Positions 1 through 64,000 of a stretch of 64,000 nucleotides of DNA are shown here, piece by piece. The notes under the pieces are model-generated. The model worked only from the letters and a program-made list of their open reading frames with translations, was not told where the DNA came from and did not search any database. This DNA is from a virus. Positions within the stretch are counted from its first letter, which is position 1. Every line of letters starts with the position of its first letter. Location of the stretch: IMG/VR virus record IMGVR_UViG_3300030106_006091, positions 3,319 through 67,318 of that record. One strand, 5' to 3'. A program made the translations under genes and the position numbers.

Positions 1-873
1 CCCATACTTCTCGCAGATCTTAACGGCCATAGTTTGGCCAGGGTTACTGTCTTTATCAAAGTCGTTGTCATACAGGACAATCACTTCTTCGAAGCGCGCT
101 TGCGCCTCTTCGATGGTGCCTTGCCCTGGCACAAGCATTTCTGATTGTAAAGCAATGGATGGGTAGTCAAGCACCGCCAGGCACATGATATCCTTGAGAG
201 AGCTTGTGAGAACCAGAGTCTTACCACGTTCAGGTAGCTGCCTATATCCTTGCAGACATTCCATGCCCACGTTAGAACTCCATTTAAAATCTCTTTCAAG
301 CGGACGGTAAATCTTATAACCGCAGTCAAAACGGTAACGGTAACTGATACTATTGCACGAAAAACGTTGTTCATTGATCCAGTAGTGTGTAATGGGTTGA
401 ACGTCAAAGATACGCAATAATTTTTTACTTATGCCAAACTGCTTCCAGTAGGCTGCATCTCTGTAGTCCCAATCCCTTACTCTTACTTGTATCTCTGACC
501 GTTTCTTTTCTTTGAGTATTGGTTCTGCCACCTGTGGTACAAGCCCTTTAACACGTACACCAGTATGCAGGCCCAAACCAAAGCAGCTATCGATGTGTAT
601 AAGTGCTCCATAAAAATCTGTATTGTATTTGTATGCCACGTAATCTATGCAGTTGAACGAGTGGTCAGGGTAACCAAAGTCTTTGTAGCGTAAGCTCTGA
701 CCTATCAGGGCTATGCTGACTGTGGGTGACTTGTCCTCTCGTAGATCACTGCGGAACTTAGTGTTTAGTTCCTTGAAGTTCCTACAGAAGTATTTGAAGA
801 TCTGATACTCAGATACTTTACTCAGCAGGTTTTCTTTGCTCAGGTATTCACCGCTTCTACGTGCTTGGATCAT
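1..873 (-). CDS. DNA primase with TOPRIM domain (C-terminus cut by window edge)
   Basis: Reading leftwards from ATG at 873, an open frame of 291 codons runs off the window. The first 200 residues are not a clear zinc-finger domain. Around residues 219-245 there is a TOPRIM-like block (VLTSSLKDIMCL followed by PSIALQSE), and at 266-280 a second block, VLYDNDFDKDSNPG, carries the acidic DxD pair that binds metal. This layout is known from phage primases that make RNA primers on the lagging strand, usually beside a DnaB helicase, which is also encoded here. The first TOPRIM glutamate is not in its usual place; SSLKD occupies it, as I recall for crAss-like primases. The gene heads the visible minus-strand replication cluster. 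Function is inferred from motifs. Confidence 0.78.
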   Translation of the reverse strand, partial: MIQARRSGEYLSKENLLSKVSEYQIFKYFCRNFKELNTKFRSDLREDKSPTVSIALIGQSLRYKDFGYPDHSFNCIDYVAYKYNTDFYGALIHIDSCFGLGLHTGVRVKGLVPQVAEPILKEKKRSEIQVRVRDWDYRDAAYWKQFGISKKLLRIFDVQPITHYWINEQRFSCNSISYRYRFDCGYKIYRPLERDFKWSSNVGMECLQGYRQLPERGKTLVLTSSLKDIMCLAVLDYPSIALQSEMLVPGQGTIEEAQARFEEVIVLYDNDFDKDSNPGQTMAVKICEKYG

Positions 874-918
874 GGTAAGTATAGGGCCGGACTATAAAGA
901 TAGCCCAGCCCCTTTAAC

Positions 919-1695
919 TTACAACCAATCAGCAGACACGTCAGCTGCTGGTGATTCAGCAGTAGCAACTTCTTTGGGCTGATGGACACCAGGCTCGTAA
1001 CGCTTGAGCGTCAGATCGTCGGGGTCATAGTCAGCACGAAAGTCGCCATAGTCCTCGTTGAGCGCCTTGATAAACAAGTCGTCACGACGTGGCTTCTCAC
1101 GACCGAAGTGCTTGGTGTACACAGTCTGATACTTGTCATCCTTGACACCCATCAAGAGACGCAGACGGTTGTCCTTGAGTGCAGTCACATACTGCTTGAG
1201 CTCAGTTACATTACCGTTGGTCACAGCTGCGATGTCATCGATGGCACACTCACCATCACGACCGACGTTGGCCCACGCACGCATGAAGTCTATGAGCATC
1301 TCCTCACCCACATAGGAGCGACGGACACCCTCGTTCTTGAACCACTCGTACTGAGACGATGGGTTCTCTTTACCCCATGCAGTCTGACCGAACTTGTTGA
1401 TCCATTGGAACTTCCCAGTGCGAGACTCGGGACGCTCTTCAGGTTGAACAAGTATGTCAAAGCGTGTGGTGAACTCATGCTCTTTGTTGTGAACCCAGAA
1501 GGTCAACTTGTTGAGAACACGCTCACCCATCAACACACCATTGTAGTTCTGCTCGCTCTTGACATTGATGCCGAGTGCGTGCAGCTCACCCATGGTAGGA
1601 TTGACAGCGATGATGTTCACTGTAGCCACGCCACAGTATAGGGGTATGCCCCCACCTCCGACTTCAACGTCGGATGAATTAGATTGTATAGCCAT
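919..1695 (-). CDS. Possible single-stranded DNA-binding protein
   Basis: This 258-residue protein starts in a TAATG overlap with the gene upstream. It has a beta-rich first half (GGIPLYCGVATVNIIAVNP near residue 15) and a charged second half. It ends in a disordered, acidic Ala/Ser/Asp-rich tail closing with SADWL. A compact body with an acidic tail between primase and recombination ATPase fits a phage SSB, whose tail docks replication proteins, but I see no diagnostic OB-fold motif. It could instead be another replisome protein. It looks intact. Confidence 0.45.
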   Translation of the reverse strand: MAIQSNSSDVEVGGGGIPLYCGVATVNIIAVNPTMGELHALGINVKSEQNYNGVLMGERVLNKLTFWVHNKEHEFTTRFDILVQPEERPESRTGKFQWINKFGQTAWGKENPSSQYEWFKNEGVRRSYVGEEMLIDFMRAWANVGRDGECAIDDIAAVTNGNVTELKQYVTALKDNRLRLLMGVKDDKYQTVYTKHFGREKPRRDDLFIKALNEDYGDFRADYDPDDLTLKRYEPGVHQPKEVATAESPAADVSADWL

Positions 1696-2015
1696 TAGTC
1701 TTCGTTTTCGTCTGTGTTGTCAGTGTGTGGATCTGCTTCTGCGATGCCTTGCTGCAACGTCATCTGCGTAGGTGCAGTGTCGTCAACCAGCTGGATACGC
1801 ATCACTCTTTGTTTCTTTACACGGATACCCTTGAGCTTTGGGTGGGAGAAGATCTCCTTCGCCTCAGCGATAGTCATACCGTACTTCTTTCTGATCTCAT
1901 CACGGCTCATACCATCATCCTTGATGTGGCTGATCAATGAAGAGATGGTCAACACCTGTGGTGTTTCTTCTTGGGCTACCTCAGGGGCAGCATCTACTCT
2001 TGCGTCAAAAGACAT
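1695..2015 (-). CDS. Small protein with HTH-like segment
   Basis: About 106 residues if translation starts at the ATG at 2015 (MSFDARV); a longer frame from 2063 would intrude into the upstream gene. The middle, DDGMSRDEIRKKYGMTIAEA, looks like a helix-turn-helix, and the C-terminus is acidic (TDENED). Its stop overlaps the start of the SSB-like gene by one base, so the two are probably translated together. It may be a DNA-binding accessory of replication or recombination. Identity is unknown. Confidence 0.6.
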   Translation of the reverse strand: MSFDARVDAAPEVAQEETPQVLTISSLISHIKDDGMSRDEIRKKYGMTIAEAKEIFSHPKLKGIRVKKQRVMRIQLVDDTAPTQMTLQQGIAEADPHTDNTDENED

Positions 2016-2025
2016 GTCGTTGTGT

Positions 2026-2733
2026 TTAATCGATGAAAATTTTGCTCCAATCAAGCTCACCATCTAGTCCTCGTAGATGTTCACAGCGGGAGCCAGCTGT
2101 GTCGTCGTTAGTAGAATCAAAAGAGATTCTGGTTTGTCCCTCACCTCGGTATACATAGCCGATAGCGTCAGAGTTTGCACATGCAATCTCACGCAGCTTG
2201 CCAGTCAAGGATAGGTCATTGGCCTTGACTTCTTTGCCGTTCTTCGTGAGGTACTTGTCCTTCAAGTGACCAACGAAGATGACGTGGTCAGCCAGCTTGT
2301 TGAGGTTACGGAACCATTTTTGGAAAGACTGTCTCAAGTAGTTGTAGCCTGCACCGTTGGGCAGTGTCAGCACAGACAACCCCTTGTTGTCCTTGTCGAA
2401 GTTCTTACCCATGGGTGTGGCTTGATACATTTGCTTTGCATCTTGTTCGCACCACACCTCGAGCTGAGTAACAGTATCGATGGCAATGTACTTGTACGGC
2501 TTTCCTTCGCTTATAATCGCTTTACCCACGTGTGCCAACTCAGCGAGGTTGTTGACTTTGATCTTGAGTGCGTCCACCATATCTGACCCGTCCTCGAGGT
2601 CAATGATGAGACAGTTCTCAAGCTGTGAGAGAGCAGTGGTCTTGCCGATCTTCGGCGGACCATAGATAATCATGTTCTTAGGTGATTTGCGGGCAGCTTT
2701 AACCACCTGTTTGGGAAGTGTTAGTTCGCTCAT
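2026..2733 (-). CDS. RecA-like AAA ATPase, Sak4-type recombinase
   Basis: A P-loop ATPase of about 235 residues. Walker A (GPPKIGKTT) lies near residue 25, and a Walker B strand (YKYIAIDTVTQ) near 90. A later hydrophobic strand (HVIFVGHLKDKYLT) fits the third core strand of the RecA fold. Single-domain proteins like this are known in phages as Sak4 annealing or strand-exchange proteins, which act with an SSB during recombination-dependent replication; an SSB candidate lies two genes downstream. I chose the ATG at 2733 (MSELTLPK); a start at 2763 would overlap the helicase gene by 65 bases. A simple AAA helper ATPase is the alternative. Confidence 0.72.
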   Translation of the reverse strand: MSELTLPKQVVKAARKSPKNMIIYGPPKIGKTTALSQLENCLIIDLEDGSDMVDALKIKVNNLAELAHVGKAIISEGKPYKYIAIDTVTQLEVWCEQDAKQMYQATPMGKNFDKDNKGLSVLTLPNGAGYNYLRQSFQKWFRNLNKLADHVIFVGHLKDKYLTKNGKEVKANDLSLTGKLREIACANSDAIGYVYRGEGQTRISFDSTNDDTAGSRCEHLRGLDGELDWSKIFID

Positions 2734-3670
2734 TGATTGTAAATGTTGATAGATCTGTTTCAAAGGGTATCATACCGAGCAAACCATCACGGTTCTTCTC
2801 GATGTGTACTGCCATGAGACCCACAGGGTCTTCACCACAATACTTGTCAGTGATGCCATACAGGTCATACGGACGCTGCAACATCATTACGACGTGTGCG
2901 TCCTGACCGATGGAGTCACCACCAAATAGGTCAGTCAAGAGGGGCTGGTATTGTTGTTTGGCACGATACTCCTGCTCGATGTTACGGTTCAGCTGTGACA
3001 ATAGAATGTTTACGCAGGTCATACGAGCCTGCATCCACATGCATGCCTTTGACAGAACGTTCAGTCGTTGTAGTTCTGTCTCAGCGTTGCCGAGTACCAA
3101 TCGAGAGTGGTCAATTAGATTGACGATTGTTGCAGTAGGATAACGGTGGAACACCTGTTCGTTGATGTTCTTCACCTTCTCCATGTCCTGCGGGATAGAA
3201 CAGAAGTAAATGGGATAATTCTTGTACTTCTGTACTGCTTGTACATACAAGTTGTACTTGTCCTGTGTCAGCTTAGCTTCAACTGACAACAGCTCGAACG
3301 TCTGAAGCTTTGTGTCTTTCGAGCCAGCACGCAGTATCTGCTGCTCGCCCGGCATCTCAAAGCTCCAATAGAGTACAACTATTTCTTTGTCTGTGTTCCT
3401 GTCCAGCAGATCAAAGATCAGTTGGTTTGAGAACGCAGATTTACCTACACCAGGACGCCCAGCAATGACATACATCTTGCCGGGCTGTAGCCCGCCCATC
3501 AAGTTCTTGTTCAGCCTCGACCAGTTGGTGGGATACACCAACCTGTTACCACGTATGCCCTTCTGGACATCCATGATAGATCGTTCAACTGACTTCGAAA
3601 TGTGACGGAGCTGGGGTATGTCCGTTATCTCATAGTTTGCGCGTAATGCGTCGTTGGGAGGTTTGCTCAT
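2699..3670 (-). CDS. DnaB-type replicative helicase
   Basis: A 323-residue RecA-fold helicase. Walker A is GRPGVGKSAFSN at residues 71-82, followed by an IVVLYWSFEM strand, a Walker B-like LIDHSRLVL near 187, and the LLSQLNRNIE segment typical of DnaB motif 3. Family members form a hexamer that unwinds DNA 5' to 3' ahead of the polymerase. It is shorter than bacterial DnaB (about 450-500), and only a short stretch precedes the motor, so the N-terminal primase-binding domain is reduced or absent. Its start overlaps the 182-residue gene upstream by 41 bases. Confidence 0.88.
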   Translation of the reverse strand: MSKPPNDALRANYEITDIPQLRHISKSVERSIMDVQKGIRGNRLVYPTNWSRLNKNLMGGLQPGKMYVIAGRPGVGKSAFSNQLIFDLLDRNTDKEIVVLYWSFEMPGEQQILRAGSKDTKLQTFELLSVEAKLTQDKYNLYVQAVQKYKNYPIYFCSIPQDMEKVKNINEQVFHRYPTATIVNLIDHSRLVLGNAETELQRLNVLSKACMWMQARMTCVNILLSQLNRNIEQEYRAKQQYQPLLTDLFGGDSIGQDAHVVMMLQRPYDLYGITDKYCGEDPVGLMAVHIEKNRDGLLGMIPFETDLSTFTINERTNTSQTGG

Positions 3671-4178
3671 CTTCTACATCTTCATACTTCTCCCATGTGT
3701 AGTTATTCACCCATGTCTGTAGTTGCTGCATGTAGCCAAGAGTGTTGGTCGACTTGCGTAGCTCTAGCTCATTGATCAAACATTTGACAATGAACTTGTG
3801 CTTCTGCGTGTCAGTCCCAATAATCTTCTCGTACTTCAGCTTAGGCTTGGCGTTTGCTCTAGCGTTGGCATCCTTAGCCCTCAACACCCGCATATGCCCA
3901 TTGTTGTAGACCTTGAGAGGAAAGTGGGAGAGAAGCTCGGACCACATCTGATCAAATGAGCCATGGATCATATCCATGAATCCTTGTCGTACTGTGTGGT
4001 CTCGTAGCTCCTCCCCCAACTTAAGAAGGCCCTTGGTTTGCAAGGCTTCGGTGTCTGGATTAAGAGATAACTCTTCTAGACAATCATAACTTGTGGCATG
4101 CAAGAGGTACAAATATAAGAAATCATCAGCTGTTATCCCAAATTCTTTGAGAGTTTCTGTGTTGATCTCTACAATCAT
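3630..4178 (-). CDS. Unknown protein upstream of DnaB; possible helicase partner
   Basis: A 182-residue, mostly helical protein without Walker motifs. An acidic-to-neutral first half is followed by a basic KDANARANAKPKLKYEK stretch and an aromatic patch (WVNNYTWEKYEDV). The gene overlaps the DnaB gene by 41 bases, so the two are probably translated together. By position it might load or regulate the helicase, but that rests only on neighbourhood. No family recognised. Confidence 0.7.
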   Translation of the reverse strand: MIVEINTETLKEFGITADDFLYLYLLHATSYDCLEELSLNPDTEALQTKGLLKLGEELRDHTVRQGFMDMIHGSFDQMWSELLSHFPLKVYNNGHMRVLRAKDANARANAKPKLKYEKIIGTDTQKHKFIVKCLINELELRKSTNTLGYMQQLQTWVNNYTWEKYEDVEDEQTSQRRITRKL

Positions 4179-4183
4179 ACCAA

Positions 4184-4495
4184 TTATTTAAACACTGCTG
4201 TTACCTTGCGTCCTTGAATCTCCAGAGTGATGTTGTCTCTGCTGGTCAATAGCTCGATGAGGTAACCACGCACATCCATATCAGTATGAGTGTTTTGCTG
4301 ACGCTCTTTGCGCAGTTGATAGTAACGATTCTGGACTGAGCTCGTGCTCATCTTTGATCCAGTTTTTCTAAATATCTCCTGCCTCAGCTTGTTGGCTGCA
4401 GAAGTCTGAGAGTTGTTACCACGTCTCTCCATGCCCTCGTAGATCATTTTGTCGGTGGCATCTGTGTGCTTTATGTAAGCTCTTGTCTTTTTCAT
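4184..4495 (-). CDS. Small basic hypothetical protein
   Basis: A 103-residue basic protein with many Lys, Arg and Thr residues. The central segment SQTSAANKLRQEIFRKTGSK followed by SSVQNRYYQLRKERQ looks like two or three helices of a Myb/homeodomain-like DNA-binding unit. The C-terminus appears to form beta strands. Its start overlaps the end of the SF2 helicase gene by four bases. A nucleic-acid-binding role is plausible but unproven. Confidence 0.65.
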   Translation of the reverse strand: MKKTRAYIKHTDATDKMIYEGMERRGNNSQTSAANKLRQEIFRKTGSKMSTSSVQNRYYQLRKERQQNTHTDMDVRGYLIELLTSRDNITLEIQGRKVTAVFK

Positions 4496-5751
4496 TTCAA
4501 ATAGTATTCTAGGTCTTCACCTTTTTGAACATTAGTTATTGTTTTTGTGGCATCTTTTAGCCACTTCTCTTCCTGCGAATCGATCACGTACAGGATAAAG
4601 ATCTTACCGACCTTGTCTCCATCTTTACGAATGATACGCCCCATGCGTTGTATCAAAGGCAGGGACTTGCTGTCCAAGCCTACAATGATACCAACACCAA
4701 CGTCGGGGACGTCAGTGCCTTGGTTCAGAGCCTTGGTAGAGCACAGTATACGTGCCTCACCAGTTCTGAACTTGTCAATCAAGTTCTCTCGCTGCTTCTT
4801 TGTCTTGCCTGAGTGATAGCTATTACCACCCAGTCTTAGAGCTACAGCATCAGCGAACTTGTTTGTACCACCGAAGGTTAGAATCTTCTCGTTGTCATAG
4901 AACTCAGTGATGCGCTTTGCACTACCAAGTTTGACACTAGCTTCTTGGATAACCTTACGTCTACCACGCACAGCATTCATGTACTGTGCAGCTACACCCG
5001 GGTTACCCTTGATTGTACCAGCGAGAATACCACTGGCTTTGGTCCACGCATCGTGACCACCCAGTGCCATCTTCATCTTGATAAACATCTTCTGATGCTT
5101 GTCATACTGTTCCCTTTCTTCAGGGTCAAGCTCGAGTCCGACACACACAAGCTGATACTCTGCAACATACCCAGCCGTCACTGCCTCATCCAACGTGATC
5201 TTGTAGCATACGGGAGCTAGGTTGACCAGATGGGTTCGGTACTCAGGATTCTCGGGCACAGTTGCAGTCAGACACATCAGTCTGTCGTACGTATTCTTGT
5301 TGAAGAACTCACGGTACACAGGTGACAGACCAAGGTGTATCTCATCACACACGACTACATGATAGTGCTTGTCCTCCAGCTTGTGAGCTGACTGATAGCA
5401 CATGAAGTCAATGCGATCGAGATATGACTCAAATCCCCACTTGATAAACTCTTTGGGGAACTGATCTTGCAACTGCTGCGTGGGCACTAGGACGAGACAC
5501 CTTGCAGTATCATCCTCCAGTTCATCAAGACTATTACCAATAGCGAGAACGGCAACACGAGATTTCCCAAAGCCAGTAGCAGCAATAATGCTACCCTTAA
5601 ACCCTTTACGGGCCCAGCTGTTGAGTGCCTCTTTCTGTGCTCCATCTCTTGATACTACGTCGCCTTTGGTTCTCTGTTTGTTGATCTCTTTCATCATCCT
5701 ACGAGCTCGTCTTATCTCACTCGGGCTGACTTTCGCGTATTTCATCTTCAA
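4492..5751 (-). CDS. SF2 DNA helicase, UvsW-like
   Basis: A 419-residue two-domain helicase. Motif I is ATGFGKSRVA (residues 58-67), motif Ia is LVLVPTQQL, motif II is DEIH (136-139), and motif III is TAT (162-164). In the second domain, ILTFGG is followed by CSTKALNQGTDVPD and by motif VI, QRMGRIIRK (368-376). Relatives such as T4 UvsW remodel recombination and replication intermediates, for example R-loops and stalled forks. Its position among recombination and replication genes supports this. The start overlaps the next upstream gene by 35 bases. Confidence 0.88.
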   Translation of the reverse strand: MKMKYAKVSPSEIRRARRMMKEINKQRTKGDVVSRDGAQKEALNSWARKGFKGSIIAATGFGKSRVAVLAIGNSLDELEDDTARCLVLVPTQQLQDQFPKEFIKWGFESYLDRIDFMCYQSAHKLEDKHYHVVVCDEIHLGLSPVYREFFNKNTYDRLMCLTATVPENPEYRTHLVNLAPVCYKITLDEAVTAGYVAEYQLVCVGLELDPEEREQYDKHQKMFIKMKMALGGHDAWTKASGILAGTIKGNPGVAAQYMNAVRGRRKVIQEASVKLGSAKRITEFYDNEKILTFGGTNKFADAVALRLGGNSYHSGKTKKQRENLIDKFRTGEARILCSTKALNQGTDVPDVGVGIIVGLDSKSLPLIQRMGRIIRKDGDKVGKIFILYVIDSQEEKWLKDATKTITNVQKGEDLEYYLK

Positions 5752-5950
5752 TCTCTTCTGTCAGGAAGTCAATCACCTCTGGTGAGATGTTCTGTTCCTG
5801 TGTGATTTTGATCTCTTTGATGGAGACCTCGGGGTGAATGTGAGGAGTGTCATAGTCGCCCGACTGTCCTTCTATGACATCATACGTTACTATGACGTCC
5901 AATAGTCCGATGTCGGAGTCGATCTGTGTCTCCCAAAAATGCTCTTTCAT
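5717..5950 (-). CDS. Small acidic hypothetical protein
   Basis: A 77-residue acidic protein. The pattern of VIVTYDVIEGQ followed by HIHPEVSIKEIKI suggests a small beta sheet, then an acidic helical tail (FLTEEIEDEI). It overlaps genes on both sides in the minus-strand cluster, which supports it being real. No family recognised. Confidence 0.6.
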   Translation of the reverse strand: MKEHFWETQIDSDIGLLDVIVTYDVIEGQSGDYDTPHIHPEVSIKEIKITQEQNISPEVIDFLTEEIEDEIRESQPE

Positions 5951-6086
5951 TTTCTACTACTTTTACATTTACTCTTACAATTTGTCGTTTTAGTGCACTG
6001 AGATCTTTTCTCATGAGCTCCATCTCAGTTCGGAGCTTCTGGCACTCTGTTAAATCTGGAGTGCTGTCCTCGATATTCATAACCAT
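5880..6086 (-). CDS. Small coiled-coil hypothetical protein
   Basis: About 66-68 residues, starting at 6086 or more likely at 6080 (MNIEDST). Residues 15-48 form a heptad-like helix (LRTEMELMRKDLSALKRQIV). It overlaps both neighbours by about 60-70 bases, unusually much for this cluster, so the true start may lie further in or the gene may be marginal. Confidence 0.45.
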   Translation of the reverse strand: MVMNIEDSTPDLTECQKLRTEMELMRKDLSALKRQIVRVNVKVVENERAFLGDTDRLRHRTIGRHSNV

Positions 6087-6465
6087 TTCGTTTTAGTTGT
6101 TGTGTTGCTGTTATCCAGCATTTGACATATAAATCCTTGAACATTGGATCAACCTCCATCAGCTCATCGCAGCGTTGTACTGCGTTGGTGACTGTGGAGT
6201 GATCCCGTTTACCTGTGTATTCGCCAAGTTTTTTACAGGTATAACGGTACAGTCTTACTCTACACAAATGGTAGAATATTTTACGTGCGTCTGATAAAGC
6301 AGCGTGCTTTGGACGCCCTACAAATTCGTCGTAGTGCACGTTGCACTCACCACATACGGATCTAGCGATGATGTCAAGCTCCCCCGTATCGAAGCAAGAC
6401 TTGGCTCGTAGTATCCGTTGTGTGTTGTAATGCAAACCTGCATACATATAAGGTGACATTCTCAT
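6025..6465 (-). CDS. DnaA domain IV-like DNA-binding protein
   Basis: A 146-residue protein (start possibly at 6459) whose core matches the DnaA C-terminal DNA-binding domain. A basic helix pair (RPKHAALSDARKIFYHL) leads to LGEYTGKRDHSTVTNAVQRC at residues 80-99, the signature in which RDHSTV reads the DnaA box. The AAA+ domain of DnaA is absent, so the protein can bind but not hydrolyse ATP to melt DNA. It may mark the phage origin, recruit host DnaA or compete with it. It lies just downstream of two tRNA genes and next to the polymerase gene. Confidence 0.75.
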   Translation of the reverse strand: MRMSPYMYAGLHYNTQRILRAKSCFDTGELDIIARSVCGECNVHYDEFVGRPKHAALSDARKIFYHLCRVRLYRYTCKKLGEYTGKRDHSTVTNAVQRCDELMEVDPMFKDLYVKCWITATQQLKRNGYEYRGQHSRFNRVPEAPN

Positions 6466-6481
6466 GTTGTGAATCGATTTG

Positions 6482-6554
6482 TGCGCCCTGCTGGACTTGA
6501 ACCAGCGACCGATTGATTATGAGTCAATTGCTCTAACCACTGAGCTAAGGGCGC
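6482..6554 (-). tRNA. tRNA-Met (anticodon CAT)
   Basis: A 73-nt cloverleaf read on the minus strand. The acceptor pairs GCGCCCT with AGGGCGC, the D arm begins TAGCTCAGTGGTTAGAGC, the anticodon loop is CTCATAA, and the T arm contains GGTTCAAGTCC. CAT could also be an Ile tRNA needing lysidine. CCA is not encoded (the following bases read CAA). Confidence 0.93.
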
Positions 6555-6555
6555 G

Positions 6556-6585
6556 AAAAAGGGCCAGCGACGTTTCGCCGGCCCT
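6556..6585 (-). terminator. Intrinsic terminator between the two tRNA genes
   Basis: On the minus strand an 11-bp stem (AGGGCCGGCGA with TCGCTGGCCCT, one G-T pair) has an AACG loop and is followed by TTTTT. It ends transcripts coming through tRNA-Arg and separates them from tRNA-Met and the DnaA-like gene. Confidence 0.9.
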
Positions 6586-6628
6586 ACCTGAATTGAATGA
6601 AACACGTGTGGTTATCGCCTCACACGCG

Positions 6629-6702
6629 TACCTCGAGCGGGACTCGAACCCACAACCTACAGCTTAGAAGGCTGTTGCACTATCCAGTTGTGCTATCGAG
6701 GC
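6629..6702 (-). tRNA. tRNA-Arg (anticodon TCT)
   Basis: A 74-nt cloverleaf on the minus strand. The acceptor pairs GCCTCGA with TCGAGGT (outermost pair G-T), the anticodon loop is CTTCTAA within the stem ACAGC/GCTGT, and the T arm contains GGTTCGAGTCC. It reads AGA, a codon used heavily in the plus-strand virion genes. CCA is not encoded. Confidence 0.93.
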
Positions 6703-6709
6703 AATAGAC

Positions 6710-6964
6710 TCACTCAGTGAGCAGCTTGTCAATACTCTCTTCGAGAGCACCAACAGCGCTCATGATGAACAAGCTGAGACTGTTGTCTTGCATTTCCACA
6801 GACAACACCTTGTCCAGCTCATTCTGTAGCCCACTGATGTGATGCTTCAGCTTGTGCTTGAAACGTGTGTTGCCTTGTGTCTCATCCAATAACTCTTGTA
6901 ATAACATAGACGTCACGAATAGCTTGACCTCAAGCTGTCGTGTTGTCTTCTTTACTTCTCCCAT
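6710..6964 (-). CDS. Small helical hypothetical protein
   Basis: An 84-residue protein predicted to be all helix (LKHHISGLQNELDKVLSVEM, then an amphipathic tail ending DKLLTE). It starts 13 bases inside the end of the polymerase gene, so it may be made from the same transcript. It could be a polymerase accessory, but nothing in the sequence shows this. Confidence 0.65.
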   Translation of the reverse strand: MGEVKKTTRQLEVKLFVTSMLLQELLDETQGNTRFKHKLKHHISGLQNELDKVLSVEMQDNSLSLFIMSAVGALEESIDKLLTE

Positions 6965-8805
6965 GTCTGTGAAATGTTTGTGTCTGCTTTCAACAGACCG
7001 TTAGGTATTATAATCTTTGCTGCCTTCTCCATGAGCTCAGTCATCTTGATTGACCATGCATCTGAGACCTCCTCCTTACAAATGGTGTCGATCTGATCAT
7101 GCACGGTCATCACAATCTTGACAGAGTCAGACCAGCTCTCTTCTATCTCACGGTGGATGTAGATGAGAGCAAGCTTAGTCATGTCAGCTGATGAGCCTTG
7201 GATAGGTGTGTTCTTGGATGCACGTTCGATACTACCAAACTCCTGCATCTTCGACCGGTCATCCCATATCTTGGGGAACCATGTGTCGAACCAACGACGG
7301 CGTTTGAATGGTGCAAAGGTAGTGATGTAACCGTTGCGTGTACCAAATGTACCAAGCTTTGTTAGAAAGTCTCGGATGTTTGGGAACTCTGTAAAATACT
7401 TCTCTATAAGATCCTCCGCTTCTGCTTTAGATATTTGTAGAGTGTCTGCCAGTTTGAACGGTCCCATGCCGTAGGCGAGTCCGAAATTAATTGCCTTAAT
7501 CTGTGTGCGTAGCTTCTTCTTAGCATCAGCGTCCGCACTTCTCCACTTATCTTCGAAGACAAGATCGGCGCATACTCCATGAAGATCCAGTCCTTTCTCA
7601 AGCGCTTCCAGCCAAACAGGGTCTTGTGAGCCATAAGCAATGACGTTTAGTTCCTGTGAAGAATAATCGCTGGACACGAAGACCCAGCCCTCGGGTGCGG
7701 TGAAACAATTTCTAAAGGTGTTATCGCTTGGAATTTGCTGCATGTTTGGTTTAGAGGATGAAACTCGTCCTGTATCCAATATCTGAGAGAAATTTGTATG
7801 CACCTTTCCGTCACAGTTGACGTAATTGAAGAACTTAGTACCGTACGCATTGGCGAGCTTTGTTCGCTCTTTGTATCTGATGTATTCATCTATCAATGGG
7901 TGTTTGTATCTGTGTTTGTTCAGTTTCTTGCCGTTCACATCCTCGAGGTTAGGCACGAGGTGCTGGAACAGCTCTAGTATTTGCAAAGGGGAACTCCACT
8001 TGATGTGAGTCTTGCGTACCTCATCCATCGCAGCAAACATATCTACCTGTACTGGTACGCGGTAGTGTTGTAGCAATGGATGTGCCAACACAATATCATC
8101 AAGCTTCAGCTCCTGTTCGTATGCCAGCTTGACATTTTGTTCTGCCATAGCTGTCCACTTGTCCTCATCAATGTTGAGACCTTCGTACTCAATCTCACTG
8201 AAGACTTTGACTACGGCATTCTCAAGACGTGTGACTTGTTGTAGTTCAAGCGAATGTATCTTAGCCAGTTGTTTCTCCCGTATGTCAAGCAGATAAACCA
8301 CATCGTTCGCCCCATACGTAATCTGATCGACGGTAAAAGGTTGACCTTTGAGTCCGATGAATTTGTTCCGCGTCTCTTTATCGAGAGTGTGACCGATATA
8401 TCTTTCGACACACCTGGAAAGAGAGTATCCATAGTCTTGCTTACCGCAATTGATAACTCTCTCCGCAAGAAACGTGTCGTATATTTCTTCCAACGATATT
8501 CCAGCCCATTTTTTGATGAACTTGTAATCGAACTTAGCGTTGTGAAGAACCTTGACGATACTGTTCGATTGTAAGACTTCTTTGAGCGGCGTGATGTCGA
8601 CGTCTCGTGTGTCGATGACGTACTGTCTGTCTCTGTCCCCGATTTGGAACATGATGAGTTTCTTGCACGTGAAGTCGAAGCCTTCCGTCTCGGTGTCCAC
8701 CCCCAGAACTGTCTTGCTTTCACAATAAGCCTGGCATTCTTGTATCGTCGCTGTCTGGATATCATTGAGAGGACTGTTTGTTCCGATGAATCTTACGCTC
8801 TGCAT
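6952..8805 (-). CDS. polA: DNA polymerase family A with 3'-5' exonuclease
   Basis: A 617-residue replicative polymerase of T7 type. The proofreading domain has Exo I DTETEG (37-42), Exo II HNAKFDYKF (88-96) and Exo III YGANDVVYLLD (164-174). The polymerase domain has motif A SSDYSSQELN with catalytic D380, motif B with R433, K437 and Y445 (RTQIKAINFGLAYG), and motif C VHD (568-570). There is no 5'-3' exonuclease domain, as in phage enzymes. Tyr at 445, in the O-helix position, is the residue that in T7 polymerase permits dideoxynucleotides. Its ATG is preceded at exactly four bases by a near-consensus promoter box. Confidence 0.96.
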   Translation of the reverse strand: MQSVRFIGTNSPLNDIQTATIQECQAYCESKTVLGVDTETEGFDFTCKKLIMFQIGDRDRQYVIDTRDVDITPLKEVLQSNSIVKVLHNAKFDYKFIKKWAGISLEEIYDTFLAERVINCGKQDYGYSLSRCVERYIGHTLDKETRNKFIGLKGQPFTVDQITYGANDVVYLLDIREKQLAKIHSLELQQVTRLENAVVKVFSEIEYEGLNIDEDKWTAMAEQNVKLAYEQELKLDDIVLAHPLLQHYRVPVQVDMFAAMDEVRKTHIKWSSPLQILELFQHLVPNLEDVNGKKLNKHRYKHPLIDEYIRYKERTKLANAYGTKFFNYVNCDGKVHTNFSQILDTGRVSSSKPNMQQIPSDNTFRNCFTAPEGWVFVSSDYSSQELNVIAYGSQDPVWLEALEKGLDLHGVCADLVFEDKWRSADADAKKKLRTQIKAINFGLAYGMGPFKLADTLQISKAEAEDLIEKYFTEFPNIRDFLTKLGTFGTRNGYITTFAPFKRRRWFDTWFPKIWDDRSKMQEFGSIERASKNTPIQGSSADMTKLALIYIHREIEESWSDSVKIVMTVHDQIDTICKEEVSDAWSIKMTELMEKAAKIIIPNGLLKADTNISQTWEK

Positions 8806-8968
8806 CTTGCATAAATATTAGTATTTGTTTTGCGTCACTGAGTGTGTACTGTTTGCCGAGGAAAAATACTGCATTTCGCTCGTTACGTTCTGATATCTCA
8901 ATCAGTCGTTTGAGGTCGTCGCTGCGTCCATCTTGAACCATGGCAGCTATCTGGCCCATTTTGCTCAT
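8762..8968 (-). CDS. Small helical hypothetical protein
   Basis: A 68-residue protein of charged helices (DDLKRLIEISERNERNAV, then LSDAKQILIFMQDAERKIH). It overlaps the polymerase gene start by 44 bases. No family recognised. Confidence 0.6.
   Translation of the reverse strand: MSKMGQIAAMVQDGRSDDLKRLIEISERNERNAVFFLGKQYTLSDAKQILIFMQDAERKIHRNKQSSQ
8810..8817 (-). promoter_or_regulatory. Possible promoter box before the polymerase gene
   Basis: On the minus strand TATTTATG matches the Bacteroidota box TAnnTTTG at seven of eight positions. It is followed by exactly four bases (CAAG) and the polymerase ATG, the spacing also seen at 11802, 25830 and 62545. It lies inside the upstream gene. No convincing -33 TTTG is visible. 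Confidence 0.4.
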
Positions 8969-9001
8969 CGTAATGTGTGTTTTAAGGTTGAATAATAATC
9001 G

Positions 9002-9119
9002 TATCTCACCAAGGAATCGAACCTTGTACAGTAGGGGAGAGGTAGTTTCACTTACCTATCTACTGCAGCGTGTAGCTCAACGAAACGATACGAGCATACT
9101 ACACTTACCTGCGTGAGAT
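9002..9119 (-). ncRNA. Oversized tRNA-like RNA (element A)
   Basis: A perfect 7-bp acceptor (ATCTCAC at 9119-9113 with GTGAGAT at 9009-9003) joins directly to a perfect tRNA-type T arm (CAAGGTTCGATTCCTTG, 9010-9026). The total of 118 nt is far beyond a normal tRNA. The interior forms two long arms: one with GTGTAG/CTACAC (9099-9104 and 9070-9075) plus GCAG/CTGC, the other spanning 9029-9065 with CAGTAG/CTACTG and AGGTA/TACCT. The second loop contains GTGAAAC, which could present a GAA (Phe) anticodon after a bulged A. It may be an enlarged tRNA, a tRNA with an insert, or a non-decoding tRNA mimic. Confidence 0.5.
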
Positions 9120-9120
9120 A

Positions 9121-9148
9121 TAAAGGGGTGAGCTGTTACACTCACCCC
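9121..9148 (-). terminator. Intrinsic terminator after the 195-residue protein gene
   Basis: On the minus strand GGGGTGAG and CTCACCCC pair in a perfect 8-bp stem with an 8-nt loop, followed by TTTATATC. It lies just after the stop of the gene ending at 9156 and before element A. Confidence 0.8.
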
Positions 9149-9155
9149 CGTTGTG

Positions 9156-9743
9156 TTACGACAGGATTTCGCCTGTAGCAACGTCCACACTCTGAGAAGC
9201 GATGATGCCACCACCTGCGGTTGCAGGTGCATCAGCCTCCAAGAAGGTGTGCTTTGGTTCTCCGAACACCACGTTGGTGTTAGCGAAGATGTACATACCC
9301 TTGTGGGTAATGTAGTCACCATCCTTTCCACGACGCTTTGCAGCCGTTTCAAGGTTCTCCATCTGCCACTCGGTTGGCTCAACAGTCTCCGTGATTTGCA
9401 CACGAAGAGCCTTGCCAAGGGCTTCAGGGTTGATGACATTGAGGGACTTGACTTCACGTCCCATTTCGTTTGTGGTGTAACCACCAGTCAAATCCACACC
9501 CAACAACTCAGATGCATCGACAGGCTCCGCTGTCATCCATGCCCGACGTGCTCTCGTAGAAGAGAATCGGTCATCAGATGCATTGAATGCAGCCAACGCA
9601 TTGTTGTTAGACTGTGAAGCACCTTCCAGTACTTCTGCGAACTCGAGCTGGACTTTACCGTTGCTTACGCGACGTGATCCAACCAACAAACACTGACCGG
9701 ACTTGAGGGTGTCCAGTGAACCGCTGTTAAGAATGTTACTCAT
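9156..9743 (-). CDS. Conserved-looking hypothetical protein, probably abundant
   Basis: A 195-residue soluble protein with an early beta-rich region (GQCLLVGSRRVSNGKVQLEF), a segment ALAAFNASDDRFSSTRARRA, and a glycine-rich C-terminal end without an acidic tail. It stands alone with its own strong terminator and is flanked by tRNA-like elements. Its codons (AAC, GAG, ACC, CGT) look like those of well-expressed genes. It could be a single-stranded DNA-binding protein or another abundant early protein. I do not recognise its family. Confidence 0.75.
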   Translation of the reverse strand: MSNILNSGSLDTLKSGQCLLVGSRRVSNGKVQLEFAEVLEGASQSNNNALAAFNASDDRFSSTRARRAWMTAEPVDASELLGVDLTGGYTTNEMGREVKSLNVINPEALGKALRVQITETVEPTEWQMENLETAAKRRGKDGDYITHKGMYIFANTNVVFGEPKHTFLEADAPATAGGGIIASQSVDVATGEILS

Positions 9744-9805
9744 GGTTTTATGAGATTAACATGATTATAATGTTGGGACTGTTGATGGTCGTCCCGATAC
9801 CATTG

Positions 9806-9871
9806 TGAACAGGAGAGGATTCGAACCTCCTAACTGATGCGATTCTTGCCAACCAATGGCACTACCTGTTC
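9806..9871 (-). ncRNA. Mini tRNA-like RNA lacking an anticodon arm (element B)
   Basis: A 66-nt element with a perfect 7-bp acceptor (GAACAGG/CCTGTTC) and A discriminator, a D arm (TGCC-ATTGGTT-GGCA, 9847-9861) and a T arm (GGAGG-TTCGAAT-CCTCT, 9814-9830). Only 16 nt (9831-9846) lie between D and T arms and they form no 5-bp anticodon stem. It is either a tRNA with an internal deletion or a tRNA-like RNA that cannot decode. Confidence 0.55.
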
Positions 9872-9879
9872 AATAAAAC

Positions 9880-9983
9880 GATAACACAGCCTCACCGGTT
9901 TATCTATTGCCATATATGGTACTCCGGGTGCAGTCTAACACGTAGGCCATACTGCGGTATCTATTCGCCCTGGCTGTGTTATC
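9880..9983 (-). ncRNA. Structured RNA closed by a perfect 12-bp stem (element C)
   Basis: GATAACACAGCC (9880-9891) is the exact reverse complement of 9972-9983, enclosing 80 nt. The inside holds GCAGT/ACTGC pairing and the self-complementary CCATATATGG. Unlike its neighbours it has no recognisable T arm. The strand is assumed from the neighbouring elements; the stem is symmetrical. Confidence 0.4.
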
Positions 9984-10031
9984 TAACTGATTTATATCGA
10001 CTCCAGCTGAAGCCGCTGCCATGGCAGAGTA

Positions 10032-10142
10032 GTAGTGCAGAAGGAATCGAACCTTCGGGATAATGTCTATAAGATGTAGCTATCTCATCTTCGGAGCTCT
10101 TATTGGCTCTACAACGACAACCCCCCACGCCAGTGTGCACTA
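10032..10142 (-). ncRNA. Oversized tRNA-like RNA (element D)
   Basis: A perfect 7-bp acceptor (TAGTGCA at 10142-10136 with TGCACTA at 10039-10033) abuts a perfect T arm (GAAGG-TTCGATT-CCTTC, 10040-10056). The length is 111 nt. Inside are hairpins GAGC-CAATAAGA-GCTC and AAGATG-AGATAGCTA-CATCTT, with 26 nt between the acceptor and the first hairpin. Read as a type II tRNA, the first hairpin would be the anticodon arm (possible AAG, Leu) and the second a long variable arm, but the D arm would then be irregular. Confidence 0.5.
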
Positions 10143-10264
10143 AGACGCGCAAAGCAAGGGTCGTCACCCAAGCTTCTAACAGTCACCTATTCACTGCTGG
10201 AACGGAATGACAACAGCATTACTGCTGCGCTACTTATTCTACACGTTATAGATAAGCAAGTTTA

Positions 10265-10288
10265 CCTAGGGGACGTCTGAGTCCTAGG
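10265..10288 (-). terminator. Hairpin after the exported-protein gene
   Basis: Two copies of the palindrome CCTAGG flank GGACGTCTGAGT. The stem extends by AC/GT with a GG bulge. It lies about 9 bases past the stop of the gene ending at 10297. There is no T tract, so it may stabilise the mRNA end rather than terminate. Confidence 0.45.
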
Positions 10289-10296
10289 CAGAGTAT

Positions 10297-10674
10297 TTAT
10301 TCGTCATCAAACGCTGGTTCAACTGGCCACCAATTAGAGTGAGCAGGAACATTGTTCCGCTGTCTGATGATTTGCCAGCTACCAGTTGGATACTTGATCT
10401 TATATCCTGCTGCATCAAAGCTTGGATGTTTGATGTCCATCCATACTTTGGTCCAACGTTTGCCATTGTTAATGTCCCACACCGTGATAGGTGATGTGAA
10501 CACATTACATGTAGCCATTGACTCGAGCTCAACACTGTCGAGCGTCATGTCAAACCTACCGACATATCCGTTACCGAAGTCGTCTTCGATGATACCGAAC
10601 ATGCCACAGTTGAATGCTTGCCCCAACATGGTGGTTGAGACAAGCATTAGAAGTATTACTGAAGTTTCTTTCAT
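10297..10674 (-). CDS. Exported hypothetical protein
   Basis: A 125-residue protein with an N-terminal signal peptide (MKETSVILLMLVSTTMLGQAF, cleavage probably after GQA). Two cysteines follow in the mature part. The remainder looks like a small beta-rich domain with many Trp and Asp/Asn residues (VWDINNGKRWTKVWMDIKH), ending in an acidic tail. It would act in the periplasm or at the outer membrane. It overlaps the next upstream gene by four bases. No family recognised. Confidence 0.7.
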   Translation of the reverse strand: MKETSVILLMLVSTTMLGQAFNCGMFGIIEDDFGNGYVGRFDMTLDSVELESMATCNVFTSPITVWDINNGKRWTKVWMDIKHPSFDAAGYKIKYPTGSWQIIRQRNNVPAHSNWWPVEPAFDDE

Positions 10675-10886
10675 GATTCTGTTGAATTACAAATGTGAGA
10701 CCAGCTGGTGTGCTGCTCCATGATTTCTGTTAATTGCTTGATGACCTTCTGTCTGTCTGCAACCTCTTCCATTAGACGTTGACGTTCGTTCTGGGCTGCA
10801 TTGAGGATTGCCCATCTGTCCTGCTTCCATGTATTCCAACGATGTACGATTGGGTTGAGGACTTTGTTTTTCTTCTTGAGGTCCAT
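10671..10886 (-). CDS. Small basic coiled-coil protein
   Basis: A 71-residue protein with a Lys-rich start followed by a long helix (ERQRLMEEVADRQKVIKQLT). It sits between an exported protein and a small membrane protein in a row of short genes. Function unknown. Confidence 0.6.
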   Translation of the reverse strand: MDLKKKNKVLNPIVHRWNTWKQDRWAILNAAQNERQRLMEEVADRQKVIKQLTEIMEQHTSWSHICNSTES

Positions 10887-10888
10887 GA

Positions 10889-11083
10889 TTATTCTGAAAT
10901 GATTTCGTCCAAGTATACATCAGTGTGCACACCAGACAGTTCTAACTCCAGCTCATTGATGCGAGACTGAAGTTGCATGATGAAAAGGTCTGACTCAGTG
11001 GTTGTGTCATGAGCCAAGACAAAGTAAAAGGCACCAACAAGTATAATGTTGAATGCCATTGAGGCAAGGAGGATATAAAACAT
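10889..11083 (-). CDS. Small membrane protein with coiled-coil tail
   Basis: A 64-residue protein. Residues 2-24 form one transmembrane helix (FYILLASMAFNIILVGAFYF), followed by a charged coiled-coil stretch (LQSRINELELELSG). This topology resembles small inner-membrane spanin subunits or tethered regulators, but it lies far from the amidase and holin, so the role is open. Confidence 0.6.
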   Translation of the reverse strand: MFYILLASMAFNIILVGAFYFVLAHDTTTESDLFIMQLQSRINELELELSGVHTDVYLDEIISE

Positions 11084-11098
11084 GATGATGGGATTAAA

Positions 11099-11124
11099 GG
11101 GGAGTGGCTATCACCTCACCCCCC
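11099..11124 (-). terminator. Intrinsic terminator overlapping the stop codon
   Basis: On the minus strand GGGGGGTG pairs with CACTCCCC (one G-T) around a 10-nt loop and is followed by TTTAATC. The 5' half of the stem includes the final glycine codons and the stop region of the gene at 11116-11349. Confidence 0.6.
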
Positions 11125-11349
11125 ATGATTTAATTCATAGTGCTCACGAAGACGTCTCTGGACCTCTTCTTCGACGTTGACCTCGTGCTCTTGGCACAAG
11201 TGTACTTGGTGGCGAGCATCATCGAGACGCTCTTCTAAATCCTTGACCTTGTTCTTCAGAGAAGCATTCTCCATTGACAAGACAAGGATGGTGTCAGTGA
11301 GCTCCCTGGTTGAGAGCTGCATTGAGTTAACAAGACAAAACTGTGACAT
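11116..11349 (-). CDS. Small coiled-coil hypothetical protein
   Basis: A 77-residue protein, possibly starting at the internal ATG at 11319 (MQLSTREL). Almost all of it is one heptad-patterned helix (LVLSMENASLKNKVKDLEER). The three short genes here (10671-11349) share this build. Function unknown. Confidence 0.55.
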   Translation of the reverse strand: MSQFCLVNSMQLSTRELTDTILVLSMENASLKNKVKDLEERLDDARHQVHLCQEHEVNVEEEVQRRLREHYELNHGG

Positions 11350-11471
11350 GTGTCATAAACTTGTATATGCCATGGTTGGCATGGTGAGAAAAAGTGGTAG
11401 AAAGTGGTGCATACGACCTGGTAGTCATACGCACGCACTTTGTACCTGAGATGGTTGGCCGAGCGTAGACC

Positions 11472-11690
11472 TCAAAGGTCTAGCTGCTCGAAGCGACGCT
11501 CCAGTCGTGCGAAGAGACCATAGTCTCCTTCCTCGACGAGCAAGCGGTCACGCCATTTGGCGTCCGCGGCAAGGACGTCTACGTCCGCGTAGAAAGAGAT
11601 GGGCTCGTCCCCATCGATTGCAAGCGCCAGCTTGTCTGGCTTGTCAAGGTCTTGCATAACAATGCAATTCTTCTTAGTGTACTTCGCCAT
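11472..11690 (-). CDS. Small hypothetical protein at the strand switch
   Basis: A 72-residue protein with a beta-type start (KKNCIVMQDLDKPDKLALAI) and a helical, charged end. It is the first minus-strand gene at the divergence point, so it should be transcribed first on that strand. A 7-bp hairpin (TAGACCT-CAA-AGGTCTA, 11466-11482) straddles its stop codon and has no T tract. No Bacteroidota-type promoter is visible in front of it. Confidence 0.6.
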   Translation of the reverse strand: MAKYTKKNCIVMQDLDKPDKLALAIDGDEPISFYADVDVLAADAKWRDRLLVEEGDYGLFARLERRFEQLDL

Positions 11691-11801
11691 GGCGATTTAA
11701 GTATTAAAGTGTGAAACAATGTACTCCCGGGGGCTGTCGAAGCCCGCCACATAGCTGGGGTCTTTGAATGTGTAGGTTCACGCTCTCAAAAAATTTTTTG
11801 T

Positions 11802-11809
11802 TATATTTG
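11802..11809 (+). promoter_or_regulatory. Promoter box for the envelope operon (leaderless type)
   Basis: TATATTTG matches the Bacteroidota -7 box TAnnTTTG exactly and is followed by four bases (CGCC) and the ATG at 11814. The -33 region is weak (GGTTCA). An AAAAAATTTTTT tract lies just upstream. This is the only clear promoter in the divergent gap at 11691-11813. Confidence 0.7.
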
Positions 11810-11813
11810 CGCC

Positions 11814-11951
11814 ATGGCAAAGAAGCAAACACCATTCGACATGTACATCAAAAAAAATGTATCAAGACCCGGAGTCCATGGTAAAACTAAATCGTCTAAG
11901 CACAAGTCTTCTAAGCTTTACAAGAAGGCATATCGCGGCCAAGGCCGTTAG
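11814..11951 (+). CDS. 45-residue highly basic protein
   Basis: Starting four bases after a perfect TAnnTTTG box, this short frame encodes MAKKQTPFDMYIKKN, then SRPGVHGKTKSSKHKSSK, ending YKKAYRGQGR. About a third of the residues are Lys or Arg. I recall similar short proteins ending RGQGR in other Bacteroidota phages, but cannot verify it. It overlaps the next gene's start in another frame. A nucleic-acid-binding role is likely from charge alone. Confidence 0.7.
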   Translation: MAKKQTPFDMYIKKNVSRPGVHGKTKSSKHKSSKLYKKAYRGQGR

Positions 11952-14346
11952 TCTAATAGCACTACTACTAGTATCGCTAACTGCTCTATCCCAGAGCTGG
12001 ATAAACCTTGAACTGCAAGCAGATCAGTATGGGGGTGAAACAACTTGGGAGATAGTACAGGGCGATAGTGTATTTGCATCAGGGGGACCTTACGGGTCTT
12101 TCGAGTACGTACAACAACTCATACCCCTACCACCAGGTGAGTACAACCTAGTTGTCAATGATGCATTTGGGGATGGCATCTGTTGTGACTTCGGGGAGGG
12201 CTGGTTTGGTATAGAGAACACATGTAGCGTATCACAATCAGTGTACGACTTTGCAACTGCGCAAGTAGTAGTGTATTTTGATTTGCTACCATGCCCCCCA
12301 CCTATAGCTGGATGCAGTGATGAGACAGCAAACAACTACAACCCAGATGCATACTTCGATGATACCTGCATCTACGATGTAACATTTAGACTAGACCTCA
12401 ACGGACCACACCCACCACAGATAGTTACCCCAGAAGTAAACTCTAACGTAAACGGGTACTGCGGGTCGTGTTGGGCCATGAGTGATGACGATCAAGATGG
12501 GGTGTGGGAGATAACAGCCCCCATGCCAGAAGGGGAACATCTTTGGAAGTTCTCTGCAGACAATTGGGAGATACAGGAATTGCCAGTAGGCGTTTCTGAG
12601 TCTCCCTGTTTTTTGTTCGATGAGTTCGGGTATGTCAACAGAACCATAAACGTACAGGGTAACATGACACTCCCACCATTGTGTTGGGAAAGCTGTTTAC
12701 CATGCGGGGCCGTACCAGGCTGCACAAATCCAAACGCCAGCAACTGGAGTCCATGGGCAAACTTTGACAACGGGTCATGCACAGGCCTTGGTGCTGACTG
12801 TCAACCGTGGGAGACAGAGATTACCACTACACTTATCGCAGACAACTACCCCGAAGAAACAAACCTGAACGTATACAATATTACATCTGACGAAGAACTG
12901 CTAGATATATCTGTTGGGGACATACCACAGCTGGTCATTGGTGTGCCACTTGTGTTCTCTACATGTGCTACAGTTGGGGATGTTGTTGAGGTAGAGATAG
13001 CTGACAGCTACGGTGACGGACTTGGGGCTTCTCAGTGGGGCGGACAGGACGGAGATCTGTTTGTTGTGGCATGCGGAGATACTCTATGGGACCTGCCTGA
13101 AGCTGACTTTGGGTACAGCACTTTCTCAGAGTTTACCACACCTACATGTGTCACTGTCGAAGACGTAGTAGGATGTGGAGACCCAGACTACCTAGAGTAC
13201 AACCCAGATGCGACCATACAACTAGATGTGCTGTGTGAAACTCTTGCAGTATACGGTTGCACAGATACACTGTACTTCAACTACGACTCTCTTGCCAATG
13301 CAGAAGACGCAATAGATTCCTGCTTCTATACGCTCACTATTACAGACGGTATCGGAGATGGGTGGTTTGGGAGCTGGCTTGGTGTCTACCAGAACGGGTG
13401 GGCATCACCACAATACAAGATGGGGCCAAACGATGGGACAGAAGAAGTGTTCGATATATACCTGTCAGCTGAGGAGGAGATAGAGATGTTCTTCTTCACA
13501 ACCCCGCAGTCACAGAACCAAGTCAACCAGTGCGGGTTCACGCTTGTTGGCCCGACTGGGGACACACTGATAGATATCTCACAGTGGAGCATTACCCCGT
13601 TCCCCAACACATACAGTGTAACTCCATACTGCGGCAATACATGTATACCATTTGCATACGGATGCACTGATGAGACTGCACAGAACTATGATGCATACGC
13701 AAACACAGAGAATGGTAGCTGCTACTACAACGCTGGGTGCACACAAGCAGGCTATCTAGAATATTACACCCAAGGGTACGAAGCTGATTACGACGACGGA
13801 TCATGTGAGACATTGGCTGTCTTTGGGTGCACAGATGAAGAAGCACTCAACTACGAGCCAGAGGCGAACGTTGACAACAACAGTTGTATAGCCGTAGTCG
13901 AGGGCTGCATGGACCCAGACGCATATAACTACAACGAAGACGCCAATACTTCTACGCAGTGTTTGTATGATGCAGGATGCATTACAGGACCAGGACAACC
14001 CTACTGGGCAAACGACAACTGCTACACGTGGGTTATAGAAGTTGACCCATACTGCTGTGAGGTGGGGTGGGATGCACCATGTATGGAGCTATATCAATAC
14101 TGCGGCAATCAAACATCTAGCGTAGACGTAGCCGTTCAGTCTTTGCTGCACTTCTTCCCTAATCCTACAGACGGGGAGATACGTGTGCAAGCACCCATAG
14201 GCACAGTCATTACAATTGTGGATGCTTCAGGCAGAAAGATAATAGAGACAGAAGACACTAGAATACATCTCCCATCTGCGGGTGTGTATGTAATCATGGC
14301 CAACTACAAAGGCCGAATCAAAAAAGAAACAGTAGTAAGGCAATGA
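11878..14346 (+). CDS. T9SS-exported repeat protein with C-terminal sorting domain
   Basis: A protein of about 822 residues. The start is uncertain (11857 or 11878, both inside the preceding short gene). A signal peptide (VSLIALLLVSLTALSQS) is followed by a beta-sandwich-type domain with a GDGICCDFGEGW loop, then eight or so copies of a Cys-bounded repeat of the form GCTD-x2-A-x-NY ... DNGSC, interrupted by domains with YGDGLGASQWGG and IGDGWFGSW loops that look calcium-binding. The last 75 residues (FFPNPTDGEIRV, VDASGRKII, LPSAGVYVI, KETVVRQ) are a type A T9SS sorting domain. In hosts this domain directs crossing of the outer membrane and anchoring to or release from the cell surface. So the phage places this protein outside the infected cell. 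The role is unknown; masking of receptors and adhesion are candidates. Confidence 0.82.
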   Translation: MVKLNRLSTSLLSFTRRHIAAKAVSLIALLLVSLTALSQSWINLELQADQYGGETTWEIVQGDSVFASGGPYGSFEYVQQLIPLPPGEYNLVVNDAFGDGICCDFGEGWFGIENTCSVSQSVYDFATAQVVVYFDLLPCPPPIAGCSDETANNYNPDAYFDDTCIYDVTFRLDLNGPHPPQIVTPEVNSNVNGYCGSCWAMSDDDQDGVWEITAPMPEGEHLWKFSADNWEIQELPVGVSESPCFLFDEFGYVNRTINVQGNMTLPPLCWESCLPCGAVPGCTNPNASNWSPWANFDNGSCTGLGADCQPWETEITTTLIADNYPEETNLNVYNITSDEELLDISVGDIPQLVIGVPLVFSTCATVGDVVEVEIADSYGDGLGASQWGGQDGDLFVVACGDTLWDLPEADFGYSTFSEFTTPTCVTVEDVVGCGDPDYLEYNPDATIQLDVLCETLAVYGCTDTLYFNYDSLANAEDAIDSCFYTLTITDGIGDGWFGSWLGVYQNGWASPQYKMGPNDGTEEVFDIYLSAEEEIEMFFFTTPQSQNQVNQCGFTLVGPTGDTLIDISQWSITPFPNTYSVTPYCGNTCIPFAYGCTDETAQNYDAYANTENGSCYYNAGCTQAGYLEYYTQGYEADYDDGSCETLAVFGCTDEEALNYEPEANVDNNSCIAVVEGCMDPDAYNYNEDANTSTQCLYDAGCITGPGQPYWANDNCYTWVIEVDPYCCEVGWDAPCMELYQYCGNQTSSVDVAVQSLLHFFPNPTDGEIRVQAPIGTVITIVDASGRKIIETEDTRIHLPSAGVYVIMANYKGRIKKETVVRQ
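12307..13962 (+). repeat. GCTD...DGSC Cys-bounded protein repeats
   Basis: Within the T9SS protein, copies of a repeat of about 22 residues start near 12307, 12717, 13170, 13252, 13657, 13732, 13824 and 13899. Each opens with GC(T/S/G)D or a close variant, has NY(N/D/E) in the middle and closes with a Cys. Three to four copies of the same repeat occur in the 2316-residue virion protein. Confidence 0.75.
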
Positions 14347-15386
14347 GATATTTAATCACACTTGTGCTTGTAGCACTTACCTTTAACACAAATGCCCAAG
14401 ATTTCTATAACAAAGTTCTTAGAAGAGCGACGTTCTATGCGGCGGCTAATGGAGGCAACTCGGTATCTGATCTTAACACATACTCTCTCTCTTCCGGATC
14501 ACTTACGACCGGGACTGTTGAAACGCCCTTTGACTATTCTATTACGCTTGGGGTCCGCAAAATTGCGCGTTTTGGCTATGAGAACAGAGCTAATGTGTTT
14601 TACAATGGCACTGAAAACACGTACGGGGACGCAGCAACCGTTGGAAAGCGAAACGGATTCGAGTTTCTCGCAGAGGCAGATTGGAGAAGACAGCAAGGAA
14701 GAAACTTCCTAGACCAAGACTACTTCGTACGTTACGTAGCAGACCACTGGATAGTCAAAGCAGAGTACCTGGCAGACGGGTTTGCTGACATACGATACTT
14801 CGAAGGGTCACAAAGACTGCGTACTCAGATTGGGAAGAAGCTGTCACTCAACGTTGGGATAGTCCAACGCATATCTGAGCCGTACGGGTACGACCCCCTG
14901 ACAGAGCTCATGCTAGACGACAACCAAATACACTATACGTCGTTAGCATTAGAAGAAGGATATACAATAGATGTTAATACAGGTGAGTTTTTTGACCCAA
15001 ACGGGGAGCTTGTAGCGAACGACCCGGCTGTCTGGGAACAGGTGGTGATACCACAGGTGCTCACCGACTACGTAGCCAGAAAACGCTCTGAACTCCCCAG
15101 CCAGTGGGTGCACTCAGCAGTTATAGGCTACGACTTCTACCACTACGACAAAGACTTTTGGCTACACTCATGGGGTAACTTGATGCCCTTTCACCTAGAC
15201 ACAGATGATAACTATTCTTACCACCGCTTTGTTAATAGCTCACAGTGGGTAGATTATTCTGTAGGACTTATATTTGGAGTAAAGTTCAACAAAAGCTTTG
15301 GGGTATTCCTAGAGGGCAAGTACAATAGGTACTGGGATAGAGAGTGGCATGACTTCTCCGTTGGGTTGAACTACATACTTATTTAA
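14343..15386 (+). CDS. Outer-membrane beta-barrel protein
   Basis: A 347-residue protein with a signal peptide (MRYLITLVLVALTFNTNAQ). Alternating aromatic and polar strands follow (ITLGVRKIARFGYENRANVF, DQDYFVRYVADHWIVKAEYL, YSVGLIFGVKFNKSFGVFLEG). It ends in a strand with an aromatic/hydrophobic terminus (FSVGLNYILI), as expected of a Bam-inserted barrel. Its ATG overlaps the stop of the T9SS protein gene (ATGA), so the two are translationally linked. It does not carry the PorP/SprF motifs that would make it a T9SS partner. Possible roles are receptor masking, superinfection exclusion or holding the secreted partner. Confidence 0.75.
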   Translation: MRYLITLVLVALTFNTNAQDFYNKVLRRATFYAAANGGNSVSDLNTYSLSSGSLTTGTVETPFDYSITLGVRKIARFGYENRANVFYNGTENTYGDAATVGKRNGFEFLAEADWRRQQGRNFLDQDYFVRYVADHWIVKAEYLADGFADIRYFEGSQRLRTQIGKKLSLNVGIVQRISEPYGYDPLTELMLDDNQIHYTSLALEEGYTIDVNTGEFFDPNGELVANDPAVWEQVVIPQVLTDYVARKRSELPSQWVHSAVIGYDFYHYDKDFWLHSWGNLMPFHLDTDDNYSYHRFVNSSQWVDYSVGLIFGVKFNKSFGVFLEGKYNRYWDREWHDFSVGLNYILI

Positions 15387-15387
15387 A

Positions 15388-15672
15388 ATGGCACAGCAAA
15401 TAGGAGAGGACACTAAGGTAACTCTAGACCTGAAGACTATAGGAATGGCTGTTGCAGGTATTGGGACAATCGTAGCAATGTGGTTTGCATTGCAGGCGGA
15501 CATAGCAGAAGCAAAGGAACTCCCAGAGCCAGCAGCCCCCGAGATTACACGCATGGAGTTTGACATGAAAGACCAACTGGTCAGACAAACTATCATGAGT
15601 ACACAAGAAGATGTGACTGAGATCAAACAAGACATCAAGCGCATCGAAGAAAAAATAGACCAACTAAAATGA
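15388..15672 (+). CDS. Membrane-anchored coiled-coil protein (spanin-like?)
   Basis: A 94-residue protein. One transmembrane helix (IGMAVAGIGTIVAMWFALQA, residues 18-37) is followed by a Pro/Ala linker and a coiled coil (VTEIKQDIKRIEEKIDQLK). The topology fits an inner-membrane spanin or a tether in the periplasm. It is encoded one base after the barrel gene. Confidence 0.7.
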   Translation: MAQQIGEDTKVTLDLKTIGMAVAGIGTIVAMWFALQADIAEAKELPEPAAPEITRMEFDMKDQLVRQTIMSTQEDVTEIKQDIKRIEEKIDQLK

Positions 15673-15675
15673 GAC

Positions 15676-16023
15676 ATGAGAACTGCACTAATTGCTGCAC
15701 TATTCTCTGTGCTATTCTTGGCACCTGTCCCTTCAAAGCCTGATCTAGGCGGGATATGTGTTGTAGAATTTAACGCAGATTTTAACAAGCAGAATAGCGT
15801 ACCCTGGATAGAGAAACTATCAGAGTGTAACGCTGTACGGGTAAACATCTCGGCTGAGCCAGAGATGCAAATGGAACACAAGATTGTTGTTGTACCAACG
15901 ATCATTGTATTCAATGAGGGCGAAGAAGTTGAACGCTTCCAAGCCAATATCATGATGACTATGGAGACCACCAAGAACGAAGTTCAAGAGGTGGTTGATG
16001 AAATTATTTTGAGCGACTTCTAA
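15676..16023 (+). CDS. Periplasmic thioredoxin-fold protein without CxxC
   Basis: A 115-residue protein with a signal sequence (MRTALIAALFSVLFLAPVPS). The mature part follows the thioredoxin plan: VVEFNADFN strand, an active-site position, and a cis-proline strand (KIVVVPTIIVFNEGEEVERF). Where WCGPC is expected the sequence is NKQNSVPW, so both active-site cysteines are missing and it cannot be a disulfide oxidoreductase. It may serve as a binding scaffold, as thioredoxin does for T7 polymerase, but in the periplasm. It is the last gene of the envelope operon. Confidence 0.75.
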   Translation: MRTALIAALFSVLFLAPVPSKPDLGGICVVEFNADFNKQNSVPWIEKLSECNAVRVNISAEPEMQMEHKIVVVPTIIVFNEGEEVERFQANIMMTMETTKNEVQEVVDEIILSDF

Positions 16024-16038
16024 GTTGTTGTATATTCG
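16008..16038 (+). promoter_or_regulatory. Bacteroidota-type promoter
   Basis: TTTG (16008-16011), a 19-bp spacer, then TATATTCG (16031-16038), one base off TAnnTTTG. It overlaps the end of the thioredoxin-like gene. Transcription would begin near 16043, upstream of a long untranslated stretch. Confidence 0.65.
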
Positions 16039-16280
16039 CACCGAAACCGCTTCCTAGCGACCGGCCCTGGGTAATCAAAAAGGGCCTAGACATCGGGTTA
16101 CAGTAGCTGTCACCATAGGCAGTGAACGTTGTCCCCGGTAGTTTCGCAAAGTGCGTTGGTATAAAACTCGGGTGGGAACCAGGCTATAGGCTGATAGAAA
16201 TGCCCCCACGTAGGCTTAAGACGGCGAGTGGAAGTCCAACTGCTAAACACAAAAACCAAGGGGGTAAATTGTATCCAGTC
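16039..16280 (+). other. About 240-nt untranslated leader or small RNA
   Basis: A frame upstream of the amidase extends back to 16122, but the amidase domain needs only residues from 16281, and this extension has no protein-like character. The DNA holds a GGCCCT/AGGGCC hairpin (about 16062-16086) and a GTGGG/CCCAC hairpin (about 16171-16208) with an inner GGCTATAGGC. With a promoter just upstream it is probably a structured 5' leader or a separate small RNA. I do not recognise a known riboswitch. Confidence 0.45.
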
Positions 16281-16700
16281 ATGAGAGAAATCAACCGCAT
16301 CATCATCCACTGCTCCGCAACGAGAGAGGGACAAGACATAGACGCAGCTACAATCAAGAAGTGGCATACCGAAGACCGAGGATGGTCGGATATCGGGTAT
16401 CACTATTGTATCAAGCTTGACGGTACTTTAGAGGCTGGAAGACCGCTCGACCGTGCAGGGGCACACGTCAAAGGACACAACTCCGATTCAATAGGTATCT
16501 GCTACATAGGGGGCGTAGAGGAAGACGGTAAGACACCGAAGGATACAATGACCCCAGCCCAGGAGCACGCAATGCGTGAGCTGATCTTCTCGCTGCGTAT
16601 GGTATGGGACAAAGAGTTGACCCTACACGGGCACAACGAATATGCCAGCAAAGCATGCCCTAGCTTCAAAGTCAGCGAAAAATTCGCAGATATCTTGTAA
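16281..16700 (+). CDS. N-acetylmuramoyl-L-alanine amidase (endolysin, T7 lysozyme type)
   Basis: A 139-residue zinc amidase that cuts the bond between muramic acid and the peptide in peptidoglycan. Visible parts: IIIHCSAT with zinc ligand H10, the GWSDIGYHY motif with Tyr near 40, GAHVKGHNSDSIGICYIGG, and GHNEYASKACPSF giving zinc ligands H118 and C126 plus the lysine two before the Cys. The length matches T7 lysozyme (about 150). I chose the ATG at 16281 (MREINR) because the domain starts there. A holin candidate lies far away at 41.6 kb. Confidence 0.9.
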   Translation: MREINRIIIHCSATREGQDIDAATIKKWHTEDRGWSDIGYHYCIKLDGTLEAGRPLDRAGAHVKGHNSDSIGICYIGGVEEDGKTPKDTMTPAQEHAMRELIFSLRMVWDKELTLHGHNEYASKACPSFKVSEKFADIL

Positions 16701-16704
16701 AGCA

Positions 16705-16737
16705 TTTGGTTATATAAGACCCACTGTTATATATTTG
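16705..16737 (+). promoter_or_regulatory. Consensus Bacteroidota promoter before the GroES-like gene
   Basis: TTTG (16705-16708), a 21-bp spacer and TATATTTG (16730-16737), matching the TTTG-N19-23-TAnnTTTG pattern in full. The next ATG is 16 bases downstream, so this transcript has a short leader. Confidence 0.82.
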
Positions 16738-16753
16738 TCATAAACCAAGCATT

Positions 16754-17032
16754 ATGGCAAGTATTAATTTCAAACCAACGCGGGACTGGGTAGTGCTCCC
16801 GATGCAACGTAAGGACAAGACCGATAGCGGTATCGAACTTGTTGGGGGTGCAGAAAACTCACTACGTACTAACATTCTTAAGGTAATCGCTGCCGGACCA
16901 CAATGTCAGATGGTCAAGGAGGGCGACACAGTTATGATTCACCCTAACTCAGAAGGTCTTGTGATCAATCTGGATGAGGGTGAGTTTGTCATGGTTAACG
17001 AATTCACTATCTGCGGTGTCATACCGGACTGA
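16754..17032 (+). CDS. GroES-like co-chaperonin
   Basis: A 92-residue protein with the GroES plan. FKPTRDWVVLPMQRKDKTDSGIEL at the start corresponds to the first strands and mobile loop, and NILKVIAAGPQCQMVKEGDTVMI to the central barrel strands, followed by FVMVNEFTICGVIPD. T4 gp31 shows that a phage co-chaperonin can replace GroES so that host GroEL folds the capsid protein; no GroEL is encoded here, so it must use the host's. The gene has its own strong promoter and overlaps the next gene's start. Confidence 0.78.
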   Translation: MASINFKPTRDWVVLPMQRKDKTDSGIELVGGAENSLRTNILKVIAAGPQCQMVKEGDTVMIHPNSEGLVINLDEGEFVMVNEFTICGVIPD

Positions 17033-17265
17033 TGGAAGGAAGCGTAACCATACCTATCAAAGCGTTTGATGAGTTGAGGTTGGCCAAAGAAACAGCTGAC
17101 GAGAAGGAGCAGAACCTACACAGAGCAGCTAGAGAGCTAGAAGTATTCCTGTCGTTCTTGGTGACAAGAGACAACATACAGGAGTTTCTAGATGAGTTCA
17201 ACAGGCAATCCTCCACTAGCCGCATCAACATAGACGACGGGAGAGCTAAAATAGTATTCAGATGA
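17032..17265 (+). CDS. Small helical hypothetical protein
   Basis: A 77-residue protein with a helical core (FDELRLAKETADEKEQNL) and a basic beta-type end. It overlaps the GroES-like stop by one base and the next gene by four. No family recognised. Confidence 0.65.
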   Translation: MEGSVTIPIKAFDELRLAKETADEKEQNLHRAARELEVFLSFLVTRDNIQEFLDEFNRQSSTSRINIDDGRAKIVFR

Positions 17266-17585
17266 GCAGTAACATTAAGATAGAAGTGAAGACTACCTAC
17301 CAGTTTCTGCAGGTGTTTAACGGAATACTTGAGCTGACTGAGAAAGAGCTGCAGGTACTATCCAGTTTTATAGACCTGGGAGATACAGTAAACCTGTGCT
17401 CTGCAGACAACAAGAAGAAGGTAGCAGAAAACCTAGATGTAAAGGACCCAAACACCCTGAACAACTACGTAAAAAGACTGAAGGACAAGGGGGCAATCAG
17501 AAAAACAAAGAACGGGTACAAGCTATCCGGTCTGCTAAGTCTTAAGAACAATGTAACAATAACTGTAAAAGATGCCCGTGTTTGA
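17262..17585 (+). CDS. Winged-helix DNA-binding protein
   Basis: A 107-residue protein. LTEKELQVLSSFIDLG is followed by VAENLDVKDPNTLNNYVKRL and a wing-like KDKGAIRKTKNGYKL, the order of a MarR/replication-initiator type winged helix. It may regulate late transcription or act in packaging. It belongs to the run of small genes ahead of TerL. Confidence 0.7.
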   Translation: MSSNIKIEVKTTYQFLQVFNGILELTEKELQVLSSFIDLGDTVNLCSADNKKKVAENLDVKDPNTLNNYVKRLKDKGAIRKTKNGYKLSGLLSLKNNVTITVKDARV

Positions 17586-17709
17586 TGTGTTTGTCTACGA
17601 TCCCTGGTACATATCAGTAATATATAACCCAAGCGGGGCACAAGCAGTAGTAATCATACAACACTTAGAAAATGGGGAAGAAGAAACCATCGATGCTGGA
17701 TATGCTTAA
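17572..17709 (+). CDS. Possible 45-residue protein
   Basis: A short frame, MPVFDVFVYDPWYISVIYNP to GYA, fills the gap between the winged-helix and zinc-ribbon genes and overlaps both. The alternation of hydrophobic residues (YISVIYN, QAVVIIQH) looks like beta strands. Overlap of 14 and 38 bases is in line with the neighbours. Evidence is limited to position and composition. Confidence 0.45.
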   Translation: MPVFDVFVYDPWYISVIYNPSGAQAVVIIQHLENGEEETIDAGYA

Positions 17710-18037
17710 GAACTTTGCTAAAGAGGTAAAAGACTATGCAAAGGAAGGCGCACCCAACGTTACAGAAGAGGTATACGAAAAGAGACTAGGAGAATGTGAA
17801 GCATGCGAACATCTCAGAAAAGATGTCATGAGATGTGGCAAGTGCGGATGCCTAGTGGAGCACAAAGCCAAATGGGCTACATCCAGTTGCCCAGACAAAC
17901 GGTGGCTCAAAGAGGTAGTAGGGGCAAGCGGGAGAGCAATTGCTCTTAAGAAGAACGAAAGACTGGAGAAAATAAAGGCTGCCAGAAGAAAGAGAAGAGA
18001 TGCAAGAAAAGGTAATTCTACAACGTCTAGCAACTAA
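17672..18037 (+). CDS. Zinc-ribbon protein with basic tail
   Basis: A 121-residue protein. Two cysteine pairs (CEAC and CGKC-GC, then a fourth Cys in SSCPDKRW) form a four-Cys metal site at residues 42-79. A Lys/Arg-rich C-terminus (RRKRRDARKG) follows. Proteins of this pattern are common in tailed phages beside packaging genes; their role is not established. It overlaps the IHF-like gene by 38 bases. Confidence 0.75.
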   Translation: MGKKKPSMLDMLKNFAKEVKDYAKEGAPNVTEEVYEKRLGECEACEHLRKDVMRCGKCGCLVEHKAKWATSSCPDKRWLKEVVGASGRAIALKKNERLEKIKAARRKRRDARKGNSTTSSN

Positions 18038-18212
18038 GTATGGGTTATCTATACAGAAAGTTGAGGAGGCAGTCTATTATCAGTTTAAATACACTGCACG
18101 CATAATAAAGGATGGCGGCTTTGAATCAGTCAGATTGCCGTATCTTGGTAAGTTTCATGTCCTACCTGGACGACTAAAACATTTGAACAATGTCAAATAT
18201 GACTCAAGATAA
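18000..18212 (+). CDS. IHF/HU-like DNA-bending protein
   Basis: A 70-residue protein. Two helices (ILQRLATKYGLSIQKVEEAV) precede the family hallmark FESVRLPYLGKFHVLPGRLK, where the Gly-Lys-Phe turn opens the DNA-gripping beta arm. It is shorter than bacterial HU (about 90) because the arm is reduced. Crass-like phages are known to carry IHF-like genes. DNA bending for packaging or gene control is inferred. Confidence 0.7.
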   Translation: MQEKVILQRLATKYGLSIQKVEEAVYYQFKYTARIIKDGGFESVRLPYLGKFHVLPGRLKHLNNVKYDSR

Positions 18213-18639
18213 ACTACTTTACTTTAGAGACAGTGCTCGACGGGAGGTATTCTACCCGCTTAGCAGGCTCAAGGGAATAAAGAACGACTTCTCCAGCACA
18301 GGGACAGTAGAGTTTTGGTTCTCGTCAATGAAACATGCTGGACAAACTAAGGTTGCGTATGAAGGAAGCAATATTGACGGTGACGACTTTGTAAGAATAA
18401 AGTTCAACGATAACTCCTTTGTATATGGGGCAATACTTTACTTCTGGCAAAGAGTTTACACTGCAAAGACCGTCATATTCAAAGTGGTGGACGCAGTTGA
18501 CGACGGCAATGGACACTTCACGTTTGCAGCATTTGGGCAAACCTACAATCAGTATTTGATTGGGCACGCAACAAATACAGCTGCAACTTCACCAGACCTC
18601 GCAGACTCCTGCGTAATTAACCTTCAGGTAGACGCGTGA
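18190..18639 (+). CDS. Hypothetical beta-rich protein
   Basis: A 149-residue protein (start possibly at 18199, MTQDK) with many short strands and aromatic residues (FVYGAILYFWQRVYTAKTVI). It ends in VINLQVDA with no visible catalytic motif. The next gene's GTG start overlaps its stop. It could be a small virion protein. No family recognised. Confidence 0.65.
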   Translation: MSNMTQDKLLYFRDSARREVFYPLSRLKGIKNDFSSTGTVEFWFSSMKHAGQTKVAYEGSNIDGDDFVRIKFNDNSFVYGAILYFWQRVYTAKTVIFKVVDAVDDGNGHFTFAAFGQTYNQYLIGHATNTAATSPDLADSCVINLQVDA

Positions 18640-19133
18640 GAGACTTGATAACTGTCAGTAACAACGTAGTTGTCCCAAGCGCGTACGCACTCACCATCAA
18701 TGAGTTCAAGGGTTTGAAAGGGCAAGAGCTGGGTGCGGTATACTTCTATGCGGACCACCGCTCCCCCTACGCTGTGTACGACAGTAAAGAACGTGTCGGT
18801 AAAATAGGCCAAGATCTCAAGGTTAAGTTCACACCCAAAGTGATGGGTGCAGTCGACAAGTATAAGGAACTCTCAGAAACATCAGCAATCAAACTGTTAA
18901 AATCTGCACGTAGTTCGGTAACTAAACTGGAGAGGTACTTTGACACAATAAACCTAAACATACTGGATGACCACGGCAAGCCCATATACCACGCCAAGGA
19001 CCTGATCGCCAACCTGGCAAACATGGGCAAGGTTGTCAACGGACTGGAGGAGTTGGAGGCAATCGTCAAGAAGCACGAACAGAAGGAGAACCCCAATAGA
19101 GGTGGTGTAGTAACCAATAAGTACTCGCAGTAA
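18636..19133 (+). CDS. Hypothetical protein upstream of the terminase
   Basis: A 165-residue protein begun by GTG overlapping the previous TGA. A strand-rich first third is followed by helices (ETSAIKLLKSARSSVTKLER) and a coiled-coil end (LEELEAIVKKHEQKE). It may assist packaging as a small terminase partner, but it has no clear HTH. The role is by position only. Confidence 0.65.
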   Translation: MRDLITVSNNVVVPSAYALTINEFKGLKGQELGAVYFYADHRSPYAVYDSKERVGKIGQDLKVKFTPKVMGAVDKYKELSETSAIKLLKSARSSVTKLERYFDTINLNILDDHGKPIYHAKDLIANLANMGKVVNGLEELEAIVKKHEQKENPNRGGVVTNKYSQ

Positions 19134-19546
19134 TGGACAGGCCTACTAAATACGTAATAGCAGGCTACAATCAAAACCACAAGAAAACTGTGAAGGAAGT
19201 TGTCAGGGAGCTGACCAATCTAAAGGTTGCCAACCAAAAGCTTAGACCTAAAGAGTTGGCGCATACACACTACGAGTTCTGCATACTGCACCCCAACTGC
19301 ATATTTAACAATCCTAAGATACCAGGTAAAGTAGCAGAGTGGGAGTTGGAGCAGATGAAGAACTACAACATAAAAGTCATATACCTCTTCTCGTACCACA
19401 CAAAACAAAAGGCTGTAAACCTAAACGCATACTACAAGTACTATAAGGACCACGTGGACTTGGTGATACTAGAAGAAATGTTCAAGGACGATGGCCTGCA
19501 CTTAGAAGCAGTTCTGTCCTCTTACTTCAAAGACCATGTTTCATAA
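19133..19546 (+). CDS. Hypothetical protein, possible small terminase or nuclease-like fold
   Basis: A 137-residue protein. The alternation KYVIAGYNQNHKKTVKEVVR ... KVIYLFSYHTKQKA ... VDLVILEEMF resembles an alpha/beta Rossmann-like fold. The gene overlaps TerL by 11 bases, the usual place of a small terminase, but no DNA-binding motif is evident. Unknown. Confidence 0.65.
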   Translation: MDRPTKYVIAGYNQNHKKTVKEVVRELTNLKVANQKLRPKELAHTHYEFCILHPNCIFNNPKIPGKVAEWELEQMKNYNIKVIYLFSYHTKQKAVNLNAYYKYYKDHVDLVILEEMFKDDGLHLEAVLSSYFKDHVS

Positions 19547-21488
19547 CTCAGCTAAATACTCACCGGCAGCGCAGCACTATATAGACTTTGGGTTTTATAC
19601 AGATGCATTGCCTGGGACAAAAGAGTACTACGACTACTGGGATGAACAGAAAATAAGATGCACGCAGGGGTATTTAGACATAACGGGGTATCACTATTTC
19701 TACCTAAACTTCTGCCCTATCGACCGAGTCGTAGACGAATTCATGGCAGATGGCACAAAGATCGCACGAAGAGAAAGAACATTTCCTGCCTTCTACGACG
19801 GAGACCACCATTACTTCACTGCGGTAGACGAAGCCAGAAAAACAAACAAGCACCTGGTAGTTCTCAAGGCACGCCGTAAGGGATTCTCATACAAGGCGGG
19901 GGCTATGCTGGCTAGGAACTACTTCCTGATGCGCAACAGTAAGAACTACGTATTTGCATCGCAGAAAGAATACCTGATTGGTGATGGACTGCTCAGCAAA
20001 GCATGGGACTTCCTGTCATTTGTAGATGACAATACAGCCTGGACACAGCCACGACTACGTGACCGTGAGATGCACAAGCAATCAGGGTACAAGAAGAATG
20101 TAAATGGGGCAGATGTAGAACTTGGGATGAAGTCACAAATCATTGGGGTATCTCTGAAAGACAACCCAGACAAGGTTCGTGGTAAAGCAGGTGATCTGAT
20201 TTTCTTCGAGGAGGCAGGGTCATTCGGCGGTCTACTTAAAGCCTGGGAGGTAGCCATGCCTACTATGCGTCAGGGCTCTAAGACACTGGGCACCATGATA
20301 GCATTTGGTACAGGTGGTGAGGAAGGCTCTGGCTTTGATGGCATGGATGAACTGTTCTACCACCCAGAGTCCTATGACTGCATGGCCTTTGACAATACGT
20401 GGGATGCAGGAGCTATGGGAACCAAGTGTGGGTACTTCGTACCTATATACCAAAACCTAGACGGCTTCATAGACGACAACGGTAACTCAGAAACAGAAAA
20501 AGCAAAAGATCATGAGGAGCTACAGAGGGAGAAGAAGAAAGGGGCCAATGACCCAAAGGCGCTTGACCAGTATGTCGCGGAGCACCCGTTCACACCACAA
20601 GAAGCAACGCTACAGGTCACAGCAAATCTTTTTGATGTCAACAGTCTTAAAGAGCAGTATAACAAGGTTAAAGCTCATGGGCTGCAGACTGAGGGAACTG
20701 CTGGGGTAATGTACCACAACAAAGAGGGTAAGGCCACCTTTAGACCATCAGGAGATGTGCACCCTGTATACAAGTTCCCGCACAGAAAAGGGGACAGGAC
20801 AGAAGGTGCTGTAGTAGTCTATGAAGCTCCTTACAAAACAAAAGACGGAGATGTCCCACACAACTTGTACCTTATATGCCATGACCCCTACGCGCAGGAG
20901 AAGTCAGGAAGCAACGAGTCGCTGGGGGCAGCATACGTAATAAAAAGACCTAATAACCTGTCCAAGCCGGACGATATAATTGTAGCAAGCTATGTTGGGA
21001 GACCACGAACGCAGGATGAGTACAACCAAAATCTATTTATGCTCGCTGAATACTACAACGCAAAGATCGGGTTCGAGAACGACCGTGGAGAGCTTATTGC
21101 TTACGCGAAGAGATATCGCAAGCTACATAAGCTACAAGAAGAGTTTGAAATGCTCGATAAGCGGGAGCTCAGATCTAGGAATGTAAGACGTCAGTATGGC
21201 ATGCATATGACAGAGCAGCGTAAAAGACAAGGAGAGTTATATATTAGAGATTGGCTTACAACACCGCGAAATACTGACGAGGATGGTAATATAATGCTTA
21301 ACTTGCATAATATCTATGACCCTGCTCTTTTGCAGGAACTCATCAAGTTTAACCACAAGGGTAACTTTGATAGGGTAATGGCACTCATGGTTGGTATGTA
21401 CCACACACGAGAGTTATATAATAGAGAAGTTAGTGAAATTGTAAACGATAGGTCGGCGGACGACTGGTTTGACCGACTTTATAAGTAA
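19536..21488 (+). CDS. terL: Terminase large subunit (TerL)
   Basis: The 650-residue DNA-packaging motor. The N-terminal ATPase has a Walker A-like loop KARRKGFSYK (111-120) and Walker B plus catalytic Glu DLIFFEEAG (220-228). A later GTMIAFGTGG segment corresponds to the coupling motif. The C-terminal RNase H-like nuclease shows acidic residues in ICHDPYAQEKSGS and IGFENDRGE. It couples ATP hydrolysis to pumping DNA through the portal and cuts concatemers. The length and the ARRKGFSYK variant fit crAss-like and related terminases. It overlaps the gene before it. Confidence 0.93.
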   Translation: MFHNSAKYSPAAQHYIDFGFYTDALPGTKEYYDYWDEQKIRCTQGYLDITGYHYFYLNFCPIDRVVDEFMADGTKIARRERTFPAFYDGDHHYFTAVDEARKTNKHLVVLKARRKGFSYKAGAMLARNYFLMRNSKNYVFASQKEYLIGDGLLSKAWDFLSFVDDNTAWTQPRLRDREMHKQSGYKKNVNGADVELGMKSQIIGVSLKDNPDKVRGKAGDLIFFEEAGSFGGLLKAWEVAMPTMRQGSKTLGTMIAFGTGGEEGSGFDGMDELFYHPESYDCMAFDNTWDAGAMGTKCGYFVPIYQNLDGFIDDNGNSETEKAKDHEELQREKKKGANDPKALDQYVAEHPFTPQEATLQVTANLFDVNSLKEQYNKVKAHGLQTEGTAGVMYHNKEGKATFRPSGDVHPVYKFPHRKGDRTEGAVVVYEAPYKTKDGDVPHNLYLICHDPYAQEKSGSNESLGAAYVIKRPNNLSKPDDIIVASYVGRPRTQDEYNQNLFMLAEYYNAKIGFENDRGELIAYAKRYRKLHKLQEEFEMLDKRELRSRNVRRQYGMHMTEQRKRQGELYIRDWLTTPRNTDEDGNIMLNLHNIYDPALLQELIKFNHKGNFDRVMALMVGMYHTRELYNREVSEIVNDRSADDWFDRLYK

Positions 21489-21493
21489 TTTTA
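21486..21493 (+). promoter_or_regulatory. Possible promoter box before the portal gene
   Basis: TAATTTTA differs from TAnnTTTG only in the last base and is followed by four bases (GCAG) and the portal ATG, the same spacing as at 11802, 25830 and 62545. It overlaps the TerL stop. No -33 TTTG is clear. Confidence 0.35.
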
Positions 21494-21497
21494 GCAG

Positions 21498-23711
21498 ATG
21501 TACGGTACCTATAAAATACCGCAACAACGTGTTTCCAGAGCGAAGAAGACCAAGAAGTGGGCGGAGCAATGCGTTGAAGCGTATATAGACATGTCAAAGT
21601 TTGGGATGTCAGAAAGACGATCTACACTCAAAGCACTGTACGAATACTACAACGGCAACATCAATGACGAGGACTACAAGTATGTCCTCAAGCCGTATGG
21701 GAAGACAAGATCTAACTTCCCGTCACAGATGAGAAACTACCCCATCATCAAGCCGGTCATCGACTTGTTGCTGGGCGAGAAGTCTAAGAGACCGTTGAAC
21801 TACAGCGTCATCGTAACAAACGCAGATGCTGTGACGAGAAAGGAAGAAGCCAAGAAACAAGCCCTGTTTACCCAGGTCCAAAAAATGTTTCTTAATGAGC
21901 TGAGCAAGAATACGGAGCTGGTAGAAGCCCCTGAAGAAGTGCCACTGCCTGAGGAGATCATGGAACAGTTCGAGCGCACGTATGTAGACAACAGGGCAAT
22001 CAAGGGCCAAGCTGCATTGAACTACATCATGCAGCGGGAAGAGATGTACGACAAATTCCAGAAAGGCTTCTTCCACTATCTCGTTACCGGTGAGGTGTAC
22101 TCACACAAAGGTGTGCGCAATGCAGAGCCATTCTATGAGATACTGAACCCACTAGATATTGACTACGACAAAGACCCAGACATTGAGTTTGTAGAGGACG
22201 GAGACTGGGCTATCGTCAGGAAGTTTGTACACGCATCAAGTGCAGTGGACATGTTTAGCCCATTCCTTACGCCTGAGCAGGTACTGCAGCTAGAGAACCC
22301 AAAGCAACAATCTACAGAGTCGTACCTGTTGTACAGAGCAGAAGCCACTGGGGCAGAAGATAACATCTTCCGTAACCGACTGGTGGAGGTAGTTACTGTG
22401 TATTGGAAGTCACGCAAGCGCATTGGGTTCTTGACTTACAAGGACAGAAACACAGGAGTCATAGAAGAGATGCAGGTCGAAGACGGATTCCGCATACCAC
22501 CTGATCTCAAAGAACAAGGCGCCAAGATTAAGTACGAGTGGATAAACGAAGTGTGGGAAGGCACGCGGATAGATGGGGACTTCTACATTAAGATGAACCC
22601 TGTCACCAACCAACGTACATCTATAGACAACCCATCACTCTGCAAACTGCCAGTCAATGGACGAAAGTACTCAGACATCAACGCTGACAACATATCAATT
22701 GTATCACTGGGTGTCCCATTCCAGCTCAACTACAACATCTTTAAGTATAGAATGGAGCTGGCGATCGCAAGATCAAAAGACATCGTAGCCCAGTTTGACA
22801 TCAACATGATACCCAAGAAGTGGGACATGGACAAGTTCATGTACTTCGTTGAGGGTACAGGTATTGCGTGGGTTGACTACAATAAAGAAGGCATACAGCT
22901 GTCACCGCAGCACCAGTCAGTGCTTGACATGTCTATCAAAACAATTGACCAGTATCTCAGCCTGCTCGAGTCTATTATGCAGGAGTGGGAGAAGATATCC
23001 GGAGTAAATAGACAACGTCAAGGTGCAGTAGGACCATACGAAGGCAAGGCTACATCGCAGCAGGCTATCGTACAGTCATCACACATCACAGAGGACATCT
23101 TCCGTAAGTACTCAAGGTTTGAGCAACGAGAACTGCAGGGCCTGATCGATTACTCCAAAGAAGCATGGCTGTCCGGTAAGAAGGGCATGTACGTCATGCC
23201 GGATATGACTACAGAGATGATAGACATCGACTCTATGCAACACATGGAGACAGAGTATGGCATCTTCGTGTCTGACGCAGGTAGAGATCAGGACAAGCTC
23301 GAGCAAGCAAAAGCATTGTCTCAGTCTATGATACAGAACGGGGTACCAGCATCTGCTGTGCTCGATTTGTTCGACACAGAAAACTACGCAGGCATCAAGG
23401 ATAAGATTGAGCGTGCAGAGAAAGCACAGAAAGAGTTGGAGCAACAGCAACAACAAGCTCAACAAGCTGCTCAGGTCGAACAGCAGAAGACTCAGCAGAT
23501 GCAGATACAGCAAGACGCACTTGAGAAAGAGAAAGACCGCCAGCTGCAGATCGAGCTTGCACTCATCAAAGCCGAGGCTACAGATAGCCAAGATAAGTTG
23601 AACATTGACCTAGCCAAGATGCAGCAGAACTTTGAGCTAAAGCAAAGAGAGCTGGACTTGAAGCAACAGGCGTTGAACAAAGAGGGGGATCTTAGACCTG
23701 ACGGAGCATGA
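21498..23711 (+). CDS. Portal protein
   Basis: A 737-residue protein directly after TerL. The body has the usual alternation of helices and strands, including DPDIEFVEDGDWAIVRKFVH and YNIFKYRMELAIARSKDIVA, ending in a barrel-type helix region (SVLDMSIKTIDQYLSLLESI). Residues about 630-725 form a Gln-rich coiled coil (KAQKELEQQQQQAQQAAQVE). It is the dodecameric ring at the packaging vertex through which DNA enters and leaves. The length is typical of crAss-like portals and larger than T7's. Assignment rests on position, size and fold pattern. Confidence 0.85.
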   Translation: MYGTYKIPQQRVSRAKKTKKWAEQCVEAYIDMSKFGMSERRSTLKALYEYYNGNINDEDYKYVLKPYGKTRSNFPSQMRNYPIIKPVIDLLLGEKSKRPLNYSVIVTNADAVTRKEEAKKQALFTQVQKMFLNELSKNTELVEAPEEVPLPEEIMEQFERTYVDNRAIKGQAALNYIMQREEMYDKFQKGFFHYLVTGEVYSHKGVRNAEPFYEILNPLDIDYDKDPDIEFVEDGDWAIVRKFVHASSAVDMFSPFLTPEQVLQLENPKQQSTESYLLYRAEATGAEDNIFRNRLVEVVTVYWKSRKRIGFLTYKDRNTGVIEEMQVEDGFRIPPDLKEQGAKIKYEWINEVWEGTRIDGDFYIKMNPVTNQRTSIDNPSLCKLPVNGRKYSDINADNISIVSLGVPFQLNYNIFKYRMELAIARSKDIVAQFDINMIPKKWDMDKFMYFVEGTGIAWVDYNKEGIQLSPQHQSVLDMSIKTIDQYLSLLESIMQEWEKISGVNRQRQGAVGPYEGKATSQQAIVQSSHITEDIFRKYSRFEQRELQGLIDYSKEAWLSGKKGMYVMPDMTTEMIDIDSMQHMETEYGIFVSDAGRDQDKLEQAKALSQSMIQNGVPASAVLDLFDTENYAGIKDKIERAEKAQKELEQQQQQAQQAAQVEQQKTQQMQIQQDALEKEKDRQLQIELALIKAEATDSQDKLNIDLAKMQQNFELKQRELDLKQQALNKEGDLRPDGA

Positions 23712-25771
23712 CAAACGCCGACCGTAGACGATTACTAGAAGAGTTTAGAGCATCCGGTATGGAGGGCTCTATTCTTGACGTGTTCAAAGCCTACGAACAG
23801 GGCAGAGATATTATTGCTGAGCACAAAGCTCAACAGCAGGCGGGAGAGCCTCTGCGTGCAGAAACACCAGAACAGCAGAAAGAAGGGTTACGACCATACC
23901 ACCAGGCTGGTCAAACAGATCAGACCATGGTGTTCCCAGACGTAGAACCAGGTGCTGTATTTAACACACGGGGCATGAAAGCCCCCATTGACATAGAAAA
24001 GGTAGACAAGAGCGGGCACATCGTTGAGTCCTACAAAAGTATACCACCCGGCATACAGCAGATACCTACGGGCCCGTACGAGGGTGACATCATAGAGTCA
24101 CCGGCACAATATCAGAAAGGGGGCGATGTAGAAGACAAAGAAGAGAAGAAGCAAGACGTATCGTTGACGTGGTCAGAAAAGACTGGATTTGACAACAACA
24201 AGGTACCCGGCACACGGATCATGACCTTCGCAGACGGCACGCAGATGCCAGTCCTGTTAGGCACAGCAGAAGTTGTAGCAAACAAAGACAGGCAAGGGTT
24301 AGACTCAGTAGAGGATGTACTGCAACGTACCAACGCAGGTATTGCAGGGGACTACTCCAAGATAGACGAGGGCGAACGCGAAGAATACGAAACCGGGGTT
24401 ACCAAAGATATAGGAGAAGCGGGTAAGACTATGATGAACGTAGCTACAGACGCATTATCATGGCCCGCTAGAATGACTACAGGTGCATTTCTAAACGTTG
24501 CCACAGGCAACAAGATCAACACAAACCCGTTTGCCTACACAGATGTAGCACGTGGTATAGAACAAGACAACTACTCACCGTCTACAACACTGGACCTAAC
24601 TGGTGGTAAAGGAATGGCAGCAGACATGCTGCTTGACCCAACCATTGCATTTGGTGCTGGAAGAGGGTTGCTGAAAGGCATGCAGGGGTTAGGTAGATTT
24701 GGTCTTCAGTACTCCAAAGTACCTTTTGGTTACAACCCCAAAGAAGTATTTGGACCTGTTAAGACATTGCAGAATGTCCTCAGTAAGAAGAAGCATGTAG
24801 AAAATGTAGCCAACTACACAGGCAGTATGCGAGGTCGGCGTTTACCCTATGATAAACTTCCTGGACACGTGAAAAGCCAAGCTCAGTCAAGAATAGATGC
24901 AATACGATTAGCTCTTGGTAAAGATCAGAGATTCGGGTCATATGTACCTACTGGTGGAGCCAGAAACGAATACAGGTTTGCAGCCCCAGAAGCCGCCGAA
25001 GCCAGAGCTAAATACGTTAGAACGCCCGGGACGTCTAATTTTGGTTTTAAGGTAGAAAAAGATGGTAGCGGGCTAACAAGAGACTTTAGGCGAGCTGCGG
25101 AAAAAGGAATAGAGGAGGGAACGGGAACTAGTGTAGGATACAGAGATCAGTTGCATGGTGTGATGGGAGGTTACAGAATGGAGACAAAGGCTAAGCCTGG
25201 AGGAGGTCTTAAAATAGACATGGTAGACGACTGGGATCTGCAACCCTTCCAACAAAAGATGAGGTTTCTTGAGAAAGACTCTCCACTATCGAAGATTCCA
25301 AAAAGACTAAGAGATAAAATACAGGAGTTCGAAGTATTCGATGCTTTAGGTGGTAAACCTATTCGTATAAGACAAAGCTACGACCTTGACTACGTAAATA
25401 GAGTTAGTGGACCAAAATTTGGACCTAAACAATACTTACCAAGTGCCGAAGAACTAAAACAAAGGTACATAGACTTTCTGACCAAGGAACATGGTATGTC
25501 TCTTGAGGCTGCAAAGAAGCAAGCAGCTGAGTCAGGGAAATACCAGGGAGGGAAATACTGGGAAATGCAAGCCAAGGACTACGCAGACCGTATCATGCAA
25601 AGCGATGATATGTACCGGGGAAACAAGATACCTGGAGTACGTCTTACAAACAGAGAAGGGGAGAAGTTGAGGGACTTCACTGAACCAAAGTTCGTTAGAC
25701 GTTTTTCTGGTGCGTTCAACCGTAGAGGCGGAATGGTAGATAGACGAAATAAGCGCAGAAAGCGCAAGTGA
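23708..25771 (+). CDS. Head-associated hypothetical protein
   Basis: A 687-residue protein starting inside the portal stop. A disordered, charged N-terminal third is followed by a small hydrophobic segment (MTTGAFLNVATGNK) and a basic, mixed-fold C-terminal part ending NKRRKRK. It sits between portal and scaffold, where phages often encode minor head or internal proteins. No protease triad or MuF motif was found. Codons resemble its neighbours. Confidence 0.7.
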   Translation: MTNADRRRLLEEFRASGMEGSILDVFKAYEQGRDIIAEHKAQQQAGEPLRAETPEQQKEGLRPYHQAGQTDQTMVFPDVEPGAVFNTRGMKAPIDIEKVDKSGHIVESYKSIPPGIQQIPTGPYEGDIIESPAQYQKGGDVEDKEEKKQDVSLTWSEKTGFDNNKVPGTRIMTFADGTQMPVLLGTAEVVANKDRQGLDSVEDVLQRTNAGIAGDYSKIDEGEREEYETGVTKDIGEAGKTMMNVATDALSWPARMTTGAFLNVATGNKINTNPFAYTDVARGIEQDNYSPSTTLDLTGGKGMAADMLLDPTIAFGAGRGLLKGMQGLGRFGLQYSKVPFGYNPKEVFGPVKTLQNVLSKKKHVENVANYTGSMRGRRLPYDKLPGHVKSQAQSRIDAIRLALGKDQRFGSYVPTGGARNEYRFAAPEAAEARAKYVRTPGTSNFGFKVEKDGSGLTRDFRRAAEKGIEEGTGTSVGYRDQLHGVMGGYRMETKAKPGGGLKIDMVDDWDLQPFQQKMRFLEKDSPLSKIPKRLRDKIQEFEVFDALGGKPIRIRQSYDLDYVNRVSGPKFGPKQYLPSAEELKQRYIDFLTKEHGMSLEAAKKQAAESGKYQGGKYWEMQAKDYADRIMQSDDMYRGNKIPGVRLTNREGEKLRDFTEPKFVRRFSGAFNRRGGMVDRRNKRRKRK

Positions 25772-25829
25772 TATATAGTAATAGCGAGTATAGAAAATAA
25801 TTTTACAGATTTACAAACCAAACACGTAA

Positions 25830-25837
25830 TATTTTTG
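25830..25837 (+). promoter_or_regulatory. Promoter box for the scaffold-capsid unit (leaderless type)
   Basis: TATTTTTG is an exact TAnnTTTG box, followed by four bases (CAAC) and the scaffold ATG at 25842. The 70-base gap is A/T-rich; no exact -33 TTTG is visible. It would give the head genes their own strong promoter. Confidence 0.7.
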
Positions 25838-25841
25838 CAAC

Positions 25842-26990
25842 ATGTCAGACCCAAACAACAAGTTAGATTTTAGTGCCATCTCCTTCGACAGTGTCATTGG
25901 AGACGGTGCAGAAGGGCTGGAAACAGCCGAGGTGCCTCAAGACGTTGAGGAAGTTAGTGACGAAGTCATTGACGAAGATCCTAGAGAATACGGAGACGAA
26001 GACTTCGAAGACGGTGTAGATGAGCACGAAAGTGACGATGAAGACTACAGCGTTGAAGATGACTACGACGACGATGAAGAAGATGAGGATGATGAGGATG
26101 ATGAGTACGACGATGACGAACTCACAGACGAAGAGTATGACGAGCTCCCCATCTCAGAAAAGATCTCCGATATTCTCGGAGTTGAAATGGAATACGAATA
26201 TGCCGACACAGTCGAGGGATTAACTAACTACGTTAGAGATGTCTCAGAAAACCTTGCAGAAGGACAGCTGCAAGAACTGTTCGAGCAGTACCCCGAAGTA
26301 GGTGCTCATCTAGAGTATGTACTTGCCGGTGGTGACCCACAGGAGTTCTACGCAGCGAATAACCCAGGCTCAGATTACAGCCGCATTCAGCTCAGCGAGG
26401 ACGATGTTACACTCCAACGAGCTATGCTTGGGGAGTACTACAAAGCTATGGGCCACGAAGATGAAATGATTATCGAGATGCTCGATGACTTTCAGCAAAC
26501 AGGCAAGTTGCATAACAAAGCACTTGTAGCACAGCAACAGCTGGTCAACATGCAAGAGGCTCAGAGACAGCAGATGTATGAAGAACAACTTGCAGAAGCT
26601 AAAGAGATAGAGCAAGAGCAACAAGACTTCTGGGGCGGTGTAGCAGAGTACATGTCAGATGACAACGAGTTCGGGGGTATTGTTATCCCAGACTCGGACA
26701 AGCAAGACTTCTTTGACTACATCTCTGCACCAATCGACGAAGAAGGCAATACACAAAGAGATTTAGACTACGCTGATGCTGACATTGACATCAAGCTTGC
26801 GATAGACTACCTCATGTATAGCGGGTTTAACCTCGGAGACATCATTGACACAAAAGCACGTACGCAGAGTGTCAGAGGTCTGAGAGACCGCATCCAAGCA
26901 AATGAGGAAAGAGTCAAGAGCGCTCGTAAGGCTCAGCGTAGACAACAGACATTTGATCCAGATCAGCTGGACATAAACGCGCTTTTTTAA
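25842..26990 (+). CDS. Acidic scaffolding protein
   Basis: A 382-residue protein. Residues about 25-105 are dominated by Asp and Glu (for example EDDYDDDEEDEDDEDDEYDD), then come helical segments with a Gln/Glu-rich coiled coil (AQRQQMYEEQLAEAKEIEQE) and a basic end (SARKAQRRQQTFDPDQ). An acidic, helical protein immediately before the capsid gene, with a basic C-terminus to touch the capsid shell, is the standard build of a scaffold that is expelled after assembly. Confidence 0.75.
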   Translation: MSDPNNKLDFSAISFDSVIGDGAEGLETAEVPQDVEEVSDEVIDEDPREYGDEDFEDGVDEHESDDEDYSVEDDYDDDEEDEDDEDDEYDDDELTDEEYDELPISEKISDILGVEMEYEYADTVEGLTNYVRDVSENLAEGQLQELFEQYPEVGAHLEYVLAGGDPQEFYAANNPGSDYSRIQLSEDDVTLQRAMLGEYYKAMGHEDEMIIEMLDDFQQTGKLHNKALVAQQQLVNMQEAQRQQMYEEQLAEAKEIEQEQQDFWGGVAEYMSDDNEFGGIVIPDSDKQDFFDYISAPIDEEGNTQRDLDYADADIDIKLAIDYLMYSGFNLGDIIDTKARTQSVRGLRDRIQANEERVKSARKAQRRQQTFDPDQLDINALF

Positions 26991-27013
26991 GCAAAACTTT
27001 AAAATAAACAATC

Positions 27014-28471
27014 ATGGCTTTGATGCAAGTACTTAAGTCGTATTACAACGACCAGCAGATGACCGACACTAACTCGTTGGTCAACGCATTGATGGAGAAG
27101 CCCGAAGAGCTCTCTCCTATTATTACGCACTTGGCCGGACGTGAAGAAAAGAAGTTTCCACTTTCTTTCCTCTCTGAGGGGGTTGGCAATACACGCTCAA
27201 TCGATCGATTCGAGTACGAGTACCGTGTCAAAACTCATGAGGTAAACGTTCGACCAGTGGTTTCATCTACCGGCACTGGTGCAGGTGGTGCAATGTTCAC
27301 AATCGTCTTCCCAGACAAGTGGTTCATCTTCCCATACACTCTCGTTTCTAACGAAGGTAGCTTGGCAAGAATTATGCAAGAACCTAAAGTTGTTGGAGGT
27401 GGTTATGAGTACACGTTGCAATTGGTTTCTCCTGATAACAGCACAGGTTTGGTAGCAGGTGAGGTTGCAGCAGGCGCACTCTGGGGACAGTTGTACGCTA
27501 ACGTCGGTATTGACTTCTCACGCGGAAACGCTTCTAACTGGACAGCTCCCGGGTTGGTCCGTTCTAAGATCGGTACCGTGCGTAAGTCTTACCACTTCTC
27601 CGGTAACGCTAAGGACTACGTTGCTGAGTTTACCCTCCCACTGAAGGAAGGCTCATCTACGAAGTTGTGGATGGACTACGAGGAGTACCGCCACATGCTC
27701 AAGTTTAAGGAAGAGTGTGAGATGTACTACTGGTATGGTGCTAAAACGCACGATGCTAACGGTAAGTCTACCATGCTCGACGAGAACGGACAGCCTGTGG
27801 TCTCTGGACCTGGTTTGTTCGAGCAGATCATCAACAAGGACACTTACTCTACTCTCACACAGAAGAAGATTGAGGATACTATTGGTGACTTGTTCTACGG
27901 AATGACCGACGCTACCGACAAGCAGGTGACATTGTTCACAGGTATTGGTGGTGCACGTGAGTTCGACAAGGCTCTCCGCGCTTACTACGCTAACGGTGTT
28001 AGTGGTACGGGTGTTACTACTGGATCAAGTGTGAACTCTTACCTCAGAACTACTGAGTCTAAGTTCATCACTGGTAGCGGTCGTAGCTTGGGTATCACTG
28101 GTTACTTCACCTCATACGACCACGTCGATGGTCACACGGTGAACGTGGTCAAGGTCCCATTGTTCGATCACGGTCCTGTTGCTCAGGCTTCTAATAAGCA
28201 CCCTGAGACTGGATTGCCGCTCGAATCTTACAGAATGACATTCGTTGACCAATCTTCTTACGATGGAGAAAACAACCTCCAGATGATTCAGAAGAAGGGT
28301 CGTGAAATGCTTCGCTGGTGTGTTGCTGGTTCTGTTGTGCCTAAGGGCTTCGCAGAAACTGACACGCGAGCTTCAGATATAGACGGTGCTTCTGTGCACA
28401 TGTTGAAGACAGCTGGTATCCTGCTCCGCAGATTCGATACTTCGCTCGACTTGACTTGCACTGCATCGTAA
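27014..28471 (+). CDS. Major capsid protein
   Basis: A 485-residue protein following the scaffold. It has the pattern of the HK97-fold capsid proteins of crAss-like phages: an N-terminal arm, then FEYEYRVKTHEVNVRPVV, FTIVFPDKWFIFPYTLVSN and a long mixed region. Its codons differ from all neighbours except the 375-residue gene: GCT, TCT, ACT, CGT and GGT dominate, a sign of very high expression. A strong G/C hairpin follows the gene. Identification rests on place, codon bias and pattern. Confidence 0.88.
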   Translation: MALMQVLKSYYNDQQMTDTNSLVNALMEKPEELSPIITHLAGREEKKFPLSFLSEGVGNTRSIDRFEYEYRVKTHEVNVRPVVSSTGTGAGGAMFTIVFPDKWFIFPYTLVSNEGSLARIMQEPKVVGGGYEYTLQLVSPDNSTGLVAGEVAAGALWGQLYANVGIDFSRGNASNWTAPGLVRSKIGTVRKSYHFSGNAKDYVAEFTLPLKEGSSTKLWMDYEEYRHMLKFKEECEMYYWYGAKTHDANGKSTMLDENGQPVVSGPGLFEQIINKDTYSTLTQKKIEDTIGDLFYGMTDATDKQVTLFTGIGGAREFDKALRAYYANGVSGTGVTTGSSVNSYLRTTESKFITGSGRSLGITGYFTSYDHVDGHTVNVVKVPLFDHGPVAQASNKHPETGLPLESYRMTFVDQSSYDGENNLQMIQKKGREMLRWCVAGSVVPKGFAETDTRASDIDGASVHMLKTAGILLRRFDTSLDLTCTAS

Positions 28472-28491
28472 TTTGGTGTTTGGTTTGCAAA

Positions 28492-28519
28492 GGGGGGAGC
28501 TGAAATGTCGGCTCTCCCC
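28492..28519 (+). terminator. GC-rich hairpin after the capsid gene
   Basis: GGGGGGAGC pairs with GCTCTCCCC (9 bp, one G-T) around TGAAATGTCG. No T tract follows directly (GATTTGC), so it may be a 3'-end stabiliser or a partial terminator that lifts capsid mRNA over downstream genes. Confidence 0.7.
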
Positions 28520-28561
28520 GATTTGCAAGCAAAGCAGTTTATTCTTAACTAAATAAAGAAC

Positions 28562-29368
28562 ATGAAAAAAGTTATAATCAGACGCAGAGAAGTCCTCGGC
28601 CACCTCCCAAAGGAGATTAGAGCTGCGGCAAAGATCAAGATAGGTTCAATCTATGTTGGTCGACAACCATTGAAAGGAGTAGAAGGGGAAGAAGCCCACA
28701 AGCTTTTGTCCGGTATACTCGACGTACCACCAGGACATGCAGACTGGCCTAGACAAGAAAAAGAGTTCTGGGCAAGCATGGCCCTAGCAATTCCCTTCGA
28801 AGGAAAAGAACTAGACATCACGACAGACGAAGAAGGTAATCCACACAACTTGATGGATTACGTTACGTTTAAGTGGTGTCAAAAACACAGACAGGTAGCT
28901 GACTCAAGGGAAGGCATGGATAAGGACAGACAAAAAAAGTTCTACATCTATGATCCACAAAGAGACCTGTTGAAGAAGAACGCCAAGGTTAAGGTTCAGA
29001 AGGAAGCAGACAAAGAGTATATCAAAGCATCTAGTGATGTATCTAAAATGAGACGAATCTATAGGCTGCTTGCTAAGGGATCTAACCCTGATAAGATGAC
29101 TGACCTTGAGGTAGAGAATAATCTTTACGATCTTAAGTCTAAAGAACCAGCTAAGTTCTTGAAGCTTGTGCTTGACAAAGACCTTGACCTCAGGGCAGAG
29201 ATAGAAGAAATGGTCAGCAAAGATGTGCTCCGTAAAATTGGAAATCAGTATATTTATGGAGACGAGACCATTGGAGAAAACGTAACCGACACCATTGTTT
29301 ACTTCAAAAACAAAAAGAACTCTGGCGCAGTTAACGCGATCAGAGCTCAACTGAAATCACTAGCGTGA
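28562..29368 (+). CDS. Hypothetical head or connector protein
   Basis: A 268-residue, charged, mostly helical protein. Its N-terminus is basic (KKVIIRRREVLGHLPKE) and the C-terminal half has a helix bundle pattern (DLDLRAEIEEMVSKDVLRKI). A Bacteroidota-style A-rich leader (AACTAAATAAAGAAC) precedes the ATG. The place between capsid and further structural genes suggests a head-completion or decoration role. No family named. Confidence 0.7.
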   Translation: MKKVIIRRREVLGHLPKEIRAAAKIKIGSIYVGRQPLKGVEGEEAHKLLSGILDVPPGHADWPRQEKEFWASMALAIPFEGKELDITTDEEGNPHNLMDYVTFKWCQKHRQVADSREGMDKDRQKKFYIYDPQRDLLKKNAKVKVQKEADKEYIKASSDVSKMRRIYRLLAKGSNPDKMTDLEVENNLYDLKSKEPAKFLKLVLDKDLDLRAEIEEMVSKDVLRKIGNQYIYGDETIGENVTDTIVYFKNKKNSGAVNAIRAQLKSLA

Positions 29369-30612
29369 CAATACAAGAGATGCACATAGCTGTCAACCTG
29401 GGGGTGCAAAAACTTGCATCTTTCCAGGTTGACAATCTCTTACCACAAGAGATCGACCATGAAATCAACATGGCCATACGTCGGTTTATCAACCAGCGGT
29501 ATAGTCCCTCGTCCAATAGAAAGCAAAGAGGCTTTGAGCAGTCGCAGAAACGCATAGATGACCTGCGCAATCTGCTTGAAGACTACCACATTGGCATAAA
29601 AGTAAACGACAGCTTAGAGGAAGCAGTTGGATCAGGCAGTTTTTTTGGTACGGTATACACATCTCCAGTAGCAGGTAACATTCAACTAGAGAGATTCAAG
29701 CTCCCTCTGGACTATATGTACCTGATAAACATCAAAACTACGCTGCTAGACGGGTGTCACAAGCCTGTTGAGTTTGATGTAAACACAAAAGAAGAGAGAT
29801 TTCTAAGAATAAGAGTGGGAACAAGCCAACCCGGCTTGGTATTGCGCCAAATAGACGTAGCATCAAGGACAGGAGGACTAGAAACCATCTTTTCTACGCT
29901 GGGCAACAGAAATAACTACGAAGATCTGCTCAATCCACTGCTGTATGCTGAGGGATTCAAGCCCAGTGTCTCTTTTCAGGACGGATTGGCTGACATGTTC
30001 TCAGAACTAGACGTTGCAGACTCACCTATTGCTGATTCTAACGAGTTTTTCTTGAAATATCCAACCAGTCGCCCCAATGCAAACGGGGACGTCACCACTT
30101 TTGTCAATTTTGTTACGGACGACCCCAACCTGGCTGGAGCTTACGCCGTAGTAACGTACGATCACCCGTTTAAAGAGCTTGTAGGCAGTGATACTGCTGT
30201 AGAGTACGCCATATTCGAGGCTCCGTACAACTCAGCAAAGAGATTTCGAACTGTGACCACAAAAAACAACACATTTGCACAGTTTAAACGCACACTTTGT
30301 AAGTCAGTCCAACATGACGACATCTTTGCACTGTTAGATGACCCATTTAACACTGCAAAAGCTTCGAATGTGATGTACACAATGCAAGAAAATTTCGTAG
30401 ATTTATATTCTAACAACAAAACGGTACCCTTGGGGGTAACGATGAAGTATTTACGTAAGCCTATCAGCGTAAACATAGGTGCTGGTATAGGCTGCGAGCT
30501 GGCAGAGCACACTCATCATGAGATTGTGGAAATGACAGTGAAAAGCATCTTGGAGTCCTTCGAGTCACCAAGGTATCAGACGCAATCTGGGGAAGTCCTA
30601 GAGAGCGAATAA
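29365..30612 (+). CDS. Hypothetical structural protein, possible head-tail connector
   Basis: A 415-residue protein starting with GTG inside the TGA of the gene before. The first 75 residues are helical (LPQEIDHEINMAIRRFINQR), as in adaptor proteins that sit under the portal; the rest is mixed beta. The translational coupling with the 268-residue protein suggests equal amounts. The connector role is inferred from position and helical start only. Confidence 0.65.
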   Translation: MTIQEMHIAVNLGVQKLASFQVDNLLPQEIDHEINMAIRRFINQRYSPSSNRKQRGFEQSQKRIDDLRNLLEDYHIGIKVNDSLEEAVGSGSFFGTVYTSPVAGNIQLERFKLPLDYMYLINIKTTLLDGCHKPVEFDVNTKEERFLRIRVGTSQPGLVLRQIDVASRTGGLETIFSTLGNRNNYEDLLNPLLYAEGFKPSVSFQDGLADMFSELDVADSPIADSNEFFLKYPTSRPNANGDVTTFVNFVTDDPNLAGAYAVVTYDHPFKELVGSDTAVEYAIFEAPYNSAKRFRTVTTKNNTFAQFKRTLCKSVQHDDIFALLDDPFNTAKASNVMYTMQENFVDLYSNNKTVPLGVTMKYLRKPISVNIGAGIGCELAEHTHHEIVEMTVKSILESFESPRYQTQSGEVLESE

Positions 30613-30639
30613 TGTTTAATCCCTTAATAAATAGAAACA

Positions 30640-31767
30640 ATGGGATCTAATTTGAATCAAGTATTTATATCTAACGCTTTGACTGTGATCGAAGGCACCC
30701 AAGCTCAGTTTGGTGGTAGCCTTGCAGGCGCAGCCGCTGGTGATGATGTAGGTATTTTCACGCTGGGTACAGGTACTCCAGCATACACTAAGACAGCACT
30801 CTACCAGAAGAAGTTCGCAGGTGTTGGAACTAACGTCGACACTAGTGACAGCGGTGCCGCTGACGACCCGCTCGAAGACTTGCTTACTACTGTAGCCCCA
30901 ATCTGGACAGTGAGTGGTTTCCAGATTACACAACGTCCTTTGAGTGGTAACATCATTGCATCACCAATCATCGATGCAACTAGAGTTAAGCGCATCAACT
31001 ACAACGGACACGTTGCATGGGCTGGTCATTTGGCAACTTGTGTTGATGCGACTTTCGACACTACTAACTCTGTTAATAATGACTCTTACCAGTTTAAGTT
31101 CATCATAAGAACAGTGCCTGTTAACCAGACTTCATTCTACAATGACGGTATGGGTGCAGTTGAGGGTACAGCTAAAGTGTTCCCCTTGGGTTCGTTCAAC
31201 ACTACGAATCACAAGGCAGTCAACATGACTGTTAAGATTGCTAATCACGCTGACGCTGATGATTCTACTAACATATCTAATGCTCAGGCTGCTGTTGCAG
31301 CACACCCACTCCTCAAGAACATGGTGTCTTGTACAGATGTTGGTGCTGACATGGTCTTCACCTCACTCCACCCAGGATTGTCTTTCGACTTGATCGTTAC
31401 AAACTTGGATAGAGATGACGATGGTGTGGCTGCAGCTACTACTGGCGAAGTGAAAGGTGTTGGTAATGACTGGCAGGTTGCAGACGATGAAGCTCGTTGC
31501 CGTTACAGAAACGGAAGCTTTAACCGTATGTACTTCCCACAATCTGTGGATACATTCGTTACAGCAGGGCATGACTACGATAAGATTACTATCGAGTACG
31601 AAACGCCTAACTGGCCAAACGGTGCAGGTATTGCTCCTGCAGGTAGCACTAACATTGCTACTATTTACTACACGAACGAAGGTACCGATCCAGGTACTAC
31701 AAGTACCAACGAGTTTGCTGACGTGTTCAACTTCGTTGAGAACGTTGACGAACAGTTTATTTGGTAA
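30640..31767 (+). CDS. Abundant virion protein (head or tail major component)
   Basis: A 375-residue Ala/Thr/Gly-rich protein with beta-sandwich character (GSNLNQVFISNALTVIEGTQ and later TEFADVFNFVEN-like strands). Its codon choice (GCT, ACT, AAC, GGT) matches the capsid gene and no other neighbour, and it has its own G/C hairpin, so it is probably the second most abundant virion protein. A capsid decoration, head fibre or major tail protein would all fit. Confidence 0.72.
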   Translation: MGSNLNQVFISNALTVIEGTQAQFGGSLAGAAAGDDVGIFTLGTGTPAYTKTALYQKKFAGVGTNVDTSDSGAADDPLEDLLTTVAPIWTVSGFQITQRPLSGNIIASPIIDATRVKRINYNGHVAWAGHLATCVDATFDTTNSVNNDSYQFKFIIRTVPVNQTSFYNDGMGAVEGTAKVFPLGSFNTTNHKAVNMTVKIANHADADDSTNISNAQAAVAAHPLLKNMVSCTDVGADMVFTSLHPGLSFDLIVTNLDRDDDGVAAATTGEVKGVGNDWQVADDEARCRYRNGSFNRMYFPQSVDTFVTAGHDYDKITIEYETPNWPNGAGIAPAGSTNIATIYYTNEGTDPGTTSTNEFADVFNFVENVDEQFIW

Positions 31768-31774
31768 TAAAATT

Positions 31775-31800
31775 GGGGGGCACATAGGGTGTCCCCCTTT
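31775..31800 (+). terminator. Intrinsic terminator after the abundant virion gene
   Basis: GGGGGGCAC pairs with GTGTCCCCC (9 bp, one G-T) around a short ATAGG loop and is followed by TTTATC. It lies seven bases after the stop codon. Confidence 0.78.
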
Positions 31801-31811
31801 ATCACTTTCAC

Positions 31812-32270
31812 ATGGCACTTAGAGGTTTATTTTCTGGGAAGAAGGTATTGGTTACCCAGCGTGGTCTTAACCGCAATACGCAGTACACGATTAAGTTTGA
31901 GAACCTGACTACAGGAGAGACTCACACAATACGAAGACGTACGCGTGGGGGTAAGATTACAGCTAGCTTTGGTATGGACGCCAAGGGGGTACTCAAAGCA
32001 ACCATGATCGACCCCGCAGGAGGTAAGACTAGCCAAGTGTCAGTAGTAACTGCTGATATAGATTGCTGCATTGCCAAACTGGTACATGACGCAATCAATT
32101 GCACATGCAAGTGCGATAAGTGCAAGGAGGATCTCAAACTCGCTGAGAGAATATTTCTACTGCTGCAGTCAGCTACATATGATGCAACACTGGGCAACAT
32201 CAATGCAGCGACCGACAAGTACAATAAAGCAAAAGAATTCTGCACAGAGCGTTGTGCATGTGGATGTTGA
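31812..32270 (+). CDS. Cys-rich small protein
   Basis: A 152-residue protein in two parts. The first 80 residues are beta-type (VLVTQRGLNRNTQYTIKFEN). The C-terminal 70 carry ten cysteines in DIDCCIAKLV, CTCKCDKCKEDL and a final CTERCACGC, around two helices that resemble a short repeat. The Cys pattern suggests a metal site or disulfides in the virion. I recall this C-terminal pattern in other Bacteroidota phages but cannot confirm it. Confidence 0.7.
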   Translation: MALRGLFSGKKVLVTQRGLNRNTQYTIKFENLTTGETHTIRRRTRGGKITASFGMDAKGVLKATMIDPAGGKTSQVSVVTADIDCCIAKLVHDAINCTCKCDKCKEDLKLAERIFLLLQSATYDATLGNINAATDKYNKAKEFCTERCACGC

Positions 32271-32276
32271 TACAGC

Positions 32277-35200
32277 ATGGCTAATTTTATAATATACGGC
32301 ACAAGGCTAGGAGATAGAAAGATGCCCACACTTCATGTTGTGGGCACTTATGCTAGTGGGGGGTTTGACCTAATTAACCTTGACCACAGCACCCAAACCG
32401 CCCCGCTCATGACCCAACACGGCTCGGTGGAGTCAACAGGTCTCACAGGCAGTATAGGTCCTGATTTAATTACAGGTACTACAGACAAAGACAACGCGAC
32501 AGAGCTGTTCACAGAAGACGGTAACTTTGAGCTGGTAGGAATCCAGATAACTAAAGTTGGTGTAATAAAAAGAAACGGAGTTCAGTCCAGTATTGTTTCA
32601 GGTACCAGTCTTTCGAACTACGTAGAGAAGACCGAGCATAGGTATCTGCAAAATGGGCACCTCATGATGAAGGTCTACTTCAATGAGAATAACAGTAACC
32701 TTGGAGATGTAGAAGACGCCTTCTTCGTATCTGGGTGCGCTTTGCTGCAGGCAGGGTCCCAAGCTTTTCTAACAGACGGACCAAAGAAAAGAAAAGTACC
32801 GTTTGCTCTTACACTACCATTCCGGCCTAAAGGCGAGAACGTAGCACCATCACAAAACCCAACCATAAACCTAAACCAGTTTATATATGGGTCAGGGAAC
32901 GACAACAACTTCGGCACAGAGGTTAATGTGCAGAACATGGGTCTGCCCGACACAGATGCAACAGGTTCTATAACTTGGAATACTGTTAGAACTCAAGCCT
33001 GGAACTTTGGGCAGTTTGAATCAGGCACTCTATCTAACAATGTTGGAAGCTTGCCTTTAGATCCAAGATTCTATCCCCACTTCGGTGATGCAATGATAAC
33101 TGGGGGCAGTAAAATAGAAATTAAAAACAGGAGGATTGACACAGCCAGAAGTCTTGGGGATCTGTATACAGAGGGATCTTCACAAAAGAACCCGACTCCT
33201 GATGATGGATTAGACAACTTCGTATACATTGGTGACGTAAACCTGCACTCAGCAAGTGGAAGTTCCTTTGATCTTAGAGAGCTTCACCAGTTTGGGAGTC
33301 AGGCAATAGAAACAGCGGGGTCATTCAAAGAGACCTGGGGAAGGTTTAGGGGTTCTTGGGTAAACGGACCTGATGAAACTGGATCAGGCGATAGATATAC
33401 TCGAGACGGGAGTTTCGGTGGCTTTCCTCAAGTGGGATCTGGAGAGGCGTGTAACGAAGCAAGGATGTTCGTCACCCACAGTGAGGGTATAGGATTCCCA
33501 CACCTAGGACCAGGAAGCTTCAACCCTGGGGGTAAAGCCCACTTTTACTCTGATGGTAAATGCAGAAACCCTTACTACCCACAAAGAAACACGGCATTTA
33601 GTCACTATATAACCTTCTACAAAATAGCTGGGCACGGCACTAGTGTTCCAGAAGGGGCATACCTGCCGGACACTATCACTAACCTGCCTCTAAGCGACGC
33701 AGGCCAGTACCCATTTTACGTAGCAGAAAGCTTCAGAAAAAGTGTGCGCAGCACACAAGGCATTCAGGATGCAGATGCGGAGCAAATTGCAGCTATGGTT
33801 CCTGACGGCACAGATTGGTGGCAATCGCCACAGTCCGCAAGCTCTCCAGTAAGAGCAGTTTTGAGGGGGGCAATGAGCTGGCAGGACTACATATCCAACG
33901 CTTTTAAATGCACAGCTAACCCGGCAAACGATACCGCACTTCAGGTTATAGGGTCCTTAACATCTGCGGCTTCAGATGGGAGTATGCTCGTTGATAAATA
34001 TGACATACTATTCTCTGGGTGCGTACCTACACACAATAACGCCAACGCGGCGTACTCGTCAGCTTTGAATCAAGGTTTAGGAATAACACAAGAAGCTGAC
34101 CTTCTGGATGCGTTTGGGGTCACCATAGCGGGAGGCGACGCGGATGCCATAGATGAAAGCACCAAGATATACTTGTACACAGTATTCATGTACTCGGATC
34201 ACCCTCAGCCTAGGATATATCCAGACGTTCAAGATCCTCCAGGTTATGACCTGTCTAACACAGACGTGTTTACTGGGATTAACGCATTCACGCATAGTAA
34301 CATTACAGGTACTTATGATGTTGAGCACGTACAGCAGATGGTAAACCCAGACGGGATCGTATCAGCTTCTAATCTAATTGTCAACTGGGCTTCAGATAAG
34401 ATTACTTTCAACTGTGCAGACAGAAACTCATCTGACTCAAATGTTACCACTTTCGTCCAGAACTCAGACATCGCACTGTTTGCAAACAACAATGGCTGTG
34501 ACATAGATTCGTATACGAGATGTGGGTGTCAAAGCGCTGTAGAAGAGTTTGCTCTAGGAGAGCTCATAAACTTTACTTCGTTTGAAGGTGACCAAAATAG
34601 ATTCGAGACTATCATAACGTACCCTAGACCGGTTACTACTAATCAGCTCGACACGATATCAGCACCAAGTGCGTTCCCTTCTATTCTGTACATCAACTCT
34701 TACTTTGCTCCGATAGACACTAGCACTGCGATAGATTCAACATTTGCTTCTGACTATCTAGAGAACAGCACCCCAACTAACGTTACATTTGACACAGCAG
34801 GTGGAGCTACACATACACATAGTTTTTCTGACCTAGGAATATCTAATTACGGGGCACTGCCATACATAACTGAGTTTAACGACAACTCAACAGATACAAA
34901 TACGTTCACGTACTTGTACATGCCGGGCAGAGAGCAATTTGAGATAGAAGAGGAGAACGCATACTTTGTGCATGATGATTCTGGGGAGGCTCAAATATTC
35001 ATGACTGTTCAAGGAGCGGGGTCAGACGAAAATGGTCCGAGTAATGATATACCTCACAGACAGATGCTTTTGTTCCAAGCACCAAGTCTTGATGTAGCAG
35101 GAACAAGCTTTAAGAGAGCACACTCGGATTTGTCATTCAGCCAAAACTGGGAAACCCAACCAGTAGAAGCGAGCTATCTCTCATTGGGCACAAACAGTGA

Positions 35201-38200
35201 TTGTGATACAAATGATGACGACACCCCCAAAAGACGGATACGTAAGTTTGTAAATGTCACTGGTCCTAGCCGAGACTCGGGCGCTGAAGATGATGGAGAT
35301 ACAGGAGATGGTGGTCAACATGATGATGACAAATTGGGCTGTACAGACGAGACCGCAATCAACTTCGATCCCACGGCAACCACCGACGATGGCAGCTGTG
35401 TATTCTGTGATACAGTAGCAGGAGAGGGCGAGGCAGCATTGCTGCAAAATGTTGACCCATTCTTCTACATACCGTTTGCTTATTATGACTCAATAGTTGC
35501 TTCTCTTCAAGGCAGACTCCAAGGAACTCTTGACAGAACAACCGGCGCCTCTACAGGTGTGAGCTATGGTTCAGCATACGAAGTACCGTTTCCTAGTGGA
35601 CAAGCAGGATCATTGACCTATGACTGGTGGGCAGGAAATGCATTCAATGCGTTCAATACTAGAGGCCCCAATGCAGATCAGACTCTGGGTGCGCTAAATA
35701 CACCAAGTACGCTACCCACTGACTACACTGCTTCTCCATTTAACAACACTGCTAATTCTGCGTTTACATACTTCAGAGCCAAGTCTAGCGACACTCTGAG
35801 CGCAGCTTCAATAGCGCAGTATGGAACACAGTGGCAGTTCGGGGAAGACCTGACTGCTAACACAGCATTCATGGAAGGTGTTGAGAGTTTAATCGAACAG
35901 ATTGCAACTGAGAATAGCAGCAACCTCCAAATTAGAATATACAGATATTCTGACTGGGAGACATACGTAGCTACAGGAGACAGCGCCACCATACCTAATG
36001 AAGACCAAGGTAACAATGGATGGTACCTAGACGATTACGGAAATGGCACATTCCCAATAGGAGCTCAGCCTAACGTGTACGTAGATAACGCTGGTGATTA
36101 CTCAGCACTTAACCTGAACAGTGTTACCCCAATAGCTACAAGGAGCAACGAGAATAATGATGCTAGCTGGAACTTTAAATTTGATTTTAGGAACTACGAC
36201 TCTCTCAGCACAACTGTTCCTACTGACATAGGATTAGAAGCCGGAGAGCAATACGTGGTGGTGTGGAGGTTGTTCCCAAAGAACAGCTGCACCAACGATA
36301 GAAAATTCTACTACTGGGCATCTAACTTCTTCGTTAAATACTGCGAGTGTACTAACCCTGACTCTGAGAATGTTGGGGCAGGTAATCCCAACAACGCTAC
36401 TCCAGCACCTGTTGTCCCGTACACTCAATACCCTTGGAGTGGTGAGTCGCTGTTCCCAGGAGCTAACAATCCTCACGATGAAACTAGTTCAGGGTTGGGC
36501 ATACCTGGAGCCATATGGCCTGGAAATTACTGCAGCATCAGTAACTCAGAAGTTGGCCTTAACAATACAAGACTGTGTGCGGACAGACAACCCGACGCTT
36601 CAACAGACTGTGATGGTTTTGCTTCTTGGTGTTTGTCAAACATACGCCCACTGTGTCAATATACAGAGGATGGGGTACCGTTTGGTACAGTATCCTTTGA
36701 GGTGCTAATAGACGGATTCTTTACACAGAGTGAACTTGATACATGGTCATTGGAACCCTTCGCCCCACCGTACCAGAACGCGAATACCACTGTAGACTTC
36801 TACTGGCAGATAACAGTATCGTTTAACGGTAGTGTGGATACAATAGTTCCATCTCACGTATATAATGCATCAACTAACACTTGGTCTCTCAATCCTACTG
36901 TCAGTGTTACACAACTTGCTGATCCAGGTGACAGCTCGTTCTACGGGCAAATAGCATCCATCTCATTTAATGATATGGAATGGGATGACTCTGATATCAA
37001 TGCTATTGGGATGCAACTTCAGATGAATGTAGAACTGGAGTACCTAGGAATGGTGGATACTGCTGCTGGTCAGGGGAATGGGGGTACGCCTATATATGGC
37101 TATCCTGACTATGTTGTAGGAGCAGACGGTGTAACTTCTGTTGAGGCATGTCCTACCTACAGCATACCGTACACAGCAGACTTTGAAGATTGCGTAGAAC
37201 TGGTCTCGGGGTGCACTGATCCATTGGCAACCAACTTCAATGAACTAGCTTCAGTTGATGATGGATCTTGTGAGTTTACCGACTGCACTGAACTTTACGA
37301 CGCGTTCCGCAACTCCATATTCATTACGAACGTGGTCACCACGAACGACAACCTTGTGTGCGAATCCGTAGATGTAGAAGGTGTGACTGTAAATCAATAC
37401 ACACCGCAGTACCAAGGCACAATGACAATAACTGTGCAAGACTTTTCTCTAGGTGTACTGGGAGTAGGAGGCACAGCATCAAATTTCGTAATAGGAGTAG
37501 TGCGTATGCAGAGCGGAACAGTTAACAGCTTGCAACCATTCCTTGACGCATACGACAACAATGCTGCAACAATACAAGCCCTGGAACCAGGGGCAGCATT
37601 TACAGTTCCTGGGACCGGCAACAACGCATGTTTCGTGATGCCCACAGACGTTACTACTTCCGTAACCTCTGTAGCAGGTCAAGTAGATCCTGTAGGTACG
37701 CAAGGCCTACAAACAGTAACAACGGTACCAGAGTTTGCAATATTCAACACGCTGGTGGGTGACCAACAGGCAGGAGGATTGCCTGCTGGTCAGTACCTGA
37801 TATTTGTGATACCTCACATTAACCTGGACTTGTACGAAGATGACGAATCCGGTATTGGTGAGTGCACTAGTCTGTTCTTGTCCTTCACTGACGAGATGAC
37901 ATTTGCAGGCATTGACAATACACTCGTAGATGTAAGTTGTCCTGAACCCTGCAATCAGTTTACTAACCCGGCGGATTGCCCTGACGCAATTCCAGGATGC
38001 ACAGATCCTACAGCACAGAACTACAATGAAAGCGCTACATTCGATGACGGCTCATGCGAGTTCTGTGTAGACTGTGACCCATGTGACCTATACCCACTTG
38101 ACCCAGAGTGCATAGAATGTGATAAAGGAGAAGAAACAGATATACTCTCTAGAGGTGCATTGGGTCTGGGAGCAAGGATAAGAGAATGTGACGGTGAAAC

Positions 38201-39227
38201 GGACGAATGCTGTCCTGATCCAAATGCATGTAACTATTCATCAAACTGTGAGGCAGGCAACTTTGATACCTGTGAATACGATTGTACAGACGGGGGAGAA
38301 GACTGCGATGAGACTCAAGGAGACTGTGATCCAGAACCACCATGCCCAGACCCAGCTAATCCAGTTTGTGATGGAGAACCTACGGGTAGCTGTGTGGACG
38401 ACGGTGACTGCCCATGTGTAGATGACCTATGTAACCAGGACTGCATCTTTGAAGGCAACTGTGAAGAAGATACTGACACTGACGATGACGGTCCTATTGA
38501 CACGTTCAACACTACCACGGTTATCTGCGTCCCTGATGTAAGCATACCGATCCCTAACATTACAATTGACGGCGAAGCCCCTACAGATATAGCACATGCA
38601 GCAGCGATATGCGATACAACTAAGGGGGACAAGATGCTGATGAAAATAAAGACTGGTGTAGAGTATGACGACACTGACCTGCTCAAGCTGTCACTGATTA
38701 ACTACATATTCACCAGTGCTGCAAAACAACAGCTGGACTGCATATTTGACTGTAACAACTATGAGACTAAAGCTAAGTCTGGAGGAAAAGCTAGAGGCTT
38801 TACAACCAGGCTCAGAGGAGCGGTCAACTGCAATGCCAGATGGGAGGCAGGCAAGAAACAATTCTTCGCAGGAAGCAGCACGTTCAAAAAGAATACTACC
38901 GTCAAGTACATGAGAATACAAAACGGTAAACTGGTTACCAGCTTCTTTACAGCAAAGAGAGATTGGAGACCTGGAATGGACCTGCCAAATACTACACCTA
39001 ACCAGGAGCTCAGAACCTGGGAGCCCTGTGTCAATCTAAAATACCAGGAGGGCACAAACCCAGAAAACTACTGGCAAACCTTCTGGGAGTTCATTACAAG
39101 ATTCTGTTCCTCATGTGAGGTAATAACAGGAAATGGAGAGACAGAAGAAACACCAATAGCTATAAAACAAACAAGAAACTTCGGCACATCATTTACAGAT
39201 GAGTTCGGGAATGAAATAACATTCTAA
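32277..39227 (+). CDS. Giant virion protein with host-type repeats (2316 residues)
   Basis: The largest protein in the window. It has no signal peptide, so it is not a secreted host-type protein but probably a tail appendage or fibre. The first 1000 residues are beta-rich. GCTD-type repeats lie near residues 1020-1041, 1643-1665 and 1905-1927, a looser one (CCPDPNACNYSS) near 1975, and a Cys/Asp-rich linker near 1940-2070. The C-terminal 220 residues are a separate mixed domain ending NEITF. The repeats match those in the phage's own T9SS-exported protein at 11.9-14.3 kb. Receptor contact at the host surface is the likeliest job; this is inference. Confidence 0.75.
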   Translation: MANFIIYGTRLGDRKMPTLHVVGTYASGGFDLINLDHSTQTAPLMTQHGSVESTGLTGSIGPDLITGTTDKDNATELFTEDGNFELVGIQITKVGVIKRNGVQSSIVSGTSLSNYVEKTEHRYLQNGHLMMKVYFNENNSNLGDVEDAFFVSGCALLQAGSQAFLTDGPKKRKVPFALTLPFRPKGENVAPSQNPTINLNQFIYGSGNDNNFGTEVNVQNMGLPDTDATGSITWNTVRTQAWNFGQFESGTLSNNVGSLPLDPRFYPHFGDAMITGGSKIEIKNRRIDTARSLGDLYTEGSSQKNPTPDDGLDNFVYIGDVNLHSASGSSFDLRELHQFGSQAIETAGSFKETWGRFRGSWVNGPDETGSGDRYTRDGSFGGFPQVGSGEACNEARMFVTHSEGIGFPHLGPGSFNPGGKAHFYSDGKCRNPYYPQRNTAFSHYITFYKIAGHGTSVPEGAYLPDTITNLPLSDAGQYPFYVAESFRKSVRSTQGIQDADAEQIAAMVPDGTDWWQSPQSASSPVRAVLRGAMSWQDYISNAFKCTANPANDTALQVIGSLTSAASDGSMLVDKYDILFSGCVPTHNNANAAYSSALNQGLGITQEADLLDAFGVTIAGGDADAIDESTKIYLYTVFMYSDHPQPRIYPDVQDPPGYDLSNTDVFTGINAFTHSNITGTYDVEHVQQMVNPDGIVSASNLIVNWASDKITFNCADRNSSDSNVTTFVQNSDIALFANNNGCDIDSYTRCGCQSAVEEFALGELINFTSFEGDQNRFETIITYPRPVTTNQLDTISAPSAFPSILYINSYFAPIDTSTAIDSTFASDYLENSTPTNVTFDTAGGATHTHSFSDLGISNYGALPYITEFNDNSTDTNTFTYLYMPGREQFEIEEENAYFVHDDSGEAQIFMTVQGAGSDENGPSNDIPHRQMLLFQAPSLDVAGTSFKRAHSDLSFSQNWETQPVEASYLSLGTNSDCDTNDDDTPKRRIRKFVNVTGPSRDSGAEDDGDTGDGGQHDDDKLGCTDETAINFDPTATTDDGSCVFCDTVAGEGEAALLQNVDPFFYIPFAYYDSIVASLQGRLQGTLDRTTGASTGVSYGSAYEVPFPSGQAGSLTYDWWAGNAFNAFNTRGPNADQTLGALNTPSTLPTDYTASPFNNTANSAFTYFRAKSSDTLSAASIAQYGTQWQFGEDLTANTAFMEGVESLIEQIATENSSNLQIRIYRYSDWETYVATGDSATIPNEDQGNNGWYLDDYGNGTFPIGAQPNVYVDNAGDYSALNLNSVTPIATRSNENNDASWNFKFDFRNYDSLSTTVPTDIGLEAGEQYVVVWRLFPKNSCTNDRKFYYWASNFFVKYCECTNPDSENVGAGNPNNATPAPVVPYTQYPWSGESLFPGANNPHDETSSGLGIPGAIWPGNYCSISNSEVGLNNTRLCADRQPDASTDCDGFASWCLSNIRPLCQYTEDGVPFGTVSFEVLIDGFFTQSELDTWSLEPFAPPYQNANTTVDFYWQITVSFNGSVDTIVPSHVYNASTNTWSLNPTVSVTQLADPGDSSFYGQIASISFNDMEWDDSDINAIGMQLQMNVELEYLGMVDTAAGQGNGGTPIYGYPDYVVGADGVTSVEACPTYSIPYTADFEDCVELVSGCTDPLATNFNELASVDDGSCEFTDCTELYDAFRNSIFITNVVTTNDNLVCESVDVEGVTVNQYTPQYQGTMTITVQDFSLGVLGVGGTASNFVIGVVRMQSGTVNSLQPFLDAYDNNAATIQALEPGAAFTVPGTGNNACFVMPTDVTTSVTSVAGQVDPVGTQGLQTVTTVPEFAIFNTLVGDQQAGGLPAGQYLIFVIPHINLDLYEDDESGIGECTSLFLSFTDEMTFAGIDNTLVDVSCPEPCNQFTNPADCPDAIPGCTDPTAQNYNESATFDDGSCEFCVDCDPCDLYPLDPECIECDKGEETDILSRGALGLGARIRECDGETDECCPDPNACNYSSNCEAGNFDTCEYDCTDGGEDCDETQGDCDPEPPCPDPANPVCDGEPTGSCVDDGDCPCVDDLCNQDCIFEGNCEEDTDTDDDGPIDTFNTTTVICVPDVSIPIPNITIDGEAPTDIAHAAAICDTTKGDKMLMKIKTGVEYDDTDLLKLSLINYIFTSAAKQQLDCIFDCNNYETKAKSGGKARGFTTRLRGAVNCNARWEAGKKQFFAGSSTFKKNTTVKYMRIQNGKLVTSFFTAKRDWRPGMDLPNTTPNQELRTWEPCVNLKYQEGTNPENYWQTFWEFITRFCSSCEVITGNGETEETPIAIKQTRNFGTSFTDEFGNEITF

Positions 39228-39228
39228 A

Positions 39229-40779
39229 ATGGGAAAAAAAGTAACACAACTTCCAACTAGGTCGAAGAGAAACACTACAGTCAATGATGTGTTGCTCCTC
39301 GCAAATAAAGACACGGGTCAGAACTTTCAGATACCTATCACCGAGGTATTCCCAAAACTGAACAACGGAGGCTTGGCAGGTGCCAGCAGTAACACAGTTA
39401 CCTGGCAAGATACTACAACAGCACAGCTCTTTGTTGGAGGGGGTGCTGCTGATACAACTACCGGTGTAGACAACAACACTCTGATATTTAGAGGTCTGAG
39501 ACTTGCCGTCGCAGGAGAAGCTAAAAGTCCTTCAGTGATTAATCACGATAAAACGAACTGCCCTATGCAGTTGTTTACAGAATCTCAGAGCGGGTCGACA
39601 ACTAAGGGGAACATAGTTCTTGGGTGGGATGCCTCTAACTATGAATTGAGCAACTTCTCCAATACCAGCACAGGATTCCTGACTACGGTCAGACTTGACT
39701 CAGATACTACAGGTGCACTTCCCGTAACAAAAGGCGGAACAGCTCTGACTAGCATAGCTCAAGGATCTGTGATGGTTGCTACCGCAGCCAACACAATAGG
39801 CGTTGCTACACCCAGTGGTGACGGTAAGGTGCTAATCTCAAACTCTAGTACCGGGTATCCTGCATGGGCCACACTGACTGAAGGCACTAACATAACAATC
39901 AATGAGTCTGCTGGGGGGATTACCATCAACTCAAGCATAGGAACAATATCCAGCACATTGGATACGTCCAACAACGGAATCGATATAGGAACAGGTTGGT
40001 TGAGCGGTGATGGTACAAACGAAGGTATCAACATCAACAGCTCCGGTAAAGTATTCGTAGGGGGATCGACACCCAACTCTTACTTTACAAGCGATCTAAA
40101 TGTCAAGTCCACTGTTAGCCTTGGCTCCAGCACTGGTAACGAGGCAACAAGCATCACAGCAAAGGCCTGTACTTCGGGCAGTTCCCCGAATCTATCATTG
40201 ATAGGATCTAGTGCTTCCGGTACAGGAAACAAAGGTGGAGACATTCTTGTGTTGCCTGGCAATGGAGACACAAATGGTAACGGAGGTATTCTCTACCTAA
40301 ACGGTGGAGTTAAGGCTGGTAGCGGTACTGACGGATCTATAAAGCTTAGAACCGGATCTACTGACGCAGTAACTATAGATGAGAATCAGGACTTAACTGT
40401 TGACGCAGGTAGCTTGATTGTAACTTCAGCTACTGAAGGTATCGTACACACAGGCAGCGGCACTGTAACTCAGGCAACTGATCATACTACAGGTGTAACT
40501 ATCAATGCTACGTCTGGTGTGATCACACTAGCGGCTGTAGCACTGAACGCAGCAACCAATGCAGAGTTCACTGTAACCAACAGCACAGTGCAGACAGATT
40601 CAGTTATCATACTGACGGTACAGGACGAGAACACTACGAACAACGCACAGCTTACAGCATGCACACATACCATTGCAAATGGTAGCTTCAAGATCTCAGT
40701 GTTCAACCCTGCAGCTACTGGAGCAACCTCCACGACTGCAAGCAAGATACACTTCCTGATTATAAACAATTCTGTGTAA
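39229..40779 (+). CDS. Tail fibre-like protein
   Basis: A 516-residue protein rich in Gly, Ser, Thr and Asn. After KKVTQLPTRSKRNTTVNDVL there is the fibre-type pattern LPVTKGGTALTSIAQGSVMV, then beta-helix-like repeats (GNKGGDILVLPGNGDTNGNG). The C-terminal half has TV-rich strands as in trimeric fibre shafts. It is encoded directly after the giant protein and ahead of lysis and ring genes. Confidence 0.75.
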   Translation: MGKKVTQLPTRSKRNTTVNDVLLLANKDTGQNFQIPITEVFPKLNNGGLAGASSNTVTWQDTTTAQLFVGGGAADTTTGVDNNTLIFRGLRLAVAGEAKSPSVINHDKTNCPMQLFTESQSGSTTKGNIVLGWDASNYELSNFSNTSTGFLTTVRLDSDTTGALPVTKGGTALTSIAQGSVMVATAANTIGVATPSGDGKVLISNSSTGYPAWATLTEGTNITINESAGGITINSSIGTISSTLDTSNNGIDIGTGWLSGDGTNEGININSSGKVFVGGSTPNSYFTSDLNVKSTVSLGSSTGNEATSITAKACTSGSSPNLSLIGSSASGTGNKGGDILVLPGNGDTNGNGGILYLNGGVKAGSGTDGSIKLRTGSTDAVTIDENQDLTVDAGSLIVTSATEGIVHTGSGTVTQATDHTTGVTINATSGVITLAAVALNAATNAEFTVTNSTVQTDSVIILTVQDENTTNNAQLTACTHTIANGSFKISVFNPAATGATSTTASKIHFLIINNSV

Positions 40780-40809
40780 CTTTACATATAAACATACAAT
40801 CCAAACATT

Positions 40810-41226
40810 ATGGTCAATTTCAAAGGCACTAACCGCCAACTCCTCAACCTCTACAGAGGCCTCGAAAACGTCAAGGAAATCAAAGGCTCACGCTTTGCTG
40901 TCCTTGTGGGTAAGAACATGAAAGATATAAAGCAGATACTGCAGCCTATCGAAGAAGCTGCTGTGCCCTCTGCTTCATTCCAAACAGTGTCCATCCAAAT
41001 GAGAGACCTCATGGAAGCGGAAGACCAGGAAGCGATGGAGCAATTGGAAAAGGAACACAAGGATCTTATCGATGAGCGCAAGCAGCAAATGGCTAGCGTA
41101 GAGACGATGCTTGAAAATGACATAGAGCTCAAGCTCCATGCCATACGCGAAGACCAGCTCCCAGATGAAATCACAGGGGAGCAGGTAGAGAAAATTCTAG
41201 AAATTATAACTGATGGCAACGATTAA
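40810..41226 (+). CDS. Helical hypothetical protein
   Basis: A 138-residue protein, nearly all helix (MEAEDQEAMEQLEKEHKDLI), acidic at the end. It could be a chaperone for the preceding fibre or a small structural protein. Its end overlaps the next gene by 14 bases. Unknown. Confidence 0.65.
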   Translation: MVNFKGTNRQLLNLYRGLENVKEIKGSRFAVLVGKNMKDIKQILQPIEEAAVPSASFQTVSIQMRDLMEAEDQEAMEQLEKEHKDLIDERKQQMASVETMLENDIELKLHAIREDQLPDEITGEQVEKILEIITDGND

Positions 41227-41602
41227 CACAAGACTGATTCTACAGTCTAAAAACCTTTTTTCCAACTCGCTCAACCAGAGGGTTGACAAGGCTTTTCCTA
41301 TTACGGCGGAAGTACTCAAGAGAGTAAAGTCCATCACAACGACATCGAGCGGTTCAGCCACGACTCTGCTCACTGTCAGTGAGTACGGAGTAGACAAAGA
41401 TGTCTTTCTCTTTATACGTAACCGGGCAACAGCAAAGGCTAAGTACCTCTATATAATCATAGGCTCTCAGCAGATTATGAGGTTGGCGCCCGGCCAATAC
41501 TCTATACTCCCATGGAGAACAGAGAGTGGGGATGACCTCAAAATATACGGCAATGACTCCAACGGTATTAACGTGGAGTACCTCGTAGGAACTATGACGT
41601 AA
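41213..41602 (+). CDS. Small beta-rich structural protein
   Basis: A 129-residue protein with strands (KYLYIIIGSQQIMRLAPGQY, then LPWRTESGDDLKIYGND) like those of small decoration or fibre-tip proteins. The 130-residue protein at 45937 has a similar end pattern (FIPVKGGVGLRVTSSD), so the two may be related. Its stop overlaps the holin-candidate start. Confidence 0.65.
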   Translation: MATINTRLILQSKNLFSNSLNQRVDKAFPITAEVLKRVKSITTTSSGSATTLLTVSEYGVDKDVFLFIRNRATAKAKYLYIIIGSQQIMRLAPGQYSILPWRTESGDDLKIYGNDSNGINVEYLVGTMT

Positions 41603-42045
41603 TGGGAAAGAAGAAGATAAAAGATACCGGCCTTGGCAAATGGTTGGCGGAAAAGGCACCTAGCGTACTTGGTACAGTAGGTGACCTTCTCCCTGACCAA
41701 GGGGCTCTTGGTGTCGTAAAGAATCTCTTGGACAAAGAACCAGGGATTGACCCAGCTGAGGCGAAAGCCAAGATAGATGCTGAGATAGCATTCCAGAATA
41801 ACGTCACTGAGCGTTGGAAAGCGGATATGGGAAGTGACGTAAAGCTGGCTAAGCTGATACGTCCAGTCACATTGATAGCCTTGATGGGCATGTTCATGAT
41901 CACTATGATCTTTGACAGCCTTGACAACTGGCCATTCAATGTAAAGGACAGCTACATAGATCTGTTGCAAGTCCTGATGTTGACTGCATTTGGTGCATAC
42001 TTCGCAGGTCGTACCATAGAAAAGAGTCGCAAACCTAACACATGA
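41602..42045 (+). CDS. Holin candidate
   Basis: A 147-residue protein. A basic and amphipathic N-terminal half (GLGKWLAEKAPSVLGTVGDL) is followed by two transmembrane helices (PVTLIALMGMFMITMIFDSL and LLQVLMLTAFGAYFAGRTI) and a basic tail (EKSRKPNT). This matches the build of a broad class of phage holins that open the inner membrane for the endolysin. The amidase lies 25 kb upstream, so the lysis genes are split. Confidence 0.7.
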   Translation: MGKKKIKDTGLGKWLAEKAPSVLGTVGDLLPDQGALGVVKNLLDKEPGIDPAEAKAKIDAEIAFQNNVTERWKADMGSDVKLAKLIRPVTLIALMGMFMITMIFDSLDNWPFNVKDSYIDLLQVLMLTAFGAYFAGRTIEKSRKPNT

Positions 42046-43172
42046 CGATAAACGAAATCAAAGACTTCATCGCCGAGAGGCGGGGATATTTAAAGAAGAG
42101 CGCTGACGTACTATCCGAGAGACTTAATTGCCCGATCGAAGATTGTGAGACAGCGTTGTACGAAGCCAGAAAGCTGGCTCGTGAAGAAAACACTAACGAC
42201 AATGACAGCGTCATTAGTGAGTTCGAACAGTTCCTTGACAAGAATGGCATCAGCCAGTCCGACGTAGCTAGTGTAAAGTTCTGGCAAACTGTGTCAGGAC
42301 AACAACGATTCTCAGTTGTTACAAAGGGTGAGTCCATGAGCGTGGACTCCATCAAGAAAGAAATAGAAGGGTTTGCTGAACAGTACAGCCCGGATGTTGA
42401 CTTGATAGAACGCAAGCCTCTTAGCCGGCCCATAGCATACGAGATATCATTGCCTGACATACACTACGGCAAGCTCCATGATTTGAGCCTAGAGAAGGTA
42501 GAACAACAATACATGACTGTCGTACAGGAACTCGTCAACAAAGCAGCGGGGCTTGAGATAGAAAGGTTCATACTACCAGTCGGTAACGACGGCATGAACT
42601 CTGAAGGTATGAGACGTACAACCACCAAAGGCACACCACAAGAGGAGAGTGCTGGATGGAAGGACACGTTTAGAGGATACTGGCGATTGATGACTAGAGC
42701 GGTCAACTACCTTAAGGAGAAGGCCCCTGTAGACATCATTGTCGTATCAGGCAACCATGACTACGAGCGCATGTTCTATGCAGGGGATGTGCTCGCAGGC
42801 TGGTACAGGAATGATGCCAATGTCACTGTGGATAACGATTACAATTCTCGCAAGTACTACGAGTACGGCAAGAACATGATCATGTTTACCCACGGTGATA
42901 AAGAGAAGCCTGCAGACATGCCACTCATAATGGCAACTGAGAAACCAGAGATGTTTGCGCGTACGTCACACCGTGAGGTACACTGCGGGCATCTTCACAA
43001 AGAAATGGTCAATGAGTACAGGGGTATCAAAGTACGGTTCGTTCCTTCTATTTGTCCTAACGATGAATGGCACAAGCAGATGGGGTACGAAGCTAAACGA
43101 ACAGGGCAAGCATATATATGGAATAAGTCCACAGGACTTGAGGGCTATCTACAATCAAATGTTAGAGTATAG
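42042..43172 (+). CDS. Calcineurin-like metallophosphoesterase
   Basis: A 376-residue enzyme with all metal-binding motifs of the family: DIH (139-141), GND (181-183), GNHD (237-240), H284 in THGD and GHLH (316-319). The first 60 residues look like a separate helix-turn-helix (SADVLSERLNCPIEDCETAL). The substrate is not evident; phage relatives may be phosphatases or nucleases. It overlaps the holin candidate by four bases. Confidence 0.88.
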   Translation: MTINEIKDFIAERRGYLKKSADVLSERLNCPIEDCETALYEARKLAREENTNDNDSVISEFEQFLDKNGISQSDVASVKFWQTVSGQQRFSVVTKGESMSVDSIKKEIEGFAEQYSPDVDLIERKPLSRPIAYEISLPDIHYGKLHDLSLEKVEQQYMTVVQELVNKAAGLEIERFILPVGNDGMNSEGMRRTTTKGTPQEESAGWKDTFRGYWRLMTRAVNYLKEKAPVDIIVVSGNHDYERMFYAGDVLAGWYRNDANVTVDNDYNSRKYYEYGKNMIMFTHGDKEKPADMPLIMATEKPEMFARTSHREVHCGHLHKEMVNEYRGIKVRFVPSICPNDEWHKQMGYEAKRTGQAYIWNKSTGLEGYLQSNVRV

Positions 43173-43452
43173 TGACGACATAGAAGACGACGATCCAACT
43201 GCCTCCATAGAAGAGGAGGTAGAGATTCTAGATGAAGCTTACCGCAATGCGTACAAAATTGCAGTAGGAGATATGACCGTGCGTGAGCTTTTGAACAAGG
43301 CTGACGACATGATCTTCTTGCCGTTTGATCCCTCAGCCCCGGAGACATTTGCAATGATCGTAGACGACATCATACAGTACTTTGAAGACAACGAAGAATA
43401 TGAAAAGTGTGCCAAGCTGGTAGACGCTAAAAAGAAGTTCGATGACTCTTGA
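43159..43452 (+). CDS. Small acidic hypothetical protein
   Basis: A 97-residue protein starting at the ATG at 43159 (MLEYSDDIEDDD), which overlaps the phosphoesterase stop. Acidic throughout, with helical EEEVEILDEAYRNAYKIAVG. A longer frame from 42955 in the phosphoesterase gene is not credible. It overlaps the ring-protein gene by 11 bases. Unknown. Confidence 0.65.
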   Translation: MLEYSDDIEDDDPTASIEEEVEILDEAYRNAYKIAVGDMTVRELLNKADDMIFLPFDPSAPETFAMIVDDIIQYFEDNEEYEKCAKLVDAKKKFDDS

Positions 43453-44113
43453 CGAAATTGCATACAACATACTGAATCTACTTAGAGGGGGTAGAAGCAG
43501 TAATGATGAACTTATCTCGACAGATCAAATCAAGTTCAACATACAGCACTATCGTGCTATGCTCATACGTAGAGACTATGCGCGTAATGGGTATGTCTCT
43601 AAAACAATTGAGCAAGACTTGGGATGCATACATCTAGAGGCCGTAGACATGTCTAAGTGTTGCGGCGTAGAACTGCCAACCGGATGCACTGTATACAGAA
43701 CAAATAGAAGGATGCCTAAGACAGTGCGCTTCAATCTAACCGATGCGTTTACATTCATAGGCAAACCCAACGGAGCAAGCACTATACCTAAGATGGAACC
43801 CTACGAGCTTGATTGGGTGCCCTACGATAAATATACTTCTAGACTTACACGTTACTACGTAATTGATGAGTATATTTACGTATACGAACCTAATGGGTTA
43901 GAGGCTATAAATGTTCGTGGTGTATTTGAAGACCCAGAGGAAGTAGGAAAATTTGCTACATGTGAGGATGAATTTTGTTACGATGAGCAAAGTGATTATC
44001 CACTTCCTATGGATATGGTAAGTGCTATTACAAATGGTCTAGTACAAGGTGAACTGTCGCTCCTAACTAGCTCCATTAACGATACAGAAAACGACAAACA
44101 ACAAGGACAATAA
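43442..44113 (+). CDS. Ring or head-tail adaptor protein (crAss-like)
   Basis: A 223-residue protein with a helical start (MTLDEIAYNILNLLRGGRSS), then ALIRRDYA-like helices, and a beta half (LPTGCTVYRTNRRMPKTV). The pattern is one I associate with crAss-like portal-vertex ring proteins, in which a helical N-terminus packs against the portal. It precedes several surface-protein genes. Confidence 0.65.
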   Translation: MTLDEIAYNILNLLRGGRSSNDELISTDQIKFNIQHYRAMLIRRDYARNGYVSKTIEQDLGCIHLEAVDMSKCCGVELPTGCTVYRTNRRMPKTVRFNLTDAFTFIGKPNGASTIPKMEPYELDWVPYDKYTSRLTRYYVIDEYIYVYEPNGLEAINVRGVFEDPEEVGKFATCEDEFCYDEQSDYPLPMDMVSAITNGLVQGELSLLTSSINDTENDKQQGQ

Positions 44114-44115
44114 TC

Positions 44116-44580
44116 ATGGGATATAATACAACAACAGACAGGCTCTTAGAGAGGTTAGGCACTAAACAGGACGCAGCTAACACAAGCCTGGCAACTATAC
44201 AAACTGATGGGGCAGCATCTAAGAGTTCTAACAACACCACTCAGACGGAAGTAACTCAGCACAATGCAAGAGCTTTTGGACAGAGTGGGTGCATCCTGGT
44301 TACAGGAACTGCAGCAGTCACTGCCACAGCCGGATCAGGTTCTTTGAAGTTTGTAGCTATACAATTCCTTGAGGACACTGTATTTGACTCGTCATCAGGG
44401 GGCTTGGTAGCTACCACCGAGAACTTGTACCTCGATGATGATGCAACAGGTGCAGGTGTTGCTTCAGGCGGGGGTGGTGCAAATACAGATAGCATCACCT
44501 TCCCAAAGGGAATGACACTGTACGGTAGATACGACGGCTTTAAGCTGGCATCAGGTAAAGTAGTAGCATACTTGGGATGA
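44116..44580 (+). CDS. Small Thr/Ser/Gly-rich virion protein
   Basis: A 154-residue protein. A helical start (RLLERLGTKQDAANTSLATI), as in trimer-forming fibre bases, is followed by a beta domain (VTGTAAVTATAGSGSLKFVA and FPKGMTLYGRYDGF). It is coupled by overlap to the lectin-like gene. Probably a surface decoration or fibre part. Confidence 0.65.
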   Translation: MGYNTTTDRLLERLGTKQDAANTSLATIQTDGAASKSSNNTTQTEVTQHNARAFGQSGCILVTGTAAVTATAGSGSLKFVAIQFLEDTVFDSSSGGLVATTENLYLDDDATGAGVASGGGGANTDSITFPKGMTLYGRYDGFKLASGKVVAYLG

Positions 44581-45353
44581 TTGGTCTGGGGCTAAATACA
44601 GCTGCGGATACCTCGCACCCTGCTTTGTTTGGTGGGCTACCTGCTGAGACACAGAACTACTCTGCGTACTTGGACGGGGCTAGTGACCGTATACAAGGGG
44701 CTGGCCTGGCAACTACCTGGTTCAAGGTCATGGGTGCTAACGTGGAGTGGAGCATACACTTCTCCATAAAGCTTGACGCGTTAAACTCAACCATAAGTTT
44801 TACAGGTACCTCCACTGACTACGTGTGGCTTGCAGTCGATGCAGCGGGAGACCTACAACTAAGCTATGCCATATCCAGCCCTGCAAGCACAGGATTGGAA
44901 AAGTGGGATACAAACTTTTCTACAGGCACTTGGTATGATGTAGTTATTACAGCAACTAATGACACAAACCGAGATCTAAAGTGCTACTCCAACAAATCAT
45001 TAAGGTCATCTACAGTGGCTCTTTCTTGGGCAGCATCTGTAGACAATACTGCAATAGCAGGCAAGTTTACTATGGGTACGTTCCTGAACGTTGTTGACTA
45101 TGACTTTAGAATAGATAGACTTGCCTCTTGGAGCACGGTACTTACCTCTGCTGAGGTAACAGAAATCTACGACAACTACCCAGATCTTACAGCAGACTCA
45201 GGGGACTATGCTGAATCTGCTAGACTGCAGACATACTACAAGATAGAAGAAGGTTCAGGTACTACAATGTCAGATAGCTCTGGCAATAGTAACGGTGACC
45301 TCACTGTCATCAACGCAACTGGAAACTTCTGGAGCACAGATACTAGAATATAA
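44577..45353 (+). CDS. LamG/concanavalin-like lectin domain protein
   Basis: A 258-residue protein. It has the jelly-roll pattern of LamG lectins: YSAYLDGASDRIQGAG, VEWSIHFSIKLDAL, WYDVVITATNDTN, DFRIDRLASWSTVLTSAEV and YYKIEEGSGTTMSDSSGNSN. The last motif is the typical end of LamG-like folds. It may bind host polysaccharide as a receptor-binding or decoration protein. Confidence 0.8.
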   Translation: MIGLGLNTAADTSHPALFGGLPAETQNYSAYLDGASDRIQGAGLATTWFKVMGANVEWSIHFSIKLDALNSTISFTGTSTDYVWLAVDAAGDLQLSYAISSPASTGLEKWDTNFSTGTWYDVVITATNDTNRDLKCYSNKSLRSSTVALSWAASVDNTAIAGKFTMGTFLNVVDYDFRIDRLASWSTVLTSAEVTEIYDNYPDLTADSGDYAESARLQTYYKIEEGSGTTMSDSSGNSNGDLTVINATGNFWSTDTRI

Positions 45354-45607
45354 TGGCAACGACGTACGTAATCATAGAAGCAAGCGAAGTAAGTTCTGTA
45401 GACTTCTCACAAGTACGTGAGGACTCTGCAGATACTGTGCGTTATAACCTAGACAACAGCAAAGCCCTGGTCAAGTTTGATGGTAGTACCCCATCATTCC
45501 TGAACGGTAAGACGCAGTACACCCACGCCGAGATAAGAGCAATATTAACCGATGATGCACAGGGCTGGCACATAGCTGATCCGCAGGCATATCTAGATAG
45601 CTTATAA
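45353..45607 (+). CDS. Small hypothetical protein
   Basis: An 84-residue protein with a beta-type start (TYVIIEASEVSSVDFSQV) and a helical end. The text around SKALVKFDGSTPSFL resembles small proteins seen beside fibre genes. It is in a tightly spaced run with the lectin gene. No family named. Confidence 0.65.
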   Translation: MATTYVIIEASEVSSVDFSQVREDSADTVRYNLDNSKALVKFDGSTPSFLNGKTQYTHAEIRAILTDDAQGWHIADPQAYLDSL

Positions 45608-45609
45608 TC

Positions 45610-45924
45610 ATGGCAATCACAGATTACTTTGGAAAAGAGAAACGTCAGTACAAGCGTGGGGCTGCCTGGACTAGAAAAGCAGGTAAGAACCCTACAGGGG
45701 GACTGAATGCAAAAGGCAGAGCATCGTACAGAGCTGCCAACCCTGGGAGCAAACTTGCTGCCCCAGTTACCGAATCTAACCCCAAGGGTAAGAGAGCTGG
45801 TAGACGTAAGTCATTCTGCTCACGCATGTGTGGAATGAAAGCAAAGAGAACAGGATCTAAAGGCAAGAGAGATCCTAATTCAAGAATCAATAAGTCACTG
45901 CGCAAGTGGAATTGCCGGTGCTAA
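45610..45924 (+). CDS. Basic Cys-containing protein of marine-phage type
   Basis: A 104-residue, strongly basic protein. AAWTRKAGKNPTGGLNAKGR, RASYRAANPGSKL and KSFCSRMCGMKAK, then NSRINKSLRKWNC, form a pattern I recall from many marine phages and viruses (a DUF6321-like protein; not verified). Four Cys residues may bind metal. It is the first of five basic proteins in this region. Confidence 0.75.
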   Translation: MAITDYFGKEKRQYKRGAAWTRKAGKNPTGGLNAKGRASYRAANPGSKLAAPVTESNPKGKRAGRRKSFCSRMCGMKAKRTGSKGKRDPNSRINKSLRKWNCRC

Positions 45925-45936
45925 TAAAGAACAACA

Positions 45937-46329
45937 ATGGGAATTATAAAATCAAAACTATCTCTGTTTTCAACAGGTTCGTCTACAACCACTACAGGGG
46001 GGTTTAGCATATCAGTCGCAGACTCACTGGCTATTGAAGCGCCTGTAGTAAACCTTGCGTCAGGAAATGTTACTAGTAGCAGTGGTCCTGATGTAATCAT
46101 AGGGTCAGGAGTAAGTGATGTTACATATGTATACATCAAGTACAAAACTGCAGCAGCAGGATCACCCGTCCTAGTTCTGAGCACTGTAACAGGAACGCAA
46201 AACTTTTCTGACCTAACAGCAGGTGAGGCCATCTTTATCCCTGTGAAGGGAGGTGTAGGACTGAGAGTAACCAGCAGTGACACTAATGCCATCACCTACG
46301 AGTATGGTTACTGGACTAAGAATGTATAA
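45937..46329 (+). CDS. Small beta-rich virion protein
   Basis: A 130-residue Thr/Ser/Val-rich protein (VSDVTYVYIKYKTAAAG, then GEAIFIPVKGGVGLRVTSSD). It resembles the 129-residue protein at 41213 in layout and in its middle and end strands. Likely a decoration or fibre-tip component. It overlaps the next gene by one base. Confidence 0.65.
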   Translation: MGIIKSKLSLFSTGSSTTTTGGFSISVADSLAIEAPVVNLASGNVTSSSGPDVIIGSGVSDVTYVYIKYKTAAAGSPVLVLSTVTGTQNFSDLTAGEAIFIPVKGGVGLRVTSSDTNAITYEYGYWTKNV

Positions 46330-46553
46330 TGGCCAGTGAGGGACTAAAGAAATGGTTTGGTCGCAACCAGGGACGTGGTTGGGTAGACTGTAAAGCATCA
46401 GCAGCAGCAGGTAAGTTTGTTCCCTGCGGTAGAAAGGATGCATCGAAAAGTAGGAAGACAGGGTACCCGGCCTGCAGACCTACTAGGAGCGCATGTACCA
46501 AAGCAGGTATGCGTCGTAAAAAATCATCTAAGCGGGTATCTTGGAAAAAATAA
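46329..46553 (+). CDS. Small basic Cys-containing protein
   Basis: A 74-residue basic protein. GRGWVDCKASAAAGKFVPCG and YPACRPTRSACTKAGMRRKK give five cysteines in a compact pattern that I recall in small basic proteins of marine phages (DUF5872-like; not verified). It ends KKSSKRVSWKK. Metal binding and DNA contact are possible. Confidence 0.72.
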   Translation: MASEGLKKWFGRNQGRGWVDCKASAAAGKFVPCGRKDASKSRKTGYPACRPTRSACTKAGMRRKKSSKRVSWKK

Positions 46554-46562
46554 TTAGAAACT

Positions 46563-47627
46563 ATGAAGTACAAACAAAAGGGAGGAGTCCCACCAAAGGG
46601 CATGCGTAAGAAAACTACTACGTACAAAAAACCAGAGAAAGAAGCTGGACGTAAGGACAAGATGCCAACTGGCCTCAATTTCATGACCGATAAGCAGAAG
46701 CGTAAGGCCAAGAAGAAAACTATCAAAAATGTCAAAGACATTAAGAAGGCTATACCAAAGAAGAGTAAGGCTGGGGGCATGATCGAAGAGTCTAAAGAGG
46801 TAATGTTCGGCGGGCCAACTAAGAAGATGAAGCAGATGGGTGGTATTACTGCTTCCAAGCAAAAAAGAGGTAGAGGTGTGGTAACTGAAAAGGGTGCTGA
46901 CGGAAGTCGTTCCATTACACGAAAAGGTAAGGTTAGAGGTAAGGGGGACAAGCGTGGTTTCACTACTCGTAGTAAGACAGCAAATAAGAGGGTAGGAACC
47001 GTTACAAAAGAGGTAATTAAAGGCCGCGGTCGAGCAGACGGTAAAGAGACAATTAAGACTAAAACAAGAGTTGTAGGCAAAAGACGTGCTGCAAAGGCTG
47101 CTAATCGTATTGATAGCAAAGCTGCTAAAATGAACCTGCCTATGCGAACTCGAGATAAGAAGTTCTTGGGTGGTAGACTTCTTGGAGCTATCAAAGGAGC
47201 TCGTGGTGCAAAAGGCCAAGGACTCGGAGCTATGCTGAAAGGTGCAGCCAAAGGTGCAGCTGGAGGAGGCATGATGGGTAGAGCCCTTGGTGCTATGAGA
47301 GGTATGAAAGGTGCTGCCGGACAAGGTGGTGGTTTGAGAGGTATGCTGAAGGCTGGAGCTCAAGGTGCCATGGGAGGTGCGTTTGGTGGTGGTGCTCAGC
47401 AGAATGCTGCGGAAGCTGCATCAGCAGAAGGCATGGAAGAGGAGATGATGTACGGCGGAAAGAGAAAGATGAAGAAAGGTGGGAAGAAGATGCAGAAGGG
47501 AGGTATGACAGATCGCCGTAAGATGAAGGGTAGGATGAAGGACAAAGAAAAGCGTGAAAAGAAAATGGACCGTCAACAGGATCGTGCCGCGAGACGTCGA
47601 GGACGAGCTCGCAGAAGAGGTAGATAA
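46563..47627 (+). CDS. Lys/Arg/Gly-rich protamine-like protein
   Basis: A 354-residue protein of extreme composition. Lys and Arg together make up about a third of it, Gly and Ala much of the rest, with no acidic stretch apart from a short segment near 295-305. Repeated KKGGM/QKGGM motifs occur, a Gly-rich membrane-like helix region (GAMLKGAAKGAAGGGMMGRA) lies near 220-280, and the end is RRRGRARRRGR. It probably neutralises DNA inside the head or is ejected with it. A strong terminator follows. Confidence 0.7.
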   Translation: MKYKQKGGVPPKGMRKKTTTYKKPEKEAGRKDKMPTGLNFMTDKQKRKAKKKTIKNVKDIKKAIPKKSKAGGMIEESKEVMFGGPTKKMKQMGGITASKQKRGRGVVTEKGADGSRSITRKGKVRGKGDKRGFTTRSKTANKRVGTVTKEVIKGRGRADGKETIKTKTRVVGKRRAAKAANRIDSKAAKMNLPMRTRDKKFLGGRLLGAIKGARGAKGQGLGAMLKGAAKGAAGGGMMGRALGAMRGMKGAAGQGGGLRGMLKAGAQGAMGGAFGGGAQQNAAEAASAEGMEEEMMYGGKRKMKKGGKKMQKGGMTDRRKMKGRMKDKEKREKKMDRQQDRAARRRGRARRRGR

Positions 47628-47632
47628 TTACA

Positions 47633-47657
47633 GGGGGGAGCTCCGGTTCCCCCCTTT
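47633..47657 (+). terminator. Intrinsic terminator after the basic-protein gene
   Basis: GGGGGGAGC pairs with GTTCCCCCC (9 bp, one G-T) around TCCG and is followed by TTTC. It starts five bases after the stop codon and resembles the hairpins at 28492 and 31775. Confidence 0.75.
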
Positions 47658-47671
47658 CAATACTGAAGAAC

Positions 47672-48571
47672 ATGAGATATCCACCACTACCCAAAATGAA
47701 AAAGAAGAAGGGCGTCAAGAAGAAGTTTGTTGGCGGTCTTCTGGGACGTCGTGCTGCTAGGCAGCGTGCTAAGGAAGAGGGCCTTACAGGTAAGGAACTT
47801 AGAAAAGCAGGACGTCAGGGCTTTATGTCCGGCACTGGCCTGGGAAGAATAGCAGGTGCTGTGCAAGGTTTTAGAGCAAACAAAGGCATGGGTTTTAAAG
47901 AAAGGTTGAAGGGAGCCGCTGCAGGCGCTGCTGGTGGTTTTAACAACCGAGCAAATGCAGGTCTTGCTGAACGTATCCAAGAAGGTTATGGGGACAGACT
48001 TGATGCCATGCAAAATCCAGAAGTAGCTCCAGAATTGGAAGAGACAGATGCAGCAATGACTGACGCTGTGGGCGGGGGTGTAGATACTTCTGCTGCAGGT
48101 GCTGGTATGGACAGTGGTGGTAACATAGCCGCTAAGCGTGGAGGTCTTAGAGATAGAAGAAGAAGAAGAAAGCAGAGCGGGGGCATGTTTGAAATGACCA
48201 AGAAGGAGAAAGACAAGGCTAAGGTTGAGGCCATCAAAGGCACCCGTACTAAGAAAGAGGAGCGTGAAGATAAGAGAGATGAGAGGCAGGTTGGTCGTAA
48301 GGTCAAGAGATACAAGCGTATAGGAGAGCGGAGAAAGAAGTCAGACAAGCAAGGTGCTGGAGAAGTTGGTCTTAACATATACAAAAAAAAGCTTCAGGAC
48401 AGAGCTAAGAGAAAGCGTAAGCGCAAAGCAAGAAGGCAGAAAGTTAGAGACTTTGGAAGTAAAGTAAAAGCAGCTTCACAAGCTAGAAGAACAGCTAGAA
48501 GAAACCGTAGAAAAGAACAGTCTAACAGCGGGTCTGGTTGCCAGGGCGCAGGCTGCGGAGCATACGAATAA
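47672..48571 (+). CDS. Second Lys/Arg/Gly-rich protamine-like protein
   Basis: A 299-residue protein (start at 47672, or at 47696). It is built like its neighbour: a KKKKGVKKK start, a Gly/Ala helix segment (FKERLKGAAAGAAGGF), a short acidic/neutral insert at about 110-150, then a Lys/Arg-rich second half (RRTARRNRRKEQ). It ends in SGCQGAGCG with two Cys. The two genes look like a duplicated pair. Confidence 0.7.
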   Translation: MRYPPLPKMKKKKGVKKKFVGGLLGRRAARQRAKEEGLTGKELRKAGRQGFMSGTGLGRIAGAVQGFRANKGMGFKERLKGAAAGAAGGFNNRANAGLAERIQEGYGDRLDAMQNPEVAPELEETDAAMTDAVGGGVDTSAAGAGMDSGGNIAAKRGGLRDRRRRRKQSGGMFEMTKKEKDKAKVEAIKGTRTKKEEREDKRDERQVGRKVKRYKRIGERRKKSDKQGAGEVGLNIYKKKLQDRAKRKRKRKARRQKVRDFGSKVKAASQARRTARRNRRKEQSNSGSGCQGAGCGAYE

Positions 48572-48582
48572 CAACAAGAAAC

Positions 48583-48891
48583 ATGAAATATCCAGATTTT
48601 AAAAAAACCGGAGGAGCGTCTTATAAGAAGGGGGGCTTCAAAATAAGTGGTCCCTGTAAGTCCGCTGCTAGGTCTAAATTTGATGTGTACCCATCAGCCT
48701 ACGCTAACGCTTGGGGTGTTCGCTGTACTAAAGCAGGAGGTCCTGGTAGTATGGGCAAGTCCAAGAAGAAAAAGAAGGGCGGATTCCCTGACTTGACTGG
48801 TGATGGTAAAGTGACCAGAGCTGACATCCTCAAGGGTAGAGGCGTCATCAAGAAGAAGGGTGGAGTGAAAAAGTGTAAGCACGGCTGTTAA
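48583..48891 (+). CDS. Basic protein with EF-hand-like loop
   Basis: A 102-residue protein from the ATG at 48583 (MKYPDFKKTGG). The segment FDVYPSAYANAWGVRCTKAG is followed by a single calcium-loop-like motif DLTGDGKVTRADIL, as in EF-hand or dockerin loops, and by a KKKGGVKKCKHGC end. An earlier start at 48538 lies inside the previous gene. A calcium role is suggested by the motif alone. Confidence 0.7.
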   Translation: MKYPDFKKTGGASYKKGGFKISGPCKSAARSKFDVYPSAYANAWGVRCTKAGGPGSMGKSKKKKKGGFPDLTGDGKVTRADILKGRGVIKKKGGVKKCKHGC

Positions 48892-49373
48892 TGCACACGA
48901 TTAAGGACATACATAAAGATTACCTAGAGCATGTTGATGACCCCATAGAAACCCGTTTGTTCAAACAGATCTGTGAGGAATTCAACATGCAGGTAATTGA
49001 GTTAGTCCTAGAAGGTAAAGAGTTTAGTATGGGGAGCAATCTATCAACGCTCTCCATACGACGTATAGAACGCAATCCCAGCAAGCCTACGATAGACTGG
49101 TGGGAGAGTAACAAGTACAAGCAAGAACTTCTCACAGAAGGGAAGGAGCTGTACAACAACGAGACAGGGGAAGGTGAGAAGTGGTTCATCTACTACACCG
49201 ACCCTTGGTACTGTAAGTACCATTGGCAGAAGTCCAGATGCAAGCTGGCTAACAAGACTGCCTACAGGTTTACCCCTACCCGAGGAGTAAAGGGGAACAA
49301 GGAGAAACTTACATCACTCCTCAAAAATGATGACTTAGCATATTTAAGATTCAAGAAGCATGGCAACATATGA
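48891..49373 (+). CDS. Conserved-type ring or collar protein
   Basis: A 160-residue protein. The pattern of TIDWWESNKYKQELLTEG, WFIYYTDPWYCKYHWQKSRC and YRFTPTRGVKGNKEKLTSLL is one I recall from crAss-like phages, between collar and tail genes. Two Cys and many Trp/Tyr suggest a compact fold. Exact role unknown. It overlaps the next gene by 14 bases. Confidence 0.68.
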   Translation: MHTIKDIHKDYLEHVDDPIETRLFKQICEEFNMQVIELVLEGKEFSMGSNLSTLSIRRIERNPSKPTIDWWESNKYKQELLTEGKELYNNETGEGEKWFIYYTDPWYCKYHWQKSRCKLANKTAYRFTPTRGVKGNKEKLTSLLKNDDLAYLRFKKHGNI

Positions 49374-50355
49374 TACCATATCGTGTAAAGAGATTGTCCG
49401 TAAGGTCATGCGAGATCTCAAGCCTGACGACGGCAACTGGATTTATGATGCTGTAGAATGGACTGGTGAAGCACTTGAGCATATAGGTGCAGGCGCTCAC
49501 GTTGAAAGCAAGGGGTGCATACTGGATGTAAAAGACTTCAAGGCGGCTTTGCCTGCAGACGTGTACTACATCAACCAGGTAGCCATAAATCAGACAGAGC
49601 AAGAGATGGCCATAAGATCAAAGATCCAAGCTCTGCAGGAAGACTTAAAAGAATTTTTGGGACTACAAACGCTTATTGGATCAGGAATTGTTGACACTCT
49701 ATCTCTGGTGGCAGACGGAACAATCTCAAGTAGTCTTACAGACACCAAGGTTGATAATTTGATAAATGTAACAAAAGCTCTGCTTCCGTCTATAAACAAG
49801 TTTAGGGTAGATGCGGCTGTTGTTTACAATGCATACATGCACCCTGACACAGGCACTCTAACACCTCTTAAGTATTGTACAACAAACTTTCCTAGGGGCA
49901 TACACTGCGATGATTGTGTAAACGAGCATACGCATGCTACACCTGAATGCTACCTCATAGAGAACAACATGATAAAAACATCCTTCGAGGAAGGAAAGAT
50001 ATGTTTGTCCTACACAGCATTTGCCACAGACGCAGATTGCTGGCCTCTAATACCTAATGACATCAGTTTCAAAGAGGCAATGTTCTGGTACATATACAAG
50101 AAGCTATTGTTGTCTGTCACGGTTGATCCAAACAACAACGGCCTTAGCTATGACTATGCAGATAGCAAGTGGAAATACTACTGCACCCAAGCACGTAATG
50201 AAGCCAAGTACCCAGACATAGCTAGGTACGAGTCGTTCATGAACCAGTGGGTCAGACTGATCCCGCGTATCAATCTATACGATGATGGATTCGAAGAGCT
50301 AGGAGACAGAGAGAATTTGTACAGAGGAAACTATAGCGTTCGATCAACACGATGA
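49360..50355 (+). CDS. Ring protein (crAss-like portal-vertex component)
   Basis: A 331-residue protein. A helical start (CKEIVRKVMRDLKPDDGNWI) is followed by a coiled coil (SKIQALQEDLKEFLGL) and, in the second half, a Cys-containing segment (CDDCVNEHTHATPECY). Order and fold pattern match ring proteins that stack below the portal in crAss-like virions. It overlaps the tail stabilisation gene by four bases. Assignment is moderate. Confidence 0.62.
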   Translation: MATYDTISCKEIVRKVMRDLKPDDGNWIYDAVEWTGEALEHIGAGAHVESKGCILDVKDFKAALPADVYYINQVAINQTEQEMAIRSKIQALQEDLKEFLGLQTLIGSGIVDTLSLVADGTISSSLTDTKVDNLINVTKALLPSINKFRVDAAVVYNAYMHPDTGTLTPLKYCTTNFPRGIHCDDCVNEHTHATPECYLIENNMIKTSFEEGKICLSYTAFATDADCWPLIPNDISFKEAMFWYIYKKLLLSVTVDPNNNGLSYDYADSKWKYYCTQARNEAKYPDIARYESFMNQWVRLIPRINLYDDGFEELGDRENLYRGNYSVRSTR

Positions 50356-53300
50356 AGAAGTTTGTAGCAGGTATGAGCAAAGACACGTCCAAGGCTGACC
50401 AGCCTGATGGGACGTTTCGTGATGCACTAAATGCTGTAGTCAACATAGAGACGGGTACAGTAAACAACGAGTACGGTACTACGACTGTGGTGGGCGCCAA
50501 CATAGACGTAATAGGAGCCATACCGATCGATGAGGACAGGGTAGTATTCTTAGGCCTGAACGCGAGCGAAGAATGCATCATAGCATTGTCTGATCCAAAG
50601 AAGGGTGAGAGCACCATATTGTACAAGAACTCTGAGCTCAACTTCAAAAGGTCACACCCTATAGCAGGTGAGTATAGAAAAGATGCGAAGAATGACATCA
50701 TCATATACTTCACAGACAACTACCATGTGATAGATGAGGACATCAACGAAGCAACTTACGTCTCCGACTACAACCCTCCTAGAGCATTTAATGTAACCAG
50801 ACAGCTGCAGGCGTTTGCCTTGGAAGAGGCAGAGGGCTTTACCGCCAACCCTGAAGTACTGTATGGAGAGGTGAACTTCAATGTTGAGAAGCTCACACTG
50901 TTTCCTGACGTAGGTACACACACAAGAATAAAGAACGCCCACGTCAGAGAGGGAGGAGCAGTTGTAGCTGCTACATACCACCTGGCCCTTGCGTATGCTG
51001 ATGAGGATTTTGTAGAGACAAACTACTTTGTAGTATCTAACCCACTGTACGTAATACCAGAACCTGACAACACCCTGCCCGCAGACATTGTCATAGGAGC
51101 TCAGAAGGGCACAGTCACAACAAAGTCATTGCATTGGGAACTGTACGTGCCTCGTAATGTAAACTACAAATACGTGCAGCCTGCGGTGATACAAAGGATA
51201 GGTACCGCAGAAAACGTATACAAACTGCAGCGGGTGGAGATTCAGTGGAGCAGCGGAGAGGACATAGGACTGTTCACAAACGTAAGTGAAATTAGCGACA
51301 CTCCTAACATACCTATCCAGTCTTTCGCTGATGCAGTCTTGGCGAATGACTTCACTGCCGCCCGGGGTCTAGAAAGACAGGGGTACGGTGGTGGAGATGA
51401 TAGTGCAGGACAAAGACAGAGGAACTTACCGTCTGCTCCATACAGAAGCGATGGCGCTACAGGGTTCAAGCTGTACAACGTAGTATACACTGGTCGTGAG
51501 GATGCTTCTACGATGAGCACACTGGACATTGTAGCAGACAAGATAAAGTACCTAACAGCTAGAACGCTGACTCAGCTTAACGATCAATTGTACCTAGGCA
51601 ATCTGATATCTAGAAAAGATATCGGGTTTCAGAGGTACGCCGGCAACATCAAAGTGTCACCCAAGGTCAAAGCAGTAGAGGGATTCGATCGTAGATCATT
51701 TGATATTATCACCCTCAATAAGGGGTACGGTACAATGACAATGCCGTACTGGCATGCCAGTGACCACCCTAGAGGGTTTGATGGTATGGGTCAGACATAC
51801 TTCCAATCCATAGGTGCGGACAACTCACCGGAGACCCCAGTTACAGCTACAGCCGTAGAGAGCATGTACCCAGACTACATCAGTGCAATAGCTGACTTCT
51901 TGAGGTACCCAAGCACTGGAGGTCAGAAACTTAAGATAGGGGGCAACAAAACTGGTGTACAGTACACTCTCAACGACGCAACCAGAAGGGGGTACAAAGA
52001 CAACAGGTTTACATACAGAGGCAAGAGCTTCCGCAGAGGAGACGTATATGCGTTCTACATATCATTTGTACTAAGAGATGGTACAGAAACATATGCATAC
52101 CACATTCCAGGTAGGCCTCCGCTTCCATTGATCTGGTCGTCCATACAGGACAATATTGTAAGTCAGACCGGTTACACGGAAGAAGAGAAGTGGCAGTTTT
52201 TGCTGGGCAGGTCCTTCTCAACTCTAGAGGATGAATACTTAATGGAGAACGACAAGTTCACCACACTGTCGTACCTCCAAGCTTACTCCCACGGGTACCA
52301 CCCAACAGAGGCAATAGACTTGAATAGGGAGTCTAAGATCTACCAATACGTAGATACATCATACGATGTGGCTTATACACAGCTAGACACTAGTGCAACA
52401 TACAAGGCTCTTAGAAACGATATGGGTTTCTGGGAGAACGAGAACGAGTTCTACCCGGCGAGTGATGACTTTAGGCTGACAGATGTCAATGAGAATGGTA
52501 CGGCTCAGGAGCAAATTCTGTTCCCCAGCAGTGACAACTACGAGAACTGGTTCTACAACCTGCTAGACAATGTGGGCAGAGGACGCAGAGTTAGGCACCA
52601 CAGAATGCCATCTAACTACAACAGAGAGAGATCCTACATACAATACTCCACTGCAAGCATTGCCCCTCCTAGCACTGAATCAGATGAGGTGGGCAGCTTG
52701 AGCTTTGATAGAAACTACGGAGCATTGTTCTTTGAGAATACAGCTGACCTTTCACAAAGAGGCTTCATGGCTGGCTACGAAACAGGAACAGGTCCTAATA
52801 CAATAGGTAGTGGAGATGTACTTGTAGCAGCTCCTTGGGTGTCAAGCCATAGAGATAAGAGCACAATTATAGGAGGAGAAGCCTACGGCTACACAAAGAA
52901 GAGACTTATCACAAACGAGACAGCTAGAATACTAGGTATACAACTGAACAATCTAAAGATACCTAGACATATGCTGAGGGAGATACAGGGGTATAAGATC
53001 TACTTTGCAAAGAAAGAAGGCACAGATAAGCTTGTGGCAGGTCAGAGCCTGTCAATACCATGTATACCTAGGTATGCTGCATCCCCTAACCAGAACAGGC
53101 TCCTTGCTCGTAAGGGACCATACTTCAATGCATTCTATGCATATGGGGGTCTGAGAAATGACATGGAAGCAGCAATGGCAATAGCCTCTAAGTGGAGAGG
53201 AGCTTACCAAGAGGAAACGACATTTGAGCCCTCAGCTGAAAGAGCAGTACCAGAGAGCTCATATACGACCGTTAGCCCTGTAGATCAGATGTTCCGTTAC

Positions 53301-56300
53301 TACGGCAACCCTGTATTTACCTTCCATGACTTTACTCTGCTACGCAAGAGACCGTCCTTGAATACAATAACGCACGTTCAGTGTCAGGCAGCTATTGCAT
53401 TTAGACACTACCAAGGAGGTCCAGGTGTGTTTGGTACACGTAAGAGCGACCAGGAATTGTCTGATGCCAACCCAAACGATACTACGGATAAGGCAAAGAT
53501 CACAACCTTCCCGTCCATAGGGTGGATATCTCAGGCTCTGGGTAACACCATAGACTACAATGTAGACGGCGAGATATACGATACGACGGATACGTTCATA
53601 GACGCGGACGAGGATGTCAACAACCCATACGGCAATGACAACCCACCAGCAGACGACGAGGATAAGCCAGGAGGTTTCTTCAAGAGAGCATTCAGACGTC
53701 TCCGTGGTAAGGAGAAGGATGTAGATGATGTAGAAGATTACAGCGACGTGTCCGAGCTGCGAGCTCGTAGATACCGTATACGACAGTGGAGAGGTGGGGC
53801 ATACATAGCATGTGCACACTACTACCCACAAGACATCTACCTGCACAGAGAAATCGTTACGGGTGGAGATCACAGAGTAGAAGCAACTGAAGGAGAAAAC
53901 AAGTGGGGGTGGTCAAACTACACTGGAGGTCCCAATTCTGGTGGAGGTGCGGGGTATGACTTCTATGAGAGTTATCACACCCCAAAGAATAACCAGTTTA
54001 CTTTTGTTGTAGACCCAGGTAGTAAGACATACTTACCAGGACAAAGAAACCTTAAAACCCCAGAATCGAGCTCATTCAAGGGGGCCCACTATATATTCAA
54101 CAGGGGAGGAGAGAGTTCCATAGTGATGGCACTTGTAAGTGGACTACCCCACCTTAAAGGTTTGGTGCCCTGGAGAGCAGGTGCAGAGGATTACGATCCT
54201 TGGTATTATAAAGATGCTGGTACGCTTGGTAAAAATGGGCCCTACAACATAGCTGCGTGGGGAGATGAGGACAAGTTCTTGTTCCCTGATGCGTGGCACA
54301 ACAACGATGACCCTAAGCCAAACTACCCAATACCTGACTACATTGCTCAGAACACAACTCTTTACCCAGATGTGCAGACAGCAAGCTCTCAGTACAAGGG
54401 GTTGAACTACACGCTGTCCGGTGCAGATCCAAAGTATGGATTCCCAATGGCATGGTTGATCAATGTGTGCTCTGCAAAAACGGATGTGTACACCCCGTTT
54501 GACAAACAGACGCTTGTATGGACAGGCTTCTATCATTCAATCGCAGAAGAGTTTTCTGACTTTGAGCAATCGAATGATCTAACTCAAGGGTACGTATATG
54601 AACAACTTGCAAAGCCTGTAGCAGATGCTGTAACAAGTATAGTAGACGGTAACGGCGATACTGTAGAGTTACCATCAGTTGCCTACTTCAAGGGCAATAC
54701 GACTGATGAGATATACGGGGGTGACACATACATAACTAGATATGCGTTCAGAACAACATCGCATAGCTATGGGCACTCTTGGTTTAGAGCCTCTACTGCA
54801 TTGAATGATGCGGGCCCCGGCAGCAATACTGACGATGACATGAAGGTGATATCTCACCCTGATGCCATCGATAACAGTAGAAACACAAGGCAAAAAGACG
54901 TACCGGACTTCTTGTCTCTCAGTGACTTTGGAACTGCTTGGGGCACCACATCTGGTATGGCTGTATGGTCAGCTGCAGGTAGTAGCCTATCAAACATAGA
55001 CCCTTCAGATGGATTAAGCAGCTCTGAAACAAATCAGATAGAGTCATTTATTAGTGACACACTTCTGAATGCAAACAACTGGCAGCAGGGTAACTCAGAC
55101 CCGATGACAGCCCTGTTTACATTTATGGTAGAGTCAGAGGACAACATAGGTCTACGCCACCAGAAGGACAGCGAAGCAGGAGTAGCTACCAAGTTCTTTG
55201 ACTTCAATACTGCAGCAGAGGTGTTGTTCTCTCCTCCCACACAAGACTTTACAAAACAGGACAACCTGTTGTATGAGGACCACTTGAACTTCATGCAGGA
55301 TAAGAAGGTGGCTATGCCTTTCCCTAAAGCTAGGGCAGGCGTAGAAGAGAACGACTCGTTTACGAACAGAGTCATAAGATCTAAGAGAGCTACAGGGTCA
55401 CTGTCTGACAGATACCGTGAGTTCCTTGCCAACGATTACGCAGACATACCTAAGAACAGAGGTGACATTACGAACCTGTTCACAGTGGGGGACACTCTGT
55501 ACATACACACAGAGAAGGCGTTGTTCCAAACAAAGGGTAACGAACAGCTTGAACTGGGAAGTGTCAAGGCGTTCATCGGCAGCGGTGACATCTTTGCCAT
55601 TGCACCTACAGAGCTGCAGAACTCAGAGATAGGATATGGTGGTACTACCTCATTCCTGTCCTCAGTCACTACACAGTTCGGGCACTTGTATGTGGACCGC
55701 AGAGGCAGACGAGTACATGCAGTTGCAGGAGGACAGATACAAGAGGCCATGAAAGGAATGGAGCACTGGCTGCGTGACAACATACCGTTCGAGATAGAAA
55801 GGTATGGCATCAATGTAGACTCAGAGTCATTCCCATACAACCCTGAGGCTACGACAGACAAGAACAATGCAATGGGATTCCACGTGGGCTACGATGCGAA
55901 GTTCAAGCGCATAGTGCTTACAAAGAAAGAAAGAGTTCCCAATCAGTACTTTATCGACGAGTTCAATGCAGGCAACATTGCAGTAGAAGAGAACATGTTT
56001 GTTGAGACGGGAGGATGTGCAGATGACACTGCCGCAGAGGAAGCAAAAATTAGTTTTGCTGTAAACACGTCTACTCACAGGCCGGAAGGTCCTGGAGATA
56101 GAGCTAAGCAAATAGCAGCAGATCAAACAGATAGAGCTAACGTAACTACAGTGACATGCGGCCCAATAGGTCTCAGCAACGATACGTACTTTGAGGACTC
56201 AGGGTGGACGCTGTCATACCTGCCAGAACTAGGTATATGGGTAAGCCGGCACAGCTACATGCCCAGCTTGTACATCAATGGTGATGTACACCTGCACTCT

Positions 56301-56903
56301 ATAAATGGGACAGGGTTCTACAGGCATGACAATGAAAAGCAGCCTGGTAATTTCTACACCCAACTTTACAACTTCGAGTTAGAGTTCATAGACAATGCCG
56401 CGCCTTCATCAGTAAAACTATACAGCAATGTATTCTACTGGGCTGATGCGAAGAAGCGTGATGACAATAACGTGACAGAGTTTAAACGTCAGACCTTCCC
56501 GATCTTCGACAAGTTCTACGTATACAACGTAGACCAGATATCAGGGGAGTCTACAGATATTTCGTATCTTAACAACTGCAGATTGGTGGACAAGATATGG
56601 TATCTAAATTCGTTCAGAGACATGTCGTCTGTTGTATCTAATACAAACGACTACATCAATACTGGAAAGCCTAATGTGGTGGGGCAGCTTACTACATCAA
56701 TACAATCTACCAGGGAGGACATTAGCATGTTCACTGCAGAGGGAGTACCAAACCCCGACTACATAGATCTGTCTAAGAACTGGTTCGACCAAAAGAAGTT
56801 TGCAGGACACTACTTAGGTGTAAGGCTTATCAGTAATAACCAAAGTGAAAACTTGATACACTTGTACGCTGCAGGTACAAAGTATCGTACATCTTACAGA
56901 TAA
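50352..56903 (+). CDS. Tail stabilisation (muzzle, P22 gp10-like) protein
   Basis: A 2183-residue protein. Its N-terminus (KKFVAGMSKDTSKADQPDGT, FRDALNAVVNIETGTVNNEY, then YFTDNYHVIDEDIN) matches the family of P22 gp10-like tail stabilisation proteins of crAss-like phages, which close the tail nozzle. Those are shorter, so this one carries long insertions, including an acidic/basic linker near residues 1080-1140 (DDEDKPGGFFKRAFRRLRGK). A later LFTVGDTLYIHTEKALF segment looks like the conserved C-terminal core. This gene is the best single sign of crAss-like kinship. Confidence 0.8.
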   Translation: MKKFVAGMSKDTSKADQPDGTFRDALNAVVNIETGTVNNEYGTTTVVGANIDVIGAIPIDEDRVVFLGLNASEECIIALSDPKKGESTILYKNSELNFKRSHPIAGEYRKDAKNDIIIYFTDNYHVIDEDINEATYVSDYNPPRAFNVTRQLQAFALEEAEGFTANPEVLYGEVNFNVEKLTLFPDVGTHTRIKNAHVREGGAVVAATYHLALAYADEDFVETNYFVVSNPLYVIPEPDNTLPADIVIGAQKGTVTTKSLHWELYVPRNVNYKYVQPAVIQRIGTAENVYKLQRVEIQWSSGEDIGLFTNVSEISDTPNIPIQSFADAVLANDFTAARGLERQGYGGGDDSAGQRQRNLPSAPYRSDGATGFKLYNVVYTGREDASTMSTLDIVADKIKYLTARTLTQLNDQLYLGNLISRKDIGFQRYAGNIKVSPKVKAVEGFDRRSFDIITLNKGYGTMTMPYWHASDHPRGFDGMGQTYFQSIGADNSPETPVTATAVESMYPDYISAIADFLRYPSTGGQKLKIGGNKTGVQYTLNDATRRGYKDNRFTYRGKSFRRGDVYAFYISFVLRDGTETYAYHIPGRPPLPLIWSSIQDNIVSQTGYTEEEKWQFLLGRSFSTLEDEYLMENDKFTTLSYLQAYSHGYHPTEAIDLNRESKIYQYVDTSYDVAYTQLDTSATYKALRNDMGFWENENEFYPASDDFRLTDVNENGTAQEQILFPSSDNYENWFYNLLDNVGRGRRVRHHRMPSNYNRERSYIQYSTASIAPPSTESDEVGSLSFDRNYGALFFENTADLSQRGFMAGYETGTGPNTIGSGDVLVAAPWVSSHRDKSTIIGGEAYGYTKKRLITNETARILGIQLNNLKIPRHMLREIQGYKIYFAKKEGTDKLVAGQSLSIPCIPRYAASPNQNRLLARKGPYFNAFYAYGGLRNDMEAAMAIASKWRGAYQEETTFEPSAERAVPESSYTTVSPVDQMFRYYGNPVFTFHDFTLLRKRPSLNTITHVQCQAAIAFRHYQGGPGVFGTRKSDQELSDANPNDTTDKAKITTFPSIGWISQALGNTIDYNVDGEIYDTTDTFIDADEDVNNPYGNDNPPADDEDKPGGFFKRAFRRLRGKEKDVDDVEDYSDVSELRARRYRIRQWRGGAYIACAHYYPQDIYLHREIVTGGDHRVEATEGENKWGWSNYTGGPNSGGGAGYDFYESYHTPKNNQFTFVVDPGSKTYLPGQRNLKTPESSSFKGAHYIFNRGGESSIVMALVSGLPHLKGLVPWRAGAEDYDPWYYKDAGTLGKNGPYNIAAWGDEDKFLFPDAWHNNDDPKPNYPIPDYIAQNTTLYPDVQTASSQYKGLNYTLSGADPKYGFPMAWLINVCSAKTDVYTPFDKQTLVWTGFYHSIAEEFSDFEQSNDLTQGYVYEQLAKPVADAVTSIVDGNGDTVELPSVAYFKGNTTDEIYGGDTYITRYAFRTTSHSYGHSWFRASTALNDAGPGSNTDDDMKVISHPDAIDNSRNTRQKDVPDFLSLSDFGTAWGTTSGMAVWSAAGSSLSNIDPSDGLSSSETNQIESFISDTLLNANNWQQGNSDPMTALFTFMVESEDNIGLRHQKDSEAGVATKFFDFNTAAEVLFSPPTQDFTKQDNLLYEDHLNFMQDKKVAMPFPKARAGVEENDSFTNRVIRSKRATGSLSDRYREFLANDYADIPKNRGDITNLFTVGDTLYIHTEKALFQTKGNEQLELGSVKAFIGSGDIFAIAPTELQNSEIGYGGTTSFLSSVTTQFGHLYVDRRGRRVHAVAGGQIQEAMKGMEHWLRDNIPFEIERYGINVDSESFPYNPEATTDKNNAMGFHVGYDAKFKRIVLTKKERVPNQYFIDEFNAGNIAVEENMFVETGGCADDTAAEEAKISFAVNTSTHRPEGPGDRAKQIAADQTDRANVTTVTCGPIGLSNDTYFEDSGWTLSYLPELGIWVSRHSYMPSLYINGDVHLHSINGTGFYRHDNEKQPGNFYTQLYNFELEFIDNAAPSSVKLYSNVFYWADAKKRDDNNVTEFKRQTFPIFDKFYVYNVDQISGESTDISYLNNCRLVDKIWYLNSFRDMSSVVSNTNDYINTGKPNVVGQLTTSIQSTREDISMFTAEGVPNPDYIDLSKNWFDQKKFAGHYLGVRLISNNQSENLIHLYAAGTKYRTSYR

Positions 56904-59767
56904 TGAGTGACGACAAGTGGATACAGAAAGCTAACAGACGCATGAAGCGTAAGGGCACAGTGGGCAAGTTTACTGCTTACTGTGGCGGTAAGGTAACCAA
57001 TGAGTGTATCGACAGAGCACTCAAGTCAAACAACCCTACCCTGGTTAAGCGTGCACAGTTCGCAAAGAACGTACGTAAGAAGCAGGAGGGGGGAGCACTA
57101 AACTTCTTGGCAGATGGTATAGACTTCTCCGACGGCTCACCAGAAATCTCAGTTGGTGCAGAATCTAAAGGTCCGTTAAGAGATGCAATTTCAAACTTCA
57201 AAGCAACCAAAGCAGCTGAGCTTGCAGATGCAGGTGGTATAAAAGGAGCACTGACGAGTGGACTCAAAGATGGATTAAAGGGCCTTAAGCCTAGCATGGG
57301 TACAGCTGTAGCTGCCCTGTCAGGACTTGCTGCAAAGAGTGCAGAAAAGAAAGCAGGCGCATCAGCCATGGCTGATCCATTCCGTAACAACGTGATGGAA
57401 CGCAAAGCTTCTAAGCGTGCAGGATTTGGCGCAGGTTTTAAAGCAGCATCTGATGGACCAATAGGACAAGTTTTGGGTAAAGTGCCAGTGTTTGGTAAGG
57501 TGCTCCAAGCAGGTGCGGGTGTAGTGGGTGGACTTATCGGCGGTAAGAAAGCAGAGAAGGCACAAGAAAAAGAACGTAAAGAAGCAGTCAAGCAGCTACG
57601 TACAAGTCAGAATGCACAGCTTGCACAACAAGCAGCACAAGCTAAACAGTTTGAGGCAAGCGGTGAGACAGGCTTTGCAGATGTAGGAACCAGCACTACC
57701 AACTCATACCTAGCACAACGAGGCATGCGTGACGGTGGATCGTATGACCCTGTGTACGGCGGAACAAAACTCAAGGGGGGTAGAACAGAACCACTGCCCG
57801 GTGGTGCTGTAGAATTTGTGGGTAAGAAACATAGCGAGGGCGGAATCATGCTTGACCCAAAGACAGAAGTCGAGGGTGGAGAAACAATGGACAAAGTATA
57901 CATGAAAAAGAAAGGCGGTAAGAAAACGGACTACATCTTCTCAGACTACTTGAAGCTCGGAGGAAAGACGTTTGCACAAAGACACAAGGAGCTTTTGAGT
58001 GGCGGAGCTAGCCAGAAGCAAATACAGCAACTTGCTAAGATGCAAGAGGACAAAGCTGGTAGAACTCCTAAGGTTATGCAGTTCGGAGGTGAGACCTCCA
58101 TGTATGCTGGTGGGGAATACAGAAAGTTCCAAAAGGCAGGTGATGCTCAAGAGCCTGTGGAAGAAGAACAGCAGTTTGGCCCAAGGGAGGGTGAGATAGA
58201 AATCTTTGAAGGTGACCCAGGATACCCTGAGGATGCACAAGAAGGTGAGAGATTCTACATACAAGACGGTGAAGTGGTTAGAGAAACCTTGAGTGCTGAT
58301 GGTACAGCCAAAAGAAGAAACGAGGTCAAGGGTTGGAGCGAAGGTAGAAAGCAGAAGAGGACAGGGGAAAACCTGTTCTCTGGGGTTACAGAGAATGACG
58401 TGGACGAAAGACTAAAGGAAGAGTCTCACTGGTTTGATCCAAAGGACCCTAAGTTTGGTGAAGGTGGGTTTGATGTACACAACCCAAAGCACGTTGAGAT
58501 GTATCAACAAGAGTACAACGAAGAGGTACCAGAAGACCAAAAGATTGAGGTAGACGGTAAGTGGGGCGACCAAACTCAAAGTGCTACTATACCACAAGGA
58601 CCTGAACAAGAACGTGAGGTACGTAGAGAGGAAAAGCAGTTTATCGAGACACCTGAAGAAACTCCAGAGGATACTACTGAGGATACCCCAGACCCGAATA
58701 CAGAGATCACTAAGAAAATTAAAACTAAGGAGGTACCAACACTAGCACAGATAGGAGGACTAGGTCAGCTTATCCCACCCATCTATGCATTTAAGTCACA
58801 GCCTGCATACATCTCAGGACCAGGAGCTGCATCAGTAGTGGCACCTAACATGCCTAGAGTCAATCTAAATGCAGAGCGTTCTGCAAATGCCAACGACTTC
58901 CGTGCGGTGCAAGCTGCTATTGAAGGTAGTGGTGGTGGTCCAGGTGCCATGGTCAACATGATGGTCAACCTTGAGAACAAGAACAAGAATGACTTGCAGA
59001 TAGCCAATGCAGAGAACAGAGCAAACAAAGAACTGGCTGCAGAGGAGAAGCGCATGAAGTTTGCAGCTAACTCAAAGAATGCTGAGCTCGGACTGCGGGC
59101 AGGACAGTTTGCTTCTGCACTAGCACGTGAGCAGATCAAGGACAGACGTGAGGAGAAGCTTGGTGCACTGGATGCCATGGCTGATAGACTTGCTGGCTAC
59201 GCAGGCGATGTGTTAGACTACAGAGCGCAAGAAAGACTTGCAAGGGAGATAGGGGCTGACGGTATATACGATGCACAACAGTTAAGAGATCTGGGTTACA
59301 CCCCAGAGCAGATCAACGCTTACTTTGCCCGTAAGGACAAGGAGAAGAAAGAGGGTCAAAGCATAGAGACAGCATCAAACTCTATACCTACCAAAAACAA
59401 GCTCAAGGGGGACAAGGTCTCTAGAAGAGACAGAAAGGCTAAAGAGGAAGGATTTGAAAGTTCTGATGCCAGAAAGCAGTTTTACGCTGAAGAAAAGGCA
59501 GACGAGAAGGACGCAAAGATAGACTTGAAGATTGAAAACAAGAGAAGAACAATAACTGAGTACGAAAGAAAGAGAGAAGAGCAGAACGCAAAGAGAGCAG
59601 AGAGAGGACTGGACCCACTGGGACCATCTGAGGTAGAGAGAAGAGCTACTGCCTCAATAGATAGACTTAGAAAGAAGCGGTCAGACTATGCCGCACCTAC
59701 TGAGAATAAGAAGAGAGGGGGTTATATTCGCAGAGCGAAAGCAATGAGACGTAAAAGAAGAAGATAA
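56903..59767 (+). CDS. Large internal or ejection protein with PG-binding-like motif
   Basis: A 954-residue basic protein. Its start (WIQKANRRMKRKGTVGKF, then YCGGKVTNECIDRAL) is followed by Gly/Ala-rich helices (GAGVVGGLIGGKKAEKAQ). A segment near 530-560 (FDVHNPKHVEMYQQEYNEEV, IEVDGKWGDQTQSA) resembles the small peptidoglycan-binding fold. The C-terminal third is a long charged coiled coil ending KAMRRKRRR. Proteins of this kind lie in crAss-like heads and are ejected with DNA. ATG overlaps the stop of the gene before. Confidence 0.68.
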   Translation: MSDDKWIQKANRRMKRKGTVGKFTAYCGGKVTNECIDRALKSNNPTLVKRAQFAKNVRKKQEGGALNFLADGIDFSDGSPEISVGAESKGPLRDAISNFKATKAAELADAGGIKGALTSGLKDGLKGLKPSMGTAVAALSGLAAKSAEKKAGASAMADPFRNNVMERKASKRAGFGAGFKAASDGPIGQVLGKVPVFGKVLQAGAGVVGGLIGGKKAEKAQEKERKEAVKQLRTSQNAQLAQQAAQAKQFEASGETGFADVGTSTTNSYLAQRGMRDGGSYDPVYGGTKLKGGRTEPLPGGAVEFVGKKHSEGGIMLDPKTEVEGGETMDKVYMKKKGGKKTDYIFSDYLKLGGKTFAQRHKELLSGGASQKQIQQLAKMQEDKAGRTPKVMQFGGETSMYAGGEYRKFQKAGDAQEPVEEEQQFGPREGEIEIFEGDPGYPEDAQEGERFYIQDGEVVRETLSADGTAKRRNEVKGWSEGRKQKRTGENLFSGVTENDVDERLKEESHWFDPKDPKFGEGGFDVHNPKHVEMYQQEYNEEVPEDQKIEVDGKWGDQTQSATIPQGPEQEREVRREEKQFIETPEETPEDTTEDTPDPNTEITKKIKTKEVPTLAQIGGLGQLIPPIYAFKSQPAYISGPGAASVVAPNMPRVNLNAERSANANDFRAVQAAIEGSGGGPGAMVNMMVNLENKNKNDLQIANAENRANKELAAEEKRMKFAANSKNAELGLRAGQFASALAREQIKDRREEKLGALDAMADRLAGYAGDVLDYRAQERLAREIGADGIYDAQQLRDLGYTPEQINAYFARKDKEKKEGQSIETASNSIPTKNKLKGDKVSRRDRKAKEEGFESSDARKQFYAEEKADEKDAKIDLKIENKRRTITEYERKREEQNAKRAERGLDPLGPSEVERRATASIDRLRKKRSDYAAPTENKKRGGYIRRAKAMRRKRRR

Positions 59768-62544
59768 TGGCGTACAAGTTCAAACCATACAGAAGTGTAT
59801 ACAGAGATCCTCAGTCTGTAAAGATTAATGAGATACTCCGTAAAAGATATGTAGATGCTTTTGCTGCAGATACCCTTACTCAGAATGCATTGTCTGAGAT
59901 GTTGGTGTCTGCAGATTTTGCAGGTGATGTAGAGAAAGCTGCACAGCTTCGTTCTACCATAGACGCTAGGTCTAATAAGTATGCAGAGAGCGGCAGGTAT
60001 GAAACACTTGGGGTAAACATAGCTCGTGATGCTGCAGAGTTTACACAGGGCTACACACCTCTAAAGAAGAACTACGAAGCTAGAGAAGCAGCTAAGAAAA
60101 CTGCACAGCAAACACTCAACCCTGACGACTACCAGAAGTGGTTGGGGTGGAGCTTGACCAGAAGAGATGCAGAGGGCAACTACCAGCCATACACAGGCAT
60201 TGAGTATGATGAGAACGGGTACGTCATACCTGACACGTACTACCAAGCAGACCCAGTACCAGCTAAGGTTGATATAGAAGGTCAGATCATCAAGGAGGTC
60301 AATGCACTGCCTGTTATGAAGCAGGGTGGGTACACAGCAGCTAGCTTCAGCTTTGAGACCTATACAGACGAGAATGGTAACACCATGAAGGTGCCCGTCA
60401 TTAGAACAACACAAGGCCAAGTCATCACTGGTAAGGACAGCCAGGCTATCTTCCAAGCTGTAAAGTCAGCACTAAACAACCCTGAGGTACAATCGTATCT
60501 TAACTTCAAGTCTGAGATCAACACGTTTGACCAAGACGGTGGGTCACTACAACAGACCATAGAAGGTCGTGTACAAGAACTGCAGTTGGAGTTGGGGAGA
60601 GCTACTGGTTCACAACGGGACAACATACAGTCACAGATAGAGGATCTGAAAAGAGCTCAAAAGTCTGGGATGACAGGACAGATGCGGGATGCGGTAGCTA
60701 ACATCTACAAGCAACGCATCATGGATAGATACCAGACTGACGCTGAGAGATTCGCAGGTCAGAGTGTGTACGGCGGAGGGTCACAGTTCCAGATCAACCC
60801 AATCTGGTTGAAGTCCCTTGAGGCAAGAGCAGCTAGCGGGGATGTGGTTAACAGACCAATACTTGCAGGTGACACCCAAGAGGTGCTTGCAACCATAGCT
60901 CAACAAGAAGGTGTTGACCCAGCAGACGTGGTTGTGACAGCAGAGTCACTGAGAGCTGGTGAACAGAAGTTGCATGAGGAAGCAGCTGGTGAGCTGTCAG
61001 CTGCACTGCAGGCATACCCAGAACTGGAGAGTGTGCTTGAGGCAAACAATGTTGACCCAAGTAACTTCGAGGAGATAGAGGGATACATGGAGGACCTGAC
61101 AGTAGAAGAAGTCAGAGACCTCGCCAGCGACCTGTCAGCAGGTGGTACTAGAGATCCACAACAAGTCCTTCAAGATTTGTTCGATCTGCAAGCTGGTATG
61201 ATAGCACACGCAGATAGATCCGAGCAGGTTGATGCATTGATTGATTATGCAAATGGCAACGAGGAGGTTATGAATACTCCTGTAGCTATCAACAATGCAG
61301 CTATTGCTGCATCAGGTGACATTGCAAAGCAGGCGTTGGATAACGTAATTATGCCTGATGGTGCTAGGGTTAAAGATGTTGCACCAGAACAACTCAACAG
61401 ATCCGCAGCTACAGCATTGGCTCACCAGGTTATCAAAGAATTGTTCGTTGACGAACGTGGGGATTGGATCAGCAAGCCTGCTACCATGAGCCCAAGCGAG
61501 CAAAACATATTTGACATGTTGACCCCTATACTCACCAGCACGGATGAGAAGGGCTTAGCCTTGCCTGAACCTGAAGCAAGGGAGGCATTTAACACAGCAC
61601 TTGCATATGCAGCTGCTCAGTATGATGCAGCTATGGGCAGCAAGTACACTAGACGTAATACCAATATGAAGCCTCAGGGTATGGAGATACCAACGTTGCC
61701 TGCAGGTAACTTTGACTACGACAGCTACATTGCAAACTTGGATGCAGAGACAACAAGAAGGCAGGAGGCTGCAAATGAAGCTCTTAACCAAGCCGTTAGA
61801 GTTACCTTTAACTGGCCAGCCTACCCAGATGCACTTGGTGATGCTGATGGTGTAGAGTCTAAGCAGTTGAGAGACGCAGTAAAAGGAAGAGACCTTAGCA
61901 GCTTTGCTGCAGCACAGGACTTGAAAGACAAAACAGGTCAATCAGTCGGAGCTGAGAGTGCATCATGGAGAACAGCTACAATAACTGATAGTAAAGGCAA
62001 GACTACTGAGGAGTTTGCAGATAACCCACTTGACAGTTGGAAGATAGATGATCTTATGTTTAGTGCCTATGGTGTCAACGGTAAGGTCATACCAACAATA
62101 AGACTGTCAGTATCAGCAGGTACAGGCAATAACAAGGTTGAGCGGACCATACAGATGGATGCTAACCAAGCAGTCAGGAACTTCATAAACACAGAGCCAG
62201 GCATAGGCAGCACAGGTTCATTTGGTGATGCCATACTTGGATATACACCAGCACACCAGTTCCAAACTGTGATACTCAATGCCCTTGCCACCTCAGGTGC
62301 AACCAACGAAGTGACAATTAACCTGCCAGGTAACGCAAAGACTGGACGTATACAAGTCAGCGTACCTCTTGAGAAAGACGAGAAGGGTAACCTGACAGGT
62401 AACTACCCAGTCATAGAGATGAACATGGCCAAACAAGGAAACTCGGGCAAGGTAGTCATCGAAGATAGTTGGGCTAAAGGTCAAGGCTTCGAGGATGTCC
62501 TGGAAGCGGCAGCTCTCACTTACATGAGGCTGGTAGAAAATTAA
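59767..62544 (+). CDS. Large internal virion protein
   Basis: A 925-residue protein, mostly helical and Ala/Gln-rich in the first 650 residues (GRVQELQLELGRATGSQRDN, AAGELSAALQAYPELESVLE). A beta-type C-terminal domain contains TIRLSVSAGTGNNKVERTI and NEVTINLPGNAKTGRI. It starts on the last base of the preceding stop. By position and length it may be a second ejection protein or a cargo protein. No enzyme motif seen. Confidence 0.65.
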   Translation: MAYKFKPYRSVYRDPQSVKINEILRKRYVDAFAADTLTQNALSEMLVSADFAGDVEKAAQLRSTIDARSNKYAESGRYETLGVNIARDAAEFTQGYTPLKKNYEAREAAKKTAQQTLNPDDYQKWLGWSLTRRDAEGNYQPYTGIEYDENGYVIPDTYYQADPVPAKVDIEGQIIKEVNALPVMKQGGYTAASFSFETYTDENGNTMKVPVIRTTQGQVITGKDSQAIFQAVKSALNNPEVQSYLNFKSEINTFDQDGGSLQQTIEGRVQELQLELGRATGSQRDNIQSQIEDLKRAQKSGMTGQMRDAVANIYKQRIMDRYQTDAERFAGQSVYGGGSQFQINPIWLKSLEARAASGDVVNRPILAGDTQEVLATIAQQEGVDPADVVVTAESLRAGEQKLHEEAAGELSAALQAYPELESVLEANNVDPSNFEEIEGYMEDLTVEEVRDLASDLSAGGTRDPQQVLQDLFDLQAGMIAHADRSEQVDALIDYANGNEEVMNTPVAINNAAIAASGDIAKQALDNVIMPDGARVKDVAPEQLNRSAATALAHQVIKELFVDERGDWISKPATMSPSEQNIFDMLTPILTSTDEKGLALPEPEAREAFNTALAYAAAQYDAAMGSKYTRRNTNMKPQGMEIPTLPAGNFDYDSYIANLDAETTRRQEAANEALNQAVRVTFNWPAYPDALGDADGVESKQLRDAVKGRDLSSFAAAQDLKDKTGQSVGAESASWRTATITDSKGKTTEEFADNPLDSWKIDDLMFSAYGVNGKVIPTIRLSVSAGTGNNKVERTIQMDANQAVRNFINTEPGIGSTGSFGDAILGYTPAHQFQTVILNALATSGATNEVTINLPGNAKTGRIQVSVPLEKDEKGNLTGNYPVIEMNMAKQGNSGKVVIEDSWAKGQGFEDVLEAAALTYMRLVEN

Positions 62545-62552
62545 TATCTTTG
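62545..62552 (+). promoter_or_regulatory. Promoter box before the last gene (leaderless type)
   Basis: TATCTTTG is an exact TAnnTTTG box and is followed by four bases (TAGA) and the ATG at 62557. It begins right after the previous stop codon. The -33 position has TTAC, not TTTG. Confidence 0.65.
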
Positions 62553-62556
62553 TAGA

Positions 62557-64000
62557 ATGTCAGATGCACCTATAAATCCCCTAACGGGTTTAGAGCTTCA
62601 GGGCCGTAGACCTAAAGCAAACGACGGTCCGATTAACCCTTTTACACAGCAACCCTTGGGGCCCAGGTTTCAAAGTGGGCAGGGTCTTCTTAATTCTACC
62701 TATTCAAGGTCAGGAGACTTCAGTGAGTTTAGCAAGTACGGTGTATCATACTCACCATTTGCTAACCTAGAAGAGGAGCGTGCTAGAAACCAAAGCACCT
62801 GGGAACAGGTAGGCAATGGTATGATTAAGGCAGGCAACACGTTTGCTGGAGCAGTGGCTGAGAACACACTTGGATATGCATTGGGTCTTACTGACTGGAC
62901 ATTGAGTGGGTTCGAAGACTTCCAAGACTCAATGACAAACAACCCAGTGGGTGTATACTTTGATGAGCGCAACAAGATGTTGCAGGAAGAGAGGCCCAAC
63001 TACTACACCCAAGAAGAGATGGACAAGCAGGGAACGCTTGGTTCATTGGGTAGTGTAAACTTCTGGGCAGACAAGTTCGCCAACGGTATGGCGTACAGCT
63101 TGGGTAGCTTGGCTACCATGTACATGACTGGGGGTACGTCAGGTGTGTTGACTGGTGGATTGAAAGCTATTGGGTTTGGTGCAAAGGTAGGTAAGCCTAT
63201 CATGCAAGGACTCAGCAAGGGCATGTCCCCTTTGTTTGCAGCTCGTGTGGTAAACAATGCAGACAAAGCATCTGACATTGTAAAGAGAGCAGCAAACATA
63301 AAAGCCCTGGCTATGACCAACAGAGCATCCAATGCTCTTGGGTACCTAGAGACAGGTGCCATGATGTCCATGGCCGAAGCATCGGTAGAAGCCAGAGAGG
63401 TGAAGAGTAGAGTGATAGAAGCACTCAACGAGCAGGCTATGCTGGAGATGGGACTGAACAGCGTAGACGAGATACCACCACAGGAACGTCAAAAGATAGA
63501 GGAGATAGCAGGTCAGAAGGAGGCCATTGCATTCTACGGCAACCTGGGAGTCTTGATGCCTACAAACCTGATTGCATTTGGTAGAGGACTCATGCCGTTC
63601 ACACCTAGATCTGCACGCAAAGGACTCACTTCTAAGATTGCAAGCAAGCCTGGTGAGAGAGAAGGCTGGAGACAATACGTAAAGGCTCTTGACGAACTGC
63701 CCGGCTGGCAAAGAAAGGGCATCAATATGGGGCAGAAAGCATACCCGTTTGTAGAACGTGGTACTGTTGAGGCATTCCAAGAGGGTACACAATACGTGCT
63801 GGCTGAGGGCTTGACAGAGAGAGCCAAAGCCATGTACGAAGACTACAGTGGTCAGGATGTAGCAGAAGGATTCATGAGAGGAGGCTTGTTTGCCAATGCC
63901 ATGAGAGACTACGATGCCATTGGTAGCACTGCATTTGAGACACTCAACACCCCAGAGGGTAGAGAGCAAGTACTGATCGGTGGTCTTGTTGGTTTGCTTG
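62557..64000 (+). CDS. Giant virion protein, N-terminal part (runs off the window)
   Basis: An open frame of 481 codons without a stop. The start, SDAPINPLTGLELQGRRPKA, is disordered. Hydrophobic Gly/Ala/Met-rich segments follow (GMAYSLGSLATMYMTGGTSG, GGLKAIGFGAKVGKPIMQGL and later EAFQEGTQYVLAEGLTERA). Such alternating amphipathic and membrane-like segments are typical of large ejected proteins, as in T7 gp16-like or crAss-like giants. The enzyme domains, if any, lie outside the window, so a virion RNA polymerase cannot be excluded. Confidence 0.8.
   Translation, partial: MSDAPINPLTGLELQGRRPKANDGPINPFTQQPLGPRFQSGQGLLNSTYSRSGDFSEFSKYGVSYSPFANLEEERARNQSTWEQVGNGMIKAGNTFAGAVAENTLGYALGLTDWTLSGFEDFQDSMTNNPVGVYFDERNKMLQEERPNYYTQEEMDKQGTLGSLGSVNFWADKFANGMAYSLGSLATMYMTGGTSGVLTGGLKAIGFGAKVGKPIMQGLSKGMSPLFAARVVNNADKASDIVKRAANIKALAMTNRASNALGYLETGAMMSMAEASVEAREVKSRVIEALNEQAMLEMGLNSVDEIPPQERQKIEEIAGQKEAIAFYGNLGVLMPTNLIAFGRGLMPFTPRSARKGLTSKIASKPGEREGWRQYVKALDELPGWQRKGINMGQKAYPFVERGTVEAFQEGTQYVLAEGLTERAKAMYEDYSGQDVAEGFMRGGLFANAMRDYDAIGSTAFETLNTPEGREQVLIGGLVGLL

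Follow-up and report, generated by a model that had tools for sequence, protein, structure and literature searches.

The locus described here raises the question of why RNAs that begin and end like tRNAs, with abnormal centres, should be gathered around a single phage gene. The earlier note on this DNA had offered four answers: mimics that bind tRNA-handling enzymes, decoys for tRNA-cleaving nucleases, tRNAs with short introns, and decaying tRNAs. The window, that is, the whole 64,000-nt stretch that was analysed, belongs to a virus record of 73,838 bases, and we infer that its phage, a marine one, is crAss-like because the ring protein matches the Pfam family CrAss_Ring_1 (E-value 4e-56) and the terminase, portal and head protein each have a PHROGs match. 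As the note had it, the three elements, named A, B and D (Table 1), surround one gene and share one strand. This gene encodes a 195-aa protein and lies in the replication region just upstream of a 68-aa gene and polA; the elements and the flanking genes are all on the minus strand. The order at the locus is a gene, a tRNA-like element (TLE), the pseudoknot leader with the 195-aa gene, another TLE, and polA.

Table 1. Coordinates of the features discussed, as positions in the window.
Feature	Position	Strand	Basis
tRNA-Met (cat), ordinary, for comparison	6481..6554	-	ARAGORN, Rfam
tRNA-Arg (tct), ordinary, for comparison	6628..6702	-	ARAGORN, Rfam
DNA polymerase family A (polA)	6952..8805	-	
68-aa gene, after A, overlaps polA	8762..8968	-	
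Element A, tRNA-like; separates the 195-aa gene from the polA operon	9003..9119	-	Descriptor; covariation in 12 positional orthologues
37-nt hairpin inside A, absent from L003 and L010; resembles hairpins inside D of L019	9071..9107	-	
Terminator-like hairpin with short T run, ending just before A	9124..9149	-	
195-aa gene (P195), no family assigned	9156..9743	-	Family searches; beta-rich structure model
5' leader of the 195-aa gene: H-type pseudoknot with stems ATGGT/ACCAT and GGGAC/GTCCC	9775..9803	-	Leaders compared
Element B, tRNA-like without anticodon arm; ends ~3 nt before the pseudoknot	9807..9871	-	Descriptor, folding
Element C, between D and B; RNA with a 12-bp closing helix (GATAACACAGCC/GGCTGTGTTATC)	9880..9983	-	Sequence; relatives
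Element D: 7-bp acceptor, D region with GG, central hairpin that does not decode, T arm	10033..10142	-	Descriptor; 7 relatives; conservation limits

All three elements have a perfect 7-bp acceptor that directly adjoins a T arm with the loop TTCGATT or TTCGAAT, which bears out the note for A and D and extends it to B. Element A comprises 117 nt plus the discriminator (acceptor ATCTCAC/GTGAGAT, T arm CAAGG-TTCGATT-CCTTG), D 110 nt plus one (TAGTGCA/TGCACTA, GAAGG-TTCGATT-CCTTC), and B 65 nt plus one (GAACAGG/CCTGTTC, with a D-like hairpin, a T arm and, as claimed, no anticodon arm). A strict descriptor, which required a GTTCGA loop, four or more Watson-Crick pairs in the T stem, a 7-bp acceptor with six or more, and a span of 40-130 nt, matched A, B, D and one ordinary tRNA in the window. 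Since only 0.013 matches on average (maximum 1) were expected per shuffled window (150 dinucleotide shuffles), A, B and D are real rather than chance matches; their RNA folding z-scores are -2.7, -2.0 and -1.8, respectively. ARAGORN and Rfam missed all three in the window and listed only the tRNA-Met and tRNA-Arg near 6.5 kb. ARAGORN found no tmRNA there either; the elements, at 39-117 nt, fall short of the tRNA-like domain plus tag frame of a tmRNA. Compared with a decoding tRNA, the 7-bp acceptor, 5-bp T stem and TTCRANN loop are present and the 5-bp anticodon stem with its 7-nt loop is not: the interior is 86 nt in A and 79 nt in D, and B has nothing of this arm.

These over-long interiors, together with the doubtful anticodons that ARAGORN gives to a few relatives, could suggest ordinary tRNAs split by short introns, an explanation that we consider very improbable. 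One point of the note needs correcting: the length of A is a lineage-specific feature, since a 37-nt hairpin that makes up part of its extra length is absent from the closest relatives, L003 and L010. This recent insert sits in the D-arm region, not in an anticodon loop, and its removal does not yield an ordinary tRNA, given that A of L003, at 80 nt, still has a non-standard centre. Moreover, B, the related element E, the element of L032 and the armless forms described below are shorter than a tRNA, and the Rfam scan of the window returned no intron family.

Relatives were taken as IMG/VR loci carrying the polymerase or the 195-aa gene. In about 12 of 68 clusters, a TLE directly follows the stop codon of the 195-aa gene; TLEs also occur immediately ahead of its leader. 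The element is optional, because most clusters have none beside this gene and four GOLLD loci (below) have none at their flanks. At the position of A, the relatives have elements of 48-117 nt with varied acceptors (ATCTCAC, ATCTCAG, AACCGTG, CACCATG, AACCACG, AATCAAG, AACCAAG, AATCAGG and AGCAGTT), each matched by its 3' strand. Among 12 such positional orthologues, 97.9% of cells are paired (38-51% in slid controls), 10 of the 12 acceptor and T-stem pairs show changes on both sides, and these amount to 43 cells vs. 10.7 after shuffling and 6-9 in slid controls, so the covariation that the note had asked for is present. A second covariation set gave 7 pairs vs. 0-2 in slid controls. As elements were chosen using pairing, a permutation test provides the cleaner control for the acceptor: an acceptor mate was found for 25 of 45 T arms of non-standard length, compared with 2.7 when 3' strands were permuted (maximum 9, 300 permutations). 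In addition, the group L109-L129 keeps a textbook D arm, TAGCTCAACTGGTAGAGC, which fixes the place of the acceptor without using complementarity, and its acceptor and anticodon-arm helices covary; some relatives in the L109-L127 group pass the Rfam tRNA score. Most members of the A4 family have a 6-bp stem with a loop of at least 12 nt instead of the 5-bp/7-nt anticodon arm. Element D taken alone shows little covariation, since it hardly varies. Collectively, these comparisons indicate that A, B and D belong to a TLE family conserved in many relatives.

The textbook D arm retained in L109, L111, L114 and L124 is what might be expected of tRNAs decaying from a former tRNA array, which the note had also considered. 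This explanation is nonetheless improbable, if somewhat less so than introns, and is contradicted by compensatory changes that keep both stems perfect, by the replacement of the centre with new paired helices, and by recurrence at one gene in many lineages.

What stays constant across the TLEs is the acceptor, T stem, T loop, a GG, and a C at position 74, the last in 21 of 24 elements, as in the phage's ordinary tRNAs. The GG follows the acceptor by 2-10 nt in 24 of 24 elements (11.0 expected), and in every element it appears suited to an elbow contact with the T loop. The pairing and its covariation give the 12 bp plus T loop of RNase P and RNase Z substrates, and acceptor and T stem would stack coaxially. 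The remainder varies: interiors range from 10 nt (L137, L142) to the 86 nt of A in the window, and the anticodon arm may be longer, shorter or missing, the armless forms having interiors of 10-11 nt and total lengths of 39-43 nt. Upstream of the 195-aa gene, the gap has a mosaic make-up: E, C, D and B, along with larger structured segments, appear in varying orders. Element D occurs in seven phages with different neighbours, its conservation beginning at the acceptor and stopping one C past it, and its central sequence is strongly conserved (7 relatives). For the E elements, a 185-nt pairing with a strand inside the upstream gene was rejected for a better 56-nt pairing with AGCGCAG or AACGTAG.

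Based on these data, we favor, at a probability of roughly 55%, the hypothesis that TLEs are cleavage sites for host RNase P and RNase Z, which would so give neighbouring mRNAs and structured RNAs their ends. That is, a TLE would be transcribed inside a longer RNA and fold as the top half of a tRNA; host RNase P would make the cut at its 5' end, and the 3' cut would be left to RNase Z or a comparable processing activity. The 3' end of the upstream RNA would thereby be defined, as would the 5' end of the mRNA downstream (the pseudoknot plus 195-aa gene, or the 68-aa gene plus polA). If only the top half is needed for cutting, the centre would be free to grow, shrink or vanish. The parts of the model that sequence comparison shows are the covarying acceptor on a covarying T arm, the elbow GG, the non-decoding or absent anticodon arm, the co-directional placement between genes or large structured RNAs, and modules bounded by the acceptor ends. 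The acceptor-T stack is the feature that RNase P measures, the D loop seemingly not being needed (PMC4919913), and the enzyme cuts phage C4 RNA and polycistronic mRNAs (PMC11143913); what the TLEs conserve is thus the part gauged by RNase P and RNase Z (PMC4919913, PMC11143913).

The armless elements precede the 195-aa gene or its remote relatives; the latter are found, with profile E-values of 1e-4 to 1e-7, in L189, L193, L194, L195, L197 and L199. An armless TLE stands at the 3' end of the large GOLLD RNA (RF02032, present in relatives L137, L189 and L194) in three or four contigs, and in two contigs there is one on both sides. GOLLD ends about 11 nt before the element in the L137/L188 and L189 contigs, and 88 nt before it in L194; in L195, GOLLD-matching sequence, with no Rfam call, lies at the contig edge directly before it. 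The second element precedes GOLLD in the L137 and L194/L201 contigs. Apparently non-coding stretches that end at an armless TLE in L172/L196, L190, L192, L193, L197, L198 and L199 are possibly unannotated large RNAs; stretches upstream of armless TLEs reach about 440 nt (L172 1893-2214 among them). A stop codon of the upstream reading frame falls inside the armless acceptor strand at L142 2901, L202, L203 and L137 1947. Several observations count against the processing hypothesis: L107 and the window both have a terminator-like hairpin ahead of the TLE; the centre of D is more strongly conserved than a bare cutting signal needs; TLEs are absent at most clusters and do not flank GOLLD at four other loci (L181, L183, L184 and L185); the predicted minimum-energy fold of the L137b element is a longer hairpin, not tRNA-like; and, in L142, L202 and L203, a 5' cut would remove the stop codon. 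The idea that TLEs replace terminators was set aside as only a tendency, given that the stretches set against each other are of unequal length and that L107 contains a TLE as well as a terminator-like hairpin.

The 195-aa leader contains further RNA structure. The pseudoknot was counted by descriptor, since MAFFT left pseudoknots unaligned, and is found in 28 of 50 leaders (window, L002-L022, L099, L107, L137, L142, L152, L155, L171, L172 and L177 among the loci) vs. 4.1 in shuffled sequence; the sequences of both stems change from lineage to lineage with the pairing kept, and it stands 51-73 nt upstream of the gene start. By analogy with T4 gene 32, it is possibly an autoregulatory site of the 195-aa gene. 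It shares the RNA-rich gap with B, D and element C; the note's entry mentions neither the pseudoknot nor C. The closing helix of C shows compensatory change in L003 (GATAACATAGC/GCTATGTTATC); C and C-like RNAs in the gaps of the window, L003 and L019 have closing helices of 11-12 bp with compensatory changes between phages. In L109, L119, L124, L127, L129 and L174 a common motif replaces the pseudoknot, GAAGGTCACAAGCCCTTTAATGCAGAGTGG in most and a diverged form in L174, without an Rfam match in the loci scanned. About 230 nt after D, L004 and L019 have a large, conserved, structured-looking non-coding stretch (CAGTCGTCCCC...GACAGTAAACTGC), and L114 has a Group I intron match (Rfam) at 3483-3698, downstream of the 195-aa gene. 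As for the protein itself, Foldseek gave no significant match to its structure model (pLDDT 76), and comparison with structures including the plasmid protein PrgE gave VIA Z of at most 3.0, with no clear PDB match; that it binds single-stranded DNA is only a guess. A scan of genome contigs with its alignment profile returned zero relatives, and a scan with a 125-aa protein zero matches. No annotated or cultured relative is at hand, because tblastn of the 195-aa protein against annotated phages was empty.

In seven loci (window, L099, L015, L137, L142, L152 and L155), 2-6 nt separate the end of a TLE from the leader pseudoknot that follows, and GOLLD binds ribosomes in pull-downs (PMC12286853). 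Both facts are consistent with TLEs being handles that would recruit the attached RNA (the 195-aa leader, GOLLD or other large RNAs) to the ribosome, the CCA enzyme or other elbow binders, or that would be sensed by the 195-aa protein for autoregulation. We regard this as unlikely, given that TLEs also stand after the 195-aa gene and before polA, with no pseudoknot. Slightly less unlikely, albeit still doubtful, is that the TLEs are stable, trans-acting small RNAs that would occupy or inhibit a tRNA-handling enzyme or toxin at the acceptor end or elbow, in counter-defence or host takeover. The cores of D and E are conserved beyond the top half, several different TLEs are found next to one another, and phages exchange modules, as would suit such RNAs; the exact placement between genes and around GOLLD is left unexplained. 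Members without an anticodon arm make anticodon nucleases unlikely targets, and the decoys proposed by the note fit poorly in that sense, whereas decoys of an acceptor- or elbow-acting enzyme may still apply. Of the note's options, mimicry that binds tRNA-handling enzymes is the one that acceptor and T-arm covariation, the kept GG and an anticodon arm free to change or vanish support. The conserved core of D may point to an added role.

In mitochondrial tRNA punctuation, tRNAs excised between genes give the flanking RNAs their ends. The likeness lies in tRNA folds between genes on one strand; the phage TLEs differ in being non-decoding and in flanking only some genes, and cutting at them is predicted. 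The armless mitochondrial tRNAs of nematodes are of similar size (~40-45 nt) but decode, without D and T arms, whereas armless TLEs keep the T arm and have no anticodon arm. Phage T4 RNAs C and D, small stable non-tRNA RNAs in a tRNA cluster, may be comparable to TLEs. GOLLD is linked to phage tRNA islands, and our relatives likewise have this large RNA beside tRNA-like genes; the flanking elements here are, however, armless and non-decoding, and the window has no GOLLD match above the Rfam gathering score. Non-tRNA substrates of bacterial RNase P (tmRNA, 4.5S RNA, phage P1/P7 C4 antisense RNA and polycistronic mRNAs; PMC11143913, PMC4919913) use top-half tRNA mimicry for RNA processing, as TLEs are predicted to, and include a phage RNA precedent; TLEs differ in being dispersed and modular, with a full acceptor, T arm and GG, repeated at one locus. 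Neither Rfam nor the part of the literature covered gave a description of GOLLD with tRNA-like elements or of tRNA punctuation in phages, and the TLE family, tRNA-like RNAs that probably serve as processing signals, is probably undescribed. A broader proposal, to which we would give a little less than even odds, is that TLEs are an undescribed, widespread, non-decoding class (down to ~40 nt) in crAss-like and related phages that borrows host tRNA-processing enzymes, both to excise GOLLD and other giant RNAs and to set where replication-gene mRNAs begin and end. If true, phages would use tRNA punctuation through elements that never decode, and this would hint at the way in which giant phage RNAs, GOLLD included, acquire their ends. 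The TLEs also form a natural series of stepwise reduction to the acceptor-T half, which bears on what RNase P and RNase Z need in the cell, and, with most of them missed by tRNA finders, phage RNA maps are incomplete. Finally, apart from this locus, the window encodes on the plus strand (11857-14346) an 829-aa protein with no Pfam match and with repeated GCTDxxAxNYxPxA motifs, whose C-terminal FPNPTxG tail resembles a type IX secretion sorting signal, which is odd for a phage.

What the first reader, a model, noticed from the sequence alone, without database searches (positions are those of the whole stretch)
11802..16023. Phage operon that rebuilds the host cell envelope
Five plus-strand genes behind one exact promoter box, each touching or overlapping the next, encode a tiny basic protein, a T9SS-exported repeat protein, an outer-membrane barrel, an inner-membrane coiled coil and a periplasmic thioredoxin fold with no catalytic Cys. 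Together they would place material on the surface, in the outer membrane, in the periplasm and in the inner membrane. That coverage suggests one trans-envelope assembly, perhaps for receptor masking, superinfection exclusion or the surface state of infected cells. I know of no described phage system of this composition. Function is inference; the targeting signals are visible.
Basis: partly seen in the sequence, partly recalled or inferred. Interest (0 to 1): 0.88.

Follow-up and report, generated by a model that had tools for sequence, protein, structure and literature searches.

The report
Phage cassette coating infected Bacteroidota cells
Marine viruses of Bacteroidota bacteria from at least three unrelated virus families share a four-gene cassette that would push a protein with exchangeable ends onto the surface of the infected cell, next to a virus-made outer-membrane barrel, an inner-membrane anchor and a periplasmic partner, most likely to change how other viruses bind that cell.

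Summary
The genes are real and conserved together. The window is a Crassvirales phage (73.8 kb IMG/VR record). Four genes recur in other marine phages: T9SS-exported protein, outer-membrane barrel, inner-membrane helix protein and Trx-fold protein without CxxC. Barrel searches gave 113 loci (over 560 hits before the cap). All four genes were called in 88, always on one strand, 83 in this order. Carriers belong to mutually exclusive capsid lineages: Crassvirales, elemo/Cellulophaga-type podoviruses and Immutovirus-like myoviruses. Barrel and inner-membrane families were absent from sampled Bacteroidia genomes (0/395 and 0/198). The exported protein is modular: a stable C-terminal half ending in a type A T9SS signal (33/33), and an N-terminal half swapped between close relatives and shared across phage lineages, whose first domain occurs in host T9SS proteins. 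Best reading: a mobile phage module that displays an exchangeable binding head on infected cells, probably for superinfection exclusion; this function is inferred. Main rival: a lysis role (lysis genes within two genes in 34 of 76 testable loci). Phage-encoded T9SS cargo was described in 2020; I found no description of the barrel, anchor and Trx partners. Corrections: likely start 11878 (822 aa); the tiny ORF is not part of the cassette.

The parts
11802..11809 (+). TATATTTG, exact match to the Bacteroidota -7 box TAnnTTTG; putative promoter
   Evidence: Conserved with the preceding T-run in L005 and L006; the pattern is not enriched in the window (43 found, 36 expected), so weak evidence alone
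11814..11951 (+). Small basic ORF (45 aa); conserved neighbour in crAss-like relatives, not part of the mobile cassette
   Evidence: 75-76% identical in L005 and L006; about 0.9 kb from the cargo gene in L020, L026 and others; in-frame 3-nt gap in the alignment
11878..14346 (+). T9SS type A cargo, 822 aa (829 aa from the non-conserved ATG 11857): hydrophobic N-terminus, exchangeable head with a host-type beta domain and a CBM48/CBM20-like fold, Cys-rich GC[TM]D modules, conserved Cys module, CTD
   Evidence: TIGR04183 in 33/33 C-termini; CTD fold 8glk/7pq4 and CBM fold 1z0n; head swapping
13900..14343 (+). C-terminal part of the cargo: Cys module (C..AGC....Y....C..W.I..D.YCC...WD..C...Y.YC) followed by the CTD
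   Evidence: Alignment A6, 33 sequences, 24 invariant columns
14343..15386 (+). Outer-membrane beta-barrel, 347 aa, predicted 12 strands
   Evidence: AF2 pLDDT 77; Foldseek NanC E 3.4e-7; 57-sequence alignment; no Pfam, PHROG or NCBIfam match
15388..15672 (+). Inner-membrane protein, 94 aa: one TM segment (about 17-36) and an amphipathic C-terminal helix; topology inferred N-in/C-out
   Evidence: 18 invariant columns in 41 sequences; hydropathy and heptad register; best PHROG phrog_1009, unknown function, E 4.6e-5
15676..16023 (+). Thioredoxin-fold protein, 115 aa, hydrophobic N-terminus (putative signal peptide), no CxxC, cis-Pro kept
   Evidence: Pfam Thioredoxin E 8.8e-4; family profile against PDB thioredoxin E 4.9e-9; CxxC in 0 of 39
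16281..16700 (+). Neighbour: endolysin (Amidase_2), about 139 aa from the inner ATG; adjacent lysis gene, not part of the cassette
   Evidence: Pfam Amidase_2 1.1e-13; phrog_822 1.1e-55

Best explanation
A mobile, phage-specific surface-display cassette. The phage makes a Cys-rich protein that the host Sec and type IX systems should export to the cell surface. It also makes an outer-membrane barrel, an inner-membrane protein with a helical C-terminal part, and a redox-inactive Trx-fold protein. I propose that these three form a trans-envelope partner that carries or anchors the cargo and couples it to the inner membrane, much as SprF carries SprB in gliding bacteria but with non-homologous parts. 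The displayed N-terminal head is exchangeable, is built of host-type surface domains including a carbohydrate-binding-like fold, and is traded between unrelated phages. Most likely it occupies or masks surface receptors of the infected cell and so excludes competing or sibling phages. Shown: gene content, order, conservation, capsid lineages, the T9SS signal, predicted barrel fold, Trx homology without CxxC, head swapping. Inferred: localisation, complex formation, carrier role, topology, and superinfection exclusion.
For: Conserved unit: 83 of 88 complete loci in one order, all on one strand. Carriers have mutually exclusive capsid genes: of 50 long contigs, 7 have strong crAss MCP matches and 33 have strong matches to the elemo/Cellulophaga-type structural protein, with no strong overlap. 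L171 is a 155 kb contig with the Immutovirus-like order SSB-recA-exonuclease-helicase. Barrel and inner-membrane families absent from sampled cells (with a positive control for the barrel). Type A T9SS signal in 33/33. Head swapping: for pairs with barrel identity 90-97%, the N-half median is 35% and the C-terminal 215 aa 80%; the same head type occurs in crAss-like and podovirus loci. The first head domain occurs in 26 of 80 Bacteroidia genomes, and two of the host proteins inspected end in T9SS-like CTDs. Some carriers have a second cargo with a type B signal (CHU_C 7.8e-15; TIGR04131 just below cut-off). Flavobacterial phage receptors are thought to lie in the gliding/T9SS surface machinery (PMC7345892).
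Against: No experiment, no predicted complex and no expression data. The divergent L071 clade has barrel, inner-membrane and Trx genes without this cargo nearby, so the trio may not exist to serve it. Cargo C-terminus and barrel identities correlate (0.78, against 0.40 for the N-half), but physical adjacency alone could give this. Lysis genes lie within two genes in 34 of 76 testable loci. Type A cargo is normally handled by host PorV and needs no dedicated carrier (general knowledge, not tested here).
Confidence: 0.5

Rival explanations
1. Outer-membrane lysis module: the 94-aa protein acts like an i-spanin and the barrel replaces the outer-membrane partner, bridging or fusing the membranes after the endolysin has acted; the cargo is a passenger.
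For: Lysis genes (phrog_3427-type holin or amidases) within two genes of the cassette in 34 of 76 testable loci; amidase directly downstream in the window; endolysin genes next to it in Immutovirus-like loci; single-TM plus helix layout of the 94-aa protein and its high conservation; the trio exists without the cargo.
Against: Known spanins pair an inner-membrane protein with an outer-membrane lipoprotein, or are one lipoprotein with a TM (PMC6139136); none of the four is a recognised lipoprotein. 18 of 76 loci sit beside structural genes without lysis genes. A large swapped surface protein is not needed for lysis.
Confidence: 0.2
2. Host-benefit surface module: the cargo gives infected cells new adhesion or glycan binding (particles, polysaccharide, aggregation) during infection, raising yield or spread rather than excluding phages.
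For: CBM48/CBM20-like fold in the window's head; first head domain shared with host T9SS proteins; related isolate immuto carries a cohesin-domain T9SS cargo and an annotated C-type lectin gene at the same genomic position.
Against: No enzymatic domain found; discrete head swapping between close relatives looks like competition or recognition more than constant metabolism.
Confidence: 0.15
3. The cargo is a virion or post-lysis component, for example a decoy or partner of the tail, and not a lasting surface layer.
For: The large 2272-aa protein of the same phage carries three copies of the same GC[TM]D Cys module.
Against: T9SS CTD in all relatives examined and a hydrophobic N-terminus; the module is also in a T9SS type B cargo, so sharing it does not mark virion proteins.
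Confidence: 0.07
4. Co-transcribed but functionally unrelated envelope genes that happen to travel together.
For: Trio and cargo can be separated (L071 clade) or rearranged (5 of 88 loci).
Against: Same order and strand kept across capsid lineages whose flanking genes differ.
Confidence: 0.08

Closest known systems
Phage-encoded T9SS cargo proteins of 'Cryophage' (Bellas et al. 2020, PMC7468147)
   Same: Phage genes with T9SS type A sorting domains, highly variable between relatives; [quoted passage not shown]
   Different: Those cargoes are an endoglucanase, a GH39 and a PA14 protein; the passages read mention no partner barrel, inner-membrane or Trx genes and no cassette shared between phage lineages
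Immutovirus immuto T9SS island (Flavobacterium phage immuto, NC_055915 gp013-gp019)
   Same: Isolated phage; a cohesin-domain protein gp015 with a clear T9SS type A signal (44.8 bits) at the genomic position where related contigs carry the cassette
   Different: Different cargo; no barrel or 94-aa family member in the 26 kb searched
SprB adhesin with its carrier SprF (PorP/SprF family) of gliding Bacteroidota
   Same: T9SS-exported surface protein encoded with an outer-membrane barrel; a carrier/anchor role is the analogy (PMC12635249)
   Different: No TIGR03519 match, hhalign 17% over 21 columns, no cysteine in most barrels so no Cys-X-Cys tail, type A and not type B cargo
Two-component spanins (Rz/Rz1)
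   Same: Single N-terminal TM and helical second half of the 94-aa protein; often next to holin or endolysin
   Different: No lipoprotein partner; barrel, Trx and T9SS cargo are foreign to spanins
Phage-encoded outer-membrane proteins (Lom, phage PA-2 Lc porin, Cor, T5 Llp; from memory)
   Same: Phage genes that alter the host outer membrane; some exclude superinfection
   Different: Single genes; no T9SS cargo and no inner-membrane or periplasmic partners (recalled, not tested)

Membership tests
T9SS type A cargo | C-terminal type A sorting domain (TIGR04183/PF18962) with CTD fold | tested here: met
   33/33 relatives match TIGR04183, best 1.7e-14; window C-terminal piece 23.9 bits against cut-off 23; CTD fold 8glk and 7pq4, prob 1.00
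T9SS type A cargo | N-terminal Sec signal peptide | tested here: inconclusive
   Hydrophobic N-terminus ending ALSQS in the window; no signal-peptide predictor available
PorP/SprF carrier family | Match to TIGR03519 or profile similarity to PorP/SprF | tested here: not met
   No NCBIfam hit; hhalign probability 17%, 21 columns
PorP/SprF carrier family | Cys-X-Cys motif in the periplasmic C-tail (SprF and close homologues) | tested here: not met
   46 of 57 barrels have no Cys after residue 20 and 11 have one
PorP/SprF carrier family | Required for export or anchoring of a neighbouring cargo | not testable with these tools
   Needs a genetic experiment
Two-component spanin | Inner-membrane protein with N-terminal TM and periplasmic domain | tested here: inconclusive
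   One TM segment and an amphipathic second half; orientation inferred only
Two-component spanin | Outer-membrane lipoprotein partner | tested here: not met
   The outer-membrane partner here is a predicted barrel; no Cys in 46 of 57 barrels and no lipobox noticed in the Trx-fold protein (inspection)
Thioredoxin (redox enzyme) | CxxC active site | tested here: not met
   0 of 39 members
Thioredoxin fold | Sequence homology to thioredoxins and cis-Pro loop | tested here: met
   E 4.9e-9 against 2vim; P74 and T75 invariant
Crassvirales (the window's phage) | crAss-type major capsid protein | tested here: met
   phrog_11589 2.4e-83; about 29% identity over 99% of crAss-like MCPs

The most novel reading that the evidence does not exclude
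A phage-only trans-envelope display machine, built of parts unrelated to SprF or spanins, that anchors interchangeable recognition heads on the infected cell. Heads are traded between virus families and would set which phages can still adsorb, a surface-level specificity system among marine Bacteroidota phages.
Probability: 0.25. Interest if true: 0.87.

Novelty: new variant of a known kind. Interest (0 to 1): 0.72.

Why it matters
Phage cargo for the type IX system was known as scattered single genes. Here a four-gene unit, with two protein families that have no strong match in Pfam, PHROGs or NCBIfam and were not found in bacterial genomes, recurs in at least three capsid lineages of marine Bacteroidota phages and trades its exposed head between them. 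It suggests that infected marine Bacteroidota cells have a virus-dictated surface during infection, and gives a concrete module with which to test surface exclusion, phage-phage competition or a new route through the outer membrane at lysis.

Tried and rejected
Isolated phages: tblastn of barrel, 94-aa, tiny and cargo proteins against 50,697 phage records gave no match; the Trx-fold protein gave only weak thioredoxin-type hits. The divergent L071 barrel gave only chance-level hits. Low-complexity filtering may hide the cargo.

Cellular origin: genome-contig scans gave nothing for the barrel and four contigs for the cargo C-terminus. Three of these are phage-like contigs in MAGs that carry the cassette. 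The fourth, L199, looks like a chromosomal T9SS protein with only the Cys module.

SprF/PorP membership rejected. Redox function of the Trx protein rejected (no CxxC). Promoter-box enrichment not supported. The coordinate start 11857 was rejected in favour of 11878.

My first grouping of loci lumped some crAss-like contigs with podoviruses by single linkage; it was replaced by the capsid-family test. The 'crAss' and 'podo/other' labels come from that first grouping, so the cross-lineage head sharing was checked on a named contig: L016 and the window share a head (0.78) although L016's contig carries only the podovirus-type capsid gene.

The isolate behind the best viral structure match (A0A516LKJ4, TM 0.65, 20% identity) could not be identified.
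Full report
WHAT THE WINDOW IS. The window is part of a 73.8 kb IMG/VR virus record. Its major capsid protein at 27014-28471 matches the crAss-type family phrog_11589 at 2.4e-83 and is about 29% identical over 99% of its length to crAss-like capsid proteins. It is a Crassvirales phage, so its host should be in the Bacteroidota.

THE OBSERVATION. The five ORFs exist where stated and abut or overlap. The exported protein more likely starts at 11878 than at 11857, because only 11878 is conserved in L005 and L006. The promoter box is an exact TAnnTTTG and is conserved in two relatives, but the pattern is not enriched in the window (43 against 36 expected). The 45-aa ORF is conserved in crAss-like relatives only and can sit about 0.9 kb away. 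I treat it as a neighbour.

CONSERVATION. A scan of viral contigs with the barrel gave 70 loci and a profile scan gave 566 confirmed relatives, 80 of them kept. In the 113 loci with a called barrel ORF, the cargo family was called in 105, the 94-aa family in 96 and the Trx family in 94. Contig ends and overlapping ORFs lower these counts. Where all four were called (88 loci) they are on one strand in 88 and in the order cargo-barrel-94-Trx in 83, mostly overlapping or within a few nucleotides. Flanking genes differ from group to group. These loci were all found through the barrel, and IMG/VR is redundant, so the counts are not independent events.

UNRELATED CARRIERS. In 50 long contigs, 7 carry strong crAss capsid matches and 33 carry strong matches to the capsid-region structural protein of elemo/Cellulophaga-type podoviruses (phrog_13704), with no strong overlap; a few further contigs have weaker matches. 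L171 (155 kb contig) has the replication gene order of Flavobacterium phage immuto, a myovirus-type phage whose recombinase is 60% identical to that of L071. The cassette therefore moves between phage lineages, or is kept by distant ones. The barrel profile matched 0 of 395 Bacteroidia genomes and the 94-aa profile 0 of 198. The barrel profile does ring in the assemblies that hold phage-like contigs; the 94-aa search had no such control.

THE PROTEINS. The cargo ends in a type A T9SS signal in 33 of 33 relatives, and its model matches solved CTDs 8glk and 7pq4. Just before it lies a Cys module; the C-terminal alignment has 24 invariant columns. The window's head includes a region with a CBM48/CBM20-like fold (1z0n and others, prob 1.00; the overall model has pTM 0.42, so only local matches are used). 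The barrel model has 12 strands and resembles porins such as NanC. Its segment 74-104 is among the most conserved parts; by strand parity it would lie on the periplasmic side or plug the barrel (inference). The 94-aa protein has one TM segment and a conserved amphipathic half. The fourth protein is a thioredoxin homologue (E 4.9e-9) in which no member keeps CxxC while the cis-Pro loop is kept, so it is probably a binding module.

HEAD SWAPPING. Among pairs with barrel identity 90-97%, the N-terminal half of the cargo has median identity 35% while the C-terminal 215 residues have 80%. Conversely, heads of about 80% identity or more occur in loci whose barrels are only 64-68% identical. The window's own head type is shared with L016, whose contig carries the podovirus-type capsid gene. 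The first head domain occurs in 26 of 80 Bacteroidia genomes, and two of four host proteins examined end in T9SS-like CTDs. So the exposed part looks host-derived and exchangeable, while the trio is phage-specific. Cargo C-terminus and barrel identities correlate best (0.78), but physical adjacency alone could cause that.

CONTEXT. Lysis genes lie within two genes of the cassette in 34 of 76 testable loci; structural genes without lysis genes in 18. The divergent L071 clade has barrel, 94-aa and Trx genes without this cargo nearby. Some of its members carry other secreted proteins just upstream, including a cohesin-domain T9SS cargo; the isolate immuto has that island, without the barrel or 94-aa gene in the 26 kb searched. 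Some carriers have a second cargo with a type B signal beside the cassette.

MECHANISM. I favour a surface-display module: host T9SS exports the cargo, and the phage-made barrel with its inner-membrane and periplasmic partners carries or anchors it, as SprF does for SprB (PMC12635249). The barrel is not a PorP/SprF member: no TIGR03519 match, 17% hhalign probability over 21 columns, no Cys-X-Cys tail. Because flavobacterial phage receptors are thought to lie in the gliding/T9SS surface machinery (PMC7345892), superinfection exclusion or receptor masking is the likeliest purpose. The spanin-like lysis reading is the main rival: spanins need an outer-membrane lipoprotein (PMC6139136), which is absent here, but lysis genes are often adjacent.

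PRIOR ART. Phage-encoded T9SS cargo, highly variable, with superinfection exclusion suggested, was reported for Cryophage in 2020 (PMC7468147), and T9SS sorting domains near the head genes of gut phages in 2019 (PMC6949934). I found no description of the barrel, 94-aa and Trx partners in the library searched, which lacks most subscription papers and all preprints.

VERDICT. A real, widespread, mobile phage cassette with two protein families that lack strong matches in the libraries searched. Localisation is supported for the cargo and barrel by prediction; complex formation and purpose are unproven.

Noticed in passing
window 32409-39227: Large 2272-aa protein in the structural region carries three GCTD..DDGSC Cys modules of the kind found six times in the exported cargo (local identity 38-62%); virion-type and surface proteins share a domain.
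   Followed up: partly
L025:8391-9623 (-), also L010, L020, L021, L026, L027: Second T9SS cargo with a type B signal (CHU_C 7.8e-15) right after the cassette on the opposite strand, also with a GCTD module.
   Followed up: partly
L215 (NC_055915) 10527-16409; L208:2349-7937; L201: Immutovirus-type phages carry an island of secreted proteins after nrdA, including a cohesin-domain T9SS type A cargo (gp015); the isolate immuto would allow experiments.
   Followed up: partly
window 41602-42045: Holin family phrog_3427; its relatives sit directly upstream of the cassette in many podovirus-type loci, but here it lies 25 kb away.
   Followed up: partly
L196, L197, L198: Phage-like contigs binned into MAGs (one labelled Nitrosopelagicus, an archaeon) carry the cassette; likely mis-binning.
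   Followed up: yes
window 16754-17032: GroES-like 92-aa protein encoded by the phage between endolysin and terminase; conserved in crAss-like relatives. Name from sequence inspection only.
   Followed up: no
window 10297-11690 (-): Divergently transcribed small genes, including a 64-aa protein with an N-terminal TM and helical rest (10889-11083) and a 125-aa protein with a signal-peptide-like N-terminus; could be the true spanin-type genes of this phage.
   Followed up: no
L064:12566-13404 and many podovirus-type loci: Family of about 135-aa proteins in multiple tandem copies near the cassette (88 copies in 41 loci), no confident PHROG match.
   Followed up: no
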